This document shows, piece after piece, positions 1 through 64,000 of a DNA stretch of 64,000 nucleotides. Each line of letters begins with the position of its first letter. The first letter of the stretch is position 1. Origin of the DNA: Pseudanabaena galeata CCNP1313 (GTDB taxonomy: Bacteria > Cyanobacteriota > Cyanobacteriia > Pseudanabaenales > Pseudanabaenaceae); assembly GCF_029910235.1 (NCBI RefSeq), contig NZ_CP112874.1, positions 4,082,501 to 4,146,500 on the forward strand. The letters run 5' to 3'. The notes below the pieces were generated by a model that saw nothing but the letters and a program-made list of their open reading frames with translations, ran no database searches and was not told the origin of the DNA. Both the position numbers and the translations under genes were made by a program.

Positions 1-196
1 TCTTGTATCCTGACCCATGAAAGGCGATCGCGATGGTCATCACTTCACTCAACCTCATTCTTGAGCGACTTTTCCTTTCTCCCTGCATTGATGGCAACAT
101 TGGTTGCTCTTGCCAGTGTTTTTCAAAGCTTTCGCAGAAATCATCCACTTCACAGAAGATTCGCGTGATATCCAAGTGCGATACGATACTGTTCAT
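1..196 (-). CDS. IS982-family transposase, N-terminal part (cut by window edge)
   Basis: Reading the minus strand from an ATG at 194-196 gives 65 open codons to the window edge. The peptide runs MNSIVSHLDITRIFCEVDDF, then an SFEKHWQEQP stretch, then RLSEVMTIAIAFHGSGYK. The LSEVMTI...FHxSGY block at residues 47-64 is the conserved N-terminal signature of IS982-family DDE transposases. The catalytic DDE domain would lie beyond the window. There is no stop codon within the visible part, so the gene may be intact. A 110-bp piece of this same gene, with small differences, is trapped inside the miniature element at 7319-7458. Confidence 0.75.
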   Translation of the reverse strand, partial: MNSIVSHLDITRIFCEVDDFCESFEKHWQEQPMLPSMQGERKSRSRMRLSEVMTIAIAFHGSGYK

Positions 197-272
197 ATTG
201 CTGAGGCTTTTAGTTTGTCAAACCTAGTCTCAGCTTTTCTTTTGCTTTTGTCTACTCCATCGAACTCACGTT
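1..272 (-). mobile_element. IS982-family insertion sequence, right end only (runs off window)
   Basis: The element carries the 5' part of an IS982-type transposase gene read on the minus strand and ends at the terminal repeat TCGAACTCACGTT at 260-272. The same terminal sequence (ACGTGAGTTCGA or ACGTCAGTTCGA) bounds the miniature elements at 2941, 7096, 7319, 30269 and 59632. The other end lies outside the window, so completeness and target duplication cannot be judged. Confidence 0.75.
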
Positions 273-300
273 TTTTTAAACCTTACTAGGCTTGGTTTTT

Positions 301-341
301 AATTCACAAAAGTGTTGCCACACTTTCGTGAATTGGTATAA
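301..341. repeat. Short palindrome, 'TTCACAAAAGTGT' family (C)
   Basis: Arms AATTCACAAAAGTGT and ACACTTTCGTGAATT enclose a 4-base loop, followed by GGTATA. Relatives occur at 6799, 31081, 50180 and 55060. It lies next to the IS982 end. Confidence 0.6.
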
Positions 342-352
342 ACACTTAAAGA

Positions 353-420
353 GACGTGTGAATTCGATATAGCCATTTGCGGCGTGCTTTGCACGACGCA
401 AATGGCGGAAAGTGGTAAGT
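353..420. repeat. Degenerate copy of IS982-derived miniature element (family B)
   Basis: The sequence begins ACGTGTGAATTCGATATAGCC and continues into the TTTGCGGCGTGCTTTGCACG(A)CGCAAA hairpin typical of the family, then GGCGGAAAGTGGTAAG. The right-hand terminal repeat is missing, so this is a decayed or truncated copy just downstream of the ABC binding-protein gene. Confidence 0.55.
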
Positions 421-443
421 GAGACTGTAGCTATAATGTAGAG

Positions 444-1676
444 TTATTGAATGAATGTGAACTTACCACTATTGCCGTCCGCTTCCATTTTGATTTGGGC
501 TACAAAGAATTGCTTTTGTTCGATTTCGCCCTCGGGAGTGAAGGATATTTCACCGAGAGGCGTAACGTATTTACCTGCTAGCAATGTGTCATTTAGCTGT
601 GTGCGAAGTTGGGGCAATGCTAATGTATTGAGCTTAGTTGTTTTATCGAGAGTACGTAATGCTTCGACGAATACTTGCACTCCTGTAAATGCTTGAGCAG
701 TAAACTGTGGCGGTTCTTTTTTGTTCTGCTCAGTATAGATCTGACGAAACGCAGTATTTATTTCATTCTTCAATTCAGGGCTATAGGCTTGGGCAATGAT
801 AATGCCATCACAGAGTGCTTTACACACTGGCAGAATATTGGAAGTATTTAATCCATTCCCACCGATGATTAGACCTTTATAACCTAGTTCACGCAACTGC
901 TTGACAAGGTTTCCACCATCAGCAGATAGACCTGAAATGATAACTAAGTCAGGCTTGATATTGATAGTATTAGTTACTTGGGATTGAAAATCAGTATCAG
1001 TAGTTTGGAAGGTTTGGACTGTTGCTAGTTCTAAACCTTTTTTCTTAACTGTTTCTTGGAAAGTACCTGTTTCTGATTTGCTGAAAGCATCATTTTGGGC
1101 GTAGAAAACCGCTACTTTTTTGATTTGAGGATTGATTTTAAGGGCAGCCTCGATCGCATTGGGAGCGACTACAGCTACAGGAGCTGATACTCGTGAAATA
1201 TATTTACCAATTTGAGGAATTCCCTTAGCGGTATTCGATGGGGCGATCACGGGTACGCCTGCTCGTTCAGCAATGGGATCAGCACTGAATGCTTGCTGTG
1301 AGAGTGTTGGACCAACGATACCAACAACTTTGTCTTGGGAAATTAGTGTGTTAAAGGCGTTAATTGTACCCTGCTCATCACCTGCGGTATCTTGAAAAAT
1401 TAGACGAATTGGAGTGCCATTGATGCCACCTTGTTGATTGAAATAGGTCTCAGCAATTTTTGCACCTGTGACTTGTTCTTGGCCTAGTAATGAAACATTA
1501 CTAGTTTGAGCAACTGCAATACCAATGGGAATTGGGGGCTGATTACTGCCTGTATTAGGGCTATTAGTTGTAGTGGCGTTGTTACTGCTAGTTGGAGTAC
1601 AAGATATTGCAAGTAAGCAAGACATCAGAGCAGCGATCGCAAAGCTGCAAAGTTGTTTTGTTGTTTTTTTCATCAA
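444..1676 (-). CDS. ABC transporter substrate-binding lipoprotein, branched-chain amino acid (Peripla_BP_6) type
   Basis: This is a 410-residue periplasmic ligand-binding protein of the type I (LivK/UrtA/NatB) fold, delivering amino acids, urea or a related solute to a HAAT-type ABC transporter. It has a lysine-rich N-terminus, a hydrophobic stretch at 9-25 and Cys26 in LLAISC, a slightly imperfect lipobox, then a low-complexity Thr/Asn/Ser linker (27-48). The mature domain starts PIPIGIAVAQTSNVSLLGQE. It shows the GGINGTPIRL, VGIVGPTLSQQAFSADPIAE and VPVIAPSNTA blocks expected for this family. No permease or ATPase genes are adjacent, so it is an orphan binding protein here. The ligand cannot be told from sequence alone. 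Confidence 0.9.
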   Translation of the reverse strand: MMKKTTKQLCSFAIAALMSCLLAISCTPTSSNNATTTNSPNTGSNQPPIPIGIAVAQTSNVSLLGQEQVTGAKIAETYFNQQGGINGTPIRLIFQDTAGDEQGTINAFNTLISQDKVVGIVGPTLSQQAFSADPIAERAGVPVIAPSNTAKGIPQIGKYISRVSAPVAVVAPNAIEAALKINPQIKKVAVFYAQNDAFSKSETGTFQETVKKKGLELATVQTFQTTDTDFQSQVTNTINIKPDLVIISGLSADGGNLVKQLRELGYKGLIIGGNGLNTSNILPVCKALCDGIIIAQAYSPELKNEINTAFRQIYTEQNKKEPPQFTAQAFTGVQVFVEALRTLDKTTKLNTLALPQLRTQLNDTLLAGKYVTPLGEISFTPEGEIEQKQFFVAQIKMEADGNSGKFTFIQ

Positions 1677-1759
1677 ATTAGAATTCTTAAATATTTTTTC
1701 TCAAATTAGTCTATAGCTTTTACTACGGTTTTTATAGCAATTACCGATCAAACGAACTG

Positions 1760-1884
1760 CAAGAAAATATTTAAAAGTGTTGATTTGCAACACTTTTAAA
1801 TATTTTCTTAATTTGGATTTGTGCGCTTTGCGCTGTAAATAGGTTTGCTCAAAAGGATGGGCGGCGCTTTGCGCCAACCATCCT
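1760..1884. repeat. Two palindromes between divergent genes (families D and E)
   Basis: First, a 25-bp-arm hairpin at 1760-1810: AAGAAAATATTTAAAAGTGT opposite its complement, loop around TGATTTGC. A GCGCTTTGCGC motif follows at 1823-1833. The second hairpin at 1852-1884 has AAGGATGG opposite CCATCCTT around GGCGCTTTGCGCC. Similar D-type hairpins are at 3130, 6629 and 52619. The gap holds the promoters of both divergent neighbours, but I cannot single out convincing -35/-10 boxes. Confidence 0.6.
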
Positions 1885-1949
1885 TAGTCTGTTCTTGGTT
1901 GGTGATCGGTCTACTATAGTTGTAGGCTCTAAAATAGTTGGATGTTCCT

Positions 1950-2912
1950 ATGACTTTGATCAAGATTCTTCCAGATTGGTTTCTGCCTGAAAGTCAAGCA
2001 ACCTCAGAATCAGTTTATCTAAATCGGCGGAGATTTATGAAGAAAGCTGGATTAGGTAGCCTGAGCATTATGGGATTATTAGCTGGATGTCAAACCCTCG
2101 AAGAAAAAAAAGCCATTGTCAAACAAAAACTACTAGACGATCTCTTAAAAGCAATTACCACTTCTCGCAATCTTGCTTTTACCCTTGATCGCCCAATCAC
2201 CGATGAATATAGTGCTGCTGTTTACACTAATTTCTATGAATTTAGCAGCGACAAGTATGTATGGGAAAAAGTTGGTAGATTCCAACCACATCCTTGGACT
2301 GTGGAAGTATCTGGCTTAGTAGCAAATCCCCAAAAATTTGCGATCGAGGATTTGATTGCCAAAATGCCTATCGAAGAACGTCTGTATCGCCATCGTTGTG
2401 TGGAAGCATGGGCGATGGCAGTTCCTTGGTCTGGGTTCCCTCTCAAGCGATTAATTGAATTAGTGGAACCAAAGGCTAATGCAACCCATGTTAAATTTAC
2501 AACTTTCTTTCGACCTGAGCAGGCAAGAAGACAGATTTTGCAGAGCGAGCCTTGGCCCTATACGGAAGGGCTAACAATTAAGGAAGCGATGAATGAACTT
2601 GCTTTTATGGCTGTGGGCATCTATGGACATGAGTTACCCAAACAACATGGCGCTCCGATTCGATTAGTTTTGCCTTGGAAATATGGCTATAAAAGCATTA
2701 AATCGATAGTCAATATTGAATTTAGCGATCGCCAACCAGCTACATTTTGGAATATGCGTATTCCCGAAGAGTATGATTTTCTTGCCAATGTCAATCCAAA
2801 TATTCCCCATCCCCGTTGGTCTCAGGCTAGTGAAAAGATGCTAGGCACAGGCGATCGCTATGCTACGCAAATTTATAACGGCTATGCCTCTTATGTCTCT
2901 AATTTGTATTAA
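1950..2912 (+). CDS. msrP: MsrP/YedY-like molybdopterin-dependent sulfoxide reductase catalytic subunit
   Basis: The protein matches the YedY/MsrP family, periplasmic molybdenum enzymes that reduce methionine sulfoxide in proteins. It starts with a Tat signal (NRRRFMKKAGLGSLSIMG) preceded by the family's typical N-terminal stretch PESQATSESVYL. The molybdenum-ligating cysteine is in YRHRCVEAWAM, about residue 150, followed by PWSGFPLKRLIELVEP. An upstream ATG at 1938 would add four residues (MDVP); I prefer the ATG at 1950. Unusually, the Tat signal ends in LLAGC, a good lipobox, so the mature enzyme may be lipid-anchored. No gene for the haem membrane partner MsrQ is adjacent. Confidence 0.88.
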   Translation: MTLIKILPDWFLPESQATSESVYLNRRRFMKKAGLGSLSIMGLLAGCQTLEEKKAIVKQKLLDDLLKAITTSRNLAFTLDRPITDEYSAAVYTNFYEFSSDKYVWEKVGRFQPHPWTVEVSGLVANPQKFAIEDLIAKMPIEERLYRHRCVEAWAMAVPWSGFPLKRLIELVEPKANATHVKFTTFFRPEQARRQILQSEPWPYTEGLTIKEAMNELAFMAVGIYGHELPKQHGAPIRLVLPWKYGYKSIKSIVNIEFSDRQPATFWNMRIPEEYDFLANVNPNIPHPRWSQASEKMLGTGDRYATQIYNGYASYVSNLY

Positions 2913-2940
2913 TACCATTCCCAGCAAAGGTTTTAACAAC

Positions 2941-3052
2941 ACGTGAGTTCGATATAGCCATTTGCGGCGTGCGAAGCACGCCGCAAATGGCGAAAAATGG
3001 TAAGAATCGCTTAGCGATTCTTACCATTTTTCGCTTTCGTCGAACTGACGTT
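2941..3052. repeat. IS982-derived miniature element, full-length copy (family B)
   Basis: Inverted ends ACGTGAGTTCGA (2941-2952) and TCGAACTGACGT (3040-3051) enclose two hairpins: GCGGCGTGCGAAGCACGCCGC flanked by ATTTG/CAAAT, and AAAAATGGTAAGAATCGCTT with its complement. The ends match those of the IS982 element at the start of the window. There is no coding capacity. Confidence 0.8.
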
Positions 3053-3055
3053 AGT

Positions 3056-3180
3056 AACCCCAAAATACAAGTAGTGCCGCTACTTGTATTTTGGGGTTGT
3101 TTGCCCTAGCTTGGCGCTCAAAGACAAACTAAGGAATTTTTGGAAAGTGCTGCTTTGCAACACTTTCCAAAAATTCCTTA
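3056..3180. repeat. Two further palindromes before fabD
   Basis: 3056-3098 pairs AACCCCAAAATACAAGTAG with its exact complement around a small loop. 3130-3180 pairs TAAGGAATTTTTGGAAAGTG with its complement around TGCTTTGC (family D). Together with the element at 2941 they fill most of the 327-base gap between msrP and fabD. An AT-rich stretch just upstream of 3240 (TTTAATAAATATTTTATAAA) probably holds the fabD promoter region. Confidence 0.65.
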
Positions 3181-3239
3181 GGGTTCACATGGCGCTAAAC
3201 TGTAGAATGTAACCAAAGTTTAATAAATATTTTATAAAA

Positions 3240-4121
3240 ATGACCAGAAATGTATGGGTTTTCCCTGGACAAGGTTCTCAGGCTGTTGGCATGGGCTTGG
3301 ATCTTGCGGAAGTAGGCAAGGATAAGTTCGACAAAGCCGAGCAAATTTTGGGATGGTCGATTTTAGAAAAATCCCAGACAGACGCGAAGGAACTTGCCAA
3401 AACCGAATTTACCCAGCCTTGCTTGTATGTAATATCGGCAATTCTTGCCGATATATTGCAAGAAAAAGGCGCAAAACCAGATGCAGTGACAGGGCATAGC
3501 TTGGGCGAATATAGTGCGCTCTATTGTGCGGGTGTAGTGGATTTTGCCACAGGTTTAGAATTAGTGAAGCAGCGATCGCTCCTGATGTCAGAAGCAAGCG
3601 GTGGTGCAATGACGGCTCTGCTTGGGTTTGATCGCAATGCCTTAGAAACAGCGATCGCCCAAACTGAAAACGTAATTTTGGCTAATGACAATAGCAACGA
3701 TCAAGCCGTGATTTCAGGAACAGAAGCGGCGGTAAAATCAATTTGCGAACAGGTCAAATCTAAGAGAGCAATTTCTTTGGCGGTAAGTGGTGCTTTCCAT
3801 TCCCCTCTAATGGCGGATGCATCGACTAAATTTACGGCTATTCTTGAACAGACGATTTTTAACGAAGCGACAATTCCTGTCATTTCCAATGTAGAGCCAA
3901 ATGATGCTACGACTTCTGGTCAGCTTTTGCGCGATCGCCTCACTCAACAGATGACCTCCCCAGTGCGTTGGCGCGAAATCTGTTTGTATCTTGCTGCTCA
4001 AGGATATGAACAAGTAATCGAAGTTGGCACAGGCAAAGTTCTGACAGGACTAGTGAAACGCACAACTCCCAGCTTGAAATTGGTGAATGTCAGTACCTTG
4101 GAACAGGCGAACACCCTGTAA
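3240..4121 (+). CDS. fabD: Malonyl-CoA:ACP transacylase
   Basis: FabD moves the malonyl group from CoA to acyl carrier protein, supplying the extender unit for fatty-acid elongation in the cytoplasm. The 293-residue length fits the family. It opens VWVFPGQGSQAVGMG, carries the nucleophile in GHSLGEYSAL (Ser87) and the catalytic histidine in SGAFHSPLM (His187). It closes with the conserved VIEVGTGKVLTGLVKR. The neighbouring genes are not other fab genes, so it appears to be transcribed alone. It ends convergently with the GGDEF/EAL gene, with a shared hairpin in between. Confidence 0.96.
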   Translation: MTRNVWVFPGQGSQAVGMGLDLAEVGKDKFDKAEQILGWSILEKSQTDAKELAKTEFTQPCLYVISAILADILQEKGAKPDAVTGHSLGEYSALYCAGVVDFATGLELVKQRSLLMSEASGGAMTALLGFDRNALETAIAQTENVILANDNSNDQAVISGTEAAVKSICEQVKSKRAISLAVSGAFHSPLMADASTKFTAILEQTIFNEATIPVISNVEPNDATTSGQLLRDRLTQQMTSPVRWREICLYLAAQGYEQVIEVGTGKVLTGLVKRTTPSLKLVNVSTLEQANTL

Positions 4122-4126
4122 TACCG

Positions 4127-4159
4127 AAACACAAAATGGCGTAGCCATTTTGTGTTTTT
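4127..4159. terminator. Bidirectional hairpin terminator between fabD and the GGDEF/EAL gene
   Basis: AAACACAAAATGGC and GCCATTTTGTGTTT pair around GTA, with T-rich flanks on both strands. It sits in the 41-base gap between two convergent genes. The core AAAATGGCGTAGCCATTTT is a recurring motif here (also 6859, 30366, 31025, 46159). Confidence 0.7.
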
Positions 4160-4162
4160 AGA

Positions 4163-6535
4163 CTATTCAAATTTGAGCTTTAATAGGTCTAATTCTTCTG
4201 AACTACTTGGTATAGTCTCCAGTAATGAAGCGATCGCCACAGCTTCTAAAGGTGCAAATAGATAATATCCCTGCCCTGCATCACAATTATATCTTTTCAG
4301 ATAGTCCAACTGCTCAGCAGTTTCTACTCCTTCCGCTATCACATTTAAGCCCAGATTTATTCCCAAAACAATTATTGCTTTGACGATTTCACTATCTCCA
4401 GAATGACGATCGAGTTGATTTATAAAGGAGCGATCGATCTTGAGGGTATGAATCGGGAATCGATGCAAATAGCTTAATGAAGAATACCCCGTACCAAAAT
4501 CATCAATACAAGTTTGAATATTGTGATCATTTAATTCTCCTAATATTTGCGCTGCTAAAGAGGTTTTCTCAATTAATATACTTTCAGTTACTTCGATCTT
4601 CAAATGATGATGATTTAGCTGCGTTTTCTGGAGTATATTCTCGATTTGAGCAAACAAATCAGATTTAGCAAACTGTTTAGCAGATAAATTAACACTCATG
4701 GTTAGAGTTGCTGCGATCGGAAACTGCTCTTGCCATACTTTTAACTGAAAGCAAGCCTGCTCTAACACCCAAAAATCAATTGCCACGATTAGTCCTGCAT
4801 CCTCCGCAAGGGAAATAAATTCCGCAGGGTATATCAATCCTTGCTCAGGATGTTGCCAACGAACAAGAGCTTCAAATCCCAATATACGTCGTGACTTCAA
4901 GCAAACAATTGGTTGGTAATGAATTCGTAATTCTTGGCGTTCAATGGCTCGTCGTAACTCGTTCTCTAGTCGTAGTTTTTTGAGCGCTTCCGTATGCATG
5001 GCAGGATTAAATATTTCATGTCGATCTCTACCTTGTTCTTTAGCGCGATACATAGCCGTGTCAGCATCACGCAGTAGCTGATCTGGTTGCGTATAGTCAG
5101 TAGAGTTTAGGGCAATACCAATACTCGTACTAATCACTATTTCATTGCTATCAAGAAAAACTGGCACTTTCAATGATTCCTTGATCCTCTGCACAACCTC
5201 AATGACATCATTAAGATCTTCAATTTCTTCAAGCAACATTACAAATTCATCTCCCCCTAGCCTCGCGACTGTATCCCCTCCCCGCAGACAGTCAACGAGA
5301 CGTTTTGCCACAGTCTTTAATAGCTGATCACCTGCTAAATGCCCAAGACTATCATTGATTACCTTAAATCGATCCAAGTCTAAAAAGAGAACTGCAAACT
5401 TTTCTGGGAGATTACTTGAATTTAAATATGCGCGTCGATTGGATAGTTGCAGAGCATGGTTAAGACGATCTAAAAATAAGGAACGATTTGGCAAGCCTGT
5501 TAACGAATCATGAAAAGCATCATGCCGCAATTGAGCTTCCATCTTTTTGCGCTCTGCTAACTCTGATTGTGCATTTTGATAGAGTTCTGACTGATGGATA
5601 GCGATCGCACATTGATCAGCGATCGCCTTAACGAGTGATAGCTCATTCTCAGACCAAATACGTTCGCGATCGCACTGATACAAACTAATTCCACCTAAAT
5701 AAGTTTGTTGATACAACAGAGAGGTGATCAAAAGAGACTGAATACTATACTGTTTTGCTAAGTCTCTTAGCTCCTCTGGAAGATCTTCGCTAATTTGATA
5801 AATAGGAATTTGTTTTCCTTGGATCAAAACATCTTGATAATGGGTATAAAACTCACAAGACAAACCAACGATAAGTTCATCCTGATCGATATTCTTTGCA
5901 CTGGCATAGCATACCCGCATTTGCTGCGAATTATCTGGCTGAAAGATTAAACAATGAGTGACATTTAAAGCTTCCTGTAATAGATCAGCCGTTGTTTGCA
6001 ATACCTCAGCTAAAACGAGAGTCTCTCGCATAGATTGGACAATGCGATTGATAATAGTTTCGCGCCATGCTTGCTGCTCAATTCGGGCGATCGCCGCTTT
6101 TTGCTGCTGGCGTAATGCAAACTCTTGCAAAGCCCGATGTAAGACACTAGGCAACCGAAATAACCGATCCTTCAACACATAATCCGTCATCCCCGCTTTG
6201 ATGCATTCAACGGCGGATTCTTCCCCTAAACTGCCCGTAATCAAAATGAATGGAATATCTTGTCCTGATTGCTTGAGAAAACTAAAAGCCTGTAACCCAT
6301 TAAAACTAGGCAATCGATAATCAGACAAGACAACATCGTAGATTTTGGTTTGTAAAAAATTTTGGCATTCGATCGCCGTAGCTGTAATGTCATGGATAAA
6401 AGTTAAACCTGATGATTCAAGAGCCAATAAGGTTAGCTCCACATCAGCTTCCACATCTTCAATAATCAAAATACGCAGCGATTGCTGATTCTCAAGCTTT
6501 ATAGATTCTCCCAACTCTGACATCAAGTTTCCCAT
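4163..6535 (-). CDS. Response regulator with REC-GAF-GGDEF-EAL domains (c-di-GMP turnover)
   Basis: This is a 790-residue cytoplasmic signalling protein. Residues about 20-140 are a receiver domain (phospho-acceptor Asp72 in YDVVLSDYRLPSFNG). About 165-315 is a GAF-like sensor. About 335-500 is a diguanylate cyclase domain with intact RLGGDEF and an RGGD product-inhibition site five residues upstream. About 515-765 is an EAL phosphodiesterase with FEALVRW, SVNLSAKQF, TESILI, IDDFGTGYSSLSYL, LKIDRSF and VIAEGVET. Both catalytic halves keep their key residues, so it could make and degrade c-di-GMP, with phosphorylation or GAF ligand choosing between them. A start at Met5 (6523) is possible. No cognate kinase gene is adjacent. 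Confidence 0.93.
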   Translation of the reverse strand: MGNLMSELGESIKLENQQSLRILIIEDVEADVELTLLALESSGLTFIHDITATAIECQNFLQTKIYDVVLSDYRLPSFNGLQAFSFLKQSGQDIPFILITGSLGEESAVECIKAGMTDYVLKDRLFRLPSVLHRALQEFALRQQQKAAIARIEQQAWRETIINRIVQSMRETLVLAEVLQTTADLLQEALNVTHCLIFQPDNSQQMRVCYASAKNIDQDELIVGLSCEFYTHYQDVLIQGKQIPIYQISEDLPEELRDLAKQYSIQSLLITSLLYQQTYLGGISLYQCDRERIWSENELSLVKAIADQCAIAIHQSELYQNAQSELAERKKMEAQLRHDAFHDSLTGLPNRSLFLDRLNHALQLSNRRAYLNSSNLPEKFAVLFLDLDRFKVINDSLGHLAGDQLLKTVAKRLVDCLRGGDTVARLGGDEFVMLLEEIEDLNDVIEVVQRIKESLKVPVFLDSNEIVISTSIGIALNSTDYTQPDQLLRDADTAMYRAKEQGRDRHEIFNPAMHTEALKKLRLENELRRAIERQELRIHYQPIVCLKSRRILGFEALVRWQHPEQGLIYPAEFISLAEDAGLIVAIDFWVLEQACFQLKVWQEQFPIAATLTMSVNLSAKQFAKSDLFAQIENILQKTQLNHHHLKIEVTESILIEKTSLAAQILGELNDHNIQTCIDDFGTGYSSLSYLHRFPIHTLKIDRSFINQLDRHSGDSEIVKAIIVLGINLGLNVIAEGVETAEQLDYLKRYNCDAGQGYYLFAPLEAVAIASLLETIPSSSEELDLLKLKFE

Positions 6536-6598
6536 GGTTTACAGACGCAAAGATATCGACTTAGAGTTTGTACTAATTATTCCTAACTACCTGCAAAT

Positions 6599-6891
6599 AC
6601 TTACAGCAATTACAGATCAAATGAACCATAAGAAAACTTTTGAAAGTGTTGCAAAGCAACACTTTCAAAAGTTTTCTCAGTTTTGATTTGAGCGCAAAGC
6701 ACTATAGTTAGAAATACAGAAACCATTGTTATGGCGTGGCTTCGCCTCGCCATAACAATGGGTCTGGATCTTACTGATAGATCTTCAAGTGTTATACCAA
6801 TTCACGAAAGTGTAGTTACACTTTTGTGAATTAAACATCAAACCCAGTAGGTTTTTTAAAACCGTAAAATGGCTACGCCATTTTACGGTTT
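6599..6891. repeat. Cluster of four palindromes (families D, E-like, C, A)
   Basis: 6629-6679 pairs TAAGAAAACTTTTGAAAGTG with its complement. 6723-6761 pairs CCATTGTTATGGCG with CGCCATAACAATGG. 6799-6832 pairs AATTCACGAAAGTGTA with TACACTTTTGTGAATT. 6859-6891 pairs AAACCGTAAAATGGC with GCCATTTTACGGTTT. The D hairpin is embedded in AGCAATTACAGATCAAATGA...TTGATTTGAGCGC, which recurs around the D hairpins at 1760 and 52619. No gene is visible. Confidence 0.65.
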
Positions 6892-7027
6892 GGTATTAGC
6901 TAATAGATCCTATTTACCAAAGTATATCTAAAAAAATACTTAAATAAACAGTGCAAATAGCAATGCACAAGAATGTAGTCATACGTTCAAGTATTACAAC
7001 CTAAACCCAGTAAGGGCTTAGCCATAA

Positions 7028-7090
7028 AATAAAGAGCCAGATTTTTGATGACGCAGCGAACCTGCGTCTTCAAAAATCTGGCTCTTTATT
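7028..7090. repeat. Long near-perfect palindrome
   Basis: AATAAAGAGCCAGATTTTTG and its exact complement form the outer arms. Inside, GACGCAG and CTGCGTC pair around CGAAC. The sequence is unrelated to the flanking families except for its architecture. Confidence 0.65.
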
Positions 7091-7095
7091 AAATT

Positions 7096-7208
7096 AACGT
7101 GAGTTCGATATTGCCATTTGCATCGTGCGAAGCACGACGCAAATGGCGAAAAATGGTAAGAATCGTTTAGCGATTCTTACCATTTTTCGCTTTTGTCGAA
7201 CTGGCGTT
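7096..7208. repeat. IS982-derived miniature element, full-length copy (family B)
   Basis: Ends AACGTGAGTTCGA (7096-7108) and TCGAACTGGCGTT (7196-7208) flank the same two internal hairpins as at 2941, with a handful of substitutions. It is 113 bp and has no coding capacity. Confidence 0.8.
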
Positions 7209-7219
7209 AAGTTAGAAAG

Positions 7220-7279
7220 AGGGCTTGGAGACCAAGCCCCTACATTTACACATATGTAGGGGCTTGGAGACCAAGCCCC
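7220..7279. repeat. 'GGGCTTGGAGACCAAGCCC' palindrome pair (family H)
   Basis: Two copies of GGGCTTGGAGACCAAGCCCC, each itself a palindrome, face each other around TACATTTACACATATGTA. Relatives occur at 21500, 22978/24284 (split by an IS), 50112 and 52149. A loose end TCGAACTGACGTT at 7301-7313 suggests it landed inside an older family B copy. Confidence 0.65.
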
Positions 7280-7318
7280 AATCTCAGCGTTCCACTTTTG
7301 TCGAACTGACGTTAATTT

Positions 7319-7458
7319 AACGTCAGTTCGACGGAGATGATTTCTGCCAAAGTTTTGAAAAATACTGGCAAGAGCAACCAATGTTGCCATCAATAAGCAG
7401 GGAGAAAGGAAAAGTCGCTCAAGAATGAGGTTGAGTGAAGTGATGACGAACTCACGTT
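7319..7458. mobile_element. Miniature IS982 derivative carrying a transposase gene fragment
   Basis: The ends AACGTCAGTTCGA (7319-7331) and CGAACTCACGTT (7447-7458) match the IS982 ends. In between lie about 110 bp matching the transposase gene at 34-146 (there on the other strand). On the plus strand they encode DDFCQSFEKYWQEQPMLPS, then a small indel shifts the frame before SRMRLSEVMT. It is thus an internally deleted, non-coding copy and links the miniature repeats to a specific transposase family. Confidence 0.8.
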
Positions 7459-7474
7459 AAAACTAGAAGGCTGT

Positions 7475-7588
7475 AAACCCAAAAGATGAGTGGCGGCGCG
7501 AAGCGCCGCCACTCATCTTTTGAGTTTTGATTTGTCCTAGCTATCTCTTGCACTGCTATACGTAAATGGCTATATCGAACTCATGTTA
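7475..7588. repeat. Family E palindrome plus family B end remnant
   Basis: AAACCCAAAAGATGAGTGGC and its near-exact complement enclose GGCGCGAAGCGCC. The hairpin is followed by TTGATTTGTCCTAGCTATCT, the typical right flank of this family. At 7570-7588 ATATCGAACTCATGTTAA is an isolated family B end. Confidence 0.65.
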
Positions 7589-7591
7589 AAT

Positions 7592-8305
7592 TTAGTGGGA
7601 TGGTCTTTGTAATGCAGCGCCACGTCTTGATTTAATGCGTTGCTCCGATCGCGGATCGATTTTGAGGTTAATTATTTGGTGTTTATGGCGATCGACTAGG
7701 GGGAATTGGGTTTGCCAATTGCTAATAATATGAAAATAATTTTCGGCATCTTCTAAACAATATTCGTAAATTTCATTAAGAATTGTTTCATATCCTCTTT
7801 CTTTCCGTAATACCTTTACTCCATTCCGAAAAACATAGTATCCCTTAATTCTTTTATAAATAGGAATTTCTAAATAAGCAAATAAATTATTCAAACCTTG
7901 ATTGAGGTCTGTCCGTTGAATAATTCTTTGTAAATCTAGTATTTTAATACTATCAACTTTAGGAATGAAATCTAGAGCATCAATTCTTTGACGTAAGCAA
8001 AACATATCACTAGTTGACAATCCATAACCAATGAAATATTTGCCCTGTAAACTTTGTAAGTCATTTAAGATGTCTTGAATTATCCTCTTTTCTTGTGTAC
8101 TTGATTCGATAAATTGGATTTTTATGTATTGCTCGTTACTATCTTCTAAAATGCGTGTGAGTGTATAACCAAATATTTTTTGTACTGTGGCATTCTTATG
8201 AAAATCGCGACACCATTCTAAGTCTAAAAAAACAAGATCGTAGATTGAGCCATTATAGAAGTTATTTGTATATTGACTTGAAAGCTTGAGTTCCCTTTTA
8301 TACAT
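7592..8305 (-). CDS. Predicted DEDDy 3'-5' exonuclease-like (RNase H fold) protein
   Basis: I do not recognise a named family for this 237-residue protein, but three spaced motifs fit the DnaQ-like DEDD exonuclease fold. Exo I is YDLVFLDLEW (Asp28, Glu30); Exo II is FIGYGLSTSDMFCLRQRI (Asp100); Exo III is YCLEDAENYF with the YxxxD form (Tyr182, Asp186). That form is the DEDDy subtype, acting on DNA or RNA 3' ends with two metal ions. No polymerase or helicase domain is attached. It lies alone between repeat-rich gaps, beside but oriented away from the end of the NrtR gene. The function is inferred only from motif order and spacing. Confidence 0.6.
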   Translation of the reverse strand: MYKRELKLSSQYTNNFYNGSIYDLVFLDLEWCRDFHKNATVQKIFGYTLTRILEDSNEQYIKIQFIESSTQEKRIIQDILNDLQSLQGKYFIGYGLSTSDMFCLRQRIDALDFIPKVDSIKILDLQRIIQRTDLNQGLNNLFAYLEIPIYKRIKGYYVFRNGVKVLRKERGYETILNEIYEYCLEDAENYFHIISNWQTQFPLVDRHKHQIINLKIDPRSEQRIKSRRGAALQRPSH

Positions 8306-8493
8306 AAAGTTTGACTTAAAGGTGGGCTAGCAAATCGATAGATTTGTTTGATTTGCTTAGTGCTGTACTTATACATCCTAACGGTAATACTCTGTTTGCG
8401 ATCGCTAATTTGGTGATCGTCTTGTTAAGAAAGATAAGAGACAATACAAATCATCACCTCTACTCTCTTCTTTGTCTAAAAATAGACATTAAA

Positions 8494-8544
8494 ACCCGCA
8501 AATTATTGGTGCGGCGTGAAGCGCCGCACCAATAATTTGCGGGT
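8494..8544. terminator. Palindrome (family E) at the 3' end of the NrtR-type gene
   Basis: ACCCGCAAATTATTGGTGCG pairs with its exact complement around GCGTGAAGCGC. It lies 22 bases past the minus-strand stop at 8567 and may end that transcript, although it lacks a clear U-tract. Confidence 0.5.
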
Positions 8545-8566
8545 AGGAAAGTAGTAATCTTTGGTT

Positions 8567-9280
8567 TTAGATTTCAAAATTAAATCCATTTTGTTTTAAC
8601 TGTAAGTATTTAGTCTCATCAAATTCATAAAGTTTTGCAGCACGATGGGCGACATTGTGTTCGACTTTTCCTGTATCAATGAGCAAGTCCATGCCAAGAA
8701 TTTTTTTACGAAAGTTACGTTTGTCTAAAGATCGATCTAATACAGTTTCATAGAGTTTTTGGAGTTGTGACAGGGTAAAGTTTTTGGGTAATAGCTCAAA
8801 GCCAATTGGTTCATAACGAATTTTGTTGCGTAATCTGGCGATCGCCGTTTGCAAGATCTGATTATGGTCAAAGGCTAAAGGCGGAATTTTCGAGATGGCG
8901 AACCAATCAGCCTCACGCGCATCAGTGGATGCTTGGATTTTTTGCTCCACTAAATTAATCAATGCGTAATAGGCGACAGTAACTGTGCGATCGCGGGGAT
9001 CGCGCCCCAAATCACCGAATGTGTAAAGTTGCTCTAGGTAAACATCATGTATTCCTGTCTCTTCTTGCAATTCTCGCAAAGCCGCCTGTTCTAAAGTTTC
9101 ATCAATCCGTACAAATCCCCCAGGGATCGCCCATTGTCCTTGAAATGGCGGAATATTGCGCTGGATTAGCATCACTTTGAGTTCCTGCTGAGCATCAAGT
9201 CCAAATACGATGCAATCCACAGTAAGAGCAGGTCGTGGATATTCATAATTATACATTTGATAAATTTTTCCTTTTTCCAT
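8567..9280 (-). CDS. nrtR: NrtR-type Nudix/winged-helix protein (NAD-metabolism regulator or ADP-ribose hydrolase)
   Basis: The protein has 237 residues: an N-terminal Nudix domain (about 15-150) followed by the winged-helix segment (about 155-235) typical of NrtR regulators, which bind ADP-ribose and repress NAD-related genes. The C-terminal part shows the [29 protein letters not shown] signature region. The Nudix box at 55-77 is complete (G55, E61, R69-E70, E73-E74, G76). The protein may therefore still hydrolyse a nucleoside diphosphate substrate as well as sense it; many NrtR proteins have lost this. It is divergent from the phosphatase/ADP-ribosylglycohydrolase genes and the shared 80-bp gap holds two inverted repeats that are likely its operators. 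A Shine-Dalgarno-like AAGGAAAAA lies before the start. Confidence 0.85.
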
Positions 9281-9302
9281 TTAACTTTTTCCTTGATCAG
9301 GC

Positions 9303-9331
9303 TTGACATAGTGTAAAAATGACACTATAGT
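9303..9331 (+). promoter_or_regulatory. Consensus promoter of the phosphatase/ADP-ribosylglycohydrolase genes
   Basis: TTGACA at 9303-9308 and TATAGT at 9326-9331 are separated by 17 bases, a near-perfect sigma-70 promoter. Transcription would start around 9338, leaving only a short leader before the ATG at 9361. No Shine-Dalgarno sequence is visible there. Confidence 0.75.
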
Positions 9332-9351
9332 AGTTTGTGTAGTTTATACAC
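9309..9351. promoter_or_regulatory. Two inverted-repeat operators, probable NrtR sites
   Basis: Site 1 is TAGTGT-N7-ACACTA at 9309-9327, filling the promoter spacer. Site 2 is GTGT-N7-ACAC at 9337-9351, at the expected start of transcription. Both share the core GTGTA-N6-ACAC, with centres 26 bp apart. AGTGTA/TACACT-type palindromes are the known style of NrtR operator, but binding here is inferred. Confidence 0.65.
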
Positions 9352-9360
9352 TATAACGTC

Positions 9361-10224
9361 ATGCAAGAACAAGTAGAACTTCCTGAACTGCGATCGCTGC
9401 AAATTCCTGATTTAGCGGGTGAAAATTTGTCAAGTCAGTTTGAATATGCCTGCGGTTCAATTATTGGGCGCAACCATGTTCTTGCTAGCAAAAATAATCA
9501 GGATGCGCTGCGGATTGTCCTGTGGGATAACTTTATGACGGCTGTAGTGTGTGACGGCTGCGGCAGTGGTAAACATAGCGAGGTTGGGGCAAAGCTCGGT
9601 ACGCTGATGGTGACTGATGCGATCGCCGATTTACTCCATCAAGGGTTAGCAATATCTGAGCCTGATTTTTGGAATGTGCTTAAAATTAATCTCTTACAGA
9701 AAGTAAAGGCTTTTGTGGAGATCTCGACTAATGAGACTCAAGAATCTGTGATGCAATTTGTGAATAACTATCTATTATTTACAATTGTGGGCTTAGTCAT
9801 CACTCCTAGCGAAACAGTTGCTTTCTCTATGGGCGATGGGGCGATCGCTGTTAATGGCAAACTTACTCAAATTCCAGCCTATCCCGATAACGCCCCGCCC
9901 TATCTTGCTTACGGCTTGTATCGACCTGAAGCAGTGAGTTTTGAGATTCGCGATCGTATCCCTACATCAGAATTAGAATCTATTCTAATTGCTACCGATG
10001 GAATTGATGATTTGATCGCTGTGGAAGAGGTAAGTCAGTTTTGGCAAGAAGATCGTTACTTCAAAAATCCTGATGCCATAAGACGTAAGTTAGCAATGCT
10101 AAATCGTGAGGAAGTAAAACCAGATTGGCAGAAACGAGAGCTAATTAAGCGATCTGGTGTGCTTTCTGATGATACGAGTTTAATTGTGATAAGAAGACCC
10201 TCACCCCCAGCCCCTCTCCCATAG
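9361..10224 (+). CDS. PP2C-family serine/threonine phosphatase
   Basis: This 287-residue soluble protein has the PP2C fold: GSIIGRNHVLASKNNQDAL near the N-terminus, AVVCDGCGSGKHSEVGAKLGT (metal-binding Asp in CDGCGSG), AFSMGDGAIAV, ILIATDGIDDL and the closing SDDTSLIVIRR. It would dephosphorylate protein substrates, plausibly those of the kinase two genes downstream. It is the first gene after the promoter with twin operators. Oddly, its last residues (RPSPPAPLP) and stop codon come from an inserted repeat at 10198-10240, so the native C-terminus has been replaced. The core motifs are unaffected. Confidence 0.85.
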   Translation: MQEQVELPELRSLQIPDLAGENLSSQFEYACGSIIGRNHVLASKNNQDALRIVLWDNFMTAVVCDGCGSGKHSEVGAKLGTLMVTDAIADLLHQGLAISEPDFWNVLKINLLQKVKAFVEISTNETQESVMQFVNNYLLFTIVGLVITPSETVAFSMGDGAIAVNGKLTQIPAYPDNAPPYLAYGLYRPEAVSFEIRDRIPTSELESILIATDGIDDLIAVEEVSQFWQEDRYFKNPDAIRRKLAMLNREEVKPDWQKRELIKRSGVLSDDTSLIVIRRPSPPAPLP

Positions 10225-10240
10225 GGCGAGGGGAGCAAGA
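10198..10240. repeat. 'CCCTCACCCC(C/T)AGCCCC' repeat overlapping the phosphatase stop codon
   Basis: CCCTCACCCCCAGCCCCTCT is followed by CCC, then by the partial complement GGGCGAGGGG and AGCAAGA. A second copy with the same order and spacing lies in frame inside the kinase gene at 11981-12029. A tandem TTTTACC tract (about 10243-10270) follows before the next gene. Confidence 0.75.
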
Positions 10241-10280
10241 CTATTTTACCTTTTACCTTTTACCTTTTTACTTGAAAACT

Positions 10281-11063
10281 ATGTTAGGCGCAATTGTCGG
10301 TGATATCGTCGGTTCCATTTACGAATTTAATAATCATCGCTCAAAAGACTTCCCTCTCTTTAGTGGAGGATGTGATTTTACCGATGACTCAGTGTTAACT
10401 GTAGCAGTAGCTGATTGCTTGATGCATCAAGGCAATTATGCAGAATACATCAAAAACTATGCTCGTAAATATACCAATCGTGGCTATGGTGGACGCTTTG
10501 CTCAGTGGATTCGTTTTGAGAGTATGGAGCCATACAATAGCTGGGGTAATGGCTCAGCAATGCGAGTCAGTTCTATCGGATTTGCCTATGATGACTTGGA
10601 ATCGGTGATGAATGAAGCTAAGCGATCGGCGGAAGTGACCCATAATCATCCTGAAGGAGTCAAGGGAGCGCAAGCAACGGCTGTGGCTATCTTGATGGCG
10701 CGTCAAGGTCAGAGCAAGGAGGAAATAAAAAATGCGATCGCTAAATCTTTTGGCTATGACTTAAATCGCACTGTAGATGAGATTCGTCCTGTCTATATAT
10801 TTAACGAATCCTGTCAAGAAACTGTGCCTGAAGCAATTATCGCTTTTCTAGAATCAACAGATTTTGAAGATGCAATTCGTAATGCAATTTCTCTCGGTGG
10901 TGATAGCGATACACTCGCTTGCATCACAGGTGGTATTGCCGAAGCTTTTTATGGTGGTGTTCCCCAAGATATTGCTAAACAAGCCTTGAGCTATCTCGAT
11001 AACAATATGCGTGCAGTTGTGGAGAACTTTTATGGATATCTATCTCAATCAAAAGCGGATTAA
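10281..11063 (+). CDS. ADP-ribosylglycohydrolase (DraG/ARH-like)
   Basis: The family removes ADP-ribose from modified proteins or related ADP-ribosyl compounds using two magnesium ions. The 260-residue protein starts MLGAIVGDIVGSIYE, the usual N-terminus, and has the metal motifs FTDDSVLTVAVAD near residue 35 and GGDSDTLACITGGIAEAFYG near 212. The central NSWGNGSAMRVSSIGF block is also conserved. I prefer the ATG at 10281; an in-frame TTG at 10272 would add three residues. The 3' end overlaps the kinase start by about 32 bases, implying coupled expression. The substrate is unknown, and no ADP-ribosyltransferase gene is visible in the window. Confidence 0.9.
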   Translation: MLGAIVGDIVGSIYEFNNHRSKDFPLFSGGCDFTDDSVLTVAVADCLMHQGNYAEYIKNYARKYTNRGYGGRFAQWIRFESMEPYNSWGNGSAMRVSSIGFAYDDLESVMNEAKRSAEVTHNHPEGVKGAQATAVAILMARQGQSKEEIKNAIAKSFGYDLNRTVDEIRPVYIFNESCQETVPEAIIAFLESTDFEDAIRNAISLGGDSDTLACITGGIAEAFYGGVPQDIAKQALSYLDNNMRAVVENFYGYLSQSKAD

Positions 11064-12894
11064 ACTAAATCCTAAAAATGCGATCGGCAAGGGTGGCGAG
11101 GCTGATATCTATGACTTAAAGAATGGTCAAGTTCTCAAACTATTCAAAACCGCCGATCATCCTGATTATCAAATGCTTCCCCAAGAGCAACTGGCGGCAA
11201 CCGCCAGACTAGCATTGCATCAGCAAAAACTGCGGGGCTTCCCTCAAAATTTGCCAGCAAGAGTAATCAAGCCTGAAACCTTGGCAACGGATAAACAAGG
11301 CGTGAATATTCTGGGCTATGCAATGCCATTTTTGCAAAATACAGTGCCACTTTTGAAATATAGCGATCGCAATTATCGTCAAACTAACGCCATCTCACAG
11401 CAAGTTGTGACGAACTTATTTCGCGATTTACATGAAACAGTTCTCAAAGTTCATCAAGCAAATGTCACGATTGGTGATTTCAATGATTTGAATTTATTGG
11501 TTTCTCAAAATCAAGTCCATCTCATTGATGCTGATTCCTTTCAGTTTGGACAGTTTCCCTGTCAGGTATTTACGGCGCGATTTGTTGATCCGTTATTGTG
11601 CGATCGCCAAGCCAATCAACCAATTCTCATCAGTTCCCATAATCCTGATTCTGATTGGTATGCCTTCACGGTGATGTTGATGCAGAGCCTTCTCTATGTC
11701 GATCCCTATGGCGGCGTTTACAAGCCTAAATCTCAAGCATCGCAAATCCCTCACAGCGCCAGACCACTACAAAGGATCACCATTTTTCATCCTGATGTGC
11801 GATATCCTAAACCTGCAATCCCTTGCAAAGTTCTCTCTGATGATTTGCTCCAGTATTTCCATAACTGCTTTGAAAAAGATTGGCGCGGAGTTTTTCCTCA
11901 AAACCTTCTCGCATCAATGCGTTGGACAAAATGTAATCAATGTGGAATCGAACATTTAAGGACTAATTGCCCAATTTGTAGACCCTCACCCCTAGCCCCT
12001 CTCCCACTGGGAGAGGGGAACAAGATGGGAAAAACGTCTTGTAAGGTTTTGCAAATATTCCAAACTGAAGGGATAATTCTTCAATTTGCTTTACAAAACA
12101 ATTCTCTCAATTATCTCTATCACGCTAATCACGAATTCAAACGCGAAGATAACACAGTTTTATTGTCAGGAGAACTCGATGCTAATATTCAATTCGCAAT
12201 CTTTGGTAAGTCTACAATCGTTACCAAACAAGGAAAAGCTCTTACGCTCAATCAAGGACAACCACCGCAAGCGATCGCCGCCGAACTAATCCGAGCCAAT
12301 TCCTTCTCTCGCTATTGGATTGATCAAGGTCAATTGTTACGCGATGGCAAGCTAGGGAATGAATATATTGGCGACATTCTCGAAGGACAAACTCAGTTCT
12401 GGATTGGTGAAACCTTTGGTTTTGGCTTTTATCGGGCAGGTGCGATTAGTGTCGCTTTTACCTTTGATGCTAAACGTATGGGAATTTGCGATCGCGTGAA
12501 TATTCCACCCATTCAAGGAGAATTAATTGATGCAAATTGCGTCTTTAGCAATGACCTCTGCTGGTTCTTCACCATCACCCAAGAGCAAGGCAAAATCATC
12601 CATCATGTTTCTGTATTGCGTCCTAATGGTGAATTAGTATCAACTCTCGCAGGACAAAAAGGTGATATTGCATGGTTAATGAATATTCATGGAGGTAGTG
12701 CGATCGCTAACTGGCTATTCGTTCCCACTGACGAAGGCATCGCCAGAGTTGAGGTGAATAATGGACAAATTATGATTACTAAAACGTTTCCCGAAACTGA
12801 ACCCTATGTTGATAGTGGCTGTTCTCTCATTGTCGGTTCGCAAGGTATTTATGTAATTCACTCACAAAAGATTTTGCAATTGCAAATGGCTTAA
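11032..12894 (+). CDS. Divergent protein kinase with zinc ribbon and C-terminal beta-rich domain
   Basis: About 620 residues. The first 280 are a divergent protein-kinase fold: glycine loop [14 protein letters not shown], lysine strand QVLKLFK, a catalytic loop [12 protein letters not shown] in place of HRD, and [10 protein letters not shown] in place of DFG. A four-cysteine zinc ribbon follows (CNQCG ... CPIC, about residues 302-320). The rest is beta-rich, with no motif I recognise. Directly after the zinc ribbon a repeat element (11981-12029) is read in frame as [20 protein letters not shown]. Kinase plus PP2C plus vWA resembles the TerY-type phosphorylation triads described for bacteria. 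The ATG at 11032 is preferred over GTG at 11011. Confidence 0.75.
11981..12029. repeat. Repeat element inserted in frame within the kinase gene
   Basis: CCCTCACCCCTAGCCCCTCT followed by the hairpin partner GGGAGAGGGG and AACAAGA matches the element at 10198-10240. The insert keeps the reading frame and contributes about 16 residues after the zinc ribbon, rich in Pro, Leu and Gly. Confidence 0.75.
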
Positions 12895-12913
12895 ATATTT
12901 AGGAGATAAAAAT

Positions 12914-13966
12914 ATGACTACTCAAATCGTTACTCAACTTCCCATTCCCGCATTCTTCGATCGCCACAAAGTCGGATCGGTCTGGCGCGTTCCTTATCAA
13001 GATCGCGCTAACCAAGCCGAAGCATGGGCGAAACAGCATGGTATTACGCCTGCCGCAAAGGATCGCAAGAAAATTTGTTTGATGGCGATCGATGTGCAGA
13101 ATACCTTTTGTATTCCCGATCATGAGCTTTTTGTTGGTGGACGATCTGGAACTGGTGCGATCGAGGATAATGTGCGGCTGTGTGAATTCATCTATCGCAA
13201 CTTGCACCACATCAGCGAAATCGCGCCCACGATGGATACCCATACTGCCATGCAGATTTTTCATCCTATTTTCTGGGTGAATGATGCGGGTGAACATCCT
13301 ATGCCTAATGCTACATCGATTACTCTAGAAGATGTGCAGCAAGGCAAGTGGAAAGTAAATCCTGCGATCGCCTATAGTCTTGCCAAAGGCAACTACATGG
13401 CAATTCAGCGTCACGCTTTGCATTATGTGCAGAAGCTTAGCGATGAAGGCAAGTTTCCACTTACGGTTTGGGCGTATCACTCTATGCTCGGCGGTATCGG
13501 TCACGCGCTAGTTTCTTCTGTCGAAGAAGCGATGTTCTTTCACAATATCGCAAGGCACAGTCAGACTAATTTCGAGATTAAAGGCGGTAATCCTCTCACT
13601 GAAAATTATTCCGTATTGCGTCCTGAAGTGATGGATGGAGCCGATGGTAGACCGATCGCTCAGAAAAATACACGCTTCTTGCAAAGATTATTGGAGTTTG
13701 ATGCTGTAATTATTGCAGGTCAAGCCAAGAGCCATTGCGTCGCATGGACAATCCAAGATTTGCTCAGCGAAATCCTTGCTCATGATCCTAAACTCGCGAA
13801 GAAAGTCTATCTACTCGAAGATTGCACTTCGCCTGTGGTCGTTCCTAACGTGGTGGACTACACCGATCAAGCGGATGCTGCCTTTCAGCGATTTGCTAAT
13901 GCAGGGATGCACCTTGTCAAATCCACTGACGCAATGGAAACTTGGTCAGATCTTAACCTTGCTTAA
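12914..13966 (+). CDS. Nicotinamidase/isochorismatase-superfamily cysteine hydrolase
   Basis: A 350-residue, unusually long member of the cysteine-hydrolase family that includes nicotinamidase PncA. Asp60 in [12 protein letters not shown] and Cys275 in [15 protein letters not shown] match the catalytic aspartate and nucleophile. [16 protein letters not shown] (Asp108, His110, His117) fits the metal-binding site of nicotinamidases. A ~120-residue insertion separates the motifs compared with PncA. Its place in a locus with NrtR and ADP-ribosylglycohydrolase makes a role in nicotinamide or NAD turnover likely, but the substrate is inferred. The Shine-Dalgarno AGGAG at 12901 is well placed, and it follows the kinase by 19 bases. 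Confidence 0.82.
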
Positions 13967-13971
13967 CGAGT

Positions 13972-14000
13972 TTTACTGCGCTTCGTGCAGTAAAACTCTC
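13972..14000. repeat. Hairpin after the cysteine hydrolase gene
   Basis: GAGTTTTACTGC pairs exactly with GCAGTAAAACTC around GCTTCGT. It lies between two same-strand genes and could attenuate readthrough or protect the 3' end of the mRNA. Confidence 0.6.
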
Positions 14001-14030
14001 AATCAAATCCAGTTTTAGGAGGTCAATCCT

Positions 14031-14192
14031 ATGATGAGTATCAATCTTGACTATGAAACAGAGAAATATCTAGTGGCAATCCTTGCGAAAGAAAATACAA
14101 CTAGCTCAGAATTGATTGAACGCTTGCTTAGAGAATATTTAGAATCTATTCAATCTAAAAAAGGATTTTTTGAGCGCCTGTTATCCTCTTAA
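14031..14192 (+). CDS. Small ribbon-helix-helix (CopG-like) protein, 53 residues
   Basis: The short reading frame MMSINLDYETEKYLVAILAK, then ENTTSSELIERLLREYLES, has a strong Shine-Dalgarno (AGGAGGT, about 14018-14024) at proper spacing. A beta strand (SINLDYE), a helix ending at about 20, a turn and a second helix (SSELIERLLREYLE) fit the ribbon-helix-helix fold of CopG-type DNA-binding proteins and antitoxins. No toxin gene is adjacent. Lying among the locus genes, it could be a local regulator. The fold is inferred from pattern only. Confidence 0.6.
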   Translation: MMSINLDYETEKYLVAILAKENTTSSELIERLLREYLESIQSKKGFFERLLSS

Positions 14193-14203
14193 TTATTGCT
14201 GTA

Positions 14204-14502
14204 GGGGCAGAGCATTACTGCCACCATCTCTCTATTTTTAGATCATCTTCATACAGTAATGCTCTGCCCAAGACCTTGAAGCGCAGGGACAAATTACTTG
14301 TGGAAAGCCGAGAGGGTTTAGCATTTGCGAATCTAGATTTCTATGATGTGTTCAAGATTGTGGCGCAAATGCTAAACCCCTACAGATCAACAAATCAAAT
14401 TCATACTCCCTTCCCACCGAAGAAATAGACATATAAAACCAAGAAATAGCGTTGCGGCGCGAAGCGCCGCAACGTCTATTCTTTCACTGGGAAGGGAGTA
14501 TC
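14204..14502. repeat. Three palindromes filling the gap before the vWA gene
   Basis: 14204-14269 pairs GGGGCAGAGCATTACTG with CAGTAATGCTCTGCCC around a 33-base loop. 14314-14379 pairs GGGTTTAGCATTTGCG with CGCAAATGCTAAACCC around a 34-base loop. 14403-14502 has outer arms ATACTCCCTTCCCA and its partner, with an inner family E hairpin (AATAGCGTTGCGGCG). An apparent upstream start at 14452 for the vWA gene is an artefact of this last repeat. Confidence 0.65.
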
Positions 14503-14526
14503 ACCAATCACCAATCACCAAATAAA

Positions 14527-15300
14527 ATGACAAACATTAACGATCTCTTTCAATCCGCTTTAGATGATGGAACCCTTTCCAATGAATCTTTGCAGGCACT
14601 TACTGTTTATGATCTTGGCGCACAAATCCAAGCAGGGCTTGGCATCCATGTTGATGATGTCATGTCTAGCGAAGTTGTGCTAGTTACGATTATGCCCGAT
14701 GACTCTGGCTCGATCCAGTACTCAGGAAATGCTCAAGCAGTGCGTGGCGGACATAACTCCGTCATCGATGCGCTTACATCTTCACAGCAACAGGATAATA
14801 TTCTGATTCACAATCGTTATCTAAATGGAACTATTCTCTATCCTTACTGCCCGATCGCACAGGCAATTCGCATGGATTCCAAGAATTATACGCCCAATCA
14901 AGGTACACCCCTTTATGATCAAACTGTGGTGCTATTGGGGACTGTATTAGCGAAATCTCAGGAATTCTCGGATAATGGCGTGCCTGTTCGCACCGTGACC
15001 CTGATTATTACTGACGGTGATGATTGCCATTCGATGCGTCATACAGCTAAGGATGTAGCAGCGATCGCCCACGATATGCTGCGGATGGAAAATCACATTA
15101 TCGCGGCGATGGGCATTGACGATGGCTCTACGAATTTTCGTCAAGTGTTTAAAGATATGGGAATTCGTGATGAATGGATTCTTACACCTGCGAATAGCGA
15201 TGGCGAAATTCGGAAGGCTTTTCAAGTGTTCTCGCAGTCAGCGATGCGTGTGAGTCAGAGTGCGGCTAATTTAAATTCTTTAGGTGGATTTGGTGGTTGA
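14527..15300 (+). CDS. von Willebrand factor A (vWA) domain protein, TerY-like
   Basis: A 257-residue vWA protein with an intact metal-ion-dependent adhesion site: PDDSGSI (Asp58, Ser60, Ser62), the threonine in NQGTPLYD and the aspartate in TLIITDGDD. Such intracellular vWA proteins act as metal-dependent scaffolds. TerY-like ones are linked to a kinase and a PP2C phosphatase, both encoded upstream here. The start at 14527 follows the repeat. Its 3' end overlaps the convergent histidine kinase gene by 46 bases. It belongs to the same strand and probable functional set as the genes from 9361, although the 334-base repeat-filled gap may mean a separate promoter. Confidence 0.82.
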   Translation: MTNINDLFQSALDDGTLSNESLQALTVYDLGAQIQAGLGIHVDDVMSSEVVLVTIMPDDSGSIQYSGNAQAVRGGHNSVIDALTSSQQQDNILIHNRYLNGTILYPYCPIAQAIRMDSKNYTPNQGTPLYDQTVVLLGTVLAKSQEFSDNGVPVRTVTLIITDGDDCHSMRHTAKDVAAIAHDMLRMENHIIAAMGIDDGSTNFRQVFKDMGIRDEWILTPANSDGEIRKAFQVFSQSAMRVSQSAANLNSLGGFGG

Positions 15301-16937
15301 ATAAGTGGAATTCTAATCTTAAATTGGGTTCCTTGATTGAGTTCCGAATAACACTCTATAACTCCGCCATGCTGCTCAACAATGATCTGATAACTGATCG
15401 ACATTCCCATGCCTGTACCTTTGCCAACAGGTTTAGTCGTAAAAAATGGGTCAAATATTTTATCTCTAACTGATGTTGACATTCCCATGCCATTGTCTTC
15501 AATTACAATCTCTACCCAATTTGTATCAATCAGAGCAGTTCTGATGTGAATTTGTCCTGATTGACACAGATTGGGATCTTCTGCTGCTATAGGGTCAATG
15601 GCACTAGATTTTATCTCATCTAAAGCATCTATGGCATTAGTCAAGATATTCATAAACACCTGATTTAATGCACCAGCGTAGCATTCCACTAGAGGGATAT
15701 CCCCGTAATTTTTGATGATTTCAATCTGATCGAACTCAGCCTTAGATTTCAAGTAATATTCTAAAATCTGTAATGTACTATCAATACCTTGATGAATATC
15801 GACTTTTTTTAAATCAGCCTGATCCATCCGCGAAAAATTTCGCAATAACAAAACTATCTGTTGAATTCGCTCACTACCAATCTTAATAGAACCTAAGATT
15901 TTGAGTAGATCTTCCTGTAAAAAATTGAGATTGATAGAATCTAAAGCACTCTGTATTTCAGGAACTGGTTCTAAATAGTGCTTTTGATATAAACCAATGA
16001 AGTGGAATAAGTCACTGACATATTCTTGAATATATTTAACATTGCCATAAATGAAGTTGACTGGATTATTGATTTCATGAGCAATTCCTGCAACTAGCAG
16101 CCCTAAGCTAGACATTTTTTCATTTTGCAGCATTTGAGATTGACTCAACTTTAAATCATGCATAGCTTTTTCTAAAGCTTCTGCTTTTTGCCTGAGAGCA
16201 GTTTCTGACTCTCCTAAACTCTCATTAGTCTTCTCTAGCTTTGTTTTAGTTTCTAAAAGTTTTCTTTCTGTACGTTTACGATAATTAATGTATTGATATA
16301 CTAACCCTAGAATAGTTATCCAAGCTACTATTAAAATTAGCAAGCTTAAGAGACTAAATAGACTAGACCATGACAAAGTGGAACCATAAAATTCTAAGTT
16401 GGATTTGACTCTTGATTGTAAAGCTGTACTAGTTAGTTGCATTCCCTCGCTATAAATCCGTTTCTGTTGTTCATATTCTGCGCTAGATAATATAGCAAGA
16501 GCTTTTTGCGATTTTCCTTGACGAATCAAGTTAAATGCTTCATTTTCCATTGCAACTAATTTGATGTTTGCCTTATCAGTTTGGATAGCATGACTTGCAT
16601 AGGTTTCTGGAGCGATCGCAATAGTTTGTTTGATTACTGCATCAAGCTTCGGTTCAAACGTGCGATACCGATTTTCCCATTGTAAATCTCCTGTTGACGA
16701 TGCCATCTTTGCAGACATGGTGAGTACTTCATCGAGATAGATAATCTCATCGCTTAGCCGTTGTAGTTGAAATTCAGGAGTGATTTTTAAATTAAAGCTC
16801 TGAGAGATTTGCCATGCATTCCAACTGCCTAACGCAACTAAAACCAAACTAAAAACCACAGCTAGACTGAGCAACGGCATCAGAAACCTATTGGTTAGAT
16901 AGTTCAATTTACGAATTGGGCTGCTTATATTTCCCAT
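15255..16937 (-). CDS. Membrane sensor histidine kinase
   Basis: A 560-residue kinase. The first transmembrane helix is at about 17-38, a roughly 160-residue extracytoplasmic sensor follows, and the second helix is at about 195-217 (SSLFSLLSLLILIVAWITIL). A long coiled coil (about 225-270) leads to the HisKA box LGLLVAGIAHEINNPVNFIYGNV, whose His is the autophosphorylation site, and an ATPase domain with NILTNAIDAL, IEDNGMGM and GKGTGMGMSISYQI. The kinase has no adjacent response regulator, so its partner is elsewhere. The last 15 codons overlap the end of the convergent vWA gene. Confidence 0.93.
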   Translation of the reverse strand: MGNISSPIRKLNYLTNRFLMPLLSLAVVFSLVLVALGSWNAWQISQSFNLKITPEFQLQRLSDEIIYLDEVLTMSAKMASSTGDLQWENRYRTFEPKLDAVIKQTIAIAPETYASHAIQTDKANIKLVAMENEAFNLIRQGKSQKALAILSSAEYEQQKRIYSEGMQLTSTALQSRVKSNLEFYGSTLSWSSLFSLLSLLILIVAWITILGLVYQYINYRKRTERKLLETKTKLEKTNESLGESETALRQKAEALEKAMHDLKLSQSQMLQNEKMSSLGLLVAGIAHEINNPVNFIYGNVKYIQEYVSDLFHFIGLYQKHYLEPVPEIQSALDSINLNFLQEDLLKILGSIKIGSERIQQIVLLLRNFSRMDQADLKKVDIHQGIDSTLQILEYYLKSKAEFDQIEIIKNYGDIPLVECYAGALNQVFMNILTNAIDALDEIKSSAIDPIAAEDPNLCQSGQIHIRTALIDTNWVEIVIEDNGMGMSTSVRDKIFDPFFTTKPVGKGTGMGMSISYQIIVEQHGGVIECYSELNQGTQFKIRIPLIQPPNPPKEFKLAAL

Positions 16938-17049
16938 GTTTCCAAAGGGATAAAAATTAGTTGAATATGAGAAAACATATACAATAAAACTGAGTTAATT
17001 AAAGTTTTAATTGAGCAATTTGCTTAGAACTTAAAGCTGAAGATCTTAG

Positions 17050-17340
17050 AACCCATTTAAGAATTCCTTTCTGCGGTTAAAAGCTCTAAGAGATCCCCCT
17101 CAATCCCCCTTAAAAAGGGGGAAGAATTTAATTCTCCCCCCTTTTTTAAGGCATTAATTACTTGACGCACCAAACCTCTACCCCCCCTCTAACTCCCCCT
17201 TGGGAAGGGGGAGAACTTAGACTTCCCCCCTTAGGAAGGGGGGACTGAGGGGGGTGAAAATTTACTCGGTGTGTCAAGTATATTAACGCCTTTTTTAAGG
17301 GGGGCTGGGGGGGGATCTAGACAATTCTTAAATGGTTTTT
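17050..17340. repeat. G/C-run element with a second one nested inside (family G)
   Basis: Outer arms ACCCATTTAAGAATTCC and CAATTCTTAAATGGTTT frame AGATCCCCCTC ... GGGGGGATCTAG. Inside, at about 17159-17280, CTTGACGCACC and GGTGTGTCAAG frame their own CCCCCTCTAACTCCCCC/GGGGGGACTGAGGGGGG pair. So one element has apparently inserted into another. Other members: 27726, 38610, 59746. Confidence 0.65.
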
Positions 17341-17370
17341 TACAGTGCTTTTCTTTCAAAGATATTTCTG

Positions 17371-17580
17371 TACTAAGTAGGTAGACATAATTAAATATAA
17401 AACCCAAATAAGCGAAATCACCCGCAAAGCGGGCGATTTCGCTTATTTGGGTTCTTGGTTTTATTAAATCTAGGTACTTATAGCTGTCGCCATTTTTGTT
17501 AGAACATAAAATCCAAATAGTGTAAGGCGGCGTTTCGCGCCGCCTTACACTATTTGGGTTTTGATTTGTCCTGATACAGG
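17371..17580. repeat. Family F and family E palindromes in tandem
   Basis: 17401-17453 pairs AACCCAAATAAGCGAAATC with its complement around CCCGCAAAGCGGG, flanked by TAAGTAGGTAGACATAA and a decayed partner. 17513-17557 pairs CCAAATAGTGTAAGGCGG with its exact complement around CGTTTCG, within flanks TAGCTGTCGCC ... TGATACAGGTAGAGCTA like those at 25825. No gene is visible in 16938-17614. Confidence 0.65.
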
Positions 17581-17589
17581 TAGAGCTAT

Positions 17590-17760
17590 ACGTGAACTAC
17601 CAGACGCTGACCGCTTAGGCGGTACAGCGCTGGCTTCCTGATTCAACGGGGATAGCGTCCAACAAAACCGAAGTTTTACCAGATCGACTTACATCTCCTC
17701 CACAGGCAGACTCGCTAGTTCCTAACGAGATAACTCGTACTGAGCCGAGTCGAAGTATCC
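17590..17760 (-). ncRNA. Candidate TnpB guide RNA (omega/reRNA)
   Basis: By analogy with IS200/IS605 elements, the scaffold would be the RNA from the last ~130 bases of tnpB through the right-end hairpin at 17605-17629. The guide would be read from flanking DNA below about 17590. Position is inferred; the exact end was not determined. Confidence 0.4.
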
Positions 17761-18832
17761 GCAAGGCTTCATTTCTAATGTTTATCGCTGCATTTACATC
17801 ACGGTCATGGAGAGTACCACAATGCTTACAAGTCCATGCCCTAACATCAAGAGTGAGGTTATCAACTCGATTTAGGCATACATGGCAAGTTTTAGAGCTA
17901 GGGAACCATCGATCAATCTCGATATATTGCCTTCCTTCACTTTCAGCCTTGTATTTGAGCATTGTGCAGAACATACCCCAGCCAACATCGCTAATCGCTT
18001 TGGCTAGATTATGATTTTTGACCATGCCCTTGATATTGAGATTTTCTACTGCAATAACTTGGTTTTCGTTTACTATCTTGCGGGACAGCTTGTGCAGAAA
18101 ATCTTCGCGACATCTGGCAATTTTGGAGTGAACTTTTGCCACAGCCAATCTTGCTTTTTTACGGTTTTGGCTACCCTTCTTTTTCTTGGATAGCTTTTGC
18201 TGTTTACGCTTTAAGTTGCGTTGATGTTTGATAAAAAACCTAGGATTAACAAATTTAGAGCCGTCACTGGTAATCGCAAAATGGGTTAATCCCACATCAA
18301 TACCAATAGCTTTATCCACTGGCATTAATTCAGGATTACCTTTGCCATCGTCAACCAAGACGGAAACAAAATGTTTACCATCGGGATTGCGAGAAACAGT
18401 GACAGTTTTAATAGTTCCATCAAAGCCACGATGGCGCTGACAGTGGACTAACCCAATCTTAGGTAAACTAATCTTGTCACCGTCAAACTTGACGTTTTGG
18501 GGATAACTAATTGACTGCTTACCATGCTTTGACTTGAATTTAGGCAGCATTGCCCGTTTGTCAAAGAAATTTTTGTAGGCAGTGGATAGATTCAATGCGA
18601 CTACTTGCAAGCATTGAGAATACGGCTCGGTTAACCATTCGTATTCCTTCTTGAGTGCAGGGAGTAAGCCTTGTATATACCCTCTAGTTAACCCCTTGCC
18701 AGTATTTTTATAGGTTTCTTGGCATAGGTTTAAGGCATAGTTCCAGAACCATCTCGCATAGCCAAAAGACTTTGCAAGCAAGGTTTCTTGCTCACTTGTG
18801 GGATAGATTCTGTACTTGTACGCCTTATACAT
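17615..18832 (-). CDS. tnpB: RNA-guided nuclease TnpB (IS200/IS605 family)
   Basis: A 405-residue TnpB, normal length, with N-terminal MYKAYKYRIYPTSEQETLLAKSFG. The RuvC nuclease residues are all present: Asp in IGIDVGLTHFAI (about 189), Glu in VIAVENLNIKGM (about 269) and Asp in HDRDVNAAINI (about 352). The zinc finger is CHVC ... CKHC (about 326-346). TnpB proteins cut DNA guided by an RNA processed from the 3' end of their own gene and the element's right end. The C-terminal tail (GTSESACGGDVSR) is typical of cyanobacterial copies and overlaps that guide-RNA region. Apparently intact, with no frameshift. Confidence 0.93.
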   Translation of the reverse strand: MYKAYKYRIYPTSEQETLLAKSFGYARWFWNYALNLCQETYKNTGKGLTRGYIQGLLPALKKEYEWLTEPYSQCLQVVALNLSTAYKNFFDKRAMLPKFKSKHGKQSISYPQNVKFDGDKISLPKIGLVHCQRHRGFDGTIKTVTVSRNPDGKHFVSVLVDDGKGNPELMPVDKAIGIDVGLTHFAITSDGSKFVNPRFFIKHQRNLKRKQQKLSKKKKGSQNRKKARLAVAKVHSKIARCREDFLHKLSRKIVNENQVIAVENLNIKGMVKNHNLAKAISDVGWGMFCTMLKYKAESEGRQYIEIDRWFPSSKTCHVCLNRVDNLTLDVRAWTCKHCGTLHDRDVNAAINIRNEALRILRLGSVRVISLGTSESACGGDVSRSGKTSVLLDAIPVESGSQRCTA

Positions 18833-18989
18833 TTATCAAGATTGTAGAATACTGATAAGCTAATTATAGCATAGATAACTTCTATTGATTCGAGAATCGC
18901 TCAATTTGTTTCTGGCTCACTTTCATCCCGTCACTCATCCTTGTAAACGGATAGAGTGCGGGACTTCTCGTTCGCGTTAGTTAAACTTA

Positions 18990-19026
18990 AAACCTGTGGC
19001 ACGCGCTATGCGCGTGCCACAGGTTT
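18990..19026. repeat. Family F palindrome after the PucC-like gene
   Basis: AAACCTGTGGCACGCGC pairs with its complement around TAT, flanked by remnants of the GTAGAGGTACTTATG end. The same CCTGTGGC(G)CACGC arms recur at 50245 and 55206. Confidence 0.6.
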
Positions 19027-19088
19027 TAAGGTTTTAATTGTGTAGAGGTACTTATGATTTTTGAAACGCTTCAAAAAGCCTATTCTCA

Positions 19089-20570
19089 TTAATCTATTTC
19101 ATTAGCAAATACAGTAGCGATCGCTTGTTTGGCATCGGTGCGAAATTCTTGGACATTAACTCGACTTAATAGAAATACCGCAAAAATCATCACTACAGCT
19201 TCACAAACAAAAACGAAGCTATAAGCTAATGTCGGCAAACTGAAGATTTTGTTGCCAATATCTAGCACCACACCACCTGTAACTGTGGCAAGTCCTCTAG
19301 CGATCGCTTGAGATAGTCCCCAAGCACCAATAAAGGTTCCCGCAGTTTCGGCCGCCGTGAGGTCAAGCATGAGACTCAAAGCGCCTGAAGTCGTAATTCC
19401 AGAGGCAAATCCAAATAGAGTTAAAGCACCTTGTAAGACGGGAATTTTTTGGGTAAATCCTGCAATTAATAATAAGGCGCAGCTACCCGCAACTAAGTAA
19501 CAACCTAGTTTGGTGGAATTTTGCTTGCCAAGGCGCGGCACAATCAAGAATCCTGAAGAACTCAACCCTATTAAGCTTCCTGTGCCAAAAGCGGCATTAA
19601 GTTGTGTGGTTTTACAAATACTCATGCCAAACACAGCACCCCCAAATGGTTCCATAATTGCATCCTGCATGAAAATACCAATGGTCATCATTAGCAGGAA
19701 TGAGAAAAATAAACCTGTTTGTTTGCTTGCCGTCAACACGCGCAGCGCTTTACCAAGACTAAGTTTATCCTCTGTGGCAGTGGTTCCATTGAGAATGTGA
19801 TTTTCGGCAACACGCAACTTATAACGGGAATACTTCTGCTCAATGCCATAGGTAGCGAACAGTGCTAAACCCACTACCGCCACAGGAATGACCATGAAGA
19901 CAAAATTTAGTGTTTTTTGCAATTGGGCAAGGCGATCGCGATCCGTATAAATAGAAATATTACTAGGCGGTTCTTCTGAACATTGCAGCAAACGAGAAAC
20001 CACGATCGCACCAATCACAATTCCCACCATCAACATCGACCAGACGATTCCCACTAGTTTAGAGCGATCCTCTTCGTCGGACACATCCACTAACATCGCG
20101 GCAAAAGGTGTAGAACTCAGGCTAATTGACATTCCATACAGCGCAAACATAGCAGCCAAGGCGATCGCCCAGCCATAGGTGACACCATTCCAGCCAATCT
20201 CATACACACTGCGTCCCAATTGCCACATCACCTGTGTAGTCAGAAAAGCAACCACAGCAAAGATCACGGCTCCAATCCAGACATAGCCTGAGCGATGGGT
20301 TCCGAATATCGTTTTAGCATCGGAGGTCTGCCCAAACCAAACTCGCGTCGGAGACACAAATAGAGGCATCGCAATAAACACGGCGGCGAGGGTCGCAGGA
20401 ATCGCTAGTTCGTTGATCATCACACGGTTCAACAACCCTGCGATCAGCAAAGACATAATTCCTAAGCCCATTTGAAATAGCCCGATCCGAAACATTTGGA
20501 TCAGTGGCAATTTAGGCGGTATTTGGGACGGGGTTTCGTCTAAATTTGCGATATCGACTTGGTTATTCAT
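19089..20570 (-). CDS. PucC/BCD-family MFS transporter
   Basis: A 493-residue, about 12-helix membrane protein of the BCD family (bacteriochlorophyll delivery/PucC-like) within the major facilitator superfamily. The N-terminal MFRIGLFQMGLGIMSLLIAGLLNRVMINEL and the block PTRVWFGQTSDAKTIFGTHRSGYVWIGA are family hallmarks, as is SSTPFAAMLVDVSDEEDRSKLVGIVWSMLMVGI. Family members are implicated in light-harvesting or chlorophyll-related assembly at the membrane, but their transported substrate is not settled. It is a single gene, with repeats on both sides. Confidence 0.9.
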   Translation of the reverse strand: MNNQVDIANLDETPSQIPPKLPLIQMFRIGLFQMGLGIMSLLIAGLLNRVMINELAIPATLAAVFIAMPLFVSPTRVWFGQTSDAKTIFGTHRSGYVWIGAVIFAVVAFLTTQVMWQLGRSVYEIGWNGVTYGWAIALAAMFALYGMSISLSSTPFAAMLVDVSDEEDRSKLVGIVWSMLMVGIVIGAIVVSRLLQCSEEPPSNISIYTDRDRLAQLQKTLNFVFMVIPVAVVGLALFATYGIEQKYSRYKLRVAENHILNGTTATEDKLSLGKALRVLTASKQTGLFFSFLLMMTIGIFMQDAIMEPFGGAVFGMSICKTTQLNAAFGTGSLIGLSSSGFLIVPRLGKQNSTKLGCYLVAGSCALLLIAGFTQKIPVLQGALTLFGFASGITTSGALSLMLDLTAAETAGTFIGAWGLSQAIARGLATVTGGVVLDIGNKIFSLPTLAYSFVFVCEAVVMIFAVFLLSRVNVQEFRTDAKQAIATVFANEID

Positions 20571-20699
20571 CGGTTGCGATTGAAATTAAAAAAATCAGTA
20601 AAAACACTATTATCTCAAACTTCCGCAGAATTGCGCTAGCCGATCGCCAAACCAGCCCCATAGACTCTAATTCAATCTTGATAGGTTATGGTGCTGCAC

Positions 20700-20802
20700 T
20701 AAGTAGCTAGGCATAAGTAAACTAAAAACCTAGAAAGCTGTCCCGCCCGCGTAGCGGGCGGGACAGCTTCTGGTTTTAGGTTTTAATTATGCCTAGCTAC
20801 TT
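20700..20802. repeat. Complete family F element
   Basis: TAAGTAGCTAGGCATAA at the left and TTATGCCTAGCTACTTA at the right are exact inverted ends. The interior hairpin pairs GAAAGCTGTCCCGCCCGC with its complement around GTA. This is the clearest copy of the family, others being at 38760, 50230, 52510 and 55180. Confidence 0.75.
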
Positions 20803-20843
20803 ACAACCTATCAAGTTGATCAACTTGAGATGGGGATAAATCT

Positions 20844-21398
20844 ATGGATTCTGGTTGGAGACGCTCAAATTTTTTATTAGCTTGTAGCCTAGTTCTCTGC
20901 TTCAGTACTAAGGTTTATGCAGAGGAGTTACCCAAAAACTTTGATTCACTACAGCCTATTAATCATCAAATTCAGCAAGTTAAGTCACAAAAAACTAAGC
21001 AAAAACCCAATACTCAATTACTAAATGCTCAATTACTAATTGCTTCTCAAAATGGCAACCTCAAGGAGGTGCGATCGCTAATTTCCCAAGCAACCGATGT
21101 CAATGTCCGCGATGAATATGGATGGACACCGATCCTATGGGCGGCGATGAATGGACATACTGATGTGGTGCGAGTTTTATTAGTGTCAGGTGCAACTCCG
21201 AATACGCGCAATAAGTATGGATGGACTCCTCTAATGTGGGCGGCTGGTCAAGGCTATAGCGAAATTGTGCGATCGCTAATTGCCTCAGGAGCGCGGCTAA
21301 ACGCACAGGATCGCAATGGCTGGACAGCGATGATGTGGGCATGGGATGGCAATCATCAAGAAACGGTCGCAATTTTACGAAATGTGGCTAATGACTAA
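20844..21398 (+). CDS. Exported ankyrin-repeat protein
   Basis: 184 residues. A signal peptide is predicted at 1-26 (FLLACSLVLCFSTKVYA-EE). A low-complexity Gln/Lys linker leads to three or four ankyrin repeats from about residue 65: LLIASQNGNLKEVRSLISQA, DEYGWTPILWAAMNGHTDVVRVLLVSGA, NKYGWTPLMWAAGQGYSEIVRSLIASGA, DRNGWTAMMWAWDGNHQETVAIL. It is presumably a periplasmic protein-protein interaction module; the partner is unknown. It follows a complete family F repeat by about 40 bases. Confidence 0.88.
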   Translation: MDSGWRRSNFLLACSLVLCFSTKVYAEELPKNFDSLQPINHQIQQVKSQKTKQKPNTQLLNAQLLIASQNGNLKEVRSLISQATDVNVRDEYGWTPILWAAMNGHTDVVRVLLVSGATPNTRNKYGWTPLMWAAGQGYSEIVRSLIASGARLNAQDRNGWTAMMWAWDGNHQETVAILRNVAND

Positions 21399-21404
21399 TC
21401 AAAA

Positions 21405-21545
21405 TCAAAATATAAGTAGCGGCGCGAAGCGCCGCTACTTGTATTTTTGGTTTTATGTCCTAACCTAACCTTTGCTTGCTATAGAACAAAAATTGAAAGA
21501 GGGTTTGGAAACCAAACCCGTACCTTAATAGGTAGGGGCACCCCC
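21405..21545. repeat. Family E hairpin and family H fragment after the ankyrin gene
   Basis: 21405-21448 pairs AAATATAAGTAGCGGCGC with its near complement. 21500-21545 has GGGTTTGGAAACCAAACCCG and GGTAGGGGCACCCCCCCC. The minus-strand MscS gene ends within this second repeat. Confidence 0.6.
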
Positions 21546-22691
21546 CCCGTGGTTACCCTGCTTTGCTAATTCGATCAAAGCTGACTCCAGTTGTGAAGAC
21601 ATCTCAACTTTGCCCGATCGCAAATGTAGATCACGCTGCGGAAAAGGAATCTCGATTTGATTTTGGTTAAGAACTTCATAGATCAAAAAATACAAGTCAC
21701 TTTTGAGTAAAAATTGTTTGTCTGGTTCCGCAGTCCAAATTAATAGCTCAAAATCTAAGGAGCTATCACCAAACCCTTTGAACAATAGACTAGGAGAAGG
21801 AGAAGCTAATACCTTGGGATGTTCGCTAGCAGCTTCTATCAACACTGTCCGCACATGCTGGGGATCGGAGCCATAGGCTACGCCCAATGGTAAATGTATC
21901 CTTGAGATCGGGTTGCCATGACTCCAATTAATCACTTCACTATCGAGAAATCGCGAATTCGGCACAATAATGGAGACACGATCTAAGGTGCGAATTTCTG
22001 TACTCCTTGCCCCAATTCTTTCGACAGTGCCATGCAAATCTCCGACTTCAATGAAATCCCCCACTTGAATCGGACGCTCAAACACCAAAATTAAGCCGCT
22101 ACCAAAGTTTTTGGCAATATTTTGTAAGCCAATACCTAAACCAATACTCAAGGCACTAGCCAAAATTGTGAGCGAACTCAAGTCTAGTCCCCAGATCTGC
22201 AATAAAACTAATGTGCCGATAAAGATTAGGGTGTACTGCACAATTACCGCGATCGCTTCCTGTGCGCCACGGTTTAGCCCTGCAATACTGAGCACACGGT
22301 CTTTAAAGATATCAATAAATGCTCTGACGAGAAGTATTAGTCCAAATAGGAGTGCGCCTAAAATCGATAGATTGATGATTGAATAGGAGCTTTTGCCAAG
22401 GGTCAAGATGGGCGCATTAAAACTAGATGTTAAAACATCGCGAATTTGTTGGCTGATGGCGCGAGAATCGGGGAAAAGATCAGCAATGTAGAGGATCGCC
22501 GCCACCCAAACGGAGATACGGGTGATCGACAAAATTACTGTAAAAAATAAATCTAGTCCCTTCGTAATTGACTCGCGTTCCGTACCTTCTAACTTCCGTT
22601 TGAGTGTGCGCGATAAGTACCGCCGCAACATTCCCAAGCCCCAAGAAAGAGCGATCGCGCCCACAATAATTACAATAGGCAAAATGATCAT
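21525..22691 (-). CDS. MscS-type mechanosensitive channel
   Basis: 388 residues. Helices lie at about 3-18, 48-70, 95-125 and the pore helix SLTILASALSIGLGIGLQNIAKNFGSGLILVFERPIQVGDFIEV at about 175-215, the hallmark of MscS. The cytoplasmic beta domain follows (GTVERIGARSTEIRTLDRVSIIVPNSRFLDSEVINWSH). It releases ions when membrane tension rises during osmotic downshock. The last eight residues (HGGGAPTY) and the stop are supplied by a family H repeat, so the C-terminus seems altered. The start ATG overlaps the stop of a small upstream frame (ATGA). Confidence 0.93.
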   Translation of the reverse strand: MIILPIVIIVGAIALSWGLGMLRRYLSRTLKRKLEGTERESITKGLDLFFTVILSITRISVWVAAILYIADLFPDSRAISQQIRDVLTSSFNAPILTLGKSSYSIINLSILGALLFGLILLVRAFIDIFKDRVLSIAGLNRGAQEAIAVIVQYTLIFIGTLVLLQIWGLDLSSLTILASALSIGLGIGLQNIAKNFGSGLILVFERPIQVGDFIEVGDLHGTVERIGARSTEIRTLDRVSIIVPNSRFLDSEVINWSHGNPISRIHLPLGVAYGSDPQHVRTVLIEAASEHPKVLASPSPSLLFKGFGDSSLDFELLIWTAEPDKQFLLKSDLYFLIYEVLNQNQIEIPFPQRDLHLRSGKVEMSSQLESALIELAKQGNHGGGAPTY

Positions 22692-22918
22692 AAAGTTATG
22701 TTCTTTGGTGATTGCTCATAGACATATGAATCAATATAATTCTCTACCAATGGATTTACAGCACTTTTATTTCCTTGTATTACCATTGACATGACTGGTA
22801 TTTGGTCAGCCCACCTGAGTGGGTTAGAGGGGCTGTTCAGCGCGACAGATACATGGTCATTAAAACTGACCGCGATCGCCGCCTTACTACCAGAATCCAT
22901 AGCCCTAGCTTTAATCAT
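22688..22918 (-). CDS. Doubtful small reading frame upstream of mscS
   Basis: A 76-codon frame (starting MIKARAMDSGSKAAIAVSFN) ends in an ATGA overlap with the mscS start, which is typical of coupled genes. I recognise no domain, and there is no clear Shine-Dalgarno sequence. It could be a remnant of a longer gene or chance. Confidence 0.22.
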   Translation of the reverse strand: MIKARAMDSGSKAAIAVSFNDHVSVALNSPSNPLRWADQIPVMSMVIQGNKSAVNPLVENYIDSYVYEQSPKNITL

Positions 22919-22977
22919 GCGGCGGTCTAGCCAAACGCAAGAGTAGATACAATACGCATTTATTGCAAATTAGAGAC

Positions 22978-23015
22978 TTGGGCTTGGAGACCAAGCCCCT
23001 ACCTATCCAAAGATG
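22978..23015. repeat. Left half of a family H palindrome, split by IS110
   Basis: ACTTGGGCTTGGAGACCAAG, then CCCCTACCTATCCAAAGATG. The other half, AAGGGGTTTGGTCTCCAAACCCAAGT, is at 24281-24306, on the far side of the IS110 element. Confidence 0.65.
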
Positions 23016-23041
23016 TAGATACTGTCTTGAGTACCAAAAAG

Positions 23042-24028
23042 TCAAGAGGGAATTTTAACAAAATTAGGATCGAAAGAACGCTGAGACTTGAGAACACCAA
23101 AGACCTGTCGTAACAGCTTGTGCATTACAGCACCAATGACGGACATTTTGGACTTACCCTTAGCAGTAAGGCGATCGCAGAAAGCGACAATCGGCGAATT
23201 ATAACGACGAGCAACAATCGCAGGCATAAACAAAGCTTTACGCAAACGTGAATTACCAATTTTTGACAAGCGCGGTTTGCCATGAATCGAAGAGCCAGAA
23301 GAGAATTCACGCGGAGTTAAACCCGCAAAAGCGGCTAATTGATCAGCCGTATCAAAAGCAGAAATATCCCGAATTTCCGCCAGTAATACAGTTGCAGTCA
23401 ATTCAGCAATACCTGGAATGGAAGTCAACAAATCCCGTTGCGATTTCAAATGAGGATGTTGATCAAAGTGCTGACGGATCAATTTTTTGGTCATCTCAAT
23501 TTGCTCCTTGAGGAAGTCAATGTGGGTGTTAATTGCTTCAACCAAAATTGGATCAGCCGTAGCAAGACGATTTTGCTCTTGTTGCTGCATGGCGGTTAAG
23601 CTATCTAAACGATGTACTAATGCTTGGAGTTGCTCAATTTCTAATGCTGGTGGTGTCCAAGCAGCAGGCTTTAAGGCAGCACAAAATCTAGCAATAACTT
23701 TGGCATCAGCACGGTCTGTCTTTGTACGACTTAACTCGCTCTTGCCAAAGGCTTTGGGACGTGATGGATTGACGATACTTACTTTGTACCCTGCGGCTAC
23801 TAAGAATCGGGCTAAGGCATTGCCATAAGTGCTGGTGGCTTCCATACAGCTATGTAAATTTTTTACACTTTGAATGTTTAGCCATTCTTGTAGTTCGACA
23901 AATCCTTCGGGATTATTGTTAAATACTTTGTTCTTAATCTTGGCGTTGTCTTGAATTAGGGCAACATCAAACTTGGCTTTACTGATGTCTATGCCTAAAA
24001 CATCACATACTTCATTGCTATTGTTCAT
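23042..24028 (-). CDS. IS110-family transposase (DEDD recombinase)
   Basis: 328 residues, full length. The N-terminal RuvC-like DEDD domain has DVLGIDISKAKFDVAL (Asp), CMEATSTYG (Glu) and the paired aspartates in RTKTDRADAKVIARF. The C-terminal Transposase_20 domain has LTSIPGIAELTATVLLAEI and the catalytic serine region FAGLTPREFSSGSSIHGKPRLSKIGN. No disruption is seen, so the element may be active. The enzyme acts with a structured bridge RNA from the non-coding end to choose target and donor. Confidence 0.95.
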   Translation of the reverse strand: MNNSNEVCDVLGIDISKAKFDVALIQDNAKIKNKVFNNNPEGFVELQEWLNIQSVKNLHSCMEATSTYGNALARFLVAAGYKVSIVNPSRPKAFGKSELSRTKTDRADAKVIARFCAALKPAAWTPPALEIEQLQALVHRLDSLTAMQQQEQNRLATADPILVEAINTHIDFLKEQIEMTKKLIRQHFDQHPHLKSQRDLLTSIPGIAELTATVLLAEIRDISAFDTADQLAAFAGLTPREFSSGSSIHGKPRLSKIGNSRLRKALFMPAIVARRYNSPIVAFCDRLTAKGKSKMSVIGAVMHKLLRQVFGVLKSQRSFDPNFVKIPS

Positions 24029-24273
24029 AGGTGCTTGCAGTTTTTTTGCTAGATTTATCCATCAAGCAATCAGTGGTATTGAACTATCCTTGTGAATACA
24101 GGTTTACCCATTGGGCGACCTCTGATACTGTCCAGTCTTTACTTGTTTCCACTGTTTAAGCAGAGACGACTCTATCTACATTACGGGCTTGGTGTCCCTA
24201 GGGGTTGAACGAGTTTATCTCTGCTTTTGCTTTTTCGGATTTGAGTAAAGATTTTATCCTTTACTTTTCTTCC
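24029..24273 (-). ncRNA. Candidate bridge-RNA region of the IS110 element
   Basis: About 245 non-coding bases lie upstream of the transposase start inside the element, where IS110-group elements encode their bridge RNA. The region is non-repetitive and carries short inverted segments, but I could not derive a reliable fold or match its loops to the target. Confidence 0.4.
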
Positions 24274-24280
24274 TAGATAC

Positions 24281-24501
24281 AAGGGGTTTGGTCTCCAAAC
24301 CCAAGTCTTCTTGTTTTTTGGTCTTATAGCAATGTAAGTCTTAAAACCCAAAATATGAGTGGCGGCGCTTCGCGCCGCCACTCATATTTTGGGTTTTGAT
24401 TTGTCCTAGCTATCTCTTACATTGCTATAGCGCTCCTAAATGATTTGTAAGATTTTGAGTGTTGTGAGAGTGCGCCCCGAAGGGGCGCACTCTCACAACA
24501 C
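24281..24501. repeat. Family H half and two complete palindromic elements
   Basis: 24281-24306 is the right half of the split family H palindrome. 24327-24428 has exact ends TAGCAATGTAAG and CTTACATTGCTA around a 25-bp-arm E hairpin (AAACCCAAAATATGAGTGGC; loop CGCTTCGCG). 24459-24501 pairs GTGTTGTGAGAGTGCGCCCC with its complement around GAA, inside ATAGCGCTCCTAAAT...ATTTAGGATTGCTAT. About 200 bases without visible features follow to the next gene start at 24716. Confidence 0.7.
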
Positions 24502-24715
24502 ATTTAGGATTGCTATATAGATATTGAGAAGAAACTTTTTGTAAATTACCATCGTCCTTGAGTGCATTAACGTAATATGTTGCAGACAACTTAAAACATC
24601 AGACCAAATTTAGATTAAGTATTTAGATTAAGTCCGAGTTGAATTTGTCAGAATATCTAAAGATACGATCTAAACTTTGCTAACTACTTATAGCCTGATA
24701 TTTTCGGGGAAATTT

Positions 24716-25606
24716 ATGAACCGCTCTTTGAAATTTTTATCCGTATCTCTGTTAACAGCACTGATCACCGCCGCTACAGTGATGCCTAGCTTTGCCGCAG
24801 ATCCATTCCGCTCCCAAAATGCTCGGGCGATCGGTCGCGAAACCCAGAAAGCCTTTGAATTAATGTTCAAAGATGGAAATTATACGGCTGCATTAAAGCA
24901 GTTGGATTTAGCTGTGAGAACTGAAGCAAACGAGCCACTGTTATTCGCTTTACGCGCTTCTACCTTCTATGCCAGCGAAGACTACTTAGGAATGCGCGTG
25001 GCTGGACAGCGCGTTCGCACTAATGCCAAGGCCTTGATGGGTAAAGATAACCTCAGAGCTTATATCTACCTTGCTGCAAGTGATTTGATTGAGGCAGGAT
25101 ATATTGTCAAAACTGAAGGCTTATCCAGTGCGCCTAAGGCTTTGCCACTAGTGCAAAGCGTTTTTGACAACATCCAAAAAGCCAAGGATATTTCCCCCAA
25201 TGACCCTGAGCTAAATTTGATCAAAGGCTATATTGACATGCTAATTGCATCAGTATTACCTATGTCCGACCTTGAAACAGCTTTGGAAAGCCTAAAGCAA
25301 TTTGCAGCGCCTGATTACCTGAAATGGCGTGGCATAGCTCTAGCCTATCGTGATGCTCGCAAGCCCGATCTTGCTCTAGACGCAGTAAACAAAGCTCTTG
25401 TCTCTGCTCCCAATAATCCAGAGCTACATTACCTAAAAGGACAAGTGTTATGGATGCAAAGCGACAGCAATATTCCGATCGCCAAGAATCAATTTGAGCT
25501 TGCTCTAAGTAAGTCTAAGCAACTGAATCCAAGCCTGCTCGAAGAGATTCGTGGACAATGCCGCAACATCTCTGGCGGTGTAGCTTGTCCTGAACAGACC
25601 AAATAA
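24716..25606 (+). CDS. Exported tetratricopeptide-type protein (cyanobacterial, Sll0314-like)
   Basis: Starting at MNRSLKFLSVSLLTALITAATVMPSFA-AD, a clean signal peptide with AxA cleavage, the 296-residue protein is helical with TPR-like repeats. These are ETQKAFELMFKDGNYTAALKQLDLAVRTEANEPLLFALRA near 40-75 and LDAVNKALVSAPNNPELHYLKGQVLWMQ near 225-255. Helix-loop segments lie between them. Similar exported TPR proteins are widespread in cyanobacteria, with no known function. An upstream in-frame start at 24677 would spoil the signal peptide and lacks support. GGGGAAATTT precedes the chosen ATG. Confidence 0.82.
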   Translation: MNRSLKFLSVSLLTALITAATVMPSFAADPFRSQNARAIGRETQKAFELMFKDGNYTAALKQLDLAVRTEANEPLLFALRASTFYASEDYLGMRVAGQRVRTNAKALMGKDNLRAYIYLAASDLIEAGYIVKTEGLSSAPKALPLVQSVFDNIQKAKDISPNDPELNLIKGYIDMLIASVLPMSDLETALESLKQFAAPDYLKWRGIALAYRDARKPDLALDAVNKALVSAPNNPELHYLKGQVLWMQSDSNIPIAKNQFELALSKSKQLNPSLLEEIRGQCRNISGGVACPEQTK

Positions 25607-25644
25607 ACTAAAAAAAGCGTTGCGAAGCAACGCTTTTTTTAGTT
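25606..25644. terminator. Strong hairpin terminator after the TPR gene
   Basis: AACTAAAAAAAGCGTTGC pairs with GCAACGCTTTTTTTAGTT around GAA, and the run of seven T follows the stem. A near-identical stem is at 26859. Confidence 0.85.
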
Positions 25645-25693
25645 ACAGCTTATCGAGGCTTTATAGCAAAGCAAAAGTTAGTTCGTACAAACC

Positions 25694-25937
25694 AAAACCC
25701 AAGAAACGAGTGGCGGCGCAAAGCGCCGCCACTCGTTTCTTGGGTTTTAAGTCAGCGCTTCGCGCTGAAGTGGTTAAGAAATGGCGATCGCTATAAACAC
25801 TACAAGTCAGAAAACCAAGCAAGGTATAGCTGTCGCCATTCTTGTTAGGGCATAAAACCCAAATAGTGTGAGGCGGCGCGAAGCGCCGCCTCACACTATT
25901 TGGGTTTTGATTTGTCCTGATACAGGTGGCTATAGCT
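25694..25937. repeat. Two family E palindromes
   Basis: 25694-25748 pairs AAAACCCAAGAAACGAGTGG with its exact complement around the CGGCGCAAAGCGCCG core. 25854-25908 pairs AAAACCCAAATAGTGTGAGG with its complement around CGGCGCGAAGCGCCG, within outer flanks TATAGCTGTCGCC and GGTGGCTATAGCTA. Compare the almost identical arm AATAGTGTAAGGCGGCG at 17513. No gene is visible here. Confidence 0.7.
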
Positions 25938-26012
25938 ATATTATAAAAAGTAAGGTCAATTCATGAATTGACCCTACTTTTTTATCCAAAGCAAAAAGAA
26001 AGCAAAAAACTC

Positions 26013-26849
26013 ATGGCGCAAGACATTAAACTGATCGTGGTAGATATCGATGGCACGATTAGTGGTGATGCCAATCAGGTCAATGATGCAGTCAAGCAAG
26101 CGGTAAAAGCGGCTCAGGCTAAAGGTGTAAAGGTAGCGATCGCCACGGGTAGAATGTATCGCTCGGCGGTACGATTCCACGAACTGATCGCTTCAGATAT
26201 GCCATTGATTTCCTACCAAGGCGCATTCATTAAAGATCCCAAAACTGATGAATTAGTTGGACATTGGCCAGTTGAACTGGAACAAGCGCTCTCTTTGCTC
26301 GATGATCTAGGAGAATTTGCAACTAATGACAAGCTTTCGATTCATATTTATGTGAATGATGAACTCTACGTGCGGAAAATGACCGCCCAAACTCAAGCCT
26401 ATGCGGAACGCTCTAAGGTTGGAGTCACAGTAGTCGGTGATTTGCGAGAATTCCTCACTAGTAAAAGTACTGACCATCCACCAACCAAGATTCTTGCCTT
26501 GAGTGATACTGCGGAACTGGTGACAGAAATGCTCCGAGTTCTCAAAGATCGCTATACACCGCAACAACTCTATCTCACTAAATCTGTGGCTACTTTCTTT
26601 GAAGCGACTAATCCGATCGCCAATAAAGGAACTGCGGTTAAGCATTTAGCTGAGAATATCTTGGGATTTGACCGATCGCAGGTTTTAGCGATCGGTGATA
26701 ATTTCAACGATTTAGAAATGATCGAATACGCAGGTATTGGCGTAGTTATGGGTAATGCCCCTGAAGGTTTAAAACCTCTTGGGGATTGGGTTGCGCCTAC
26801 TGTGGAAGAGGATGGAGCGGCTGTAGCGATCGGTAAATTTGTGCTTTAG
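26013..26849 (+). CDS. Cof-type HAD-superfamily hydrolase
   Basis: 278 residues with the four HAD motifs: VVDIDGTISG (nucleophile Asp), a Ser/Thr in IATGRMYRSA, the Lys in NPIANKGTAVKHLAE and ALSIGDN-type acid pair in VLAIGDNFNDLEMIEYAG. This is the Cof class (IIB cap), which dephosphorylates small phosphorylated metabolites in the cytoplasm; the substrate is not predictable. The ATG at 26013 (MAQDIKLIVVD) is preferred to a frame-extended start at 25968, which begins in repeat flank sequence. Confidence 0.92.
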   Translation: MAQDIKLIVVDIDGTISGDANQVNDAVKQAVKAAQAKGVKVAIATGRMYRSAVRFHELIASDMPLISYQGAFIKDPKTDELVGHWPVELEQALSLLDDLGEFATNDKLSIHIYVNDELYVRKMTAQTQAYAERSKVGVTVVGDLREFLTSKSTDHPPTKILALSDTAELVTEMLRVLKDRYTPQQLYLTKSVATFFEATNPIANKGTAVKHLAENILGFDRSQVLAIGDNFNDLEMIEYAGIGVVMGNAPEGLKPLGDWVAPTVEEDGAAVAIGKFVL

Positions 26850-26858
26850 CTAGTCTGT

Positions 26859-26889
26859 TAAAAAAGCGTTGCTTTGCAACGCTTTTTTA
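26859..26889. terminator. Bidirectional terminator between convergent genes
   Basis: TAAAAAAGCGTTGC pairs with GCAACGCTTTTTTA around TTT. It serves both the HAD gene and the convergent Uma2 gene, whose stop codon lies at its edge. Confidence 0.85.
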
Positions 26890-27627
26890 TTCGGGTTCAA
26901 TCCCCGCAGCCCGAAGTTGTGCTAGAAAGCGCTCAGCGCGTTGATATTCTTTGGTAGCTCGTTGACTCTCGATCTCGGCACGTTCTGAGCCTGTGATTAA
27001 CAAGTTACCTTGGGCATCCCACCAACGCAGCCAATGTAATTCTAGATTTTGATAAAGTCCCTGCCAAATGCCAATTTCTACACCAAGTTGCTCAATTGGA
27101 TAATGTCCACGGGCATTAGCTGTTACTAATTCAAATCTATTCTCGACCAGTCGATATAGCTCGACGCTGGCAGTTTGGACTTCGTAAATGCCATAAAAAG
27201 CGGGACGAATTACCTGCTCATAGATAAAAAATTTGCCAGTCCAAGGAGTTTTATCTCTTTCTTCTTTACCACTACCAGAGACAAATTCTAAAATAATTAA
27301 CGGTGCGATAAACTCTTGCCATAGGACATAAGACCTGCGTGGAATCCCATTCAGCAAAGGCGGTACATTCGGTACATAAAACCAGTCGGGAGCCTCTGCG
27401 CCTTTTTCGGGAGGCTCAGTCATCCGCCAATAGATGCCACTATCTTGCCCGATCGCATATTGCCCGTCAGGATGAATTTGGTGTAATACAGGTTCTAGAG
27501 AGTCAGTGAGGAGAATACTTTGGGGATGTTCTTGAAAATTCTTCACAAATGTACCATCAGACTCTGGCAGTTGGGTATGATCGGGCAGTACAACAGGTTC
27601 TATAGATGGATCAATTGTGAAAGTCAT
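26887..27627 (-). CDS. Uma2-family protein (DUF820, restriction-endonuclease fold)
   Basis: 246 residues. The core PLIILEFVSGSGKEERDKTPWTGKFFIYEQVIRPAFYGIYE carries the (I/L)EFVS and later E/K residues of the PD-(D/E)xK-like Uma2 family, and VELYRLVENRFELV and LGVEIGIWQGLYQNLELHWLRWWDAQGNLL are typical of it. The family is hugely expanded in cyanobacteria. Nuclease activity is presumed from fold and not established. The C-terminal 35 residues form a charged helix (RAEIESQRATKEYQRAERFL). Confidence 0.85.
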   Translation of the reverse strand: MTFTIDPSIEPVVLPDHTQLPESDGTFVKNFQEHPQSILLTDSLEPVLHQIHPDGQYAIGQDSGIYWRMTEPPEKGAEAPDWFYVPNVPPLLNGIPRRSYVLWQEFIAPLIILEFVSGSGKEERDKTPWTGKFFIYEQVIRPAFYGIYEVQTASVELYRLVENRFELVTANARGHYPIEQLGVEIGIWQGLYQNLELHWLRWWDAQGNLLITGSERAEIESQRATKEYQRAERFLAQLRAAGIEPE

Positions 27628-27725
27628 GACTTTCTACCTCAATGGCATTGTGTTTATATTATAAGATGATTAAAAATATTGCTAAGTATTTTTGTCAAAG
27701 TAAAAAATGCTGTAATCACCATTAA

Positions 27726-27834
27726 GAAACCATTTAAGAATTGCTTTCTGCGGTTAACGCCTTCAAGAGATCCCCCCAGCCCCCCCCTTTACAAGGGGGG
27801 GCTGGGGGGATCTAGACAATCCTTAAAAAGGTTC
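27726..27834. repeat. Family G element
   Basis: GAAACCATTTAAGAATTGC and CAATCCTTAAAAAGGTTC are its decayed inverted ends, around AGATCCCCCCAGCCCCCCC and GGGGGGGCTGGGGGGATCT. It is the simplest copy of the family and lies just before the kinase gene. Confidence 0.7.
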
Positions 27835-27864
27835 TAAGTCTCCCCAATTGTCTGAGCAAAGTAT

Positions 27865-29313
27865 ATGACTATCCTTCAGCCTCAAGAGATTGTTAATCAA
27901 CGTTATCAGCTAGAGCGTCAACTTGGGCAAAATGCAGGTCGTGAGACTTGGCTAGCTAAGGATTTGCAGAAAGAGAATGAATTGGTGGTGGTTAAGTTAT
28001 TAGCTTTTGGAGGTAACGTGCAATGGGAAGATTTGAAACTATTTGAGAGGGAAGCCAATGTTCTCAAACAGTTGAATCATCCACGTATTCCTAAATATCG
28101 CGATTACTTTTCGATAGACGATCGCTCTTTGTGGTTTGGATTGGTACAGGAATATATTCAAGGGGATTCGCTGCGAGAATATATTACCAAAGGACATAAA
28201 TTTACTGAGTCACAAGTTAAGAAAATTGCGATCTCAATTTTAGAAATCCTCATCTATCTCCATGAACTCAGTCCTCAAGTTCTCCATCGCGATATTAAAC
28301 CTAGTAACTTGATCTTAACTAAAAGTGAAGGCGAAACTCCAAATATTTACTTGGTAGATTTTGGTGCAGTACAAGACAGAGCAAGCGCCGAAGGTAAATC
28401 CTTTACCGTTGTGGGAACCTATGGCTATGCACCAATGGAGCAGTATGGTGGTCGGGCGGTTGCAGCTTCTGATCTCTATGCGTTAGGGGCAACGTTAATT
28501 TATTTGTTGACGGGGATATCACCTGCGGATTTACCACAGGATGATGAAGCCAAAATAATTTTTCGCGATCGCACCAGTGCTAGTCCTGACTTTGTGGAAT
28601 GGATTCAGACCTTAGTAGAACCATTACTGAAAAAACGTTATGCATCGGCTCAAATGGCTTTAGAAGCGCTAGTTCACCCTAAACCCAAAAGGCAATCAAG
28701 AGTCGAGCAGGTTGTTCCGAGTATTCAATCTGTTAAGGTGAACACCATTAGAAACTATGCTCCAGAAAACACAAACATTCAAGTTGAAAAGTCAGAACAT
28801 TATTTTCAGATTTTAATCCCTAACAAGATGCCATCAGCAATTTTGTTGCTAGGAATGATATCGTTAATCACTTTGTTCTTTGTTACAACATTTGTCCCCT
28901 ACTTGCTTATCACAAGACTTAGCCCCATAGTTGTTGTAATTCTATTAACGATTGTCGGATTGATTTTGTGCAAGCTTTTACAACTTCTCACCACATCTAA
29001 GTTTGAAATTAATGGGCAAGAAGTCATCTTAAGTCGCTACATATTTGGTAAATGCTATTGGCGTGATCAACAGACTGGAAATAGTTCCATTTATGTTGAA
29101 CCAAATTGGATCATGATGCGAAACAGATATAACAACAATCTATTTGGCTGGTTGGTGTGGCTAAGTAATGAAAAAAATGATGATAACTCGCTCAATTCCA
29201 ATGTCAAAATACATATCCAAGATGAGACTCATTTAATATCTGCCAATGATCTGCGACCAACCGAAGTGATGTGGTTAATTGAAATGATTAATAATTTTAG
29301 AAACAGTCGTTAG
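27865..29313 (+). CDS. Serine/threonine protein kinase (Hanks type), membrane-attached
   Basis: 482 residues. The kinase domain occupies about 12-270: glycine-loop region YQLERQLGQNAGRETWLA, lysine in VVVKLLAF, catalytic loop VLHRDIKPSNLIL, metal-binding DFG in YLVDFGAVQD and APMEQYGG in the P+1 region, typical of cyanobacterial Pkn kinases. Two hydrophobic segments at about 322-345 and 352-372 anchor it, followed by a C-terminal cytoplasmic domain of about 105 residues with no recognised motif. It is followed after 5 bases by the EEP gene on the same strand, suggesting co-transcription. Confidence 0.93.
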   Translation: MTILQPQEIVNQRYQLERQLGQNAGRETWLAKDLQKENELVVVKLLAFGGNVQWEDLKLFEREANVLKQLNHPRIPKYRDYFSIDDRSLWFGLVQEYIQGDSLREYITKGHKFTESQVKKIAISILEILIYLHELSPQVLHRDIKPSNLILTKSEGETPNIYLVDFGAVQDRASAEGKSFTVVGTYGYAPMEQYGGRAVAASDLYALGATLIYLLTGISPADLPQDDEAKIIFRDRTSASPDFVEWIQTLVEPLLKKRYASAQMALEALVHPKPKRQSRVEQVVPSIQSVKVNTIRNYAPENTNIQVEKSEHYFQILIPNKMPSAILLLGMISLITLFFVTTFVPYLLITRLSPIVVVILLTIVGLILCKLLQLLTTSKFEINGQEVILSRYIFGKCYWRDQQTGNSSIYVEPNWIMMRNRYNNNLFGWLVWLSNEKNDDNSLNSNVKIHIQDETHLISANDLRPTEVMWLIEMINNFRNSR

Positions 29314-29318
29314 TTAAT

Positions 29319-30266
29319 ATGAGATATCTTTCTATGGCAATCACGTCCTCATTAATCAGGTTGATATCGATCAAATTGATCGGCATATCCGCCTTCGCGA
29401 TCGCAGGTTGCTCTAATCCCTTTGCCACGGCAAATGTACCTGATCAAGTGCGAATTGGTACTTTCAATCTAGGCAATTTTGATGGAACAAACAATCCAAA
29501 ACTAGAAGCAGTCAGCCAGATTATCGAACGTAATTTTGATGCGATCGGCTTACAAGAAATTAGTCCATTGGGAGCCGAAAAACTTAAGGAGCAGTTGAAT
29601 AAAAGTAAACAATGGGAATTTGTCTTAGGAGATACGGGCAGTAAACAAAGAGTGGCTCTGTTCTATCGCAAAGACTTGATCTCGGCTCAAAAGGTGACTG
29701 AATGGCAAAAAGTAAACATCACAGGGACTTTGCGATCGCCGCTTGTGACCTTTGTGAAAACAGGCGCGAACTTTGACTTCACCTTAGTGGTTGTACATCA
29801 AAAGGGAGGTGGTGGCAAAGAGGCCGATCGCTTACGCCAAAATCAAAGCGATCGCTTGCGCCAAGAAGTAGATAACTATCAAAAGAATCCGCAATCTGAT
29901 CCCGATTTAATTCTAGTCGGTGATTTTAATAGTCCAACTTGGGCTGATCAAAATCGGGGCTTACGGGATGCACCACTGACTTTCTTGACTAGAGATATTG
30001 AAACGGGCAAAAAGGAGAACTGCTTAAAAAGACGTGGTCAGCCTAAAACTCCTGATGGTCGTCCGCGCTATACCAATCGAGGCACTGGTTGCGTCATCGA
30101 TCATATTGCAATTTCTAAAGCTCCTAAAGGAGCAGAAGAAGAATACATAGCCCAATCAGTTCAGATTCTCGATCCACAAAAGGATCTGGGCTTTGATAGC
30201 GATCGTACCTATTTTGCGAAAGTATCCGATCACTTGCCCGTGCGAGCAGTCTTTCGCAGTAGATAA
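29319..30266 (+). CDS. Endonuclease/exonuclease/phosphatase-family lipoprotein
   Basis: 315 residues. The N-terminal hydrophobic segment ends in AFAIAGC, a good lipobox, so it is probably exported and lipid-anchored. The catalytic domain shows the EEP motifs: IGTFNLGNFD, IGLQEIS (metal-binding Glu), LVVVHQKG (His), LILVGDFNSP (Asp/Asn), CVIDHIAIS and the final VSDHLPVRAVF (catalytic His). The family includes DNase I-like nucleases and lipid phosphatases; an extracellular nuclease is a reasonable guess. It follows the kinase gene by 5 bases. Confidence 0.88.
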   Translation: MRYLSMAITSSLIRLISIKLIGISAFAIAGCSNPFATANVPDQVRIGTFNLGNFDGTNNPKLEAVSQIIERNFDAIGLQEISPLGAEKLKEQLNKSKQWEFVLGDTGSKQRVALFYRKDLISAQKVTEWQKVNITGTLRSPLVTFVKTGANFDFTLVVVHQKGGGGKEADRLRQNQSDRLRQEVDNYQKNPQSDPDLILVGDFNSPTWADQNRGLRDAPLTFLTRDIETGKKENCLKRRGQPKTPDGRPRYTNRGTGCVIDHIAISKAPKGAEEEYIAQSVQILDPQKDLGFDSDRTYFAKVSDHLPVRAVFRSR

Positions 30267-30268
30267 AT

Positions 30269-30400
30269 AACGTGAATTCGATATAGCCATTTGCAGCGTG
30301 CTTAGCACGCCGCAAATGGCTATATCGAACTGACGTTGAATTAAAACCCAAACTCAGTAAGGGTAAAAAAACAAAATTGCGTAGCCATTTTGTTTTTTGG
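30269..30400. repeat. Minimal family B element and a terminator-like hairpin
   Basis: 30269-30337 is a 69-bp family B copy: AACGTGAATTCGA and TCGAACTGACGTT ends with one GCCATTTGCAGCGTGCTTAG hairpin only, so the second hairpin module is absent. 30366-30400 pairs AAAAAACAAAAT with ATTTTGTTTTTT around TGCGTAGCC and can end both convergent transcripts. Confidence 0.7.
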
Positions 30401-30403
30401 TAG

Positions 30404-30844
30404 TTAGATGTAATACATAGTTGTAGCCATTTGACGCTGGCGTTGCCGATCGCATAAATCCTTGAGCGTACAGCCATCTAACACAGCAGAAGCTGACTTT
30501 TGGGCGGCTTCCCATACTTCATGGATTACCGAAAGAGACGCGCTTTCATTGCCTGACTTACTACTTTTTTCCGCGATCGTATCGTATCCCTCAATTCCCC
30601 GAATGATTTCTAGTAAACTTATTTCCCAAGGCTCTCGTGCAAGGATATAGCCACCCTTAGCCCCCCGTTGACTCTTAACTAAGCCTTGACGCTTTAAAGT
30701 CGCGAGTAACTGTTCCAAATAGCGATCGGGAATATTTTGTTGGTTCGCAATTTGACGAATCTGGAGAGGCTGATCGATCGCAAAATGATTAGCTAGCTCA
30801 AGCATAGCCAAAATTGCATATTCACTCTTTAAAGAAAGTTCCAC
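30404..30844 (-). CDS. Rrf2-family transcriptional regulator
   Basis: 146 residues. The winged helix (about 1-65: ELSLKSEYAILAMLELANHF, QIANQQNIPDRYLEQLLATLKRQGLVKSQRGAKGGYILAR) is the Rrf2 signature, as in IscR, NsrR and CymR. Only two cysteines occur (DGCTLKDLC, about 125-131), fewer than the three that ligate the cluster in IscR, so iron-sulfur sensing is uncertain. The gene is divergent from nothing obvious, and its targets are unknown. Confidence 0.93.
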   Translation of the reverse strand: MELSLKSEYAILAMLELANHFAIDQPLQIRQIANQQNIPDRYLEQLLATLKRQGLVKSQRGAKGGYILAREPWEISLLEIIRGIEGYDTIAEKSSKSGNESASLSVIHEVWEAAQKSASAVLDGCTLKDLCDRQRQRQMATTMYYI

Positions 30845-31024
30845 AACAGACCGTAATTTTTGTTTAAAAAATTTTTCTTAACTGTTTACTATGATACTAC
30901 GGTATTGCACTGTAAATTTAGAGCAAATACGCTCTAATACTAAAACACGAAATGGCTATACTTTTGTGATTTGGTATAAAGCCGAAAAATTAAAGCGCTT
31001 CTGCGATTTTATCGCTTTATACCA

Positions 31025-31114
31025 AATCAAGAAATGGCGTAGCCATTTCTTGATTAAAAAACTTACTGGCTTTTGGTTTCAATTCACAAAGGTGTTGCAA
31101 CACCTTTGTGAATT
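31025..31114. repeat. Family A and family C palindromes
   Basis: 31025-31055 pairs AATCAAGAAATGGC with GCCATTTCTTGATT around GTA. 31081-31114 pairs AATTCACAAAGGTGTTG with its partner. A further degenerate copy (AAAACACGAAATGGCTATAC...) lies at about 30940-30980. There is no gene between 30845 and 31118. Confidence 0.6.
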
Positions 31115-31118
31115 GGCA

Positions 31119-31571
31119 TTACTCCTTTACGGGCTGAATAAATCTACTATTTGCCCTCACATAACATGCTTCTGATGTTGAAGGTCTATAACGAACTTGC
31201 ATCCAAGGTCTTCCATTTTTATCACGAGCATTTATTAAAACTTCATCAGACCCACCCCGACCGATTTGTACTTCTATAATTTCATTGGCAGCATAAGTAC
31301 GTTGAACAGGACTATCTATACTTGGCTCTTTACGACAATTGAGCCCCTCAACAACTACTCTCCAGAGCGATCCTGTCCCATATCTATCTCCTCTTGGAGA
31401 TTTTACATTAGTTTCATTTCTGTAGTAGTTGCCCTGTTTATCTGGGACGGCAACCTCGGCTTGGACAACGTTGACCGGCAATAATGTCACTGGCAAGACA
31501 GCGAGTAGCAACATAGAATGTTTCAGGTAGATAGAAATTGTATTTAAACAATTACTTGGAAAAATATTCAT
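31119..31571 (-). CDS. Exported SH3-like domain protein
   Basis: 150 residues with an N-terminal signal sequence (HSMLLLAVLPVTLLPVNVVQA-EV). The mature part has GSLWRVVVEGLNCRKEPSIDSPVQRTYAANEIIEVQ, the pattern of a bacterial SH3 (SH3b) domain, ending DKNGRPWMQVRYRPS...CYVRANSRFIQPV. Such domains bind cell-wall peptides or other periplasmic proteins. No catalytic domain is attached. Confidence 0.8.
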   Translation of the reverse strand: MNIFPSNCLNTISIYLKHSMLLLAVLPVTLLPVNVVQAEVAVPDKQGNYYRNETNVKSPRGDRYGTGSLWRVVVEGLNCRKEPSIDSPVQRTYAANEIIEVQIGRGGSDEVLINARDKNGRPWMQVRYRPSTSEACYVRANSRFIQPVKE

Positions 31572-31607
31572 ATTATTTAGAAGAATGTCCCATGGTCAGT
31601 AGGTTGT

Positions 31608-32807
31608 ATGAACGGTTCTAAAAATGCAATAACTGTATCAAATTTGACGCAAGCAATTACGCTTTTGTTGCGGGATGAAATAGGAATTGTGCGCGTGACG
31701 GGGGAAATTTCTGGTTTCACAACCGCAGCCTCTGGACATCGATATTTTACGATCAAAGATGAGTCAGCCCAGATCGATTGTGTGATGTGGGCTAGCCGTA
31801 CCATAGCCTTTCGTCCCAAAAGTGGAATGCAAGTCGTTGTCCAAGGTCGGCTAACGGTGTATGCAACCCGTGGTAAATATCAGATCGATTGCGATCGCAT
31901 GACTGCCGCAGGACAAGGTGACTTATATCTAGCCTTTGCGGCGATGAAGGAAGATCTAGCGGAACGCGGATATTTTGATCCAGAACGCAAGCGAGAGATT
32001 CCTGCTTTTCCTTTGAAAATAGGGGTGGTCACGTCACCGACTGGAGCCGTAATTCAAGATATTCTCAGTACGCTAAAGCGGCGATCACCCCATTGCGAGG
32101 TTTATTTATGTCCAGCCACAGTGCAAGGGGAGTCTGCACCTGAAGAAATTGCAGCGGCGATCGCCGCTTTGCAAAATACCGATGCCGATGTGTTGATCGT
32201 GGGGCGTGGTGGTGGCTCGATTGAGGATCTTTGGGCGTTTAATACAGGGCAAGTTGCCGAGGCAATTTTTCATTCACGGATTCCCGTTATTTCTGCGGTT
32301 GGACATGAAACCGACTTTACGATCGCTGATTTTGTGGCAGATTTACGGGCTGCTACACCAACGGCGGCGGCGGAACTGGTAACGCAATGCGATCGCGAAA
32401 CCCTATGGCAACAGATTACCGCTTGGGAAAATCGCCTAAATCGCATTGTTCAATTAGAAATACAGAAATACGATCAACGTTTGAATGCACTCATCAATAG
32501 TTATGCATTTCAAAATTTTGGCGATCGCCTCCATGATCGCGCTCAACAGTTAGACGAAGCTGATCAAACTATGCAAAAGTCTCTGCTTCGTCATTTGCGC
32601 CAAACCACCAATAAACTTGAAAGCATCACCGCCCATCTGCGATCGCTACATCCCCTATCACCATTACAGCGTGGTTTTGCTTTGTTGCGCTCGGGCGATC
32701 GCCTGCTTAGCAATGATGATTCACTCACTGTATTTGATACAGTGGAAATTGTGCGGCGCTCGGAAATTGCCCAAGCCAAGATTGAAAAAGTAACTGATAA
32801 AGAGTAA
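31608..32807 (+). CDS. xseA: Exodeoxyribonuclease VII large subunit
   Basis: 399 residues. The N-terminal OB-fold (about 8-100: RVTGEISGFTTAASGHRYFTIKDESAQIDCVMW) binds single-stranded DNA; the catalytic region has FPLKIGVVTSPTGAVIQDIL, VLIVGRGGGSIEDLWAFN and ISAVGHETDFTIADFVADLRAATPTAAAELV, all standard for XseA. With XseB it degrades single-stranded DNA. The xseB start lies 13 bases downstream, forming an operon. Confidence 0.96.
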   Translation: MNGSKNAITVSNLTQAITLLLRDEIGIVRVTGEISGFTTAASGHRYFTIKDESAQIDCVMWASRTIAFRPKSGMQVVVQGRLTVYATRGKYQIDCDRMTAAGQGDLYLAFAAMKEDLAERGYFDPERKREIPAFPLKIGVVTSPTGAVIQDILSTLKRRSPHCEVYLCPATVQGESAPEEIAAAIAALQNTDADVLIVGRGGGSIEDLWAFNTGQVAEAIFHSRIPVISAVGHETDFTIADFVADLRAATPTAAAELVTQCDRETLWQQITAWENRLNRIVQLEIQKYDQRLNALINSYAFQNFGDRLHDRAQQLDEADQTMQKSLLRHLRQTTNKLESITAHLRSLHPLSPLQRGFALLRSGDRLLSNDDSLTVFDTVEIVRRSEIAQAKIEKVTDKE

Positions 32808-32819
32808 TTGATAAAGTAT

Positions 32820-33041
32820 ATGACCGACCAGAATAAATCACCAAAGAAACTACCAGATTTAAGCTTTGAAGAACAGATGCAGCGTCTCGAAGAAATAGTG
32901 GAAATTCTCGATGATGGGGAAGCCGCCCTAGATGAAATGCTATCTCTTTACGAAGAAGGGATGAAGCGATCGCAATATTGCCGTGAATATCTAGAAAAAG
33001 CTGAACAGAAAGTTACCTTAATTCAAAGTAGTAGTGTATAG
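32820..33041 (+). CDS. xseB: Exodeoxyribonuclease VII small subunit
   Basis: 73 residues from the ATG at 32820 (MTDQNKSPKKLPDLSFEEQM). The helical hairpin RLEEIVEILDDGEAALDEMLSLYEEGMKRSQYCREYLEKAEQKVTLI is the XseB signature. It coats the extended coiled coil of XseA in the complex. A TTG four codons upstream is in frame but less likely. Confidence 0.95.
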   Translation: MTDQNKSPKKLPDLSFEEQMQRLEEIVEILDDGEAALDEMLSLYEEGMKRSQYCREYLEKAEQKVTLIQSSSV

Positions 33042-33114
33042 AAAACAACCTGAATTTATCCAAAATTCTCATTAAAAGAATAAGAATCTAATTCCTTTAA
33101 TGTATACTAAAAAA

Positions 33115-33906
33115 ATGTCAAGTAGCAACACTGGTATTGAATGGACTGATAAAACTTGGAATCCCACTACTGGTTGTAGTAAGGTGAGTCCAGGCTGTCG
33201 TTATTGCTATGCTGAAGCTTTAACAGAGAGATTCTCCCAAACTTTTCCTCAGGGATTCAAATTAACGTTGTATCCTGAAAGGATTGATCAACCTAGAAAA
33301 TGGCGAACTCCTAGCCGAATATTTGTCAACTCAATGAGTGATCTTTTCCATAAAGATGTACCTTTTGAATATTTGCAGCAAATATTCACAGTTATGAGGG
33401 AAACTCCTTGGCATGTTTATCAGATTTTGACTAAACGTGAACAAAATTTATTAGAACTTTCATCAAAACTTGAGTGGGCTGACAACATATGGGTTGGTGT
33501 ATCTGTAGAAAATCAAGACTACGCTCATAGAATAGAAGCTTTGAGACAAGTACCTTCAAAAGTTCGATTTCTTTCTTGTGAACCTCTACTAGGTCCACTT
33601 TGCCTCGATTTAGAAGGTATTGATTGGGTGATTGTTGGTGGTGAATCTGGATATAAACATCGTCCCATAAAACCCGAATGGGTTAGAGATATCTTACGTC
33701 AGACGAGAGAAGCTGATGTTGCTTTCTTCTTTAAACAATGGGGTGGTCATCACTCTAAATCTGGCGGTAAACTTCTTGATGATCGAACTTGGGATGAAAT
33801 GCCTAAAGCTTGGTACGACCATATCAGTCAATGGCAATCATTAAAAATGACAAAGTCTCAAAGGTCTAATCCTTTAAAGAAGGAATGTTTAGCTACAGCT
33901 AACTAA
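33115..33906 (+). CDS. Three-Cys-motif protein, phage Gp37/Gp68 family (DUF5131)
   Basis: 263 residues matching the DUF5131/Gp37 family: IEWTDKTWNPTTGCSKVSPGCRYCYAEALTERF carries three cysteines in a C-x7-C-x2-C arrangement reminiscent of radical-SAM cluster sites. Further blocks are RIFVNSMSDLFHKDVPFEYL, YQILTKREQNL, IWVGVSVENQDYAHRI, FLSCEPLLGPL, VIVGGESGYKHRPIKPEW and FFKQWGGHHSKSGGKLLDDRTWDEMP, the usual C-terminus. The enzymatic activity is not known. It is paired with tcmP, 16 bases downstream, the usual companion of three-Cys proteins. An ATG five codons upstream (33100) is possible. Confidence 0.88.
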   Translation: MSSSNTGIEWTDKTWNPTTGCSKVSPGCRYCYAEALTERFSQTFPQGFKLTLYPERIDQPRKWRTPSRIFVNSMSDLFHKDVPFEYLQQIFTVMRETPWHVYQILTKREQNLLELSSKLEWADNIWVGVSVENQDYAHRIEALRQVPSKVRFLSCEPLLGPLCLDLEGIDWVIVGGESGYKHRPIKPEWVRDILRQTREADVAFFFKQWGGHHSKSGGKLLDDRTWDEMPKAWYDHISQWQSLKMTKSQRSNPLKKECLATAN

Positions 33907-34608
33907 AGATGAAAATACAGTTATGAGTAAATTTGGTACTGAAGGTGAAGACATTATTGGGCAATGGTCAGAAGAGAAGCTAGATTTACTGGCTAAATAT
34001 CTCAAAGCCTACTCCGATATCATGAATAAGCAAAAAGAAAGTTGGCTAAAAGCTTATTACTATATCGATGCTTTTGCAGGCTCTGTTAGACCTAAAGCCC
34101 AAAATGACGAACAGCGCTATATTGATGGTTCTCCTTTACGTGCAATTCAGACAGATCCTAAATTTGATGCTTATTGGTTCATGGATCTTAATCCCCAGCG
34201 AGTAGAACGTGTGGAAAATTTACGTGATGAATTTCCAGATCATACTATCCACACTTGTCAGGGTGACTGCAACAATATTCTGTGTGATGAGATACTTCCT
34301 CAAATAACATATTCATCAAATAAACGAGCATTTGTTTTCTTAGATCCATATGGTTTACAAGTTGATTGGGAAACAGTCAAAAAAATAGCCGAAACTCAAA
34401 CTTGCGATATATTTGTTAATTTTTCAGTTATGGGTGTTACTCGACTTCTCCCCAGAGAGCAAAATCCAGAACCGAAAGTTATAGAACAGTTGAATAAAGT
34501 AATGGGTAATACAGATTGGATTAAACAAATTTATCAACCACCTAAAGTAACGCAGTTGGGCTTATTTGAGGAAAATTCTTCAGATCTAATATCAAGCCGT
34601 GAAGCAAT

Positions 34609-35986
34609 GGGTGCGACCTTGACATAATACGAAGATTGTAGAACAATGAAAGAATAACGAAGGAGATCAAGAAAGAAAATGTCGGCAAAGTTAATAAGTG
34701 TAGAAGGCACAAAAGTAAAAATCGAACTTACAATTGAATTGAGTGAATCGATGTTAGATAGTGAAGGTAATATTCAAGAAGGATTGAACGAAGCAGGGTG
34801 TATAGCAGCTAAGGAAGCAATGAAACATTTAGATACAGATGGTTCAGCAATAAAGCTAGGAGAGAAAACATGGCGAACAAAGGGAGAGGAAGAGAAAGCA
34901 TATCAAACTCCTTACGGCGAGGTAGTAGTAGCAAGGCATGTATATCAAAGTGCGGGTGGGGGAAAAACTTATTGCCCCATGGAAAGAAACGCACGAATAG
35001 TTGTGACATCAACACCAAAGTTCGCCAAACAAATATCATCGAAAATGGCTAATGGGGTAGCAAGAGAAGTACAACGAGATTTGCGTGATAATCATGGGCG
35101 TGAGGTAGCAGTATCCTATATTCAGAGATTGAGCGAAGCGGTTGGCAGCATTGTGCAAGCAAAAGAAGAAAGTGACAATTATGAGCCGCCAGAGATAGAT
35201 GTCAAGATTGAATCGGTTGGTATAGGGTTAGATGGAACCTGTATGCTGATGTGTGAAGATGGCTGGCGAGAAGCTATGGTAGGGACGATATCATTATATG
35301 ATAGTGAAGGAGAACGTCAGCACACGATCTATCTGGGAGCAACACCAGAATATGGTAGGAAGCGATTTTTAGAACGATTAGAGCGAGAAATCAGACAAAC
35401 AAAAGATCGATATCCTAATGCAACCTATGTAGGAATTGCTGATGGAGCCGAATCCAACTGGAAATTCTTAAATGAACACACAGAAGAGCAGATCCTCGAT
35501 TTTTATCATGCTTCAGGTTATTTGGGAATACTAGCCGAAGTTCTACATCCTAAGCAAATTCCCGAACAAAAAGAATGGCTTAAAAATAGTTGTCATCAAC
35601 TCAAACATGAAATCGGAAGTGCCGAAAAATTCTACAACCAGATGGTACTGGCGATGACTGAAAATAAGCTAACCGAAACCATGAGGGAAAAGCTCCAAGC
35701 TTCGATTACTTACTTTAACAATCATTTGTGGCAAATGGACTATGCTCAATTCCAACAGAAAACCTATCCGATTGGCTCTGGTGTGACCGAAGCTGCTTGC
35801 AAGACTTTAATAAAGCAACGATTATGTTGCTCTGGGATGCGTTGGAAGGACAAGGGGGCGAGCATAATTTTGAGTTTAAGAGCTTTAGTTTTAACTTCTA
35901 CTCGTTGGGAGCAATTCTGGGACAATCTCAATCAGTATGGGTTTCCTGCTGCTGTCTAATAATTGTATTGTATTGAGGTCGCACCC
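34609..35986 (+). mobile_element. ISKra4-like insertion sequence within tcmP
   Basis: The ends GGGTGCGACCT (34609) and AGGTCGCACCC (to 35986) are exact inverted repeats, and the 8-bp target duplication GAAGCAAT is present at 34601-34608 and 35987-35994. The element is 1378 bp with one intact transposase gene in the orientation of tcmP. Confidence 0.9.
34679..35959 (+). CDS. ISKra4-family transposase
   Basis: 426 residues, full length. Blocks YQTPYGEVVVARHVYQSAGGGKTYCPMERNA, SVGIGLDGTCM (first Asp), DSEGERQHTIYLG, YVGIADGAESNWKFL (second Asp) and the C-terminal IGSGVTEAACKTLIKQRLCCSGMRWKDKGASIILSLRALVLTSTRWEQFW with its Glu fit the ISKra4 DDE transposases. A good Shine-Dalgarno (AAGGAGAT) precedes the start. 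The gene appears functional. Confidence 0.9.
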   Translation: MSAKLISVEGTKVKIELTIELSESMLDSEGNIQEGLNEAGCIAAKEAMKHLDTDGSAIKLGEKTWRTKGEEEKAYQTPYGEVVVARHVYQSAGGGKTYCPMERNARIVVTSTPKFAKQISSKMANGVAREVQRDLRDNHGREVAVSYIQRLSEAVGSIVQAKEESDNYEPPEIDVKIESVGIGLDGTCMLMCEDGWREAMVGTISLYDSEGERQHTIYLGATPEYGRKRFLERLEREIRQTKDRYPNATYVGIADGAESNWKFLNEHTEEQILDFYHASGYLGILAEVLHPKQIPEQKEWLKNSCHQLKHEIGSAEKFYNQMVLAMTENKLTETMREKLQASITYFNNHLWQMDYAQFQQKTYPIGSGVTEAACKTLIKQRLCCSGMRWKDKGASIILSLRALVLTSTRWEQFWDNLNQYGFPAAV

Positions 35987-36232
35987 GAAGCAATAAAGGC
36001 TGAGTGGCTAGCTGGTTTATATACAGAACAATTAAGATCTCTCTTTAGACATGTTAGTAAGCCTGTACTAATGAGGAATTCAACTAATTCAGCTTTGTAC
36101 GCTCTATGTTTAGCAAGCCATAAAGAGATAGCAGTCAAAATTACTAATGACATATTCAAACGCTATGAAAAGCTCAAAGGAATAAGTGGATAGTTGTTGC
36201 ACTACGAGATATTAGAACTGATATTTGTAAAT

Positions 36233-36382
36233 ATGGCTCATAAAGGCAATAAATCTTTTTTACCTAGCAAAGACTGTGTAGTTTGTGGCAAGCCCTTTAC
36301 ATGGCGTAAAAAATGGGAGAGATGCTGGGACGAAGTTAAATATTGTAGCGATCGCTGTCGTAAGCAAAAAGGGAATAGTTAA
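36233..36382 (+). CDS. DUF2256 zinc-finger-like small protein
   Basis: 49 residues, [46 protein letters not shown]. The C-x2-C ... C-x3-C pattern with the [20 protein letters not shown] core is the DUF2256 family, a probable single zinc site of unknown role. The start at 36233 is chosen because the peptide then begins with the usual MAHKG. A leader from 36194 is not conserved in style. Confidence 0.85.
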
Positions 36383-36387
36383 AATAA

Positions 36388-36428
36388 ATATCAGGACAGG
36401 TGACGCTTTGCGCCACCTGTCCTGATAT
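36388..36428. terminator. Hairpin between DUF2256 and subtilase genes
   Basis: ATATCAGGACAGGTG pairs with CACCTGTCCTGATAT around ACGCTTTGCGC. There is no strong U-tract, so it may be a palindromic repeat (family E core) acting as a terminator. Confidence 0.5.
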
Positions 36429-36469
36429 CTGAAAAGCTGTCGAGGACTGGAGATTAATGGCTTAGGATT

Positions 36470-38290
36470 ATGAAAAAATTTCTGCTCACATGCTTGTTTT
36501 TTGCAGGCTTGTTTTGGGCGCTATCGACCTATCAAGGTTTAGCAGTCCAAGGTAAGTATGACTCGATGGTATTGAATTTTCGCAATGACTTGTCATCGGA
36601 ACAAGTTGATCGCGAACTGAAGGCGATCGCCTCAAAATATGGAATTGAGCCAAAATTCAATAGTCCCTTCTCCAAGTCAAACCGTCTTTACATCGTTAAA
36701 GGCGATGCTCAAGTCCTCGACAAGCTCAAACAGTCGGAAGAACTTCGTAACTTGACTGAATATGTCGAAGCTAATTATGTTTATTCGATGGACTTTATTG
36801 GTGGTGGTACAACTCCCAATGATCCAATGTACAAGGAGCAGTGGAATTTAAAAGCGATCGAAGTGGAAAAGGCTTGGCAAAAGACCAAGGGCAAAGGTAT
36901 CACAGTTGCCGTCATCGATACGGGTGTGAGCAAAGTCGATGATCTTAAAAACACTAATTTTGTTAAGGGATATGACTTTGTAAACGATCGCGAAGATGCT
37001 AGCGATGACAATGGGCATGGAACCCATGTTGCGGGAACGATCGCCCAATCGACAAATAATAATTTTGGTGTAGCGGGCATTGCCTACGAAGCCAGCATCA
37101 TGCCGATTAAAGTACTAGCTGCTTCAGGGGGTGGCACGATCTCCGATATTGCTGAAGCGATTATCTTTGCGGCAGACAATGGCGCAAATGTGATCAATAT
37201 GAGCCTTGGTGGTGGTGGTGAAAGCAAGCTGATGCAAGAAGCGATCGACTATGCCTACAAAAAAGGTGTGGTGATCGTTGCGGCGGCAGGAAACTCCAAT
37301 CGCAATGCTGCTTTTTACCCAGCCCGCTATCCTAAGGTAATTGCGGTATCCGCCACGGGTTCTACTGGTGAAAAAGCGCCCTATTCTAACTATGGTGCAG
37401 GTATCGATGTCGCGGCTCCTGGGGGCGCGATCGCAAGGGGTAAAAACGGCGAAAAGGGAGATACTTCGGGCGGCATTTTGCAAAATACGATCGATCCTAG
37501 AACCAAGCAATCGGTATTTAGTGCTTTCCAAGGAACTAGCATGGCAGCCCCTCACGTGTCTGGTGTCGTGGCTCTGATCGAAGCATCGGGAGTGAAAGAT
37601 CCTGAAAAGGTTTTACAAGTTCTCAAACAGTCTTCCCGTAAAGTCACTGATGACACCTTGAACTATTACGGAGCAGGGCATTTGAATGCGGCAGCCGCCG
37701 TAAATATTGCTTCTCAAGGGCAATTAGGAATTCCTGATTTCTTGCGATGGGCGCGAGACAATGGATACTTAAGTCCGCGTTTTTGGATTGATGGTGGAGC
37801 GATCGCTTTAATTCCTAAACTAATTATGGTGATTGGCTCCTATCTGTTGGCGTGGCTACTCAATCGCTGGTTCCCTTTCCGTTGGAATTGGTCATTTAAT
37901 AATGGGGTTTTCTTTGGCGGCGCAGGTTTATTCTTTTTACGTGGCTTCTATCTATTTGACGTTACCCAACTTCCTTTCCGTATTGCGGGAAGCTCTCTAC
38001 CTGAATTAGGTAATGCTTTTTCTAATACCAATGCACTTAATCCGATTACAGCAAGTGTATTACTGCCCCTAGGCTTATTGCTGATTCTGCTCGGACATCC
38101 CCAATGGAAATGGTTTGCGATCGGTTCAGCGATCGGGACTTCTGCTTGCTTAGCAACCAGTGCAGTGCTTGCGCCACAGATGATGTGGATTGGTGATGGA
38201 AGCCCTGCGATCGCTTTTCTCAGCGTCAACTCACTACTTTGTTTTGGGTTTGCCTATCTATCGATTAAATCAGAAACTTCTAGCATATAA
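36470..38290 (+). CDS. Subtilisin-like serine protease (S8) with C-terminal membrane domain
   Basis: 606 residues. A signal or anchor segment at 1-22 (KKFLLTCLFFAGLFWALSTY) is followed by a propeptide-like region (about 30-110) and the S8 catalytic domain. That domain has Asp150 in VAVIDTGVS, His183 in DNGHGTHVAGT and Ser357 in QGTSMAAPHVSG, plus the oxyanion asparagine in AAAGNSNRN. From about residue 440 at least four hydrophobic helices follow (LIPKLIMVIGSYLLAWLLNRW, NNGVFFGGAGLFFLRGFYLF, TASVLLPLGLLLILLGHP, WFAIGSAIGTSACLATSAVLAP). The protease domain would face the periplasm, tethered from its C-terminal side. Confidence 0.92.
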   Translation: MKKFLLTCLFFAGLFWALSTYQGLAVQGKYDSMVLNFRNDLSSEQVDRELKAIASKYGIEPKFNSPFSKSNRLYIVKGDAQVLDKLKQSEELRNLTEYVEANYVYSMDFIGGGTTPNDPMYKEQWNLKAIEVEKAWQKTKGKGITVAVIDTGVSKVDDLKNTNFVKGYDFVNDREDASDDNGHGTHVAGTIAQSTNNNFGVAGIAYEASIMPIKVLAASGGGTISDIAEAIIFAADNGANVINMSLGGGGESKLMQEAIDYAYKKGVVIVAAAGNSNRNAAFYPARYPKVIAVSATGSTGEKAPYSNYGAGIDVAAPGGAIARGKNGEKGDTSGGILQNTIDPRTKQSVFSAFQGTSMAAPHVSGVVALIEASGVKDPEKVLQVLKQSSRKVTDDTLNYYGAGHLNAAAAVNIASQGQLGIPDFLRWARDNGYLSPRFWIDGGAIALIPKLIMVIGSYLLAWLLNRWFPFRWNWSFNNGVFFGGAGLFFLRGFYLFDVTQLPFRIAGSSLPELGNAFSNTNALNPITASVLLPLGLLLILLGHPQWKWFAIGSAIGTSACLATSAVLAPQMMWIGDGSPAIAFLSVNSLLCFGFAYLSIKSETSSI

Positions 38291-38329
38291 ACCTAAAGTG
38301 GGGGTGCTTTGCATCCCCACTTTGGGTTT
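38289..38329. terminator. Hairpin after the subtilase gene
   Basis: AAACCTAAAGTGGGG pairs with CCCCACTTTGGGTTT around GTGCTTTGCAT, placed at the stop codon, followed by TTTTG. Confidence 0.6.
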
Positions 38330-38351
38330 TGAAAATTACTACAGAAAATAA

Positions 38352-38579
38352 ATGGATATCCAAATTATCGGAACCGTAGAATATATTGATATTGGCACAG
38401 GAACTTGGGCGATCGCAACCGATACTGATGAGCAGTATGAGATTTGGCAACCAGCCCCCGAAGCGATTTTGCAAGAAGGATTGAAAGTAAAGGTTACAGC
38501 TAAAGTCCGAGATGATGTATTTACGATGGCAGCGATCGGCGAAGTTATCGAAATTGAAGATTTCCAAAGATTAGGATAA
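38352..38579 (+). CDS. Small conserved-looking protein, possible OB fold
   Basis: 75 residues, MDIQIIGTVEYIDIGTGTWAIATDTDEQYEIW then LKVKVTAKVRDDVFTMAAIGEVIEIEDF. The alternating beta-strand pattern around a GTG turn and the length suggest a small beta barrel of OB type. I do not recognise a named family. It follows the subtilase on the same strand. Confidence 0.65.
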   Translation: MDIQIIGTVEYIDIGTGTWAIATDTDEQYEIWQPAPEAILQEGLKVKVTAKVRDDVFTMAAIGEVIEIEDFQRLG

Positions 38580-38609
38580 CTATTGATTGAGATCATCTAT
38601 TCTAAGTAA

Positions 38610-38914
38610 GAGCATGTTTGAGAAGTCTTTTATTTAGCGTAAATTTCTGCTTTTACCCCCCTTAATCCCCCCTTGCAAAAGGGCGGAAACTCAGATCCTC
38701 CCCCTTTGCAAGGGGGCGTTAGAGGGGGTAAAAACTTCTCAAACACGCTCTAACTAGCTCACCAAATTAAAACATCAGAAGCAGTCCTGCCCGCGTAGCG
38801 GGCAGGACTGCTTTCTAGGTTTTTAGTTTACTTATACCTAGCTACTTAGCTAAGCGTAATTAAATATAAAACCTCAACCACTGTGGCGCACGCTGCGCGT
38901 GCGCCACAGTGGTT
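38610..38914. repeat. Family G element followed by two family F palindromes
   Basis: 38610-38752 has ends AGAGCATGTTTGAGAAGT and ACTTCTCAAACACGCTCT around CCCCCCTTAATCCCCCC-type runs. 38777-38816 pairs GAAGCAGTCCTGCCCGC with its complement around GTA. 38876-38914 pairs AACCACTGTGGCGCACGC with its complement around TGC. The flanks (CTTATACCTAGCTACTTAGC, TATGTCCAGATACTTA) are decayed family F ends. No gene is visible in 38580-38976. Confidence 0.65.
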
Positions 38915-38976
38915 GCCTCTGGTTTTTAATTATGTCCAGATACTTAACCCTATAAACAGTTTTTTGTGAGGTTCTC

Positions 38977-39498
38977 ATGTCGTACAGCAAGGATCACAAT
39001 CAGCATCAGCCTTACAGGAATTTGGGAATATTAGGAGCGATCGCCACAGTGACTATGGCTTTCTCAGCGATCGCTAGCATAGAGACCTTTCAGCCTTGGC
39101 AAGCAGTTTATGCTTCTGAAAATGCATCTGTTTCTGCAAAGATAAAGCAGTCTGAGATCAAGATTGCTAAAATTGCGGGAACCTATAAGACGGTCTTTAC
39201 ACCTGAATTCTTAGCTGAAGCAAAGAGATATGGTATAGCATCAATTTCAGGGCAATGGATTATCAAGCCTAGTGGTGCATTTGAAGCATTAGTCAATATT
39301 ACTTCTACGAATGGTAAAAAGGAAACAATCAAAACAACAGGGCTGTTATTCATCAAAAATGGAAAACTAGTGTCACAGTTAGAAACTTTTAATGGTAAAA
39401 AAGCTAATCCGCGTTCACTTAATCAGTCCTATACATTGCTAGCAGATGGCAAGACGATACAAATTGACGAGCAACCTGTAAAACTTGTAAGGCAATAA
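38977..39498 (+). CDS. Exported hypothetical protein
   Basis: 173 residues. A hydrophobic segment (about 16-35, LGILGAIATVTMAFSAIASI) with a polar N-terminus suggests export or a single membrane anchor. The remainder is beta-rich (GTYKTVFTPEFLAEAKRYGIASISGQWIIKPSGAFEALVNIT), with no motif I recognise. It stands alone between repeats and mtnA. Confidence 0.7.
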   Translation: MSYSKDHNQHQPYRNLGILGAIATVTMAFSAIASIETFQPWQAVYASENASVSAKIKQSEIKIAKIAGTYKTVFTPEFLAEAKRYGIASISGQWIIKPSGAFEALVNITSTNGKKETIKTTGLLFIKNGKLVSQLETFNGKKANPRSLNQSYTLLADGKTIQIDEQPVKLVRQ

Positions 39499-39532
39499 AA
39501 TCTAAGATAGAGATGGCAGAGCCGTCTCTATC

Positions 39533-40636
39533 TTAGGGAATTAGATCCAGAAACATACCAGCGATCGCAGTTTCCGCAGCTTCACAAATGCCCCGCTCAG
39601 TAATCAAACCAGTTACCAATCTTGCAGGCGTAATATCGAATCCATAGTTTAATGCTGTAGTTTCCAATGGAGCGACTCTTACTTTGCCAATATCGCCGTT
39701 ATCCTGTAATCCTTGCATATAGAGAACTTCATCAGCGCTACGAGTCTCGATCGCAATCTCTTTGACTCCATCTGATATTTGCATATCAAACGTAGAACTT
39801 GGTAGAGCCACATAAAAGGGAACATGATTATCAAAGGCAGCTAGAGCCTTGAGATATGTACCAATTTTATTAGCCACATCACCGCTACGGGTAGTGCGAT
39901 CGGTTCCCACAATGCAAAGATCGACCTTGCCATACTGCATTAATAATCCACCTGTATTGTCCGCAATCAGTGTATGGGGAATCTTGGACTGTCCGAGTTC
40001 CCATGCGGTTAGATTTGCGCCCTGATTGCGTGGACGAGTTTCATCAACCCATACATGAATATTAATCCCCCGATCGCTAGCTTCATAGATAGGCGCTAAG
40101 GCACTACCTCGATCCACGATCGCTAACCATCCTGCATTGCAATGGGTCAAGATATTCACGGGTTCGCCTTTGGGCTTAGTCTTGGCGATCGCCTCAATCA
40201 ATTCACAGCCAAATTTACCAATATTTCTTGTGCCAACCACATCTTCATCGGCAATGGCGATCGCTTCTTTGAGGGCAATTTCTACTAAATCTTGCTTTTG
40301 GGCTTGCTTTTGTTGTGCCGATTTTTCTAGGACAGCAATCATGCGATCGACAGCCCACATCAAATTTACGGCGGTCGGACGAGCGCTACGAATTACGGCT
40401 GAGAGAGCTTTGATTTTTTCTAAATCACCATTACTCTCCCTAGCCGCTAAATACACGCCAAAAGCCGCAACATTACCAATCACCCCTGCACCACGTACAG
40501 TCATATCCTGAATCGCGAGGGTTGCATCAGCGCTAGTTTTTAAAGTTTTAGTCACCAAACAAAAGGGCAGTTGGGTCTGGTCAATCACCACCAGATCGCC
40601 ATCTTCTAACCAAAATGCTTTATAGGTAGAATTCAT
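39533..40636 (-). CDS. mtnA: S-methyl-5-thioribose-1-phosphate isomerase
   Basis: MtnA converts methylthioribose-1-phosphate to methylthioribulose-1-phosphate in the methionine salvage pathway. The 367-residue protein has MTVRGAGVIGNVAAFGVYLAA, the catalytic cysteine in ILTHCNAGWLA and the aspartate in CIVGTDRTTRSGDVANKIGTYLKALAA, then the ALPSSTFD block. MtnA residues match the eIF2B-related family. No other salvage genes are adjacent, and the next gene upstream on the same strand is an unknown. Confidence 0.94.
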   Translation of the reverse strand: MNSTYKAFWLEDGDLVVIDQTQLPFCLVTKTLKTSADATLAIQDMTVRGAGVIGNVAAFGVYLAARESNGDLEKIKALSAVIRSARPTAVNLMWAVDRMIAVLEKSAQQKQAQKQDLVEIALKEAIAIADEDVVGTRNIGKFGCELIEAIAKTKPKGEPVNILTHCNAGWLAIVDRGSALAPIYEASDRGINIHVWVDETRPRNQGANLTAWELGQSKIPHTLIADNTGGLLMQYGKVDLCIVGTDRTTRSGDVANKIGTYLKALAAFDNHVPFYVALPSSTFDMQISDGVKEIAIETRSADEVLYMQGLQDNGDIGKVRVAPLETTALNYGFDITPARLVTGLITERGICEAAETAIAGMFLDLIP

Positions 40637-40709
40637 AATTTTTCTTGGTCATCCTCGGATAATAGCCTTATCTTTTCTCAATCATGCTCAAATATCAACT
40701 CTCAAAAGT

Positions 40710-41075
40710 TTAAATTACTTGAAACTTAGGATTATTTTTAAGAGAAGCTGCATCAAAAGAATAAGCCCAAAGTAAAAATGGATCATCAGGTAGTTCGACA
40801 TTGGGTTCGATTAGTAAAGCTAAATAATTCCCTTGCTGCTTGATTACCACCGCCGTATATTCCTTGCCATAGATTACGGCATGGGTAAAGTTCTCAACAG
40901 GTAATGAAGCCGCTAACAATGACTTTAGCCCTAGTGCTTGGAAAATTGGTTGCACCCAAATGATGCTCTTACTACCATCTACTAGAGTGTAGTATTCTTT
41001 CGGAAGCCCACTTAAATCAAAGGTTGCGGCTCCTAGAGTATAAGCTTCAAATTTAGTTTCTTCTATGGCTGTCAT
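40710..41075 (-). CDS. Conserved-type hypothetical protein upstream of mtnA
   Basis: 121 residues from the Met at 41075 (MTAIEETKFEAYTLGAATFD). The sequence is alpha/beta in pattern, with FTHAVIYGKEYTAVVIKQQGNYLALLIEP in the centre. I do not recognise a family. It is on the same strand as mtnA, 73 bases upstream, so co-transcription is possible. An extension to 41120 (MLSLHKGNES...) is unlikely. Confidence 0.6.
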   Translation of the reverse strand: MTAIEETKFEAYTLGAATFDLSGLPKEYYTLVDGSKSIIWVQPIFQALGLKSLLAASLPVENFTHAVIYGKEYTAVVIKQQGNYLALLIEPNVELPDDPFLLWAYSFDAASLKNNPKFQVI

Positions 41076-41169
41076 CGTTGTTGGGGAGAGAGACTCATTT
41101 CCTTTATGAAGGCTGAGCAATTAAAATTTATGTTTTATTTGGTTTTTAGTTAACTATTCCCTATGCACT

Positions 41170-41212
41170 TAAGAATTAGTAGTGCGGCGCTAAGCGCCGC
41201 ACTACTAATTCT
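41170..41212. repeat. Family E palindrome, terminator-like
   Basis: AAGAATTAGTAGTGCGGCGC pairs with its exact complement around TAA. It lies just beyond the 3' end of the minus-strand cyclase gene (stop at 41219). Confidence 0.65.
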
Positions 41213-41218
41213 TGGACT

Positions 41219-42649
41219 TTAATGTCTATTTTTAGACTGGGATGGGAGTATTTTATTAATTAAAAAGTAAGTTTGCATTTCTCCCTTACCTTTAATCATA
41301 ATCTTGCCACGATCGGCAAAATTATATTTGTTTTTCAAAATTAAATAGGTGGAGTCAGAGACTTGGATCTGATCGGCTAATCCATGAGACTCCATCCTGC
41401 TCGCAACATTAACCGCATCACCCCACAAATCATAAATAAATTTCTTAATGCCGATTACTCCTGCGACAACTGGCCCTGTATTGACCCCAATCCGAATTTT
41501 GAATGGTTCGCCCAAATCACTGGCAAAGCGACCTATTACTTTTTGCATATCTAAAGCCATATCAGCGATCGCCTCAGCATGATCTGGACGAAACATGGGT
41601 AGTCCCCCTACTACCATATAGGCATCACCAATAGTTTTGATTTTTTCTAGCCCATACTTTTCGGCTAATCCGTCAAATTCAGAAAAAATTTCATTTAGTA
41701 AGCACACCAATTTAACTGGTGGAACTTTTGCGGATAGCTCTGTAAAACTAACAATATCCGCGAATAAAACTGTGGCTTCACTAAAACCATCGGCAATAAT
41801 TTTTTCTCCCTGTTTTAGGCGTTCAGCGATCGCATAGGGCAGAATGTTCAGCAGTAAATGTTCAGATGTGTCTTTTTCCTTTTGAATAATGGCTTCAGCA
41901 CGTTTACGCTCTGATATCTCTTTGATAATTCGGGCATACATCTGATTGAATGCTGCCATGACATCTCCCAATTCATCAGTTCGTGGGGCAATCATCGAGT
42001 GAAACTGTAAATTCATTTGTTCTTGACTAATGGAGTCAGCAACTAGTTCAAGATCTTCGCGCAATTTTAAAATTGGCAAAATGACGATCGCCCCCAAAAT
42101 CACTAAGGTACTAGCGGTTACAAACAGGGAAATAATAGCTACTAACCCAATAATTCGCCATACGAAAGTAACTAACTCTTGCTGAATAAATTCGACATTG
42201 TGGCGAACTATTAGTACATAACCACTACCAAACTGGTTGCCACTCCATGCAACATCATAACGATTGCCATCGGCACTACGAAACCGTGCGATCGGTTTAT
42301 CACGTACATCTGCGGCGGTGAGGGTCGGGATTTCGCCCTTTTGATCAAGGCGCTGACCTTTGGCATCTTCTACCGCCCATCCTGCGATATTGGTGTCCCG
42401 CTTGATCGATTTTGCTAAATCTATAAACCCTGACTCTGCTTTCATCGATTTAGAGGTTTGCAAAAAAAATCTCGCTTGAATAGCCGAGACTTCTTCAACC
42501 TGATTGATCAATTCTTGTTCACGCCGAAAATAAGACGGAACCAGAATAATCGCCTCAATGACGACAATACTGATAAAAATCCAAAAGGTAATCCGTCTTG
42601 ATAGTTTTGCTTTAGCTAAGCTCAGCAGCGCTTGCGATCGCTCTTCCAT
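41219..42649 (-). CDS. Membrane-bound class III nucleotidyl cyclase (probable adenylate cyclase)
   Basis: 476 residues. Two transmembrane helices (about 19-40 and about 165-195, IIGLVAIISLFVTASTLVILGAIVIL) flank an extracytoplasmic sensor domain of about 125 residues. A HAMP-like linker (about 195-250) leads to the cyclase domain (about 290-470). TVLFADIVSFTELSAK and KIKTIGDAYMVVGG supply the metal-binding aspartates, and WGDAVNVASRM the Asn/Arg pair. The purine-specifying positions are Lys (EKIKTIGD) and Asp (IYDLWGD), the adenylate-cyclase pattern. The product would be cAMP. Confidence 0.9.
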   Translation of the reverse strand: MEERSQALLSLAKAKLSRRITFWIFISIVVIEAIILVPSYFRREQELINQVEEVSAIQARFFLQTSKSMKAESGFIDLAKSIKRDTNIAGWAVEDAKGQRLDQKGEIPTLTAADVRDKPIARFRSADGNRYDVAWSGNQFGSGYVLIVRHNVEFIQQELVTFVWRIIGLVAIISLFVTASTLVILGAIVILPILKLREDLELVADSISQEQMNLQFHSMIAPRTDELGDVMAAFNQMYARIIKEISERKRAEAIIQKEKDTSEHLLLNILPYAIAERLKQGEKIIADGFSEATVLFADIVSFTELSAKVPPVKLVCLLNEIFSEFDGLAEKYGLEKIKTIGDAYMVVGGLPMFRPDHAEAIADMALDMQKVIGRFASDLGEPFKIRIGVNTGPVVAGVIGIKKFIYDLWGDAVNVASRMESHGLADQIQVSDSTYLILKNKYNFADRGKIMIKGKGEMQTYFLINKILPSQSKNRH

Positions 42650-42716
42650 GAGTGCTCCATGCTACTGACTTTATTCAACCGTAGTAACGTCATCATCGCA
42701 ACCGTCATAGTGCTTA

Positions 42717-42750
42717 AGAAAACAAAAGTGCAAAGCAATCATTTTGTTTT
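42717..42750. terminator. Hairpin at the end of the toxin gene
   Basis: GAAAACAAAAGTG pairs with CATTTTGTTTTC (one bulge) around CAAAGCAAT; it ends next to the toxin stop codon at 42750. The T-rich side can end minus-strand transcripts. Confidence 0.6.
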
Positions 42751-43169
42751 CAGGAAATAGTCCAATCTTCAATTTGCAAATCAGGTACTTTACAGAAATC
42801 CTTGTGATTACTCGTAACTACGATTCCCTTAACAGAAAGCGCGATCGCTGCAATTTGGAGGTCTTTCGTACCAACTTTATTAGTTAATTTCTTTTTGAGA
42901 TCTTGATAAATTTGATATGCATTTTCATCGAAGTCAAGCACATTAACTTTTTTCAAATATGTCAATGTATCCTTAAAACCCTTATAAGCCCAGACACAAC
43001 GATCAGAATTAACATTCATGACCTTAAACCAACCACGAATTTGTTCCTCGGCAGTAATTGCTGTTATCGCAACATCTTTGGAATTAACAGTAGAAAGATG
43101 TTTCAGAACATTAGGATGAGAATTTTGTAAGTAAATCACATGGTTAGTATCAAGTATCCACAAACTCAT
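42750..43169 (-). CDS. PIN-domain toxin (VapC-like RNase)
   Basis: 139 residues with WILDTNHVIYL (first Asp), AITAITAEEQIRGW (Glu), GTKDLQIAAIAL (third Asp) and VVTSNHKDFCKVPDLQIEDW, the PIN-domain acid set of VapC ribonucleases. Such toxins cleave tRNA or other RNA unless bound by their antitoxin. The gene starts on the base after the antitoxin-position gene ends, a tight two-gene operon. Confidence 0.88.
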   Translation of the reverse strand: MSLWILDTNHVIYLQNSHPNVLKHLSTVNSKDVAITAITAEEQIRGWFKVMNVNSDRCVWAYKGFKDTLTYLKKVNVLDFDENAYQIYQDLKKKLTNKVGTKDLQIAAIALSVKGIVVTSNHKDFCKVPDLQIEDWTIS

Positions 43170-43436
43170 CTAACTCAATTCCTCATCAGTAATATCTTGA
43201 TGATTGGCTTCGATAGAGGCTGCTACTTCTTCAAATAAGGGATTATCTTGGTGCATACCAGCCATTTTTAGCCAAGGATTATCTTGGCTAACATGGGGCA
43301 AAGAACCTAAGAGGTTTTCTACTTGCTTAAGTTGGATTCGAGCATCTGACACTTTTTCTTCATATTCTTCAACAAAACTGGCAATTACATCTTTAAGTTC
43401 ATCGACGGTTAAATTACTAACTATCGGGCTTGTCAT
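43170..43436 (-). CDS. Putative antitoxin partner of the PIN-domain toxin
   Basis: 88 residues. MTSPIVSNLTVDELKDVIASFVEEYEEKV followed by an acidic C-terminus (VAASIEANHQDITDEEL) fits an antitoxin with a C-terminal toxin-binding tail. The N-terminal DNA-binding class is not clear to me. The assignment rests mainly on its position just upstream of the toxin gene, with no gap. Confidence 0.7.
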   Translation of the reverse strand: MTSPIVSNLTVDELKDVIASFVEEYEEKVSDARIQLKQVENLLGSLPHVSQDNPWLKMAGMHQDNPLFEEVAASIEANHQDITDEELS

Positions 43437-43472
43437 GTTAAATCACCTCTACTACTTGTAAAAGTATAACTA

Positions 43473-43506
43473 AAACAAAAGGGACGCTTTGCGTCCCTTT
43501 GTGTTT
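43473..43506. terminator. Terminator of der
   Basis: AAACAAAAGGGACGC pairs with GCGTCCCTTTGTGTTT around TTT; it sits at the 3' end of the minus-strand der gene. The U-rich side is moderate. Confidence 0.65.
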
Positions 43507-44863
43507 ATCTTAATGCTGAGTTCTTGGACTTTTCGACTTCGCGATCTTTTTTGCCGCGCCAGATAAATCGGAGGGGCGTGCCTTCAAAACCGAGGGTTTT
43601 GCGGAATTGATTTTCGATGTAACGCTTGTAGTTGTCATTGAAACGATGGGGATCGTTCACAAATAGGATGATTGTTGGTGGACTATCGGAAATTTGGGTG
43701 CAGTAGTAGACTTTGCCCTGCTTACCGCCGCGACTGGTGGGTGGTGCGTGCCATGTGACTGCTTCGTTGAGCGCTTCATTTAAGATTGCGGTAGGAACGC
43801 GGCGCTTATGTTGCTCGGCGGCGATGTCAATGCGATCGAGAATTTGGGTGACGCGCTGACCTGTAAGCGCACTCACGAAAATAATCGGTGCATATTCCAC
43901 AAACATCAGACGGCTCTTAACGTCAGCCGTGTAATCGTAAATAGTATAGGAATCTTTTTCGATCGCATCCCATTTATTGACCACAATTACGCAAGCTTTA
44001 CCCTCATCATTGATCCGACCTGCCAATTTTTGATCTTGATCGGTAACGCCATCGAGGGCATCAATTACTAGTAAAACGACATCAGAACGTCCGATCGCCT
44101 TAAACGCACGGTTAATGCTAAAAAATTCAATACCGTAATCAATATTCTTTTTACGACGCACACCCGCAGTATCGATCAGACGGTATTTTTTGCCATCGCG
44201 TTCAACTGACATGTCGATCGCATCACGAGTTGTGCCAGAAATCGGACTCACAATACTACGATTTTCACCGATGAAAGCATTTAACAAGCTGGACTTACCA
44301 ACGTTCGGACGACCGATAATCGCTACTTTGATTTCGTCGCTTTCTTTAATTACTTCTTCGGGTGCTGGTAAATGCTTGATTAACTCATCTAGCAATTCGC
44401 CCGTACCGTTACCATGAATTCCCGACATCGGGATCGGTTCACCTAAGCCCAAATTCCAAAATTCTGCTGCTAATGAAAGTCCATATTTAGAACCTTCACA
44501 TTTGTTAACCGCAAGTAATACAGGAATATTTTGTCGTCGTAACCAGCCGCCTAATTGCTCATCAGCATCGGTGATCCCTGCCATACCATCGACCACAAAA
44601 ATCACCGCCGCCGATTCACGAATGGCTATTTCCGCCTGTTCGCGAATCATTGGTAAAAATTCTGTCTCATCGTCGAATACTAAGCCGCCTGTGTCCACGA
44701 CTTGAAATTCATGTGCGCCCCAGAAACAATCACGGTAGACGCGATCGCGGGTTACGCCCGGTTCATCATAGACGATCGCGTATTGTTCACCCGACAGGCG
44801 GTTTACGAGAGTGGATTTGCCCACATTGGGGCGACCGACAACGGCAACAATCGGGAGGGGCAT
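43505..44863 (-). CDS. der: Ribosome-biogenesis GTPase Der (EngA)
   Basis: 452 residues from [23 protein letters not shown]. Two GTPase domains in tandem are each complete: [10 protein letters not shown] / DTGG / NKCE and [10 protein letters not shown] / DTAGVR / NKWD. A C-terminal KH-like domain follows (about 350-440). This doubling is unique to Der, which binds 50S ribosomal precursors. The Met at 44863 is chosen; a longer frame to 44893 ([10 protein letters not shown]) lacks conserved sequence. Confidence 0.96.
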
Positions 44864-44928
44864 AGCTTTACAGTTTTGGAATTCCGAACTCACTACTATA
44901 ACTTTAATTTGATGAGTTCGTCAATATC

Positions 44929-44981
44929 AAACCCTAAACGAGAAAGGCGGCGCGAAGCTCCGCCTTTCTCGTTTAGGGTTT
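44929..44981. repeat. Family E palindrome between der and znuA
   Basis: AAACCCTAAACGAGAAAGGC pairs with its exact complement around GGCGCGAAGCT, with one mismatch in the core (GCTCC rather than GCGCC). It can end the znuA transcript. Confidence 0.65.
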
Positions 44982-45003
44982 ATGTCGTAAAGAGCAAGGC
45001 TCT

Positions 45004-46107
45004 TTAAGGCGTTTTTAATTGAAAGGGGGTGTACTTGCCGCCTAAACCTTCGACAATCGTGCGCGTATTGGCGATCAACATGCCTGCATAGGTCTCAGCC
45101 TCACTACCCTTTGCGCCTAGCCCATCAGCATAGAGTACCCGTTCAGACACCTTGACATTTGCTTCCTTAGCAACGGTGGTAATCAATTTAGGATTGATCG
45201 ATACTTCTGCAAAAATAGTTGGTACTTGACTGGATTTGATCACATTCACCAGTTCTTTAACTCTAGTTGGCGTTGTTTGCTCGTCAGTACTAAGCCCATT
45301 CAAAGCACCTTCAACAGAAAGTCCATAGGCTTGAGCATAGTAACCCAGAGCATCATGGGTAGTGATTAACTTCCGTGAGCTTTCAGGAATTGTGGCAATT
45401 TGAGCTTTAATCCAAATATCGATCTGTTCTAGTTCGCTAACAAGTTTGGCAGTATTTTGGGTATAGGTTTCCGCTTGATCGGGACGTAGAGCTATTAAGC
45501 TCTTACTAATCGACTGAGCAATCTTAATTCCGTTCTGAGCATTATTCCAAACATGAGGATCGGCTTCTTTCTCGCCTGATTTTTTTTCTTTTTCGTGATC
45601 GTGATCGTGATCATGGCTGTGACTATGACCATCTGCCGACATGATAGGGCTAGGCACTGCAACCTCATTAACGGCTATTTTGGGCGCAGGATTGGAACTT
45701 GCTTGAATGAGTTTGATCAAGCTTGGCTCAAAGTCATAACCACCATAGATAACTAACTTGGCGGAGTCGATCGCTTTCCGATCTTCAGGATTAGGTTGAT
45801 AAATATGGGGATCGGTTCCTGCTTCGATTAAGCATTTGAGATTAATCGTATCCCCTGCAATTTGTCTAGCCAAACCACAGGCTACGGAGTTAGTTGCCAC
45901 AACTAGAGGTTGTTCTTCGGTTTTGGTAACTGGTGAGGTAGTGGCTTGAGTAGTTGCTGTAGGGGGTTTATTCGCATCAGTAGCCACAGTGCAGGAAACA
46001 AGACTAGCCGCGATCGCTATCAGAGCCGCACTAAAAGCTGAAGAAAGTCTCAAGCTTTTTTTTGTGAATAGCTTTGAGGTCAATTTTGCAGAGTTCGGCA
46101 GAGACAT
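45004..46107 (-). CDS. znuA: Zinc ABC transporter substrate-binding lipoprotein ZnuA
   Basis: 367 residues. A lipoprotein signal ends in LVSC. The cluster A-I binding-protein fold has NSVACGLARQIAG, GTDPHIYQPNPEDRKAI (His ligand), a His/Asp-rich loop (HSHSHDHDHDHEKEK, about 158-172), DPHVWNNAQNG (His) and KLITTHDALGYYAQAYGL (His). The charged loop marks zinc-type proteins rather than manganese ones. The znuB/znuC genes are not in the window. A palindrome at 46125-46145 upstream indicates metal-dependent repression. Confidence 0.93.
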   Translation of the reverse strand: MSLPNSAKLTSKLFTKKSLRLSSAFSAALIAIAASLVSCTVATDANKPPTATTQATTSPVTKTEEQPLVVATNSVACGLARQIAGDTINLKCLIEAGTDPHIYQPNPEDRKAIDSAKLVIYGGYDFEPSLIKLIQASSNPAPKIAVNEVAVPSPIMSADGHSHSHDHDHDHEKEKKSGEKEADPHVWNNAQNGIKIAQSISKSLIALRPDQAETYTQNTAKLVSELEQIDIWIKAQIATIPESSRKLITTHDALGYYAQAYGLSVEGALNGLSTDEQTTPTRVKELVNVIKSSQVPTIFAEVSINPKLITTVAKEANVKVSERVLYADGLGAKGSEAETYAGMLIANTRTIVEGLGGKYTPFQLKTP

Positions 46108-46124
46108 TTTTATACTTTATTACA

Positions 46125-46145
46125 GAAAATGATAATCATTATCAT
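46125..46145. promoter_or_regulatory. Fur/Zur-type operator upstream of znuA
   Basis: ATGATAATCATTATCAT is a perfect palindrome centred at 46137. The 19-mer at 46125-46143 differs from the classical Fur box GATAATGATAATCATTATC at one position. Placed 18 bases upstream of the znuA start. Given the gene, Zur is the more likely ligand; the sequence cannot exclude Fur. Confidence 0.8.
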
Positions 46146-46158
46146 AACATCTTTATAT

Positions 46159-46197
46159 ACCAAAGCACAAAATGGTGGAGCCATTTTGTGCTTTGGT
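46159..46197. repeat. Family A palindrome upstream of znuA
   Basis: ACCAAAGCACAAAATGG pairs with CCATTTTGTGCTTTGGT around TGGAG. It lies between the znuA operator and the 3' end of lysS. Confidence 0.65.
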
Positions 46198-46216
46198 TTT
46201 ATACTTGGCAACAGCT

Positions 46217-46251
46217 ATAAAAAAAGCGGCGCAATGCGCCGCTTTTTTTAT
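46217..46251. terminator. Terminator of the lysyl-tRNA synthetase gene
   Basis: ATAAAAAAAGCGGCG pairs with CGCCGCTTTTTTTAT around CAATG, with runs of seven A/T on both sides. It overlaps the stop codon of the minus-strand lysS gene. Confidence 0.85.
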
Positions 46252-47846
46252 GAACCACTAGTTGTGAGATTTAAAGCGATCGCTTCTTTAATCCGCTGAA
46301 TCACAAAATCTTTCTCTAAATAGGAAAGTAAACTTCCTGCTTTTGGCCCCTTCTCCTTATTTAAGAAGGTGTAATAAACTGCGGCAAAAGCACTCTTCTG
46401 AGAGACTTCAATTTGTCTGGAAGTACTAAATAATAGCGTTTGTAATGCTTCACCTTCCCAGTTAACATCACCAGCGAGATTAGTCGCTAATGTCTCCAGA
46501 TAAGTAACCTGTTCGGCGGTGAGGTTTTTCGCTTTTTCAGGCATTGAGTCCAGATAGAGAACTAGCTTCTCTTCTTCATCGGCATAGTCTTGCAACCATT
46601 TTTTGCCAACACGGATGCGATCGCGGACTACTTCCCAATCGCGATCGGTGAGTGGATTCGCACTTCTAGCAACAATCTCGGCTTCGAGATCGAGATGAGG
46701 GATTTGTAGCAGTGAAATCAGGGTGCTGAAGTCAAAGGCTTGATAACCTGCAACTTGTTCATCGGTATTCAATTGCGAATAGACTAAGGGAACCAAATCC
46801 TCTAGCGCCTTTTCGTCTTTGACTGTATCAGCCTGATATTTATCAATCAGAGTGTCATAGTCACGGAATAAGCGGGTAATTGTCTCGTAATTCGGCGAGA
46901 AGTTAATCACGCTACGAGGCTGTGTCCGCAACATCAAGAAGCGGAGTAGTTCAGGTGGTAAGAGATCGGCGATTTCCTTAGCGCTGGAACCGACACCCTT
47001 AGAGGAACTCATCTTGGTTCCATTTACCAAAATAAATTCATAGGGGGCATGGGTGGGTGGATTCTTTTTGAAGATCTTGCGATAAATGGAGTTAGCGACA
47101 TCGCGAGAACCACCTTTTTGGGAATGGTCTTTACCAGCAAGTTCAATCGATACGCCGACGACTTCCCATTTGGCAACCCATTCTACTTTCCAAGGCAACT
47201 TACCATTGCCATCAAAGGGTGATATCCAGCCTGTGTGACCGCAACCTTTGACATATTCCATTGCGTTAGGTTGACAGGTATAAAACACCTTACCATCTTG
47301 GTAATCAGTGACTACTGTCGTCGCAATTTTGCCGCAGTTCTCGCAAATGGCTTGGAAAGGATACCAATTGGAGGGGCGATCGGCTTTGCTGACTTCTTTG
47401 TAGGCTTCGCGGACGAGGTGAGCATTGTTCAAGAAGAGATCAATATATTGATTCATCTTGCCTGAACGGTAGAGGTCGCGCAGGTAATAAACTTGGGGAC
47501 GCACACCTAAATGCTCGAATACTTCGAGAAATTCGCCCATAAAGTATTTGGCATAATCAGTCGCCGATGCTTCGGGTGAGGGGACATTGCAGAGGGGCTG
47601 TCCTAAATAGGGTGCAAATTTGGCTTGATCTAAATAATGGGGTACGGTGTCGAGCGCATCGTAATCGTCAACGCCGTAGGTAAAGGTGACGGGTTTACCT
47701 GCGTGTTTGAGGGCGCGATAGATGGCATCGTGAATCACAACCCCGCGCAATGAGCCGACATGAACGCGCCCAGAGGGGGTTTTGGAATCGTTGACTATAA
47801 TGCGATCGCCGCTTGCATCTGCTGCAAATTTATCCGCCCAAAACAT
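46248..47846 (-). CDS. lysS: Class I lysyl-tRNA synthetase
   Basis: Charges tRNA-Lys with lysine. The protein of 532 residues from MFWADKFAADASGDRIIVND is the class I form: SGRVHVGSLRG in place of HIGH, NGTKMSSSKGVGSSAKEIADLLPPE as the KMSKS region, and a zinc-ribbon segment CENCGKIATTVV ... CGHTGW. Most bacteria use class II enzymes for lysine; class I enzymes are mainly archaeal with scattered bacterial occurrences. The ATG at 47846 is preferred over 47873, since MFWADK is the typical start. No class II gene is visible in this window, but the rest of the genome is unknown. Confidence 0.92.
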   Translation of the reverse strand: MFWADKFAADASGDRIIVNDSKTPSGRVHVGSLRGVVIHDAIYRALKHAGKPVTFTYGVDDYDALDTVPHYLDQAKFAPYLGQPLCNVPSPEASATDYAKYFMGEFLEVFEHLGVRPQVYYLRDLYRSGKMNQYIDLFLNNAHLVREAYKEVSKADRPSNWYPFQAICENCGKIATTVVTDYQDGKVFYTCQPNAMEYVKGCGHTGWISPFDGNGKLPWKVEWVAKWEVVGVSIELAGKDHSQKGGSRDVANSIYRKIFKKNPPTHAPYEFILVNGTKMSSSKGVGSSAKEIADLLPPELLRFLMLRTQPRSVINFSPNYETITRLFRDYDTLIDKYQADTVKDEKALEDLVPLVYSQLNTDEQVAGYQAFDFSTLISLLQIPHLDLEAEIVARSANPLTDRDWEVVRDRIRVGKKWLQDYADEEEKLVLYLDSMPEKAKNLTAEQVTYLETLATNLAGDVNWEGEALQTLLFSTSRQIEVSQKSAFAAVYYTFLNKEKGPKAGSLLSYLEKDFVIQRIKEAIALNLTTSGS

Positions 47847-48176
47847 AGTGGTAATTATCCGAAAGTCTTTCAAGAGTTAGGTTTGGCGTATGATTTTGTT
47901 AATCTAGACAATTTCGCGCCTTGTCTAGTCTAACAGGATTAAAAATTTTCTGACCCTATTTTTTTGCCCCAGTCGTAAATTAAGTTGTCATTTGCCTTTT
48001 ATCTTTGATGGCGATCGCTATTTCCATTTCCATTAGTATTATGAGCAGAGAGTTCTAGGCGAGATTCTGTAACAATTGTTTCTATCTTGCTTTTGATTTG
48101 TTGTTGAATGAGATAAATATCTATAGAAAGAAATAGAAAAATCAACCTAACATCTGAGTTAAGCCTTGGCTTACTA
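47847..48176. other. 330-base gap between lysS and a HEPN-like gene
   Basis: No convincing gene. A 48-codon minus-strand frame with a TTG start (about 48005-48151, LIFLFLSIDIYLIQQQIKSK...) begins close behind the neighbouring gene's stop and has one hydrophobic start, but there is no further support. Short AT-rich segments probably hold the lysS promoter. Confidence 0.5.
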
Positions 48177-48728
48177 CTACAACTGCTTCTTAATCAAAGA
48201 ACTTGTCAATTGTGCCCACTCACCAGAAAATCTGGCGAATGTGGATATCATATCGAAAAAGATCTCAGCATCTTCTTTGCCAAACTGCTCTAGCAAGTCC
48301 AGTGCGTGCTCATCATAGTGATAGCCAATTTTATTCCGATAGATAGAGTACTTCTCGACTTTTCCGATCGGGTGATTGGTTTTTATCTCTTTAATTTTTT
48401 CCCGAATAGCGTTGTCCCCGCAGTTCTTATTTTTTGCAATCTCTAAGAGGAGCCTTCCGCCTTTGCCGAAATACCAATTCTTGGCTTCAAATAGCTTTGA
48501 AGAGATATCAACCATCCAGAGAAGCCTTGCCAAGCCTTCTCGATCACATTCATCAAAGGCTACAACCAATCTGCACATATCACAGTGAATCATTGCAGCC
48601 ATAGCCCATGCAACTTTTTGGTTCTTTGGAACAGAAGAAAACTCTTCTGCTTGTAGAGCGTCAAAGGCTTTTTGAGCGTTCTTTGATACTATTTTTATTG
48701 TCTGTTCGTTTATTTCAGTGAGATTCAT
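48177..48728 (-). CDS. Uncharacterised protein with a HEPN-like Rx5H motif
   Basis: 183 residues, almost wholly alpha-helical in pattern (KIVSKNAQKAFDALQAEEF, VAWAMAAMIHCDMCRLVVAFDE, EGLARLLWMVDISSKLFEA). Near the C-terminus, IYRNKIGYHYDEHALDLLEQFG has Arg131-x5-His137, the RNA-cleaving motif of HEPN-domain ribonucleases. Many HEPN proteins are toxins, abortive-infection factors or RNA-processing enzymes. No paired nucleotidyltransferase gene is seen. The fold assignment is inference. Confidence 0.55.
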   Translation of the reverse strand: MNLTEINEQTIKIVSKNAQKAFDALQAEEFSSVPKNQKVAWAMAAMIHCDMCRLVVAFDECDREGLARLLWMVDISSKLFEAKNWYFGKGGRLLLEIAKNKNCGDNAIREKIKEIKTNHPIGKVEKYSIYRNKIGYHYDEHALDLLEQFGKEDAEIFFDMISTFARFSGEWAQLTSSLIKKQL

Positions 48729-48949
48729 TGATGTATGGAGTGGATGACCTAACTTATAGTTTTAAAGCAATTGCGATTTAATTAATTCGTTGTTGGACAA
48801 TTTCAATCCAATCGTTTTTTAAATCTTCAGTTTTCATAATATTCACGCTCCTTGCGCGTTGCCTTTCTTACTTCGTTTGATCGGCAATTGCTTTAGCTAT
48901 ACCTTATGCAAAATGATAGAATATCCCCTAAAAAGTTACACCTCATGTA

Positions 48950-49498
48950 ATGAACCAAAAATTTTTTATCGCATTGTTGCCACCTGATTCTATTCAAGAT
49001 GAAGTTAGACAAATTCAACATGACTTCCGCGATCGCTACAGCACTCAATCCACTCTCAAATCTCCACCTCACATCACCCTAATTCCTCCATTTGAATTAT
49101 CAAGCGATCGCCTCGAACCATTACAAATAGAACTAGAGAAATTTGCTAAAACGCGATCGCCTTTTACGATCAACCTATCAGGATTTGCCGCATTCCCACC
49201 TCGCGTTATTTATCTCAATGTTGCGCCCAATCCAATTTTGCCAAACCTCTATGTAGATATTGCGGCTACCCTTGCCAACAATCTCGGCATTCACGATCCC
49301 TATGCTTCTAGACCCTTTGTGCCACATATGACCGTTGCTTTTCGCGACCTAACCCCTGAGAACTTTGAACAAGCTTGGGCGGAATTTAGTGATCGCCAGA
49401 TTAAGTTTGAATTTGAATCAATTAATCTGACACTGTTGAAATATGAGGCACAAAAATGGAATATTCTATCTACTTTTCCTTGGCAATCATCAATTTAA
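48950..49498 (+). CDS. thpR: 2'-5' RNA ligase family protein (ThpR-like)
   Basis: 182 residues of the 2H phosphoesterase fold, with the two HxT motifs PPHITLIPPFE (about 43-52) and FVPHMTVAFRDL (about 125-136) that form the active site. Family enzymes open or form 2'-5' linkages or cyclic phosphates in RNA. It ends convergently with the next gene, overlapping by four bases. Confidence 0.9.
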   Translation: MNQKFFIALLPPDSIQDEVRQIQHDFRDRYSTQSTLKSPPHITLIPPFELSSDRLEPLQIELEKFAKTRSPFTINLSGFAAFPPRVIYLNVAPNPILPNLYVDIAATLANNLGIHDPYASRPFVPHMTVAFRDLTPENFEQAWAEFSDRQIKFEFESINLTLLKYEAQKWNILSTFPWQSSI

Positions 49499-50037
49499 TC
49501 TGTACCTCCCCATGTCCAAACAGGATTACCATTCTTCACACTCCTATTCAAAATTACAGGCGTTAGCCCATTCGCATCTCTCATCCCCGTCATATCCAAA
49601 ATCAAGTAAACCTTGCCATTCTCAAACCGCATTCGTAAATATGAATGCCCTTCAAACTGCTCATCATTATACTTAGTGATACCTGCTGTCCCCTTACAGC
49701 TGCGATACTTAACCTGCAAATTTGCTACCCAAGTCACACTAAACTCATCACTTTTCTCAATCCGAAACTCCCTTGCAAACCAACCCAGAGACGCTGAGCC
49801 ATCGGTAGTATAACCACCCTCAGCATAGGGACGTGGTGTTTGAGTGAGACTCACCTCAGTAGGACAAAGCGGAAAAGTCCCACCCGAATCCCTAGGATAC
49901 ACACTCAGCTTGATATTGTTCGGCGCAGCAAAACTGGGATTTGTGAATATGGATAATTGCGCGATCACCAAAGCCCCAACACCCAAACATACCTGTCTAA
50001 AAATTTGACTAAAAGCCTTAACCCTAAAGTTTTTCAT
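49495..50037 (-). CDS. Exported hypothetical protein
   Basis: 180 residues from the Met at 50037 (MKNFRVKAFSQIFRQVCLGVGALVIAQLSIFTNPSFA-AP), a signal peptide with AxA cleavage. The mature part is beta-rich and contains four cysteines overall (one in the signal). No motif is recognised. Extensions to 50127 are formed by a family H repeat and are unlikely to be native. Confidence 0.72.
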   Translation of the reverse strand: MKNFRVKAFSQIFRQVCLGVGALVIAQLSIFTNPSFAAPNNIKLSVYPRDSGGTFPLCPTEVSLTQTPRPYAEGGYTTDGSASLGWFAREFRIEKSDEFSVTWVANLQVKYRSCKGTAGITKYNDEQFEGHSYLRMRFENGKVYLILDMTGMRDANGLTPVILNRSVKNGNPVWTWGGTD

Positions 50038-50111
50038 ATAATTTTTGACTACCATAATAACTCTATAAACCGTAGAAGGCAAAAGAGCTTCTGTGGTTCC
50101 CTTAATCCAAT

Positions 50112-50310
50112 GGGGCTTGGAGACCAAGCCCCTACATTTAGGAGGATAGGTAGGGGTTTGGTCTCCAAACCCTCTTTATACCAATTCACGAAAGTATTGC
50201 AGTACTTAATTAAAAACCAAACCCAGTAAGGGTTTTAAAAGCCTAAAACCTGTGGCGCACGTTGCGCGTGCGCCACAGGTTTTGGCTCTGAGGTTTAATT
50301 ATGCCCAGCT
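50112..50310. repeat. Family H palindrome, family C half and family F palindrome
   Basis: 50112-50173: GGGGCTTGGAGACCAAGCCCC and GGGGTTTGGTCTCCAAACCC face each other around TACATTTAGGAGGATAGGTA. 50180-50205 is a decayed AATTCACGAAAGTATTGCAG. 50245-50283 pairs AAAACCTGTGGCGCACG with its complement around TTG. No gene is visible between the exported protein and argS. Confidence 0.65.
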
Positions 50311-50385
50311 ACTTATGTAACATCAGTCAATCGATCTTAAAAAACGCTATATTGATTTGCCTAGGCTAAAAGCGACAACTAACCC

Positions 50386-52131
50386 ATGACCACCTCCGTT
50401 TTATCCGATTTAAAAATTCGCTTCTCTAAGGCGATCGCCAAAGCTTTTGGTGAAGAATATGCCAACCACGATCCCGCTGTTGCTCCTTCTAAGGATGCTA
50501 AGTTTGGTGATTATCAATGTAATGCAGCTTTAGGTTTAACTAAAAAACTCAAACAAAAGCCTCAAGATGTAGCAGCTCAAATAATTGCAAACGTACAAGT
50601 TGACGATATGTTCGAGGCTCCGACGATCGCAGGAGCAGGATTTATTAACTTAAAGCTGAAACTTAGTTACTTAGAAACCCAATTAGCAAAAATGCAAAAA
50701 AGCGATCGCCTCGCGATCTCCAAGGTCGAAAAACCCGATCGCGTAATTGTCGATTTCTCAAGTCCAAATATTGCTAAGGAAATGCATGTCGGACATTTGC
50801 GATCGACGATTATCGGTGACAGCATTGCGCGGATTTTAGAATTTCAAGGTCACGAAGTCCTTCGCCTCAACCATGTTGGTGACTGGGGAACTCAATTTGG
50901 GATGTTGATTTCTTACTTGCGCGAAGTTTATCCCGATGCTCTGACTAAAGCTGATGCGATCGCGATCGGTGACTTGGTAGAACTCTATCGCGCCGCCAAA
51001 AAACGCTTTGACGAAGATGAAACCTTTAAGGAAACTTCTCGCAAGGCTGTAGTGGAGTTACAAGCGGGAGGCGCTGAAGCAAAACTAGCATGGCAATTAC
51101 TTTGCGAACAGTCGCGCCGTGAATTCCAAAAGATCTATGATGCACTGAATATTCAATTAGAAGAGCGCGGCGAATCTTTTTATAATCAGTTCTTATCTGA
51201 TGTAGTTACCGACCTACGCGAAACTGGCTTATTGCAAGAGAATCAAGGTGCGTTATGTGTATTTCTGGAAGGCTTCACTAATAAAGATGGTCAACCCTTG
51301 CCGCTTATTGTCCAGAAATCCGATGGCGGTTATAACTACGCAACCACTGACCTCGCCGCTTTGCGCTATCGCATTCGTGAAGACAAAGCCACTCGCATCA
51401 TTTACGTTACTGATATCGGACAGTCAGGACATTTCGCCCAAGTTTTTCAAGTTGCTAAACGTGCTAATTGGATTCCTGAAACTGTGCAGACTACCCATGT
51501 TCCCTTTGGCTTAGTGATGGGTGACGATGGCAAGAAGTTTAAAACGCGATCGGGTGATACGATCGCCCTTAAGAGTCTCCTCGAAGAAGCAATTACTCGC
51601 GCCCGTGCCGACATCGAAACCCGTAACCCTGAAGCCTCAGAGGAGTTTAAACAAGATGTCGCCGAAGCGATCGGACTTGGAGCCGTCAAGTACGCCGATC
51701 TCTCGCAAAATCGCACCAGTAACTACATCTTCAGCTTTGACAAGATGCTAGCTCTGCAAGGAAACACAGCGCCCTATATGCTCTATGCCTATGTGCGTGT
51801 ACAGGGCATTGGACGCAAGGGCGAGATTGATTTTGCCAGTTTGAATGTTGATGCGGTAAAGCTCACTCAAGATCCTGAGATTGTCCTAGCTAAGCATTTG
51901 TTACAATTTGCCGAAGCGATCGATGCGGTTGCGGAAGAGTTATTCCCCAACCGTCTCTGTCAATATCTCTTTGAACTCAGCCAAAAGTTCAATCAATTCT
52001 TCGAGCAATGCCCTGTATTGCAAGCGGAAGAGTCCGAAAGGATCTCGCGATTGAGTCTCTGTGACATCACCGCCAAAACTCTCAAATTAGGATTAAATCT
52101 CCTCGGTATTCGTGTTTTAGAACGTATGTAA
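50386..52131 (+). CDS. argS: Arginyl-tRNA synthetase
   Basis: 581 residues. Class I synthetase with [31 protein letters not shown] (HIGH region), [61 protein letters not shown] (KMSKS-like) and the C-terminal anticodon-binding domain ending [12 protein letters not shown]. All are standard for ArgRS. Transcribed alone. Confidence 0.97.
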
Positions 52132-52148
52132 TGCAAAATCATAAAAGT

Positions 52149-52216
52149 TTAGGGCTTGGAAACCAAGCCCCTACCAAATAAATGTATGGTTTAGGGCTTG
52201 GTTCCCAAGCCCTGAA
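52149..52216. repeat. Family H palindrome
   Basis: AGGGCTTGGAAACCAAGCCC and AGGGCTTGGTTCCCAAGCCC face each other around CTACCAAATAAATGTATGGT. It lies immediately upstream of the next small gene. Confidence 0.65.
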
Positions 52217-52241
52217 TAGTTGTCAATTTAGAAATTCAAAA

Positions 52242-52469
52242 ATGACTTTAGAACAACCTGATAGTATTTGGAATCATAAGCCTTGGTGGTGTCAACCCTG
52301 GTCAATCATCTTGACTGGAATCTCGATTATTAGTGGTAGCTGGCTGTTATTTAAACTAGTTTGGTTATCGATTTTGGTCGCGATTCCTATAACTGCATGG
52401 ATGGGATTTTTCGTGATTCTATTCCCCAAATTAGCTCAGCAAGATGTTGTAAATCAAGAAATTAGTTAA
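52242..52469 (+). CDS. Small membrane protein of cyanobacterial type (DUF6737-like)
   Basis: 75 residues, MTLEQPDSIWNHKPWWCQPWSIILTGI, then two transmembrane helices (about 22-42 and 46-64, WLLFKLVWLSILVAIPITAWMGFFVILFP). The HKPWWCQPWSI motif is characteristic of a cyanobacterial small protein family of unknown role. The ATG at 52242 follows the family H repeat; an upstream start would be within the repeat. Confidence 0.75.
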   Translation: MTLEQPDSIWNHKPWWCQPWSIILTGISIISGSWLLFKLVWLSILVAIPITAWMGFFVILFPKLAQQDVVNQEIS

Positions 52470-52514
52470 TATCCCAGCATTATTAGGCTAAAGACTTCAA
52501 GTTGCTTCTTGCTA

Positions 52515-52792
52515 CCAAGTAGCTAGGCATAAAACTAAAAAACTAGAAAGCTGTCCCGCCTGATACGCGGGCGGGACAGCTTCTGGTTTTAGGTTTTAAT
52601 GTTGATCAAACGAGCCACAAGAGAAAAATTTGAAAGCTTTGCAAAGCTTTCAAATTTTTCTCTTGGTTTGGACTTGAGCGCAGAGCGCTGCAAGATTAAT
52701 ATATAGCGTTTACCAATCTAACTACTGGTTTGTTGCCCTGCCGAAGGCAGGGCAACAAACCTTTGTACCTCGCTAGATTGAAAAGCGCTATA
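52515..52792. repeat. Three palindromes upstream of clpP
   Basis: 52546-52584 pairs GAAGCTGTCCCGCC-type arms around TGATACGC (family F, left end AAGTAGCTAGGCATAA). 52619-52664 pairs AAGAGAAAAATTTGAAAGC with its exact complement (family D). 52701-52792 has outer arms ATATAGCGTTTACCAATCTA with a near complement and an inner GGTTTGTTGCCCTGCC/GGCAGGGCAACAAACC hairpin around GAA. No gene lies in 52470-52880. Confidence 0.65.
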
Positions 52793-52880
52793 TTTGCGTG
52801 GTGAAATCCGAATAGAGACAACGGTTAGCTTTTATGACATATCAGTACAATATGATGAGAGTAAACCGTAAAGATAAACT

Positions 52881-53477
52881 ATGATCCCAACCGTAATTGA
52901 ACAGTCTGGTCGTGGCGAAAGAGCCTTTGACATTTTTTCGCGTCTACTGCGGGAGCGGATCGTATTTTTGGGGCAACAGGTTGACGACAGTATTTCTAAT
53001 ATCATCGTTGCTCAGTTGCTTTTTCTCGAAGCCGATGACCCCGAAAAAGATATTTTCTTGTATATCAACTCCCCTGGTGGTTCTGTGACCGCAGGAATGG
53101 CTATTTACGATACGATGCAGCACATTCGTCCTGATGTTTCCACCATCTGTGTGGGACTAGCAGCAAGTATGGGGGCTTTCTTGCTCACTGGTGGTGCAAA
53201 GGGTAAAAGACTATCTTTGCCCCATACACGCATCATGATTCACCAGCCCCTTGGTGGCGCACAAGGACAAGCGACAGATATCGAAATCCAAGCTAAGGAA
53301 ATCCTGTATCACAAGAATCGTCTCAATGAGTTGATGGCTTTCCATACAGGACAGCCCATTGAACGCATTGCCGAAGATACCGATCGCGATTTCTTTATGG
53401 CTCCCGATGAAGCCAAAAATTATGGGTTGATCGACGAAGTTGTGTCACAACGCCCAAAATTTGAAGTTGCTAGTTAG
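52881..53477 (+). CDS. clpP: ATP-dependent Clp protease proteolytic subunit
   Basis: 198 residues of the ClpP fold, with the catalytic triad Ser96 ([11 protein letters not shown]), His121 ([14 protein letters not shown]) and Asp170 ([13 protein letters not shown]), and the [27 protein letters not shown] core. It assembles into a double ring that degrades proteins fed by Clp ATPases. All active-site residues are present, so it is a catalytic ClpP and not the inactive ClpR type. A terminator follows directly. Confidence 0.96.
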
Positions 53478-53483
53478 TATTGT

Positions 53484-53520
53484 AAAAAATGGCTCAAGAC
53501 TTGAGCCATTTTTTATTTTT
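53484..53520. terminator. Terminator of clpP
   Basis: AAAAAATGGCTCAAG pairs with CTTGAGCCATTTTTT around A, followed by ATTTTT, a classic intrinsic terminator. Confidence 0.9.
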
Positions 53521-53541
53521 AATATTTAATTTTGAGTAAAT

Positions 53542-55056
53542 ATGCTTGAAGCAAACTCTTTGAAATCCCTTAAACAAGAAGCCGAAATAAATTCTTGTGA
53601 TGATCAGGTGTGGCTGCGTTTAGCAAGAGCCTGTTATCAGCAAGCAAATTGGGAAGAGGCGATCGCGGCCTATGATCGAGCTATTGATATTCGACATCAG
53701 TACGCAGATGAGAATTATGATCCTAGCAATATCTTAGTCACATCCCCCTCAAATATTTCTAATAGTAATGAAGATAGTTCTAATTCATTAGACGAAGCAT
53801 TTACTTACTATCAAGACACCTTAGAAATAGAATCTGAATACGCAGTATTCTATCTTCATTATGGGTATTTCCTACGCGATCAATTACAGATTAATGCAGC
53901 CGAATCAGCATTTCACAAATCCCTAGAGATTAATCCAGAATTGGCTGAATCCTTTCTAGAGCTAGGCAACATTGAATATAACCGATGTAACTATGGAGCA
54001 TCTGTACAATATTTTCAAAATGCGCTTGTTCATAAACCCGAATATGCCGAAGCCTATTGCAATATTGGTAACTGTTTAGCATTACAAGGTCAGTTTGAAG
54101 AAGCGATTACTTGTTATGAACAAGCCTATGCCATAAATCCCAACTTGCCCGAACTTTCTCAGAAGTTGAACAAAATCTACAACAGGTTCGTACCACGTTG
54201 GCATTTCCCAATGATGAATGATACTTACCGCAATGATTGCTATGAAAAGACCTTACAAAAACTGGTCAAGCCTGACTCCGTAGTTTTAGATATTGGTTCT
54301 GGCTCTGGATTACTAGCCCTTATGGCTGCAAGGGCTGGTGCAAAGCAAGTATATACCTGTGAAAAGGTGAATGTAATCGCTAATATCGCCCGACAAATTG
54401 TGGAGGCTAATGGCTATAGTCAACAGATTACTACGTTTAATAAACTATCCAATGACTTAAAAGTCGGTGAGGATTTAGCCGAACCTGCCGATATCTTAGT
54501 CAGCGAAATTTTTGATGTGGGACTCTTAGCAGAGTATGCAGTTCCTTCTATTCGTCATGCCCGTGAACACTTACTGAAACCCAGTGCCAAGATTATTCCT
54601 AGGGCAGCAACTGTATATGCAGCTTTGGTTGAGAGTCAGGATGTGTTTCATACGGATCGTGTGAATATGGTGTCTGGTTTTGATCTGAGTTTGTTTAATA
54701 CTTTTTCCAAAAAAGAAGATTACTTGCAATTATTTTTGCGTAACTTCAAACATAAAATCCTCTGTCAGCCTTTTGAGGTCTTTGAGTTTGACTTCTGTGG
54801 GGCTAATATCGAGCCTGAAAATCGCAAGATAGCTGTCCAGATTATGCAAAATGGAAATTGCCATGCGATCGCCTTTTGGTTTCGTCTATGGTTAGATGAT
54901 GAGATTTATCTAGATACTAGTCCCTTGAGTCAAGATACTTGCTGGATGCAGGCTGTCCATATTGTCGATCCGCCTAAATCTGTTTATGCTGGGCAGGAAG
55001 TAGTAGTATTAGCCAGCCACGATACCTCATACATTGATTTAAAGTTGAGTGAGTAG
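53542..55056 (+). CDS. TPR-protein arginine methyltransferase (PRMT7/9-like)
   Basis: 504 residues. The first 205 are TPR units (WLRLARACYQQANWEEAIAAYDRAIDI; YAVFYLHYGYFLRDQLQINAAESAFHKSLEINP; AESFLELGNIEYNRCNYGASVQYFQNALVHKP; AEAYCNIGNCLALQGQFEEAITCYEQAYAINP). Then the arginine-methyltransferase core: RWHFPMMNDTYRNDCYEKTL, SAM site VVLDIGSGSGLLALMAARAGAKQVYTCE, and double-Glu loop ILVSEIFDVGLLAEY, ending DPPKSVYAGQEVV. TPR plus this core mirrors the arrangement of animal PRMT9; such enzymes are rare in bacteria. It would methylate protein side chains using SAM. The substrate is unknown. Confidence 0.82.
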   Translation: MLEANSLKSLKQEAEINSCDDQVWLRLARACYQQANWEEAIAAYDRAIDIRHQYADENYDPSNILVTSPSNISNSNEDSSNSLDEAFTYYQDTLEIESEYAVFYLHYGYFLRDQLQINAAESAFHKSLEINPELAESFLELGNIEYNRCNYGASVQYFQNALVHKPEYAEAYCNIGNCLALQGQFEEAITCYEQAYAINPNLPELSQKLNKIYNRFVPRWHFPMMNDTYRNDCYEKTLQKLVKPDSVVLDIGSGSGLLALMAARAGAKQVYTCEKVNVIANIARQIVEANGYSQQITTFNKLSNDLKVGEDLAEPADILVSEIFDVGLLAEYAVPSIRHAREHLLKPSAKIIPRAATVYAALVESQDVFHTDRVNMVSGFDLSLFNTFSKKEDYLQLFLRNFKHKILCQPFEVFEFDFCGANIEPENRKIAVQIMQNGNCHAIAFWFRLWLDDEIYLDTSPLSQDTCWMQAVHIVDPPKSVYAGQEVVVLASHDTSYIDLKLSE

Positions 55057-55059
55057 AAA

Positions 55060-55275
55060 AGTGTTGTCACACTTTCGTGAATTGGTATATAGCGCTTTTC
55101 AAGTAAGCGAGGTACACAGGTTTGTTTTCCCGCCGAAGGTGGGAAAACAAACCCGTACTTAGACTGGTAAACGCTATAAGTAACTGGGCGCAATTAAATA
55201 TAAAACCCTAAAACCTGTGGCGCACGCGCAGCGTGCGCCACAGGTTTTAGCTCTGGGTTTTAATTATGCCTAGCT
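55060..55275. repeat. Family C half, GTTTG hairpin and family F palindrome
   Basis: 55061-55087 is a lone C-type half (GTGTTGTCACACTTTCGTGA). 55118-55153 pairs GGTTTGTTTTCCCGCC with GGTGGGAAAACAAACC, outer arms TATAGCGCTTTTCAAGT and AGACTGGTAAACGCTATA, a relative of 52701. 55206-55250 pairs CCTAAAACCTGTGGCGCACG with its near complement, with TATGCCTAGCTACTTA as right end (family F). Confidence 0.65.
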
Positions 55276-55318
55276 ACTTAAAAGCTTTTTAATATGTAGT
55301 GTGTGAGGAAACATATTT

Positions 55319-56704
55319 ATGAAATTATTTGGTACAGATGGTATTCGCGGTCATGTTGGGAGTTTTCTGACGGCTCCACTGGCGCTTGAGGTTGGGATTA
55401 GTGCAGGCAAAATTTTAAAAGAGCGAGTTGAGCTTGATCAGTCCATCAATCAGACCAAGAGAGCAAATGTAATTGCGATCGGGCAAGACTCGCGGACATC
55501 GGGCGACATGCTCTCATCGGCAATTTCCGCAGGGTTAACGGCGGCGGGTTGGGATGTTTGGCATATTGGACTATGTCCTACACCTGCGATCGCCTACTTG
55601 ACGGCTAATTCTCCTGAAATATTTGGCGGTGTAATGATTTCGGCGAGCCATAATCCACCTGAAGATAACGGTATTAAGTTCTTTGGTGATAATGGGGCAA
55701 AGCTTTGTGGCGAAACTCAACAGGCGATCGAAGTTTTGCTCGAATCACGGCTTCATGCTGATCTGGTTAATTCCTCTACGGATTGGGGCAAGTATCACGA
55801 AAAGGCGCATTTAATTTCTGATTATCAAGAGTCTTTGCAATCCTCGATCGCTACGGATTTAAGCGGTTTGAAAGTAGTATTGGATCTAGCCTATGGTTCA
55901 GCAACTCGCGTTTCCCTAGAAGTATTTCGTAACTTGGGCGCAGAGGTAATTTGCTTACACCAAGAACCCGATGGCGATCGCATTAATGTTAATTGCGGCT
56001 CTACCCATCTCGAACCATTACGGGCAGCCGTGAAAGAGCATCAGGCAGATATGGGCTTTGCCTTTGATGGTGATGCCGATCGCGTCTTAGCCGTCGATAG
56101 CAATGGACGTGTGGTTGATGGTGATTACATTTTGTACCTGTGGGGACAGGAGTTATTAGAAAACAATCAACTACCCGATAGTGCGATCGTCACCACCGTG
56201 ATGGCAAATCTTGGCTTTGAACGGGCATGGCAAAAACTTGGCGGTAACTTAGTCCGCACCGACGTAGGCGATCAATATGTCCATGCCGAAATGGTGCGAT
56301 CGGGTGCAATGCTCGGCGGCGAACAGTCAGGACATGTCCTATGTCGTCATTATGCCGTCAGCGGTGATGGGTTACTTGCCGCATTGCACCTTGCGGCTCT
56401 TGCTAAACAAAAAGCACCTTTAGCCGAACTTATGGATCAGAGCTTTCATCCTTATCCGCAGTTGCTCAAGAATGTCCGTGTCGAAGATCGGGAGTTGCGA
56501 CGCAATTGGCAGACCTGTGATGCATTAGTGCAAGCGATCGCTTTAGCCGAACAGGATTTAGGCGATCGGGGTCGGATTCTAGTCAGAGCCTCTGGTACAG
56601 AGCCGTTGATGCGCGTCATGGTGGAGGCTGAGACTCTTGATTTGGCACAGCATTGGACAAATAGTTTGACAGGACTCATCGCAAAGCAGTTTGTCAAAGC
56701 TTAA
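55319..56704 (+). CDS. glmM: Phosphoglucosamine mutase
   Basis: GlmM interconverts glucosamine-6-phosphate and -1-phosphate for UDP-GlcNAc and cell wall synthesis. 461 residues starting [16 protein letters not shown]. The phosphorylated serine is in [20 protein letters not shown] (Ser110), the metal site is FDGDADR, and the phosphate-binding end is [15 protein letters not shown]. The length and start match the family. It appears transcribed alone. Confidence 0.96.
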
Positions 56705-56743
56705 AAAGCTATAGCGCACGCTGCGCGTGCGCTATAGCTTTTA
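56702..56743. terminator. Terminator of glmM
   Basis: TAAAAAGCTATAGCGCACGC pairs with its complement around TGC, ending in TTTTATAG. The stem overlaps the stop codon, as in other family E/F hairpins here. Confidence 0.7.
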
Positions 56744-56814
56744 TAGTAAAATCTTGAGTCAAACCAAGTATTTTAGATAGTTTTTTTAAAACTTTCTAGT
56801 GGAGGGCTAGCCTG

Positions 56815-59541
56815 ATGCGTCAAGCCCAAGAATTCATAGATCGTCCTGATAACTTACTGGCTGAGATCATGGATAGCTTTGATGATCTCATCTGGTCGTT
56901 GGCTTTGCCCAATCTCACGGCGCTATATTTTAATGCTGCGGCTGCCAAAATTTATCAATGCTCCTGTAATGATTTGCTGGACAATGGCTATCTATGGCTG
57001 GATCTGATTGCCATTGATGATCAGCCGAAAATGCAACAGGCGATCGCCCAAGCCCAACAAACAGGATCATCCCAACTTACCTATCGTATTCAGCCGCTTA
57101 ATGGAGAGGTGCGTTATCTTTCGGCGCGTTTAAAAATATTTAAAGATGCTTCAGGATTGCCCATTCGCTTAGATGCGATCGCTCAGGAAATTAGCGCCAT
57201 GGGCGATCGCCAAAACTCGGATTACGCAATCCAAGATCTCACCAATAATCTTCAGCAAACTAATAAAAAACTCTATGTAGAAGGGGTAATCTTCCAAAGT
57301 GAGAGCAACTATCGCCAGATCGTAGAACAACAAAGTGATCTAATTTTGCGATCGCTTGCGGATACTACGATTACCTTTGCCAATGAAGCTTTATGTCGGA
57401 TGCTGGGAGGTCATCTAGAGGATTTGATTGGTAAAAGATGGATTGATTTTGCAGATCCCGATGACTTGCAAAATGTTTTGTATGGTTTGTCAACTCTCTG
57501 TCCCGCCCAATCTAGCTTTATTGCGATAAATCGCGATCGCCGTGCTAATAACCAAATTGGTTGGACACAATGGATTAATCAAGGGATTTTTAACGCCCAA
57601 GGAGAACTAGTTGAGATTCAATCCGTAGGACGAGATATCACAACTCTCAAATTATCAGAACTAGCCCTCAAACAACTAAACGAAGAGTTGGAAATGCGGA
57701 TTGAGCAACGCACGGCGGATTTGCGCGAAAGTGAAGCGCGTAAACTGGCAATTATCCATGCGCTACCCGACCTCTTACTACTGCTCAAGCCTGATGGAAC
57801 TTGTGTGCAGTGCATCATGCCATCGACCGATGACAAGTCGAAATATGTACCTATTAAGCATCACATTTCTGAAGTTTTATCTCCAGAAACCCTAGCGGCT
57901 CAACTGCAACTGTATGAGAAGGCGATCGCAACAAGGGAAGTCCAAATCTACGATCAGCAACTAACTAAGTTTGGCAAAACTGTATATGAAGAGGTGCGGA
58001 TCGCGCCCTACTGTGAAGATGAGCTATTGGTAATTGTGCGTGATGTGACCGATCGGCAAATAATCGAGCAACAACTTCAAAATGTGACTGATCGCTTGAC
58101 CCTAGCCCTAAAGTCAGCCGCGATCGGTATTTGGGAATGGGATATTGTGAACAATAGTCTCTTTTGGGATGAGCGCACCTATGAACTTTATGGAGTTAAT
58201 CCTGATCAAGCTGCCGATGCCTATTTAGCTTGGGCAAGTCGAGTACATCCTAGCGATCGCCCATTGACCGAAGCGGCTGTACAAAAAGCTCTAAATGGTG
58301 AACAAGACTATGAACCCGAATTTCGGATTGTCCTGCCCGATGGCAACCTTCGCTATCTCAAAGCCTTTGCTTTGGTGCAGCGTAACGATCAAGGTGAACC
58401 TCAACGCTTGATTGGCATTAACTTAGATATTACGGCGCAAAAGTTAGCCGAAGAGCAATTAATCAAAAGTGATACTCACCTCAAAACTGCTCAACGAATT
58501 GGCAAACTAGGCAGTTGGGAATATGAGATTAATACAGGGAAAATCACATGGTCTGATGAAGTTTTTCGTATTTATGGAATTGAGCCTAGTCCTCATCCCC
58601 CAAGCTACGATCAACTGCAACGGTATATTCACCCCGATGATTGGGAACATTTTGACAATACTGTCCAAACTGCGGTGCAATTGCAACAATCCTACGATCT
58701 TGAGCATCGGATCATTCAACCCAATGGCTCATTGATCTATGTGCTGGCTAGGGGTGAAATGATTTATGACAGTTCAGGTCAACTGACTCGCATTATTGGT
58801 ACGGCTATGGATGTTACCGCTCAAAAGCTTTCCGAAGCCAAAATCATCCAAACAGCTAACCAATTAGCTAATACCAATCGCGAATTAGAATCCTTTAGTT
58901 ATTCTGTCTCCCATGATCTCCGAGCGCCATTGCGTCATATGCATGGATTTGTTAATGCTCTACAACAACGCCTGAAAACCCATGAAGCTCTGAACGATCC
59001 TAAAGTAGCCCACTATCTCCAAGTGATTGAGAGCAGTAGCCAAAAGATGGCTCATCTGATCGATGGACTACTTACACTCTCTCGTTATGGACGGAGACCT
59101 CTAGAGGCAACTGAGATCTCCATCCGCACCCTAGTTGATGAAGCGATCGAGATCCTTTGTACTGATCCTCACCACAATCCGTTAGCCAAATTTGCGATCG
59201 GTGACTTACCGACTACTGTTGGCGATCCTACACTTCTACAACAAGTTTTCCACAACCTGATTAGCAATGCCCTAAAATTTAGCCGTAACCAACCTCAACC
59301 TCTTATCCAAATTGATAGCTTGCCAGATCAAACCATTAGAATTAAAGATAATGGTGTGGGCTTTCAAATGGAATATGCGGATAAACTCTTTGGAGCTTTT
59401 CAAAGATTGCATAATGAAAGAGAGTTTGAAGGTACGGGTATTGGCTTAGCGATCGTGCAACGGATTGTTCAACGTCATGGCGGCTCAATTTGGGCTGAAG
59501 GATATCCTGATCAAGGAGCCACCTTTTTTATAAAACTCTAG
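56815..59541 (+). CDS. Multi-PAS sensor histidine kinase
   Basis: 908 residues, cytoplasmic with no membrane segment. About five PAS domains precede the kinase: near 12-125, 165-285, 300-420 (diverged), 425-545 (IGIWEWDIVNNSLFWDERTYELYGV) and 555-675 (LGSWEYEINTGKITWSDEVFRIYGI). A coiled coil links PAS 2 and 3 (ALKQLNEELEMRIEQRTADLRE). The kinase core has FSYSVSHDLRAPLRHMHGFVNAL (His), VFHNLISNALKFS, IKDNGVGFQ and GTGIGLAIVQRIVQRHGGSIWAEG, of the phytochrome-like HisKA subgroup. An Rcp1-like regulator, the usual partner, lies 660 bases downstream, separated only by repeats. Confidence 0.93.
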   Translation: MRQAQEFIDRPDNLLAEIMDSFDDLIWSLALPNLTALYFNAAAAKIYQCSCNDLLDNGYLWLDLIAIDDQPKMQQAIAQAQQTGSSQLTYRIQPLNGEVRYLSARLKIFKDASGLPIRLDAIAQEISAMGDRQNSDYAIQDLTNNLQQTNKKLYVEGVIFQSESNYRQIVEQQSDLILRSLADTTITFANEALCRMLGGHLEDLIGKRWIDFADPDDLQNVLYGLSTLCPAQSSFIAINRDRRANNQIGWTQWINQGIFNAQGELVEIQSVGRDITTLKLSELALKQLNEELEMRIEQRTADLRESEARKLAIIHALPDLLLLLKPDGTCVQCIMPSTDDKSKYVPIKHHISEVLSPETLAAQLQLYEKAIATREVQIYDQQLTKFGKTVYEEVRIAPYCEDELLVIVRDVTDRQIIEQQLQNVTDRLTLALKSAAIGIWEWDIVNNSLFWDERTYELYGVNPDQAADAYLAWASRVHPSDRPLTEAAVQKALNGEQDYEPEFRIVLPDGNLRYLKAFALVQRNDQGEPQRLIGINLDITAQKLAEEQLIKSDTHLKTAQRIGKLGSWEYEINTGKITWSDEVFRIYGIEPSPHPPSYDQLQRYIHPDDWEHFDNTVQTAVQLQQSYDLEHRIIQPNGSLIYVLARGEMIYDSSGQLTRIIGTAMDVTAQKLSEAKIIQTANQLANTNRELESFSYSVSHDLRAPLRHMHGFVNALQQRLKTHEALNDPKVAHYLQVIESSSQKMAHLIDGLLTLSRYGRRPLEATEISIRTLVDEAIEILCTDPHHNPLAKFAIGDLPTTVGDPTLLQQVFHNLISNALKFSRNQPQPLIQIDSLPDQTIRIKDNGVGFQMEYADKLFGAFQRLHNEREFEGTGIGLAIVQRIVQRHGGSIWAEGYPDQGATFFIKL

Positions 59542-59631
59542 AACTATGCGGCGCAACGCGCCACATATAGGAATTTTCATTTTACCTACGACAAAATGAA
59601 AATCCAAAATCCTTACTCTAAGACCTCATTT

Positions 59632-59744
59632 AACGTGAGTTCGATATAGCCATTTGCGGCGTGCTTCGCACGCCGCAAATGGCGAAAAATGGTAAGAATC
59701 GCTTAGCGATTCTTACCATTTTTCGCTTTCGTCGAACTGACGTT
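59632..59744. repeat. IS982-derived miniature element, full-length copy (family B)
   Basis: AACGTGAGTTCGA (59632-59644) and TCGAACTGACGTT (59732-59744) enclose the same two hairpins as at 2941. This is the cleanest copy; its hairpin loops GCTTCGC and CTTAG are fully symmetrical. Confidence 0.8.
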
Positions 59745-59745
59745 C

Positions 59746-60023
59746 ATTTAAGAATCACATGCTACTTAAAATCTCGTTTAAAACTCTAGGTGTCTAGCCC
59801 CCTAAGTCCCCCCAGAATTGGCTTCCGTGTACACACAAGTCTCAATACCCCCTTTAATTCCTCCTTGCAAAGGGGGGAAACTAGAAATCTTGTTCCCTCC
59901 CCTTTGCAAGGGGAGGGTTAGGGTGGGGTAATTGATGAGATTAGCAAATTTCTGTAGTTGTGTGTACACGGTAGCCAGAATGGGGGGGCTAGGGGGGGGC
60001 TAAAACTAAAATTCTTAAATGGT
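59746..60023. repeat. Nested family G elements
   Basis: The outer element has CATTTAAGAATC and ATTCTTAAATGG at its ends. The inner one (about 59824-59974) has TTCCGTGTACACACAA and TTGTGTGTACACGG with inner CCTTTGCAAGGGG-type runs; the host's CCCCCCAGAATTGGC and GCCAGAATGGGGGGG are split around it. It abuts the family B element at 59744. Confidence 0.65.
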
Positions 60024-60086
60024 TTCTTATTGTTTTTTGTTTTATAGCTATAGTCACTTACATGAGGACAAATCAAAACCAAAGAA

Positions 60087-60118
60087 GCGAGTGGCGGTGC
60101 TTCGCACCGCCACTCGTC
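60087..60118. repeat. Family E palindrome before the response-regulator gene
   Basis: GCGAGTGGCGGTGC pairs with GCACCGCCACTCGT around TTC, flanked by ATGAGGACAAATCAAAACC and a decayed right end. The family flank AGGACAAATCAAAACC appears here on the left. Confidence 0.65.
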
Positions 60119-60200
60119 CAAGAATGGTGACAGCCATACAAATGAGTACGCCCAAACCTGCAAAACGCAATAGTTCTAGTAATTCTTATGGTCTAAATAT

Positions 60201-60638
60201 ATGGAACCCACCCAAATTCTGCTTGTTGAAGATGATCCTAATGATGTTGAATTAATCCAAATTGCTTTAGACAGCTATAACTTTGTCAATCAAATAAATG
60301 TAGTCTCAGATGGGGAACAGGCGATCCATTATCTATTTGGGCGCGATGGGCAACCACCTACTCAGCCATTGCCTAGGCTAGTGCTTTTAGACCTAAAACT
60401 GCCGAAAATCAATGGTATTCAAGTTTTAGAAATGATTCGTCAATCTCCGCGTACCCGTAATATTGTGGTTGTAGTCATGACCTCATCAGGCGAGAACCGA
60501 GATTTAAAAGCTTGTTACGACCTAGGTGTTAACAGTTATATTGTCAAACCTTTAGATTTTCAACAGTTTGTAGAAATGTCACAAAAAGTAGGATTTTACT
60601 GGATGATGCTAAATCAGATACCGCCAGTTGATCAATAA
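60201..60638 (+). CDS. Single-domain response regulator, Rcp1-like
   Basis: 145 residues, a lone receiver domain: ILLVEDDPNDVELIQIALD, phospho-acceptor Asp64 in VLLDLKLPKINGIQ, VVVMTSSGENRD and VNSYIVKPLDFQQF (Lys). The extra loop GRDGQPPTQPLPRL is typical of the Rcp1 group that partners with phytochrome-like kinases. The upstream PAS kinase is the likely partner. No output domain is present, so it passes the signal to other proteins. Confidence 0.92.
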   Translation: MEPTQILLVEDDPNDVELIQIALDSYNFVNQINVVSDGEQAIHYLFGRDGQPPTQPLPRLVLLDLKLPKINGIQVLEMIRQSPRTRNIVVVVMTSSGENRDLKACYDLGVNSYIVKPLDFQQFVEMSQKVGFYWMMLNQIPPVDQ

Positions 60639-60730
60639 TTTTTCAGCAATGTTCATAATGAGAACGATTTTTATAATGGGAATTGCTGATAATTGCTATA
60701 TATCAACGCAAGAGATAGCTATGACAAATC

Positions 60731-60785
60731 AAACCCAAAAAGATGAGAGGCGGCGCGAAGCGCCGCCTCTCATCTTTTTGGGTTT
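60731..60785. repeat. Family E palindrome
   Basis: AAACCCAAAAAGATGAGAGG pairs with its exact complement around CGGCGCGAAGCGCCG. Its left flank AAGAGATAGCTATGACAAATC mirrors the right flank of other copies, showing that the flanks are also inverted repeats. Confidence 0.7.
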
Positions 60786-60797
60786 ATGTCCTAAGCA

Positions 60798-60888
60798 AAC
60801 GTGAGTTCGATATAGCCATTTACGGCGTGATTCGCACGCCGCAAATGGCGAAAAATGGTAAAAATCACTAAGCGATTCTTACCATTGC
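60798..60888. repeat. Truncated family B element
   Basis: It starts AACGTGAGTTCGATATAGCC and ends at CGATTCTTACCAT without the right terminal repeat, where it meets the SPFH-like gene remnant at about 60888. The second hairpin has extra mismatches (AAAAATCACTAAGCG). Confidence 0.65.
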
Positions 60889-60978
60889 TTCTTCACCTTG
60901 GTTAACTATTTTGAATGAGGAACTACCAATGTAAAAAAATACACCCGCACCAATTACAAAGCTAAAAAATAAGTCCAT
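60868..60978 (-). pseudogene. N-terminal remnant of an SPFH/stomatin-like gene
   Basis: A minus-strand frame from the ATG at 60976-60978 gives MDLFFSFVIGAGVFFYIGSS, then SFKIVNQGEEAMV and a stop within the family B repeat. A single hydrophobic helix followed by (I/V)xQGEEAxVE is the start of SPFH (stomatin/prohibitin) membrane proteins. After about 32 residues the sequence runs into the truncated repeat. The rest of the gene is not seen in the window, so it was cut off by insertion and deletion. Confidence 0.6.
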
Positions 60979-61143
60979 AATGTTTTTCCATCGTTGCTTG
61001 AACTCTCGTTAATAATAGCGCGATCGCTCTACGCGAGGCGATCAGCAAAAGTAACCTATGGATTCCCAGATCCCCGACTTTTTTTATGACACGCAAAAGT
61101 TATCCGTGCTAACAAAGAAAAAGTCGGGGATCTTTAGGATTGT

Positions 61144-63216
61144 CTATGAACCGAAAACTTTGCTGATGGTTTCAACGATTTTGGTAATAGTGGGAATAGT
61201 GTCAATAATGCGCTTTAAGGCTCTAATTGCTTTACTAGCAAGGGTTGATTTTTCTTCGGGTTTGTCGCTCAGGGCAATTTGGGCAAGTTCTTCCACCTTT
61301 TCTAGTGCATCGGCTTTGTCTTCATCAGTAAGCTCTTTTTCTGCGCTAATTGCTTCTTGCAGTTGAGTTAAGAGAGTCTTGATATCAGGACTCTCACCAG
61401 TATTTTGAAATGGTATTTGATTAATTGCATTAGTGACATTGCCTTTGATTTTGCCGAGATTAACTACGCTATTAGTGATATCTCTTGCTGTAAAAGTGAC
61501 GGGACTTTGATCTGTCATTGCTTTCGCCTCTGTGGTTGTAATTACTGTAACATCACCTTTCTTTGACTCAGCTAAAGCAAAGTACATATCTTTCATAGTC
61601 TCAATAGTGCGATCTTTCTCCTCTAATAACTGAGATTGATGTTTTGCTTCAATTTCCTTTAGTTTGGTTTCGTAACCACTATCAAAACTGCGTTCAACTT
61701 GACCTTTATCCGTATCTTCTGGAACGGCAACCGTTAATTCAACATCTTGACCTTTTTTCTTGATCACTTGGATGTCGTCAGGATTTATGTCTGGATATTT
61801 TTTTGTAAGTTTTTCCCATGCGGCGATGAAGGCTTCGCGGTTGATACCGTTGCGGATGAGTAGTTGCACGACGTTGAGAGTTTCGCTGTAGCGTTTGGTA
61901 AAGTCACCTGCTGCAAATTCTTTGTCAGGATCGTGGGGGCGGCGTTCTCGACTGCCCTTGGCGTTGGGATGCTCTAGCTCGAAGACAAAGCGACAATCGA
62001 CATCATCTAGTTTGGTGGTGTGGTCATAGCTCCAACCTTCTAGACAAACACCTGTCATTTGTGCGCCTGTGAAATCTGTCCCAATGGCTTGAGTTTCGGT
62101 AAGGTTTACCCATTCGAGATTTGCATTACGGAAACTTGCTTCGCTGAGGATGGCGCGTTTGAAGTTGACTTTTTCTAAATAAACTTCGTCAAGGTTTGCA
62201 CCGCGCAAGTTTAAGCCTTCGTAGGATTTGCTTTGGTTGGGTTTGCCTGTAACTAATAATTCGCGTACTTCGGGGTTTGCTAAAATTGATGTACCTAAAC
62301 GCGATCTCTCTAATTTTTTAGCTTGCTGCCAAAGAGTACGAGTTAAATTTGTAGTCTGCTTGCGAGAATTGCGAAAGTCACTGCTTTTCAAATTTGCTTC
62401 TATAAAGTGGGCATCCGTTAAATCTGCACCGCGAAAACCTGTCCCACCAACTGATGTAGCTGCTGCAACAAACTTCATTACTAGGTCAAATTTAGTATCC
62501 CCTCTTAATGCACGCGATGCGGCATAAATGCTTATTAGTACCAAAATCAAAACAAAAGTCCAGTTCCAAATTAGATTAATACCCCCAATACTATTGACTG
62601 CGAACAATAAAGCTAAAAACCAACCCAAAATAACAGTTATAGCCTCATCCAAAGTCCAACCCATTGCTACGGTCATAGTCATGGTTACAGTTGCAACTCC
62701 AGCCATGACCACAGCCCCTGATATACCAATAGCCCCAACCAAAAATACACCCATGGATGTCACCATCAGATTGGCTGAAAACCCATTTATAGTCCCGACT
62801 AAAAATAAAGTCAAAGCTACAGTCACAACTACAGTGCTAAAGGCTTTTGTAGTAAAGCCTTGCTGAATAATGGCAAAAAACATCATAGTGATAACAAAGA
62901 CTATGATTGATATGCTAAAAATGCTTCTAGATATTTCAGTGAAGGGATTATAGAAATTGGATACCCAGTTTCCCGCATAAGTAGCGAAAAGCCCCGAAAT
63001 GATGGACATTATAAATTCAGTAATTACCTGTAATGTTAACCAGCATTTTGTTACCCCCGTTTCAACGTTCGTGAAATTTGCCCCTCTCAAAATCGCATCA
63101 GTGAAATCTGCACCCCTAAGATCCGCGCCGCTAAAGTCTGAACCTGAGAGATTTTCTCCCTTAAACGATCGCCCTCGCAAATTTTGACCAGCATAGTTTT
63201 TCGCCTTAGAGGTCAT
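61144..63216 (-). CDS. Pentapeptide-repeat membrane protein with C-terminal coiled coil
   Basis: 690 residues in four parts. Residues about 8-50 are A(N/D)LxX pentapeptide repeats (GRSFKGENLSGSDFSGADLRGADFTDAILRGANF). About 58-250 hold some six transmembrane helices (FIMSIISGLFATYAGN, IFSISIIVFVITMMFFAII, FSTVVVTVALTLFLVGTI, and others). A second pentapeptide block (about 250-290 and 325-400) follows. The C-terminal third is charged and helical (KLKEIEAKHQSQLLEEKDRTIETMKDMYF), with a late helical domain like those fused to effector-associated domains. The mode of action is unknown; split pentapeptide blocks around a membrane core are seen in cyanobacterial proteins. Confidence 0.85.
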   Translation of the reverse strand: MTSKAKNYAGQNLRGRSFKGENLSGSDFSGADLRGADFTDAILRGANFTNVETGVTKCWLTLQVITEFIMSIISGLFATYAGNWVSNFYNPFTEISRSIFSISIIVFVITMMFFAIIQQGFTTKAFSTVVVTVALTLFLVGTINGFSANLMVTSMGVFLVGAIGISGAVVMAGVATVTMTMTVAMGWTLDEAITVILGWFLALLFAVNSIGGINLIWNWTFVLILVLISIYAASRALRGDTKFDLVMKFVAAATSVGGTGFRGADLTDAHFIEANLKSSDFRNSRKQTTNLTRTLWQQAKKLERSRLGTSILANPEVRELLVTGKPNQSKSYEGLNLRGANLDEVYLEKVNFKRAILSEASFRNANLEWVNLTETQAIGTDFTGAQMTGVCLEGWSYDHTTKLDDVDCRFVFELEHPNAKGSRERRPHDPDKEFAAGDFTKRYSETLNVVQLLIRNGINREAFIAAWEKLTKKYPDINPDDIQVIKKKGQDVELTVAVPEDTDKGQVERSFDSGYETKLKEIEAKHQSQLLEEKDRTIETMKDMYFALAESKKGDVTVITTTEAKAMTDQSPVTFTARDITNSVVNLGKIKGNVTNAINQIPFQNTGESPDIKTLLTQLQEAISAEKELTDEDKADALEKVEELAQIALSDKPEEKSTLASKAIRALKRIIDTIPTITKIVETISKVFGS

Positions 63217-63345
63217 AGCCTTAAAACTTCCAGAAATTTGGATTAATTTTACGATGACTCTTCAAAATTTTCTGCCAAATTTACAACCCGTAGCGCACTA
63301 GACAAATGACTTATACTCGAAAAATATAGTTACATCAGACTAACG

Positions 63346-63603
63346 ATGACAACCCTAACAGTCACCCTAACCGAAGCCTTGACTCTGTATCTGCAAGAGC
63401 AAATAGCATCAGGATATTACACCAACGCCAATGACTACATTCAATCCTTAATTCAGCAAGATCGATCACGCAAACAATACCTTGAACCACTCATTCTCGA
63501 AGGTATCGCTTCAGGAGCGCCAACCCCCATGACGAACGACGATTGGAATGAAATCCGTCAATCAGTCCGCAACAATTACAATGATCGCACTCAAAATAGC
63601 TAA
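63346..63603 (+). CDS. ParD-like antitoxin
   Basis: 85 residues, TLTVTLTEALTLYLQEQIASGYYTNANDYIQSLIQQD is the ribbon-helix-helix N-terminus of ParD-type antitoxins (YTNANDYIQSLI corresponds to the YxSxSEyIRxxI helix). The polar C-terminus would wrap the toxin. It is followed by the toxin gene after 6 bases. Confidence 0.85.
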   Translation: MTTLTVTLTEALTLYLQEQIASGYYTNANDYIQSLIQQDRSRKQYLEPLILEGIASGAPTPMTNDDWNEIRQSVRNNYNDRTQNS

Positions 63604-63609
63604 TAACCA

Positions 63610-63924
63610 ATGGCTAACATCAGCAAACGCCCGATCGTAATTCAGGACTTAATTGCCCATGCAACCAATATTAGTCTGGAAAATCTTGATGCAAGCGATC
63701 AATTTCTCTACTCTGCGGAAGCCACATTTAATGTTATTGGTCAGTTCCCAGCGATCGGCAGACTTAGTAACTTCAGCCATCCACAACTAACTCAAGTTCG
63801 CCAGTACCAAATTAAAGGGTTTACAAAATACATCATTTTTTATCTGATTCAATCTCCTGAAACTGTTGAAATCCTTCGGGTTCTACATGGCGCTCAAGAT
63901 CTCGAATCTATACTTACCGAATAG
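63610..63924 (+). CDS. ParE/RelE-type toxin
   Basis: 104 residues, with KRPIVIQDLIAHATNISLENLDASDQFLYSAEATFNVIGQFPAIGRL and RQYQIKGFTKYIIFYLIQSPETVEILRVLHGAQDLESIL, the standard ParE shape (final IxRVLHGAQD). It would inhibit gyrase or another essential target unless bound by the upstream antitoxin. The short spacing shows co-transcription. It is followed by a small palindrome (63922-63949, TAGCAAGTAGCTAC). Confidence 0.88.
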   Translation: MANISKRPIVIQDLIAHATNISLENLDASDQFLYSAEATFNVIGQFPAIGRLSNFSHPQLTQVRQYQIKGFTKYIIFYLIQSPETVEILRVLHGAQDLESILTE

Positions 63925-63949
63925 CAAGTAGCTACTTAGCTACTTGCTA
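63922..63949. terminator. Short palindrome after the toxin gene
   Basis: TAGCAAGTAGCTAC and its complement, overlapping the toxin stop codon. The sequence echoes the GTAGCTA ends of family F repeats. The remaining bases to the window end contain no recognisable feature. Confidence 0.5.
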
Positions 63950-64000
63950 TCAGATATTAGACCTCAATGCCTAATGATGCTAGGCGATCGCGCAATTTTT

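Follow-up and report, generated by a model that had tools for sequence, protein, structure and literature searches.

The palindromic element analysed here, from the cyanobacterium Pseudanabaena galeata CCNP1313, is best explained as a miniature transposon (MITE) whose hairpin is rewritten by inter-strand template switching during replication, a reading that we hold at a probability of about 85%. The arms of the hairpins have changed together in place, loops have been inverted and flanks overwritten, and sister subfamilies of the element carry a duplicated TA at their target. The window, which is the whole 64,000-nt stretch analysed, is part of a 4.93-Mb contig; statistics on the element's own genome refer to 2.06 of 5.84 Mb (35%), that is, 2.0 Mb plus the window.

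The element, its copies and its mobility

The copy under study, a member of subfamily q1, has 14-bp perfect ends (TATAGCAATGTAAG / CTTACATTGCTATA), outermost TATAGC...GCTATA, and is bordered by TA at 24325-24326 and 24428-24429 (Table 1). As a preliminary description had stated, its centre is self-complementary; the stem measures 26 bp, with 100% complementarity, around a TTC loop. Folded as DNA, the copy reaches -43.6 kcal/mol (z -14.7). The four arm types quoted there (AAAATATGAGTGGC at 24343, AAATAGTGTGAGGC at 25854, AGAAACGAGTGGC at 25694 and AAAAGATGAGAGGC at 60731) are likewise present, each complementary to its own partner. The core GGCGC-N3-GCGCC is indeed repeated, with 11 occurrences in the window and none in 100 shuffles, and 567 matches in the genome compared to 1 for the reversed pattern. 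The original figure of more than twenty copies holds genome-wide, where 194 palindromic copies were found in the 2.06 Mb, but not in the window, which has 9 to 11 (nine copies related in sequence to the element, eleven cores) and just three matches to the exact flank GGGTTTTGATTTGTCCTAGCT at three or fewer mismatches. The 194 copies were assigned to four flank-defined subfamilies (q1-q4), in which characteristic arms go with characteristic flanks. Family matches are present in 26/26 genomes of the genus, and an exact flank pattern was matched in records of Pseudanabaena and Phormidium tenue. A search of the available literature for Pseudanabaena MITE palindromes retrieved no earlier report.

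Table 1. Copies of the element, neighbouring hairpins and informative sites. Positions refer to the window unless stated otherwise.
Feature	Position	Strand	Details
Copy under study, q1 miniature transposon	24325..24429	+	~105 bp, from sequence
Its central hairpin	24343..24397	+	arms 24343-24368 and 24372-24397, loop TTC 24369-24371
q2 copy	25825..25940	+	stem 25854-25879/25883-25908, loop GAA; filled/empty alignment
q4-like copy	25662..25795	-	stem 25694-25719/25723-25748, loop AAA; alignment with relative
Small hairpin CAGCGC-TTC-GCGCTG	25757-25771		inside the q4-like copy 25662..25795
Single-copy hairpin	25606..25644	.	AACTAAAAAAAGCGTTGC-GAA-GCAACGCTTTTTTTAGTT
q1 copy	7475..7527	+	left flank gone, loop GAA, right end GCTATA at 7555-7560
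q1 copy, reverse orientation	60731..60785	-	arms AAACCCAAAAAGATGAGAGGCGGCGC
q2 copy	17479..17590	+	stem 17508-17532/17538-17562
q1-like copy, diverged	21398..21456	-	arms AAAATACAAGTAGCGGCGC
Diverged family hairpin	44929..44981	+	arms 25 bp, one mismatch
Family hairpin, q2-like flanks	60088..60116	-	arms CGAGTGGCGGTGC
GCGAAAAATGGTAAGAATCGCT-core repeat copies	2990-3034, 7146-7190, 59682-59726		
Filled/empty site, q3	own genome 468165		
Filled/empty site, insertion in G018	opposite own genome 1446914		
Filled/empty site, q2	25825-25940		

Other repeats lie close by. An IS110-family transposase (Pfam DEDD_Tnp_IS110; 23042-24028, minus strand) adjoins the copy under study and has seven genome copies of 99.9-100% identity. 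Since two of the IS110 copies (L162 and L166) sit within identical flanking sequence, AGCCCCTACCTATCC...GGTTTGGTCTCCAAA, a preferred insertion at a repeat is suggested. At 24426-24516, a different palindromic element (the GTTGTGAGAGTGCGCCCC family, ends TATAGCGCTCC...GGATTGCTATA) abuts the copy under study, with TATA common to both; the site of its sister at 1602154 of the own genome is cleanly empty in G018. A repeat with the core GCGAAAAATGGTAAGAATCGCT (spacer 1-5 nt) and the flanks ACGCCGCAAATG / TTTCGTCGAACTGACGTT occurs three times in the window, and 12 or more window hairpins (e.g. at 1761, 3129, 6631 and 52618) belong to further families, of the types AAAGTGTTGC, CACAAAATGGC, CCTGTGGCGCACGC and CTGTCCCGCCCGC, with differing flanks, perfect pairing and variable arms.

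With a length of 105-115 bp, no coding capacity and many dispersed copies, the elements have the makeup of IS630/Tc1-type MITEs. Where both alleles could be compared, one TA at the empty site corresponds to a TA on either side of TAGC...GCTA at the filled one; the q2 copy at 25825-25940, for example, is missing from the matching site in the relative G009, where a single TA is found. Within q1 itself the evidence for such a duplication consists of the TA flanks, and for the copy under study it is suggested by the empty sites of the related subfamilies. The MITE ends have TATAGC in common with a DDE_3 (IS630/Tc1-type) element present in seven copies in the genome (ends TATAGCGGTTTTC...), a match of just ~6 bp. 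Judging from end sequence and target duplication, it is presumably a transposase of the IS630/Tc1 type, with matching ends, that mobilizes the MITEs. A second DDE_3 element, with 11 near-identical 1132-bp copies in G000 (C1, C3 and C4; L343-L353) and the ends TATACTTTA..TAAAGTATA, looks recently active.

The preliminary description had suggested a search for an associated transposase of the REP/RAYT type, in which case the elements would be REPs or REPINs moved by RAYT, a Y1 transposase. The genome has six Y1_Tnp loci, two of them with a q1 hairpin within ~200 bp, but these two hairpins lie on opposite sides of the gene and 4/6 loci are without one. Moreover, REPINs depend on RAYT and are without TA duplication (PMC3116915), contrary to the TA duplications and terminal inverted repeats of the sister elements. 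Because of these duplications and the inconsistent placement at the Y1 loci, REP/RAYT was rejected, and we regard it as extremely improbable.

Paired arm changes within and between species

The preliminary description had proposed that the two arms of a copy change together, and had named as checks a comparison of compensatory with unpaired changes and a comparison of the same locus between strains. Both bear the proposal out. Among 36 well-preserved q1 copies, unpaired changes occurred at 0.0043 per arm site, compared to 0.107 changes per site in the flanks. Paired double changes reached 0.037 per pair, and of the variants restricted to a single copy 10 were paired and 4 unpaired.

As q1 copies share ancestry, the same loci were also compared between species. 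This set comprised 83 hairpins, each with one relative per locus, which were picked solely for being palindromic in the home genome. Arm and flank identities of at least 80% each were required, and pairing in the target was not; the filter was applied because unfiltered counts took in non-orthologous hairpins of the same gap. The relatives' genomes are partly drafts, several of them short-read. In these 83 hairpins, both partners of 59 pairs had been replaced so that a new complementary pair resulted, compared to 0-6 such cases when the partner was shifted by 1-6 positions. The rate of double changes in the inner stem was 0.039 per pair (bootstrap 0.028-0.050) and the expectation under independent change, calculated with the flank rate of 0.083, was 0.0023, which amounts to a ~17-fold excess. 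About 6% of the inner stem pairs differed on one side only between species, suggesting that correction is incomplete or that some loci are decaying; within the window, the q1 copy at 7475 has one unpaired change, located in the outer stem.

The site of the copy under study is unreadable in G018, where its flanks are rearranged. The evidence for change in place therefore comes from sister copies and from neighbouring hairpins, two of these within 1.4 kb of that copy. In the hairpin at 25694, within the q4-like copy, one stem pair is changed on both sides in G009 (A:T to G:C), where the loop is TTC, equivalent to an inversion plus one change.

These changes bear on the possibility that a few fixed arm variants, inserted independently, were each spread without later co-change. 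Insertion is real, q1-q4 match typical arms to typical flanks, and arm types were thus spread partly by insertion as flank-defined subfamilies. To this extent, the objection raised in the preliminary description against its own proposal stands. It leaves unexplained, however, the 59 paired changes and the inverted loops at the same loci of two species, as well as the private variants within q1, which are mostly paired. In-place co-change hence rules out fixed variants as the only cause, although the idea is partly right as regards subfamily structure; as a full account we consider it very unlikely.

Paired changes would also be expected if a folded RNA, such as a terminator or structured transcript, were under selection, with arms mutating independently and compensatory mutations being fixed. 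Gaps between convergent genes are rich in hairpins (4.9 per kb, compared to ~2.0 in divergent gaps), and many hairpins begin less than 50 bp from a stop codon. However, among 11,317 pairs of co-directional intergenic hairpins, with strands assigned from gene calls of a crude ORF set, G.T mismatches on the transcript strand (63) were not above A.C mismatches (58), and double changes were without transition excess, with a transition:transversion ratio of 32:27 compared to 211:189 in the flanks. The balanced ratio and the lack of a G.T excess argue against a route through G-U pairs, so that selection on RNA pairing is not needed, and it predicts neither exact loop inversion nor overwritten flanks. 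Selection for the folded form, the second explanation in the preliminary description, was accordingly left unsupported as far as RNA pairing is concerned, and we judge it unlikely. A T run was found downstream of 185/520 co-directional hairpins, and on the other strand of 177; Rfam gave 0 matches above gathering score in the window. Given the enrichment between convergent genes, some hairpins, found at positions expected of terminators, may also serve as such, and selection may thereby add to the pattern on top of the mutational process.

Separately, standing stem mismatches in co-directional gaps were G.T or A.C in 121/144 cases, whereas about half of the flank substitutions between species were transversions. 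This bias toward transition-type mismatches perhaps reflects young mutations or wobble mismatches that escape correction.

Loop inversion and flank overwriting

Three-base loops could be compared at 47 orthologous loci. Nine were identical and 17 differed at all three bases, being exact reverse complements; another four had three changes and were not reverse complements. When loops were shuffled among loci (5000 shuffles), the mean number of reverse-complement matches was 4.2 and the maximum 12. Scored by nearest match, 22 loops were flipped, 23 kept and 2 tied. Loop orientation is thus close to random between species and near saturation, and a rough lower bound from the binomial interval puts the flip rate at ~0.6 per hairpin on a path with 0.08 changes per flank site. 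In the window, G009 has the opposite loop orientation at three neighbouring hairpins (25606, 25694 and 25757), one of which also has a paired arm change. The first, a single-copy hairpin, has the loop TTC in G009 with an unchanged stem and differences at 1/60 flank bases; the small one at 25757-25771 has AAA there.

An assembler blind to the difference between a loop and its reverse complement at a perfect hairpin might produce such inversions, in principle where arms exceed its word size, and several relatives are short-read drafts. Against this, arms shorter than 20 bp, below usual word sizes, had 17 flips in 31 loops and thereby contributed 17 of the 22 flips in total, which disfavours an artefact. 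Assembly errors would moreover give rise to neither paired arm changes nor overwritten flanks, and we give this explanation hardly any weight.

Such overwriting was seen in three q1 copies (859236, 936428 and 1134899), in which a reverse-complemented copy of the left flank stands in place of the right one, with arms of 34-35 bp compared to the normal 26 bp. In the copy at 1134899, a private change of the left flank (TAGTACAT) recurs as its complement on the right; as this private mutation is present on both sides, the overwritten flank derives from the same copy. At 1514108, the arms measure 26 bp in the own genome; in G018 they reach 44 bp and the loop is inverted. Copying from one side to the other gives this case and the q1 flank pattern directly.

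This origin also matters for gene conversion, by which stem and loop would be replaced together from other copies, including those in opposite orientation. Potential donors number hundreds, and chimeric copies with a q1 flank on one side and a q2 flank on the other do occur (reg 1328298 and 927632). However, hairpins without a second copy in the 2.06 Mb co-change and flip as well (37 double changes among 1124 pairs and 9 exact flips), so that exchange between copies is not required, and the overwritten flanks stem from the same copy. Gene conversion from other copies hence appears quite improbable. Arm-to-arm templated correction, as put forward in the preliminary description, is favoured by the co-change and loop inversion in place and by the overwriting of flanks.

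Proposed template switching in a hairpin-dense genus

Arms made more complementary by copying and spacers inverted between perfect arms, both marks of template switching, were found, the former in the 59 paired co-changes and the overwritten flanks and the latter in the 17/47 exact reverse complements. We infer that the biochemical step is a switch of templates during replication. After insertion of the element, the arms would then not evolve by independent point mutation. Instead, the growing strand would jump at the hairpin to the complementary strand, copy arm and loop from it and return. After a single such event, the second arm would pair with the first at every position, and a mutation in one arm would therefore be either erased or copied across. 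The same event would reverse-complement the loop, and a switch that sometimes passes beyond the stem would leave one flank as the reverse complement of the other.

Counted beyond the element's own family, hairpins with a net stem score of at least 14 have a density of 527 per Mb genome-wide and of 734 per Mb in the window. A 500-kb shuffle had none, and a single 50-kb stretch of E. coli had one, equivalent to 20 per Mb. Loss of the palindrome nuclease SbcCD was considered as a cause of this richness and is unsupported, since the genus has SbcD above the cut-off and full-length SbcC-like matches. Possibly, although this is doubtful, strand switching at hairpins is unusually frequent in Pseudanabaena and all of its hairpins, mobile or not, are continuously rewritten, with loops flipping back and forth. 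If so, arms would evolve as a unit, loops would flip perhaps within one culture, and the clock of hairpin evolution would be mutational, not selective.

Cyanobacterial MITEs of the IS630/Tc1 type, such as Nezha, are short and noncoding, with terminal inverted repeats and TA duplication. The elements described here match them by description in all of these features and differ in their interior, a perfect 26-bp hairpin with arms that evolve jointly and are subfamily-specific in sequence. Nostoc small dispersed repeats are short, structured and intergenic, with compensatory variation between copies. We know of no report of in-place loop inversion for these or for REPINs. Both REPINs (PMC3116915) and Nostoc repeats resemble the present elements as short structured intergenic repeats with compensatory variation between copies.

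In yeast, inter-strand template switching homogenizes the arms of inverted repeats and inverts the spacer, with short spacers being favoured; that study covered 39 genes and found ten spacer inversions in coding sequence (PMC8604942). In E. coli, quasipalindrome mutations were studied with reporter assays (PMC7202029). As in these systems, one event would homogenize arms and invert the spacer; unlike there, the Pseudanabaena cases are intergenic hairpins and MITEs, at ~500 per Mb, with the loops oriented almost at random when sister species are compared. Template switching has also been proposed to create and maintain RNA hairpins (PMC8794818), where, as here, paired changes come from single events without G-U intermediates. 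That work concerns RNA genes under structural selection, whereas no sign of selection at the RNA level was found for the Pseudanabaena hairpins. The mechanism itself is therefore already known, being described or proposed in PMC8604942 and PMC8794818. As far as we found, the setting and the extent are new, namely a hairpin-dense bacterial genus with MITE subfamilies that diversify by paired arm change and with a near-random orientation of loops in sister species.

These findings matter beyond the element. Template switching, known mainly from reporters and scattered cases, becomes measurable genome-wide: it leaves its own mark in the loop flip, which should be near neutral and lends itself to counting wherever two related genomes are available. 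Paired stem changes normally serve as proof that an RNA fold is functional. As such changes are abundant here without signs of RNA selection, covariation alone can mislead in genomes like that of Pseudanabaena.
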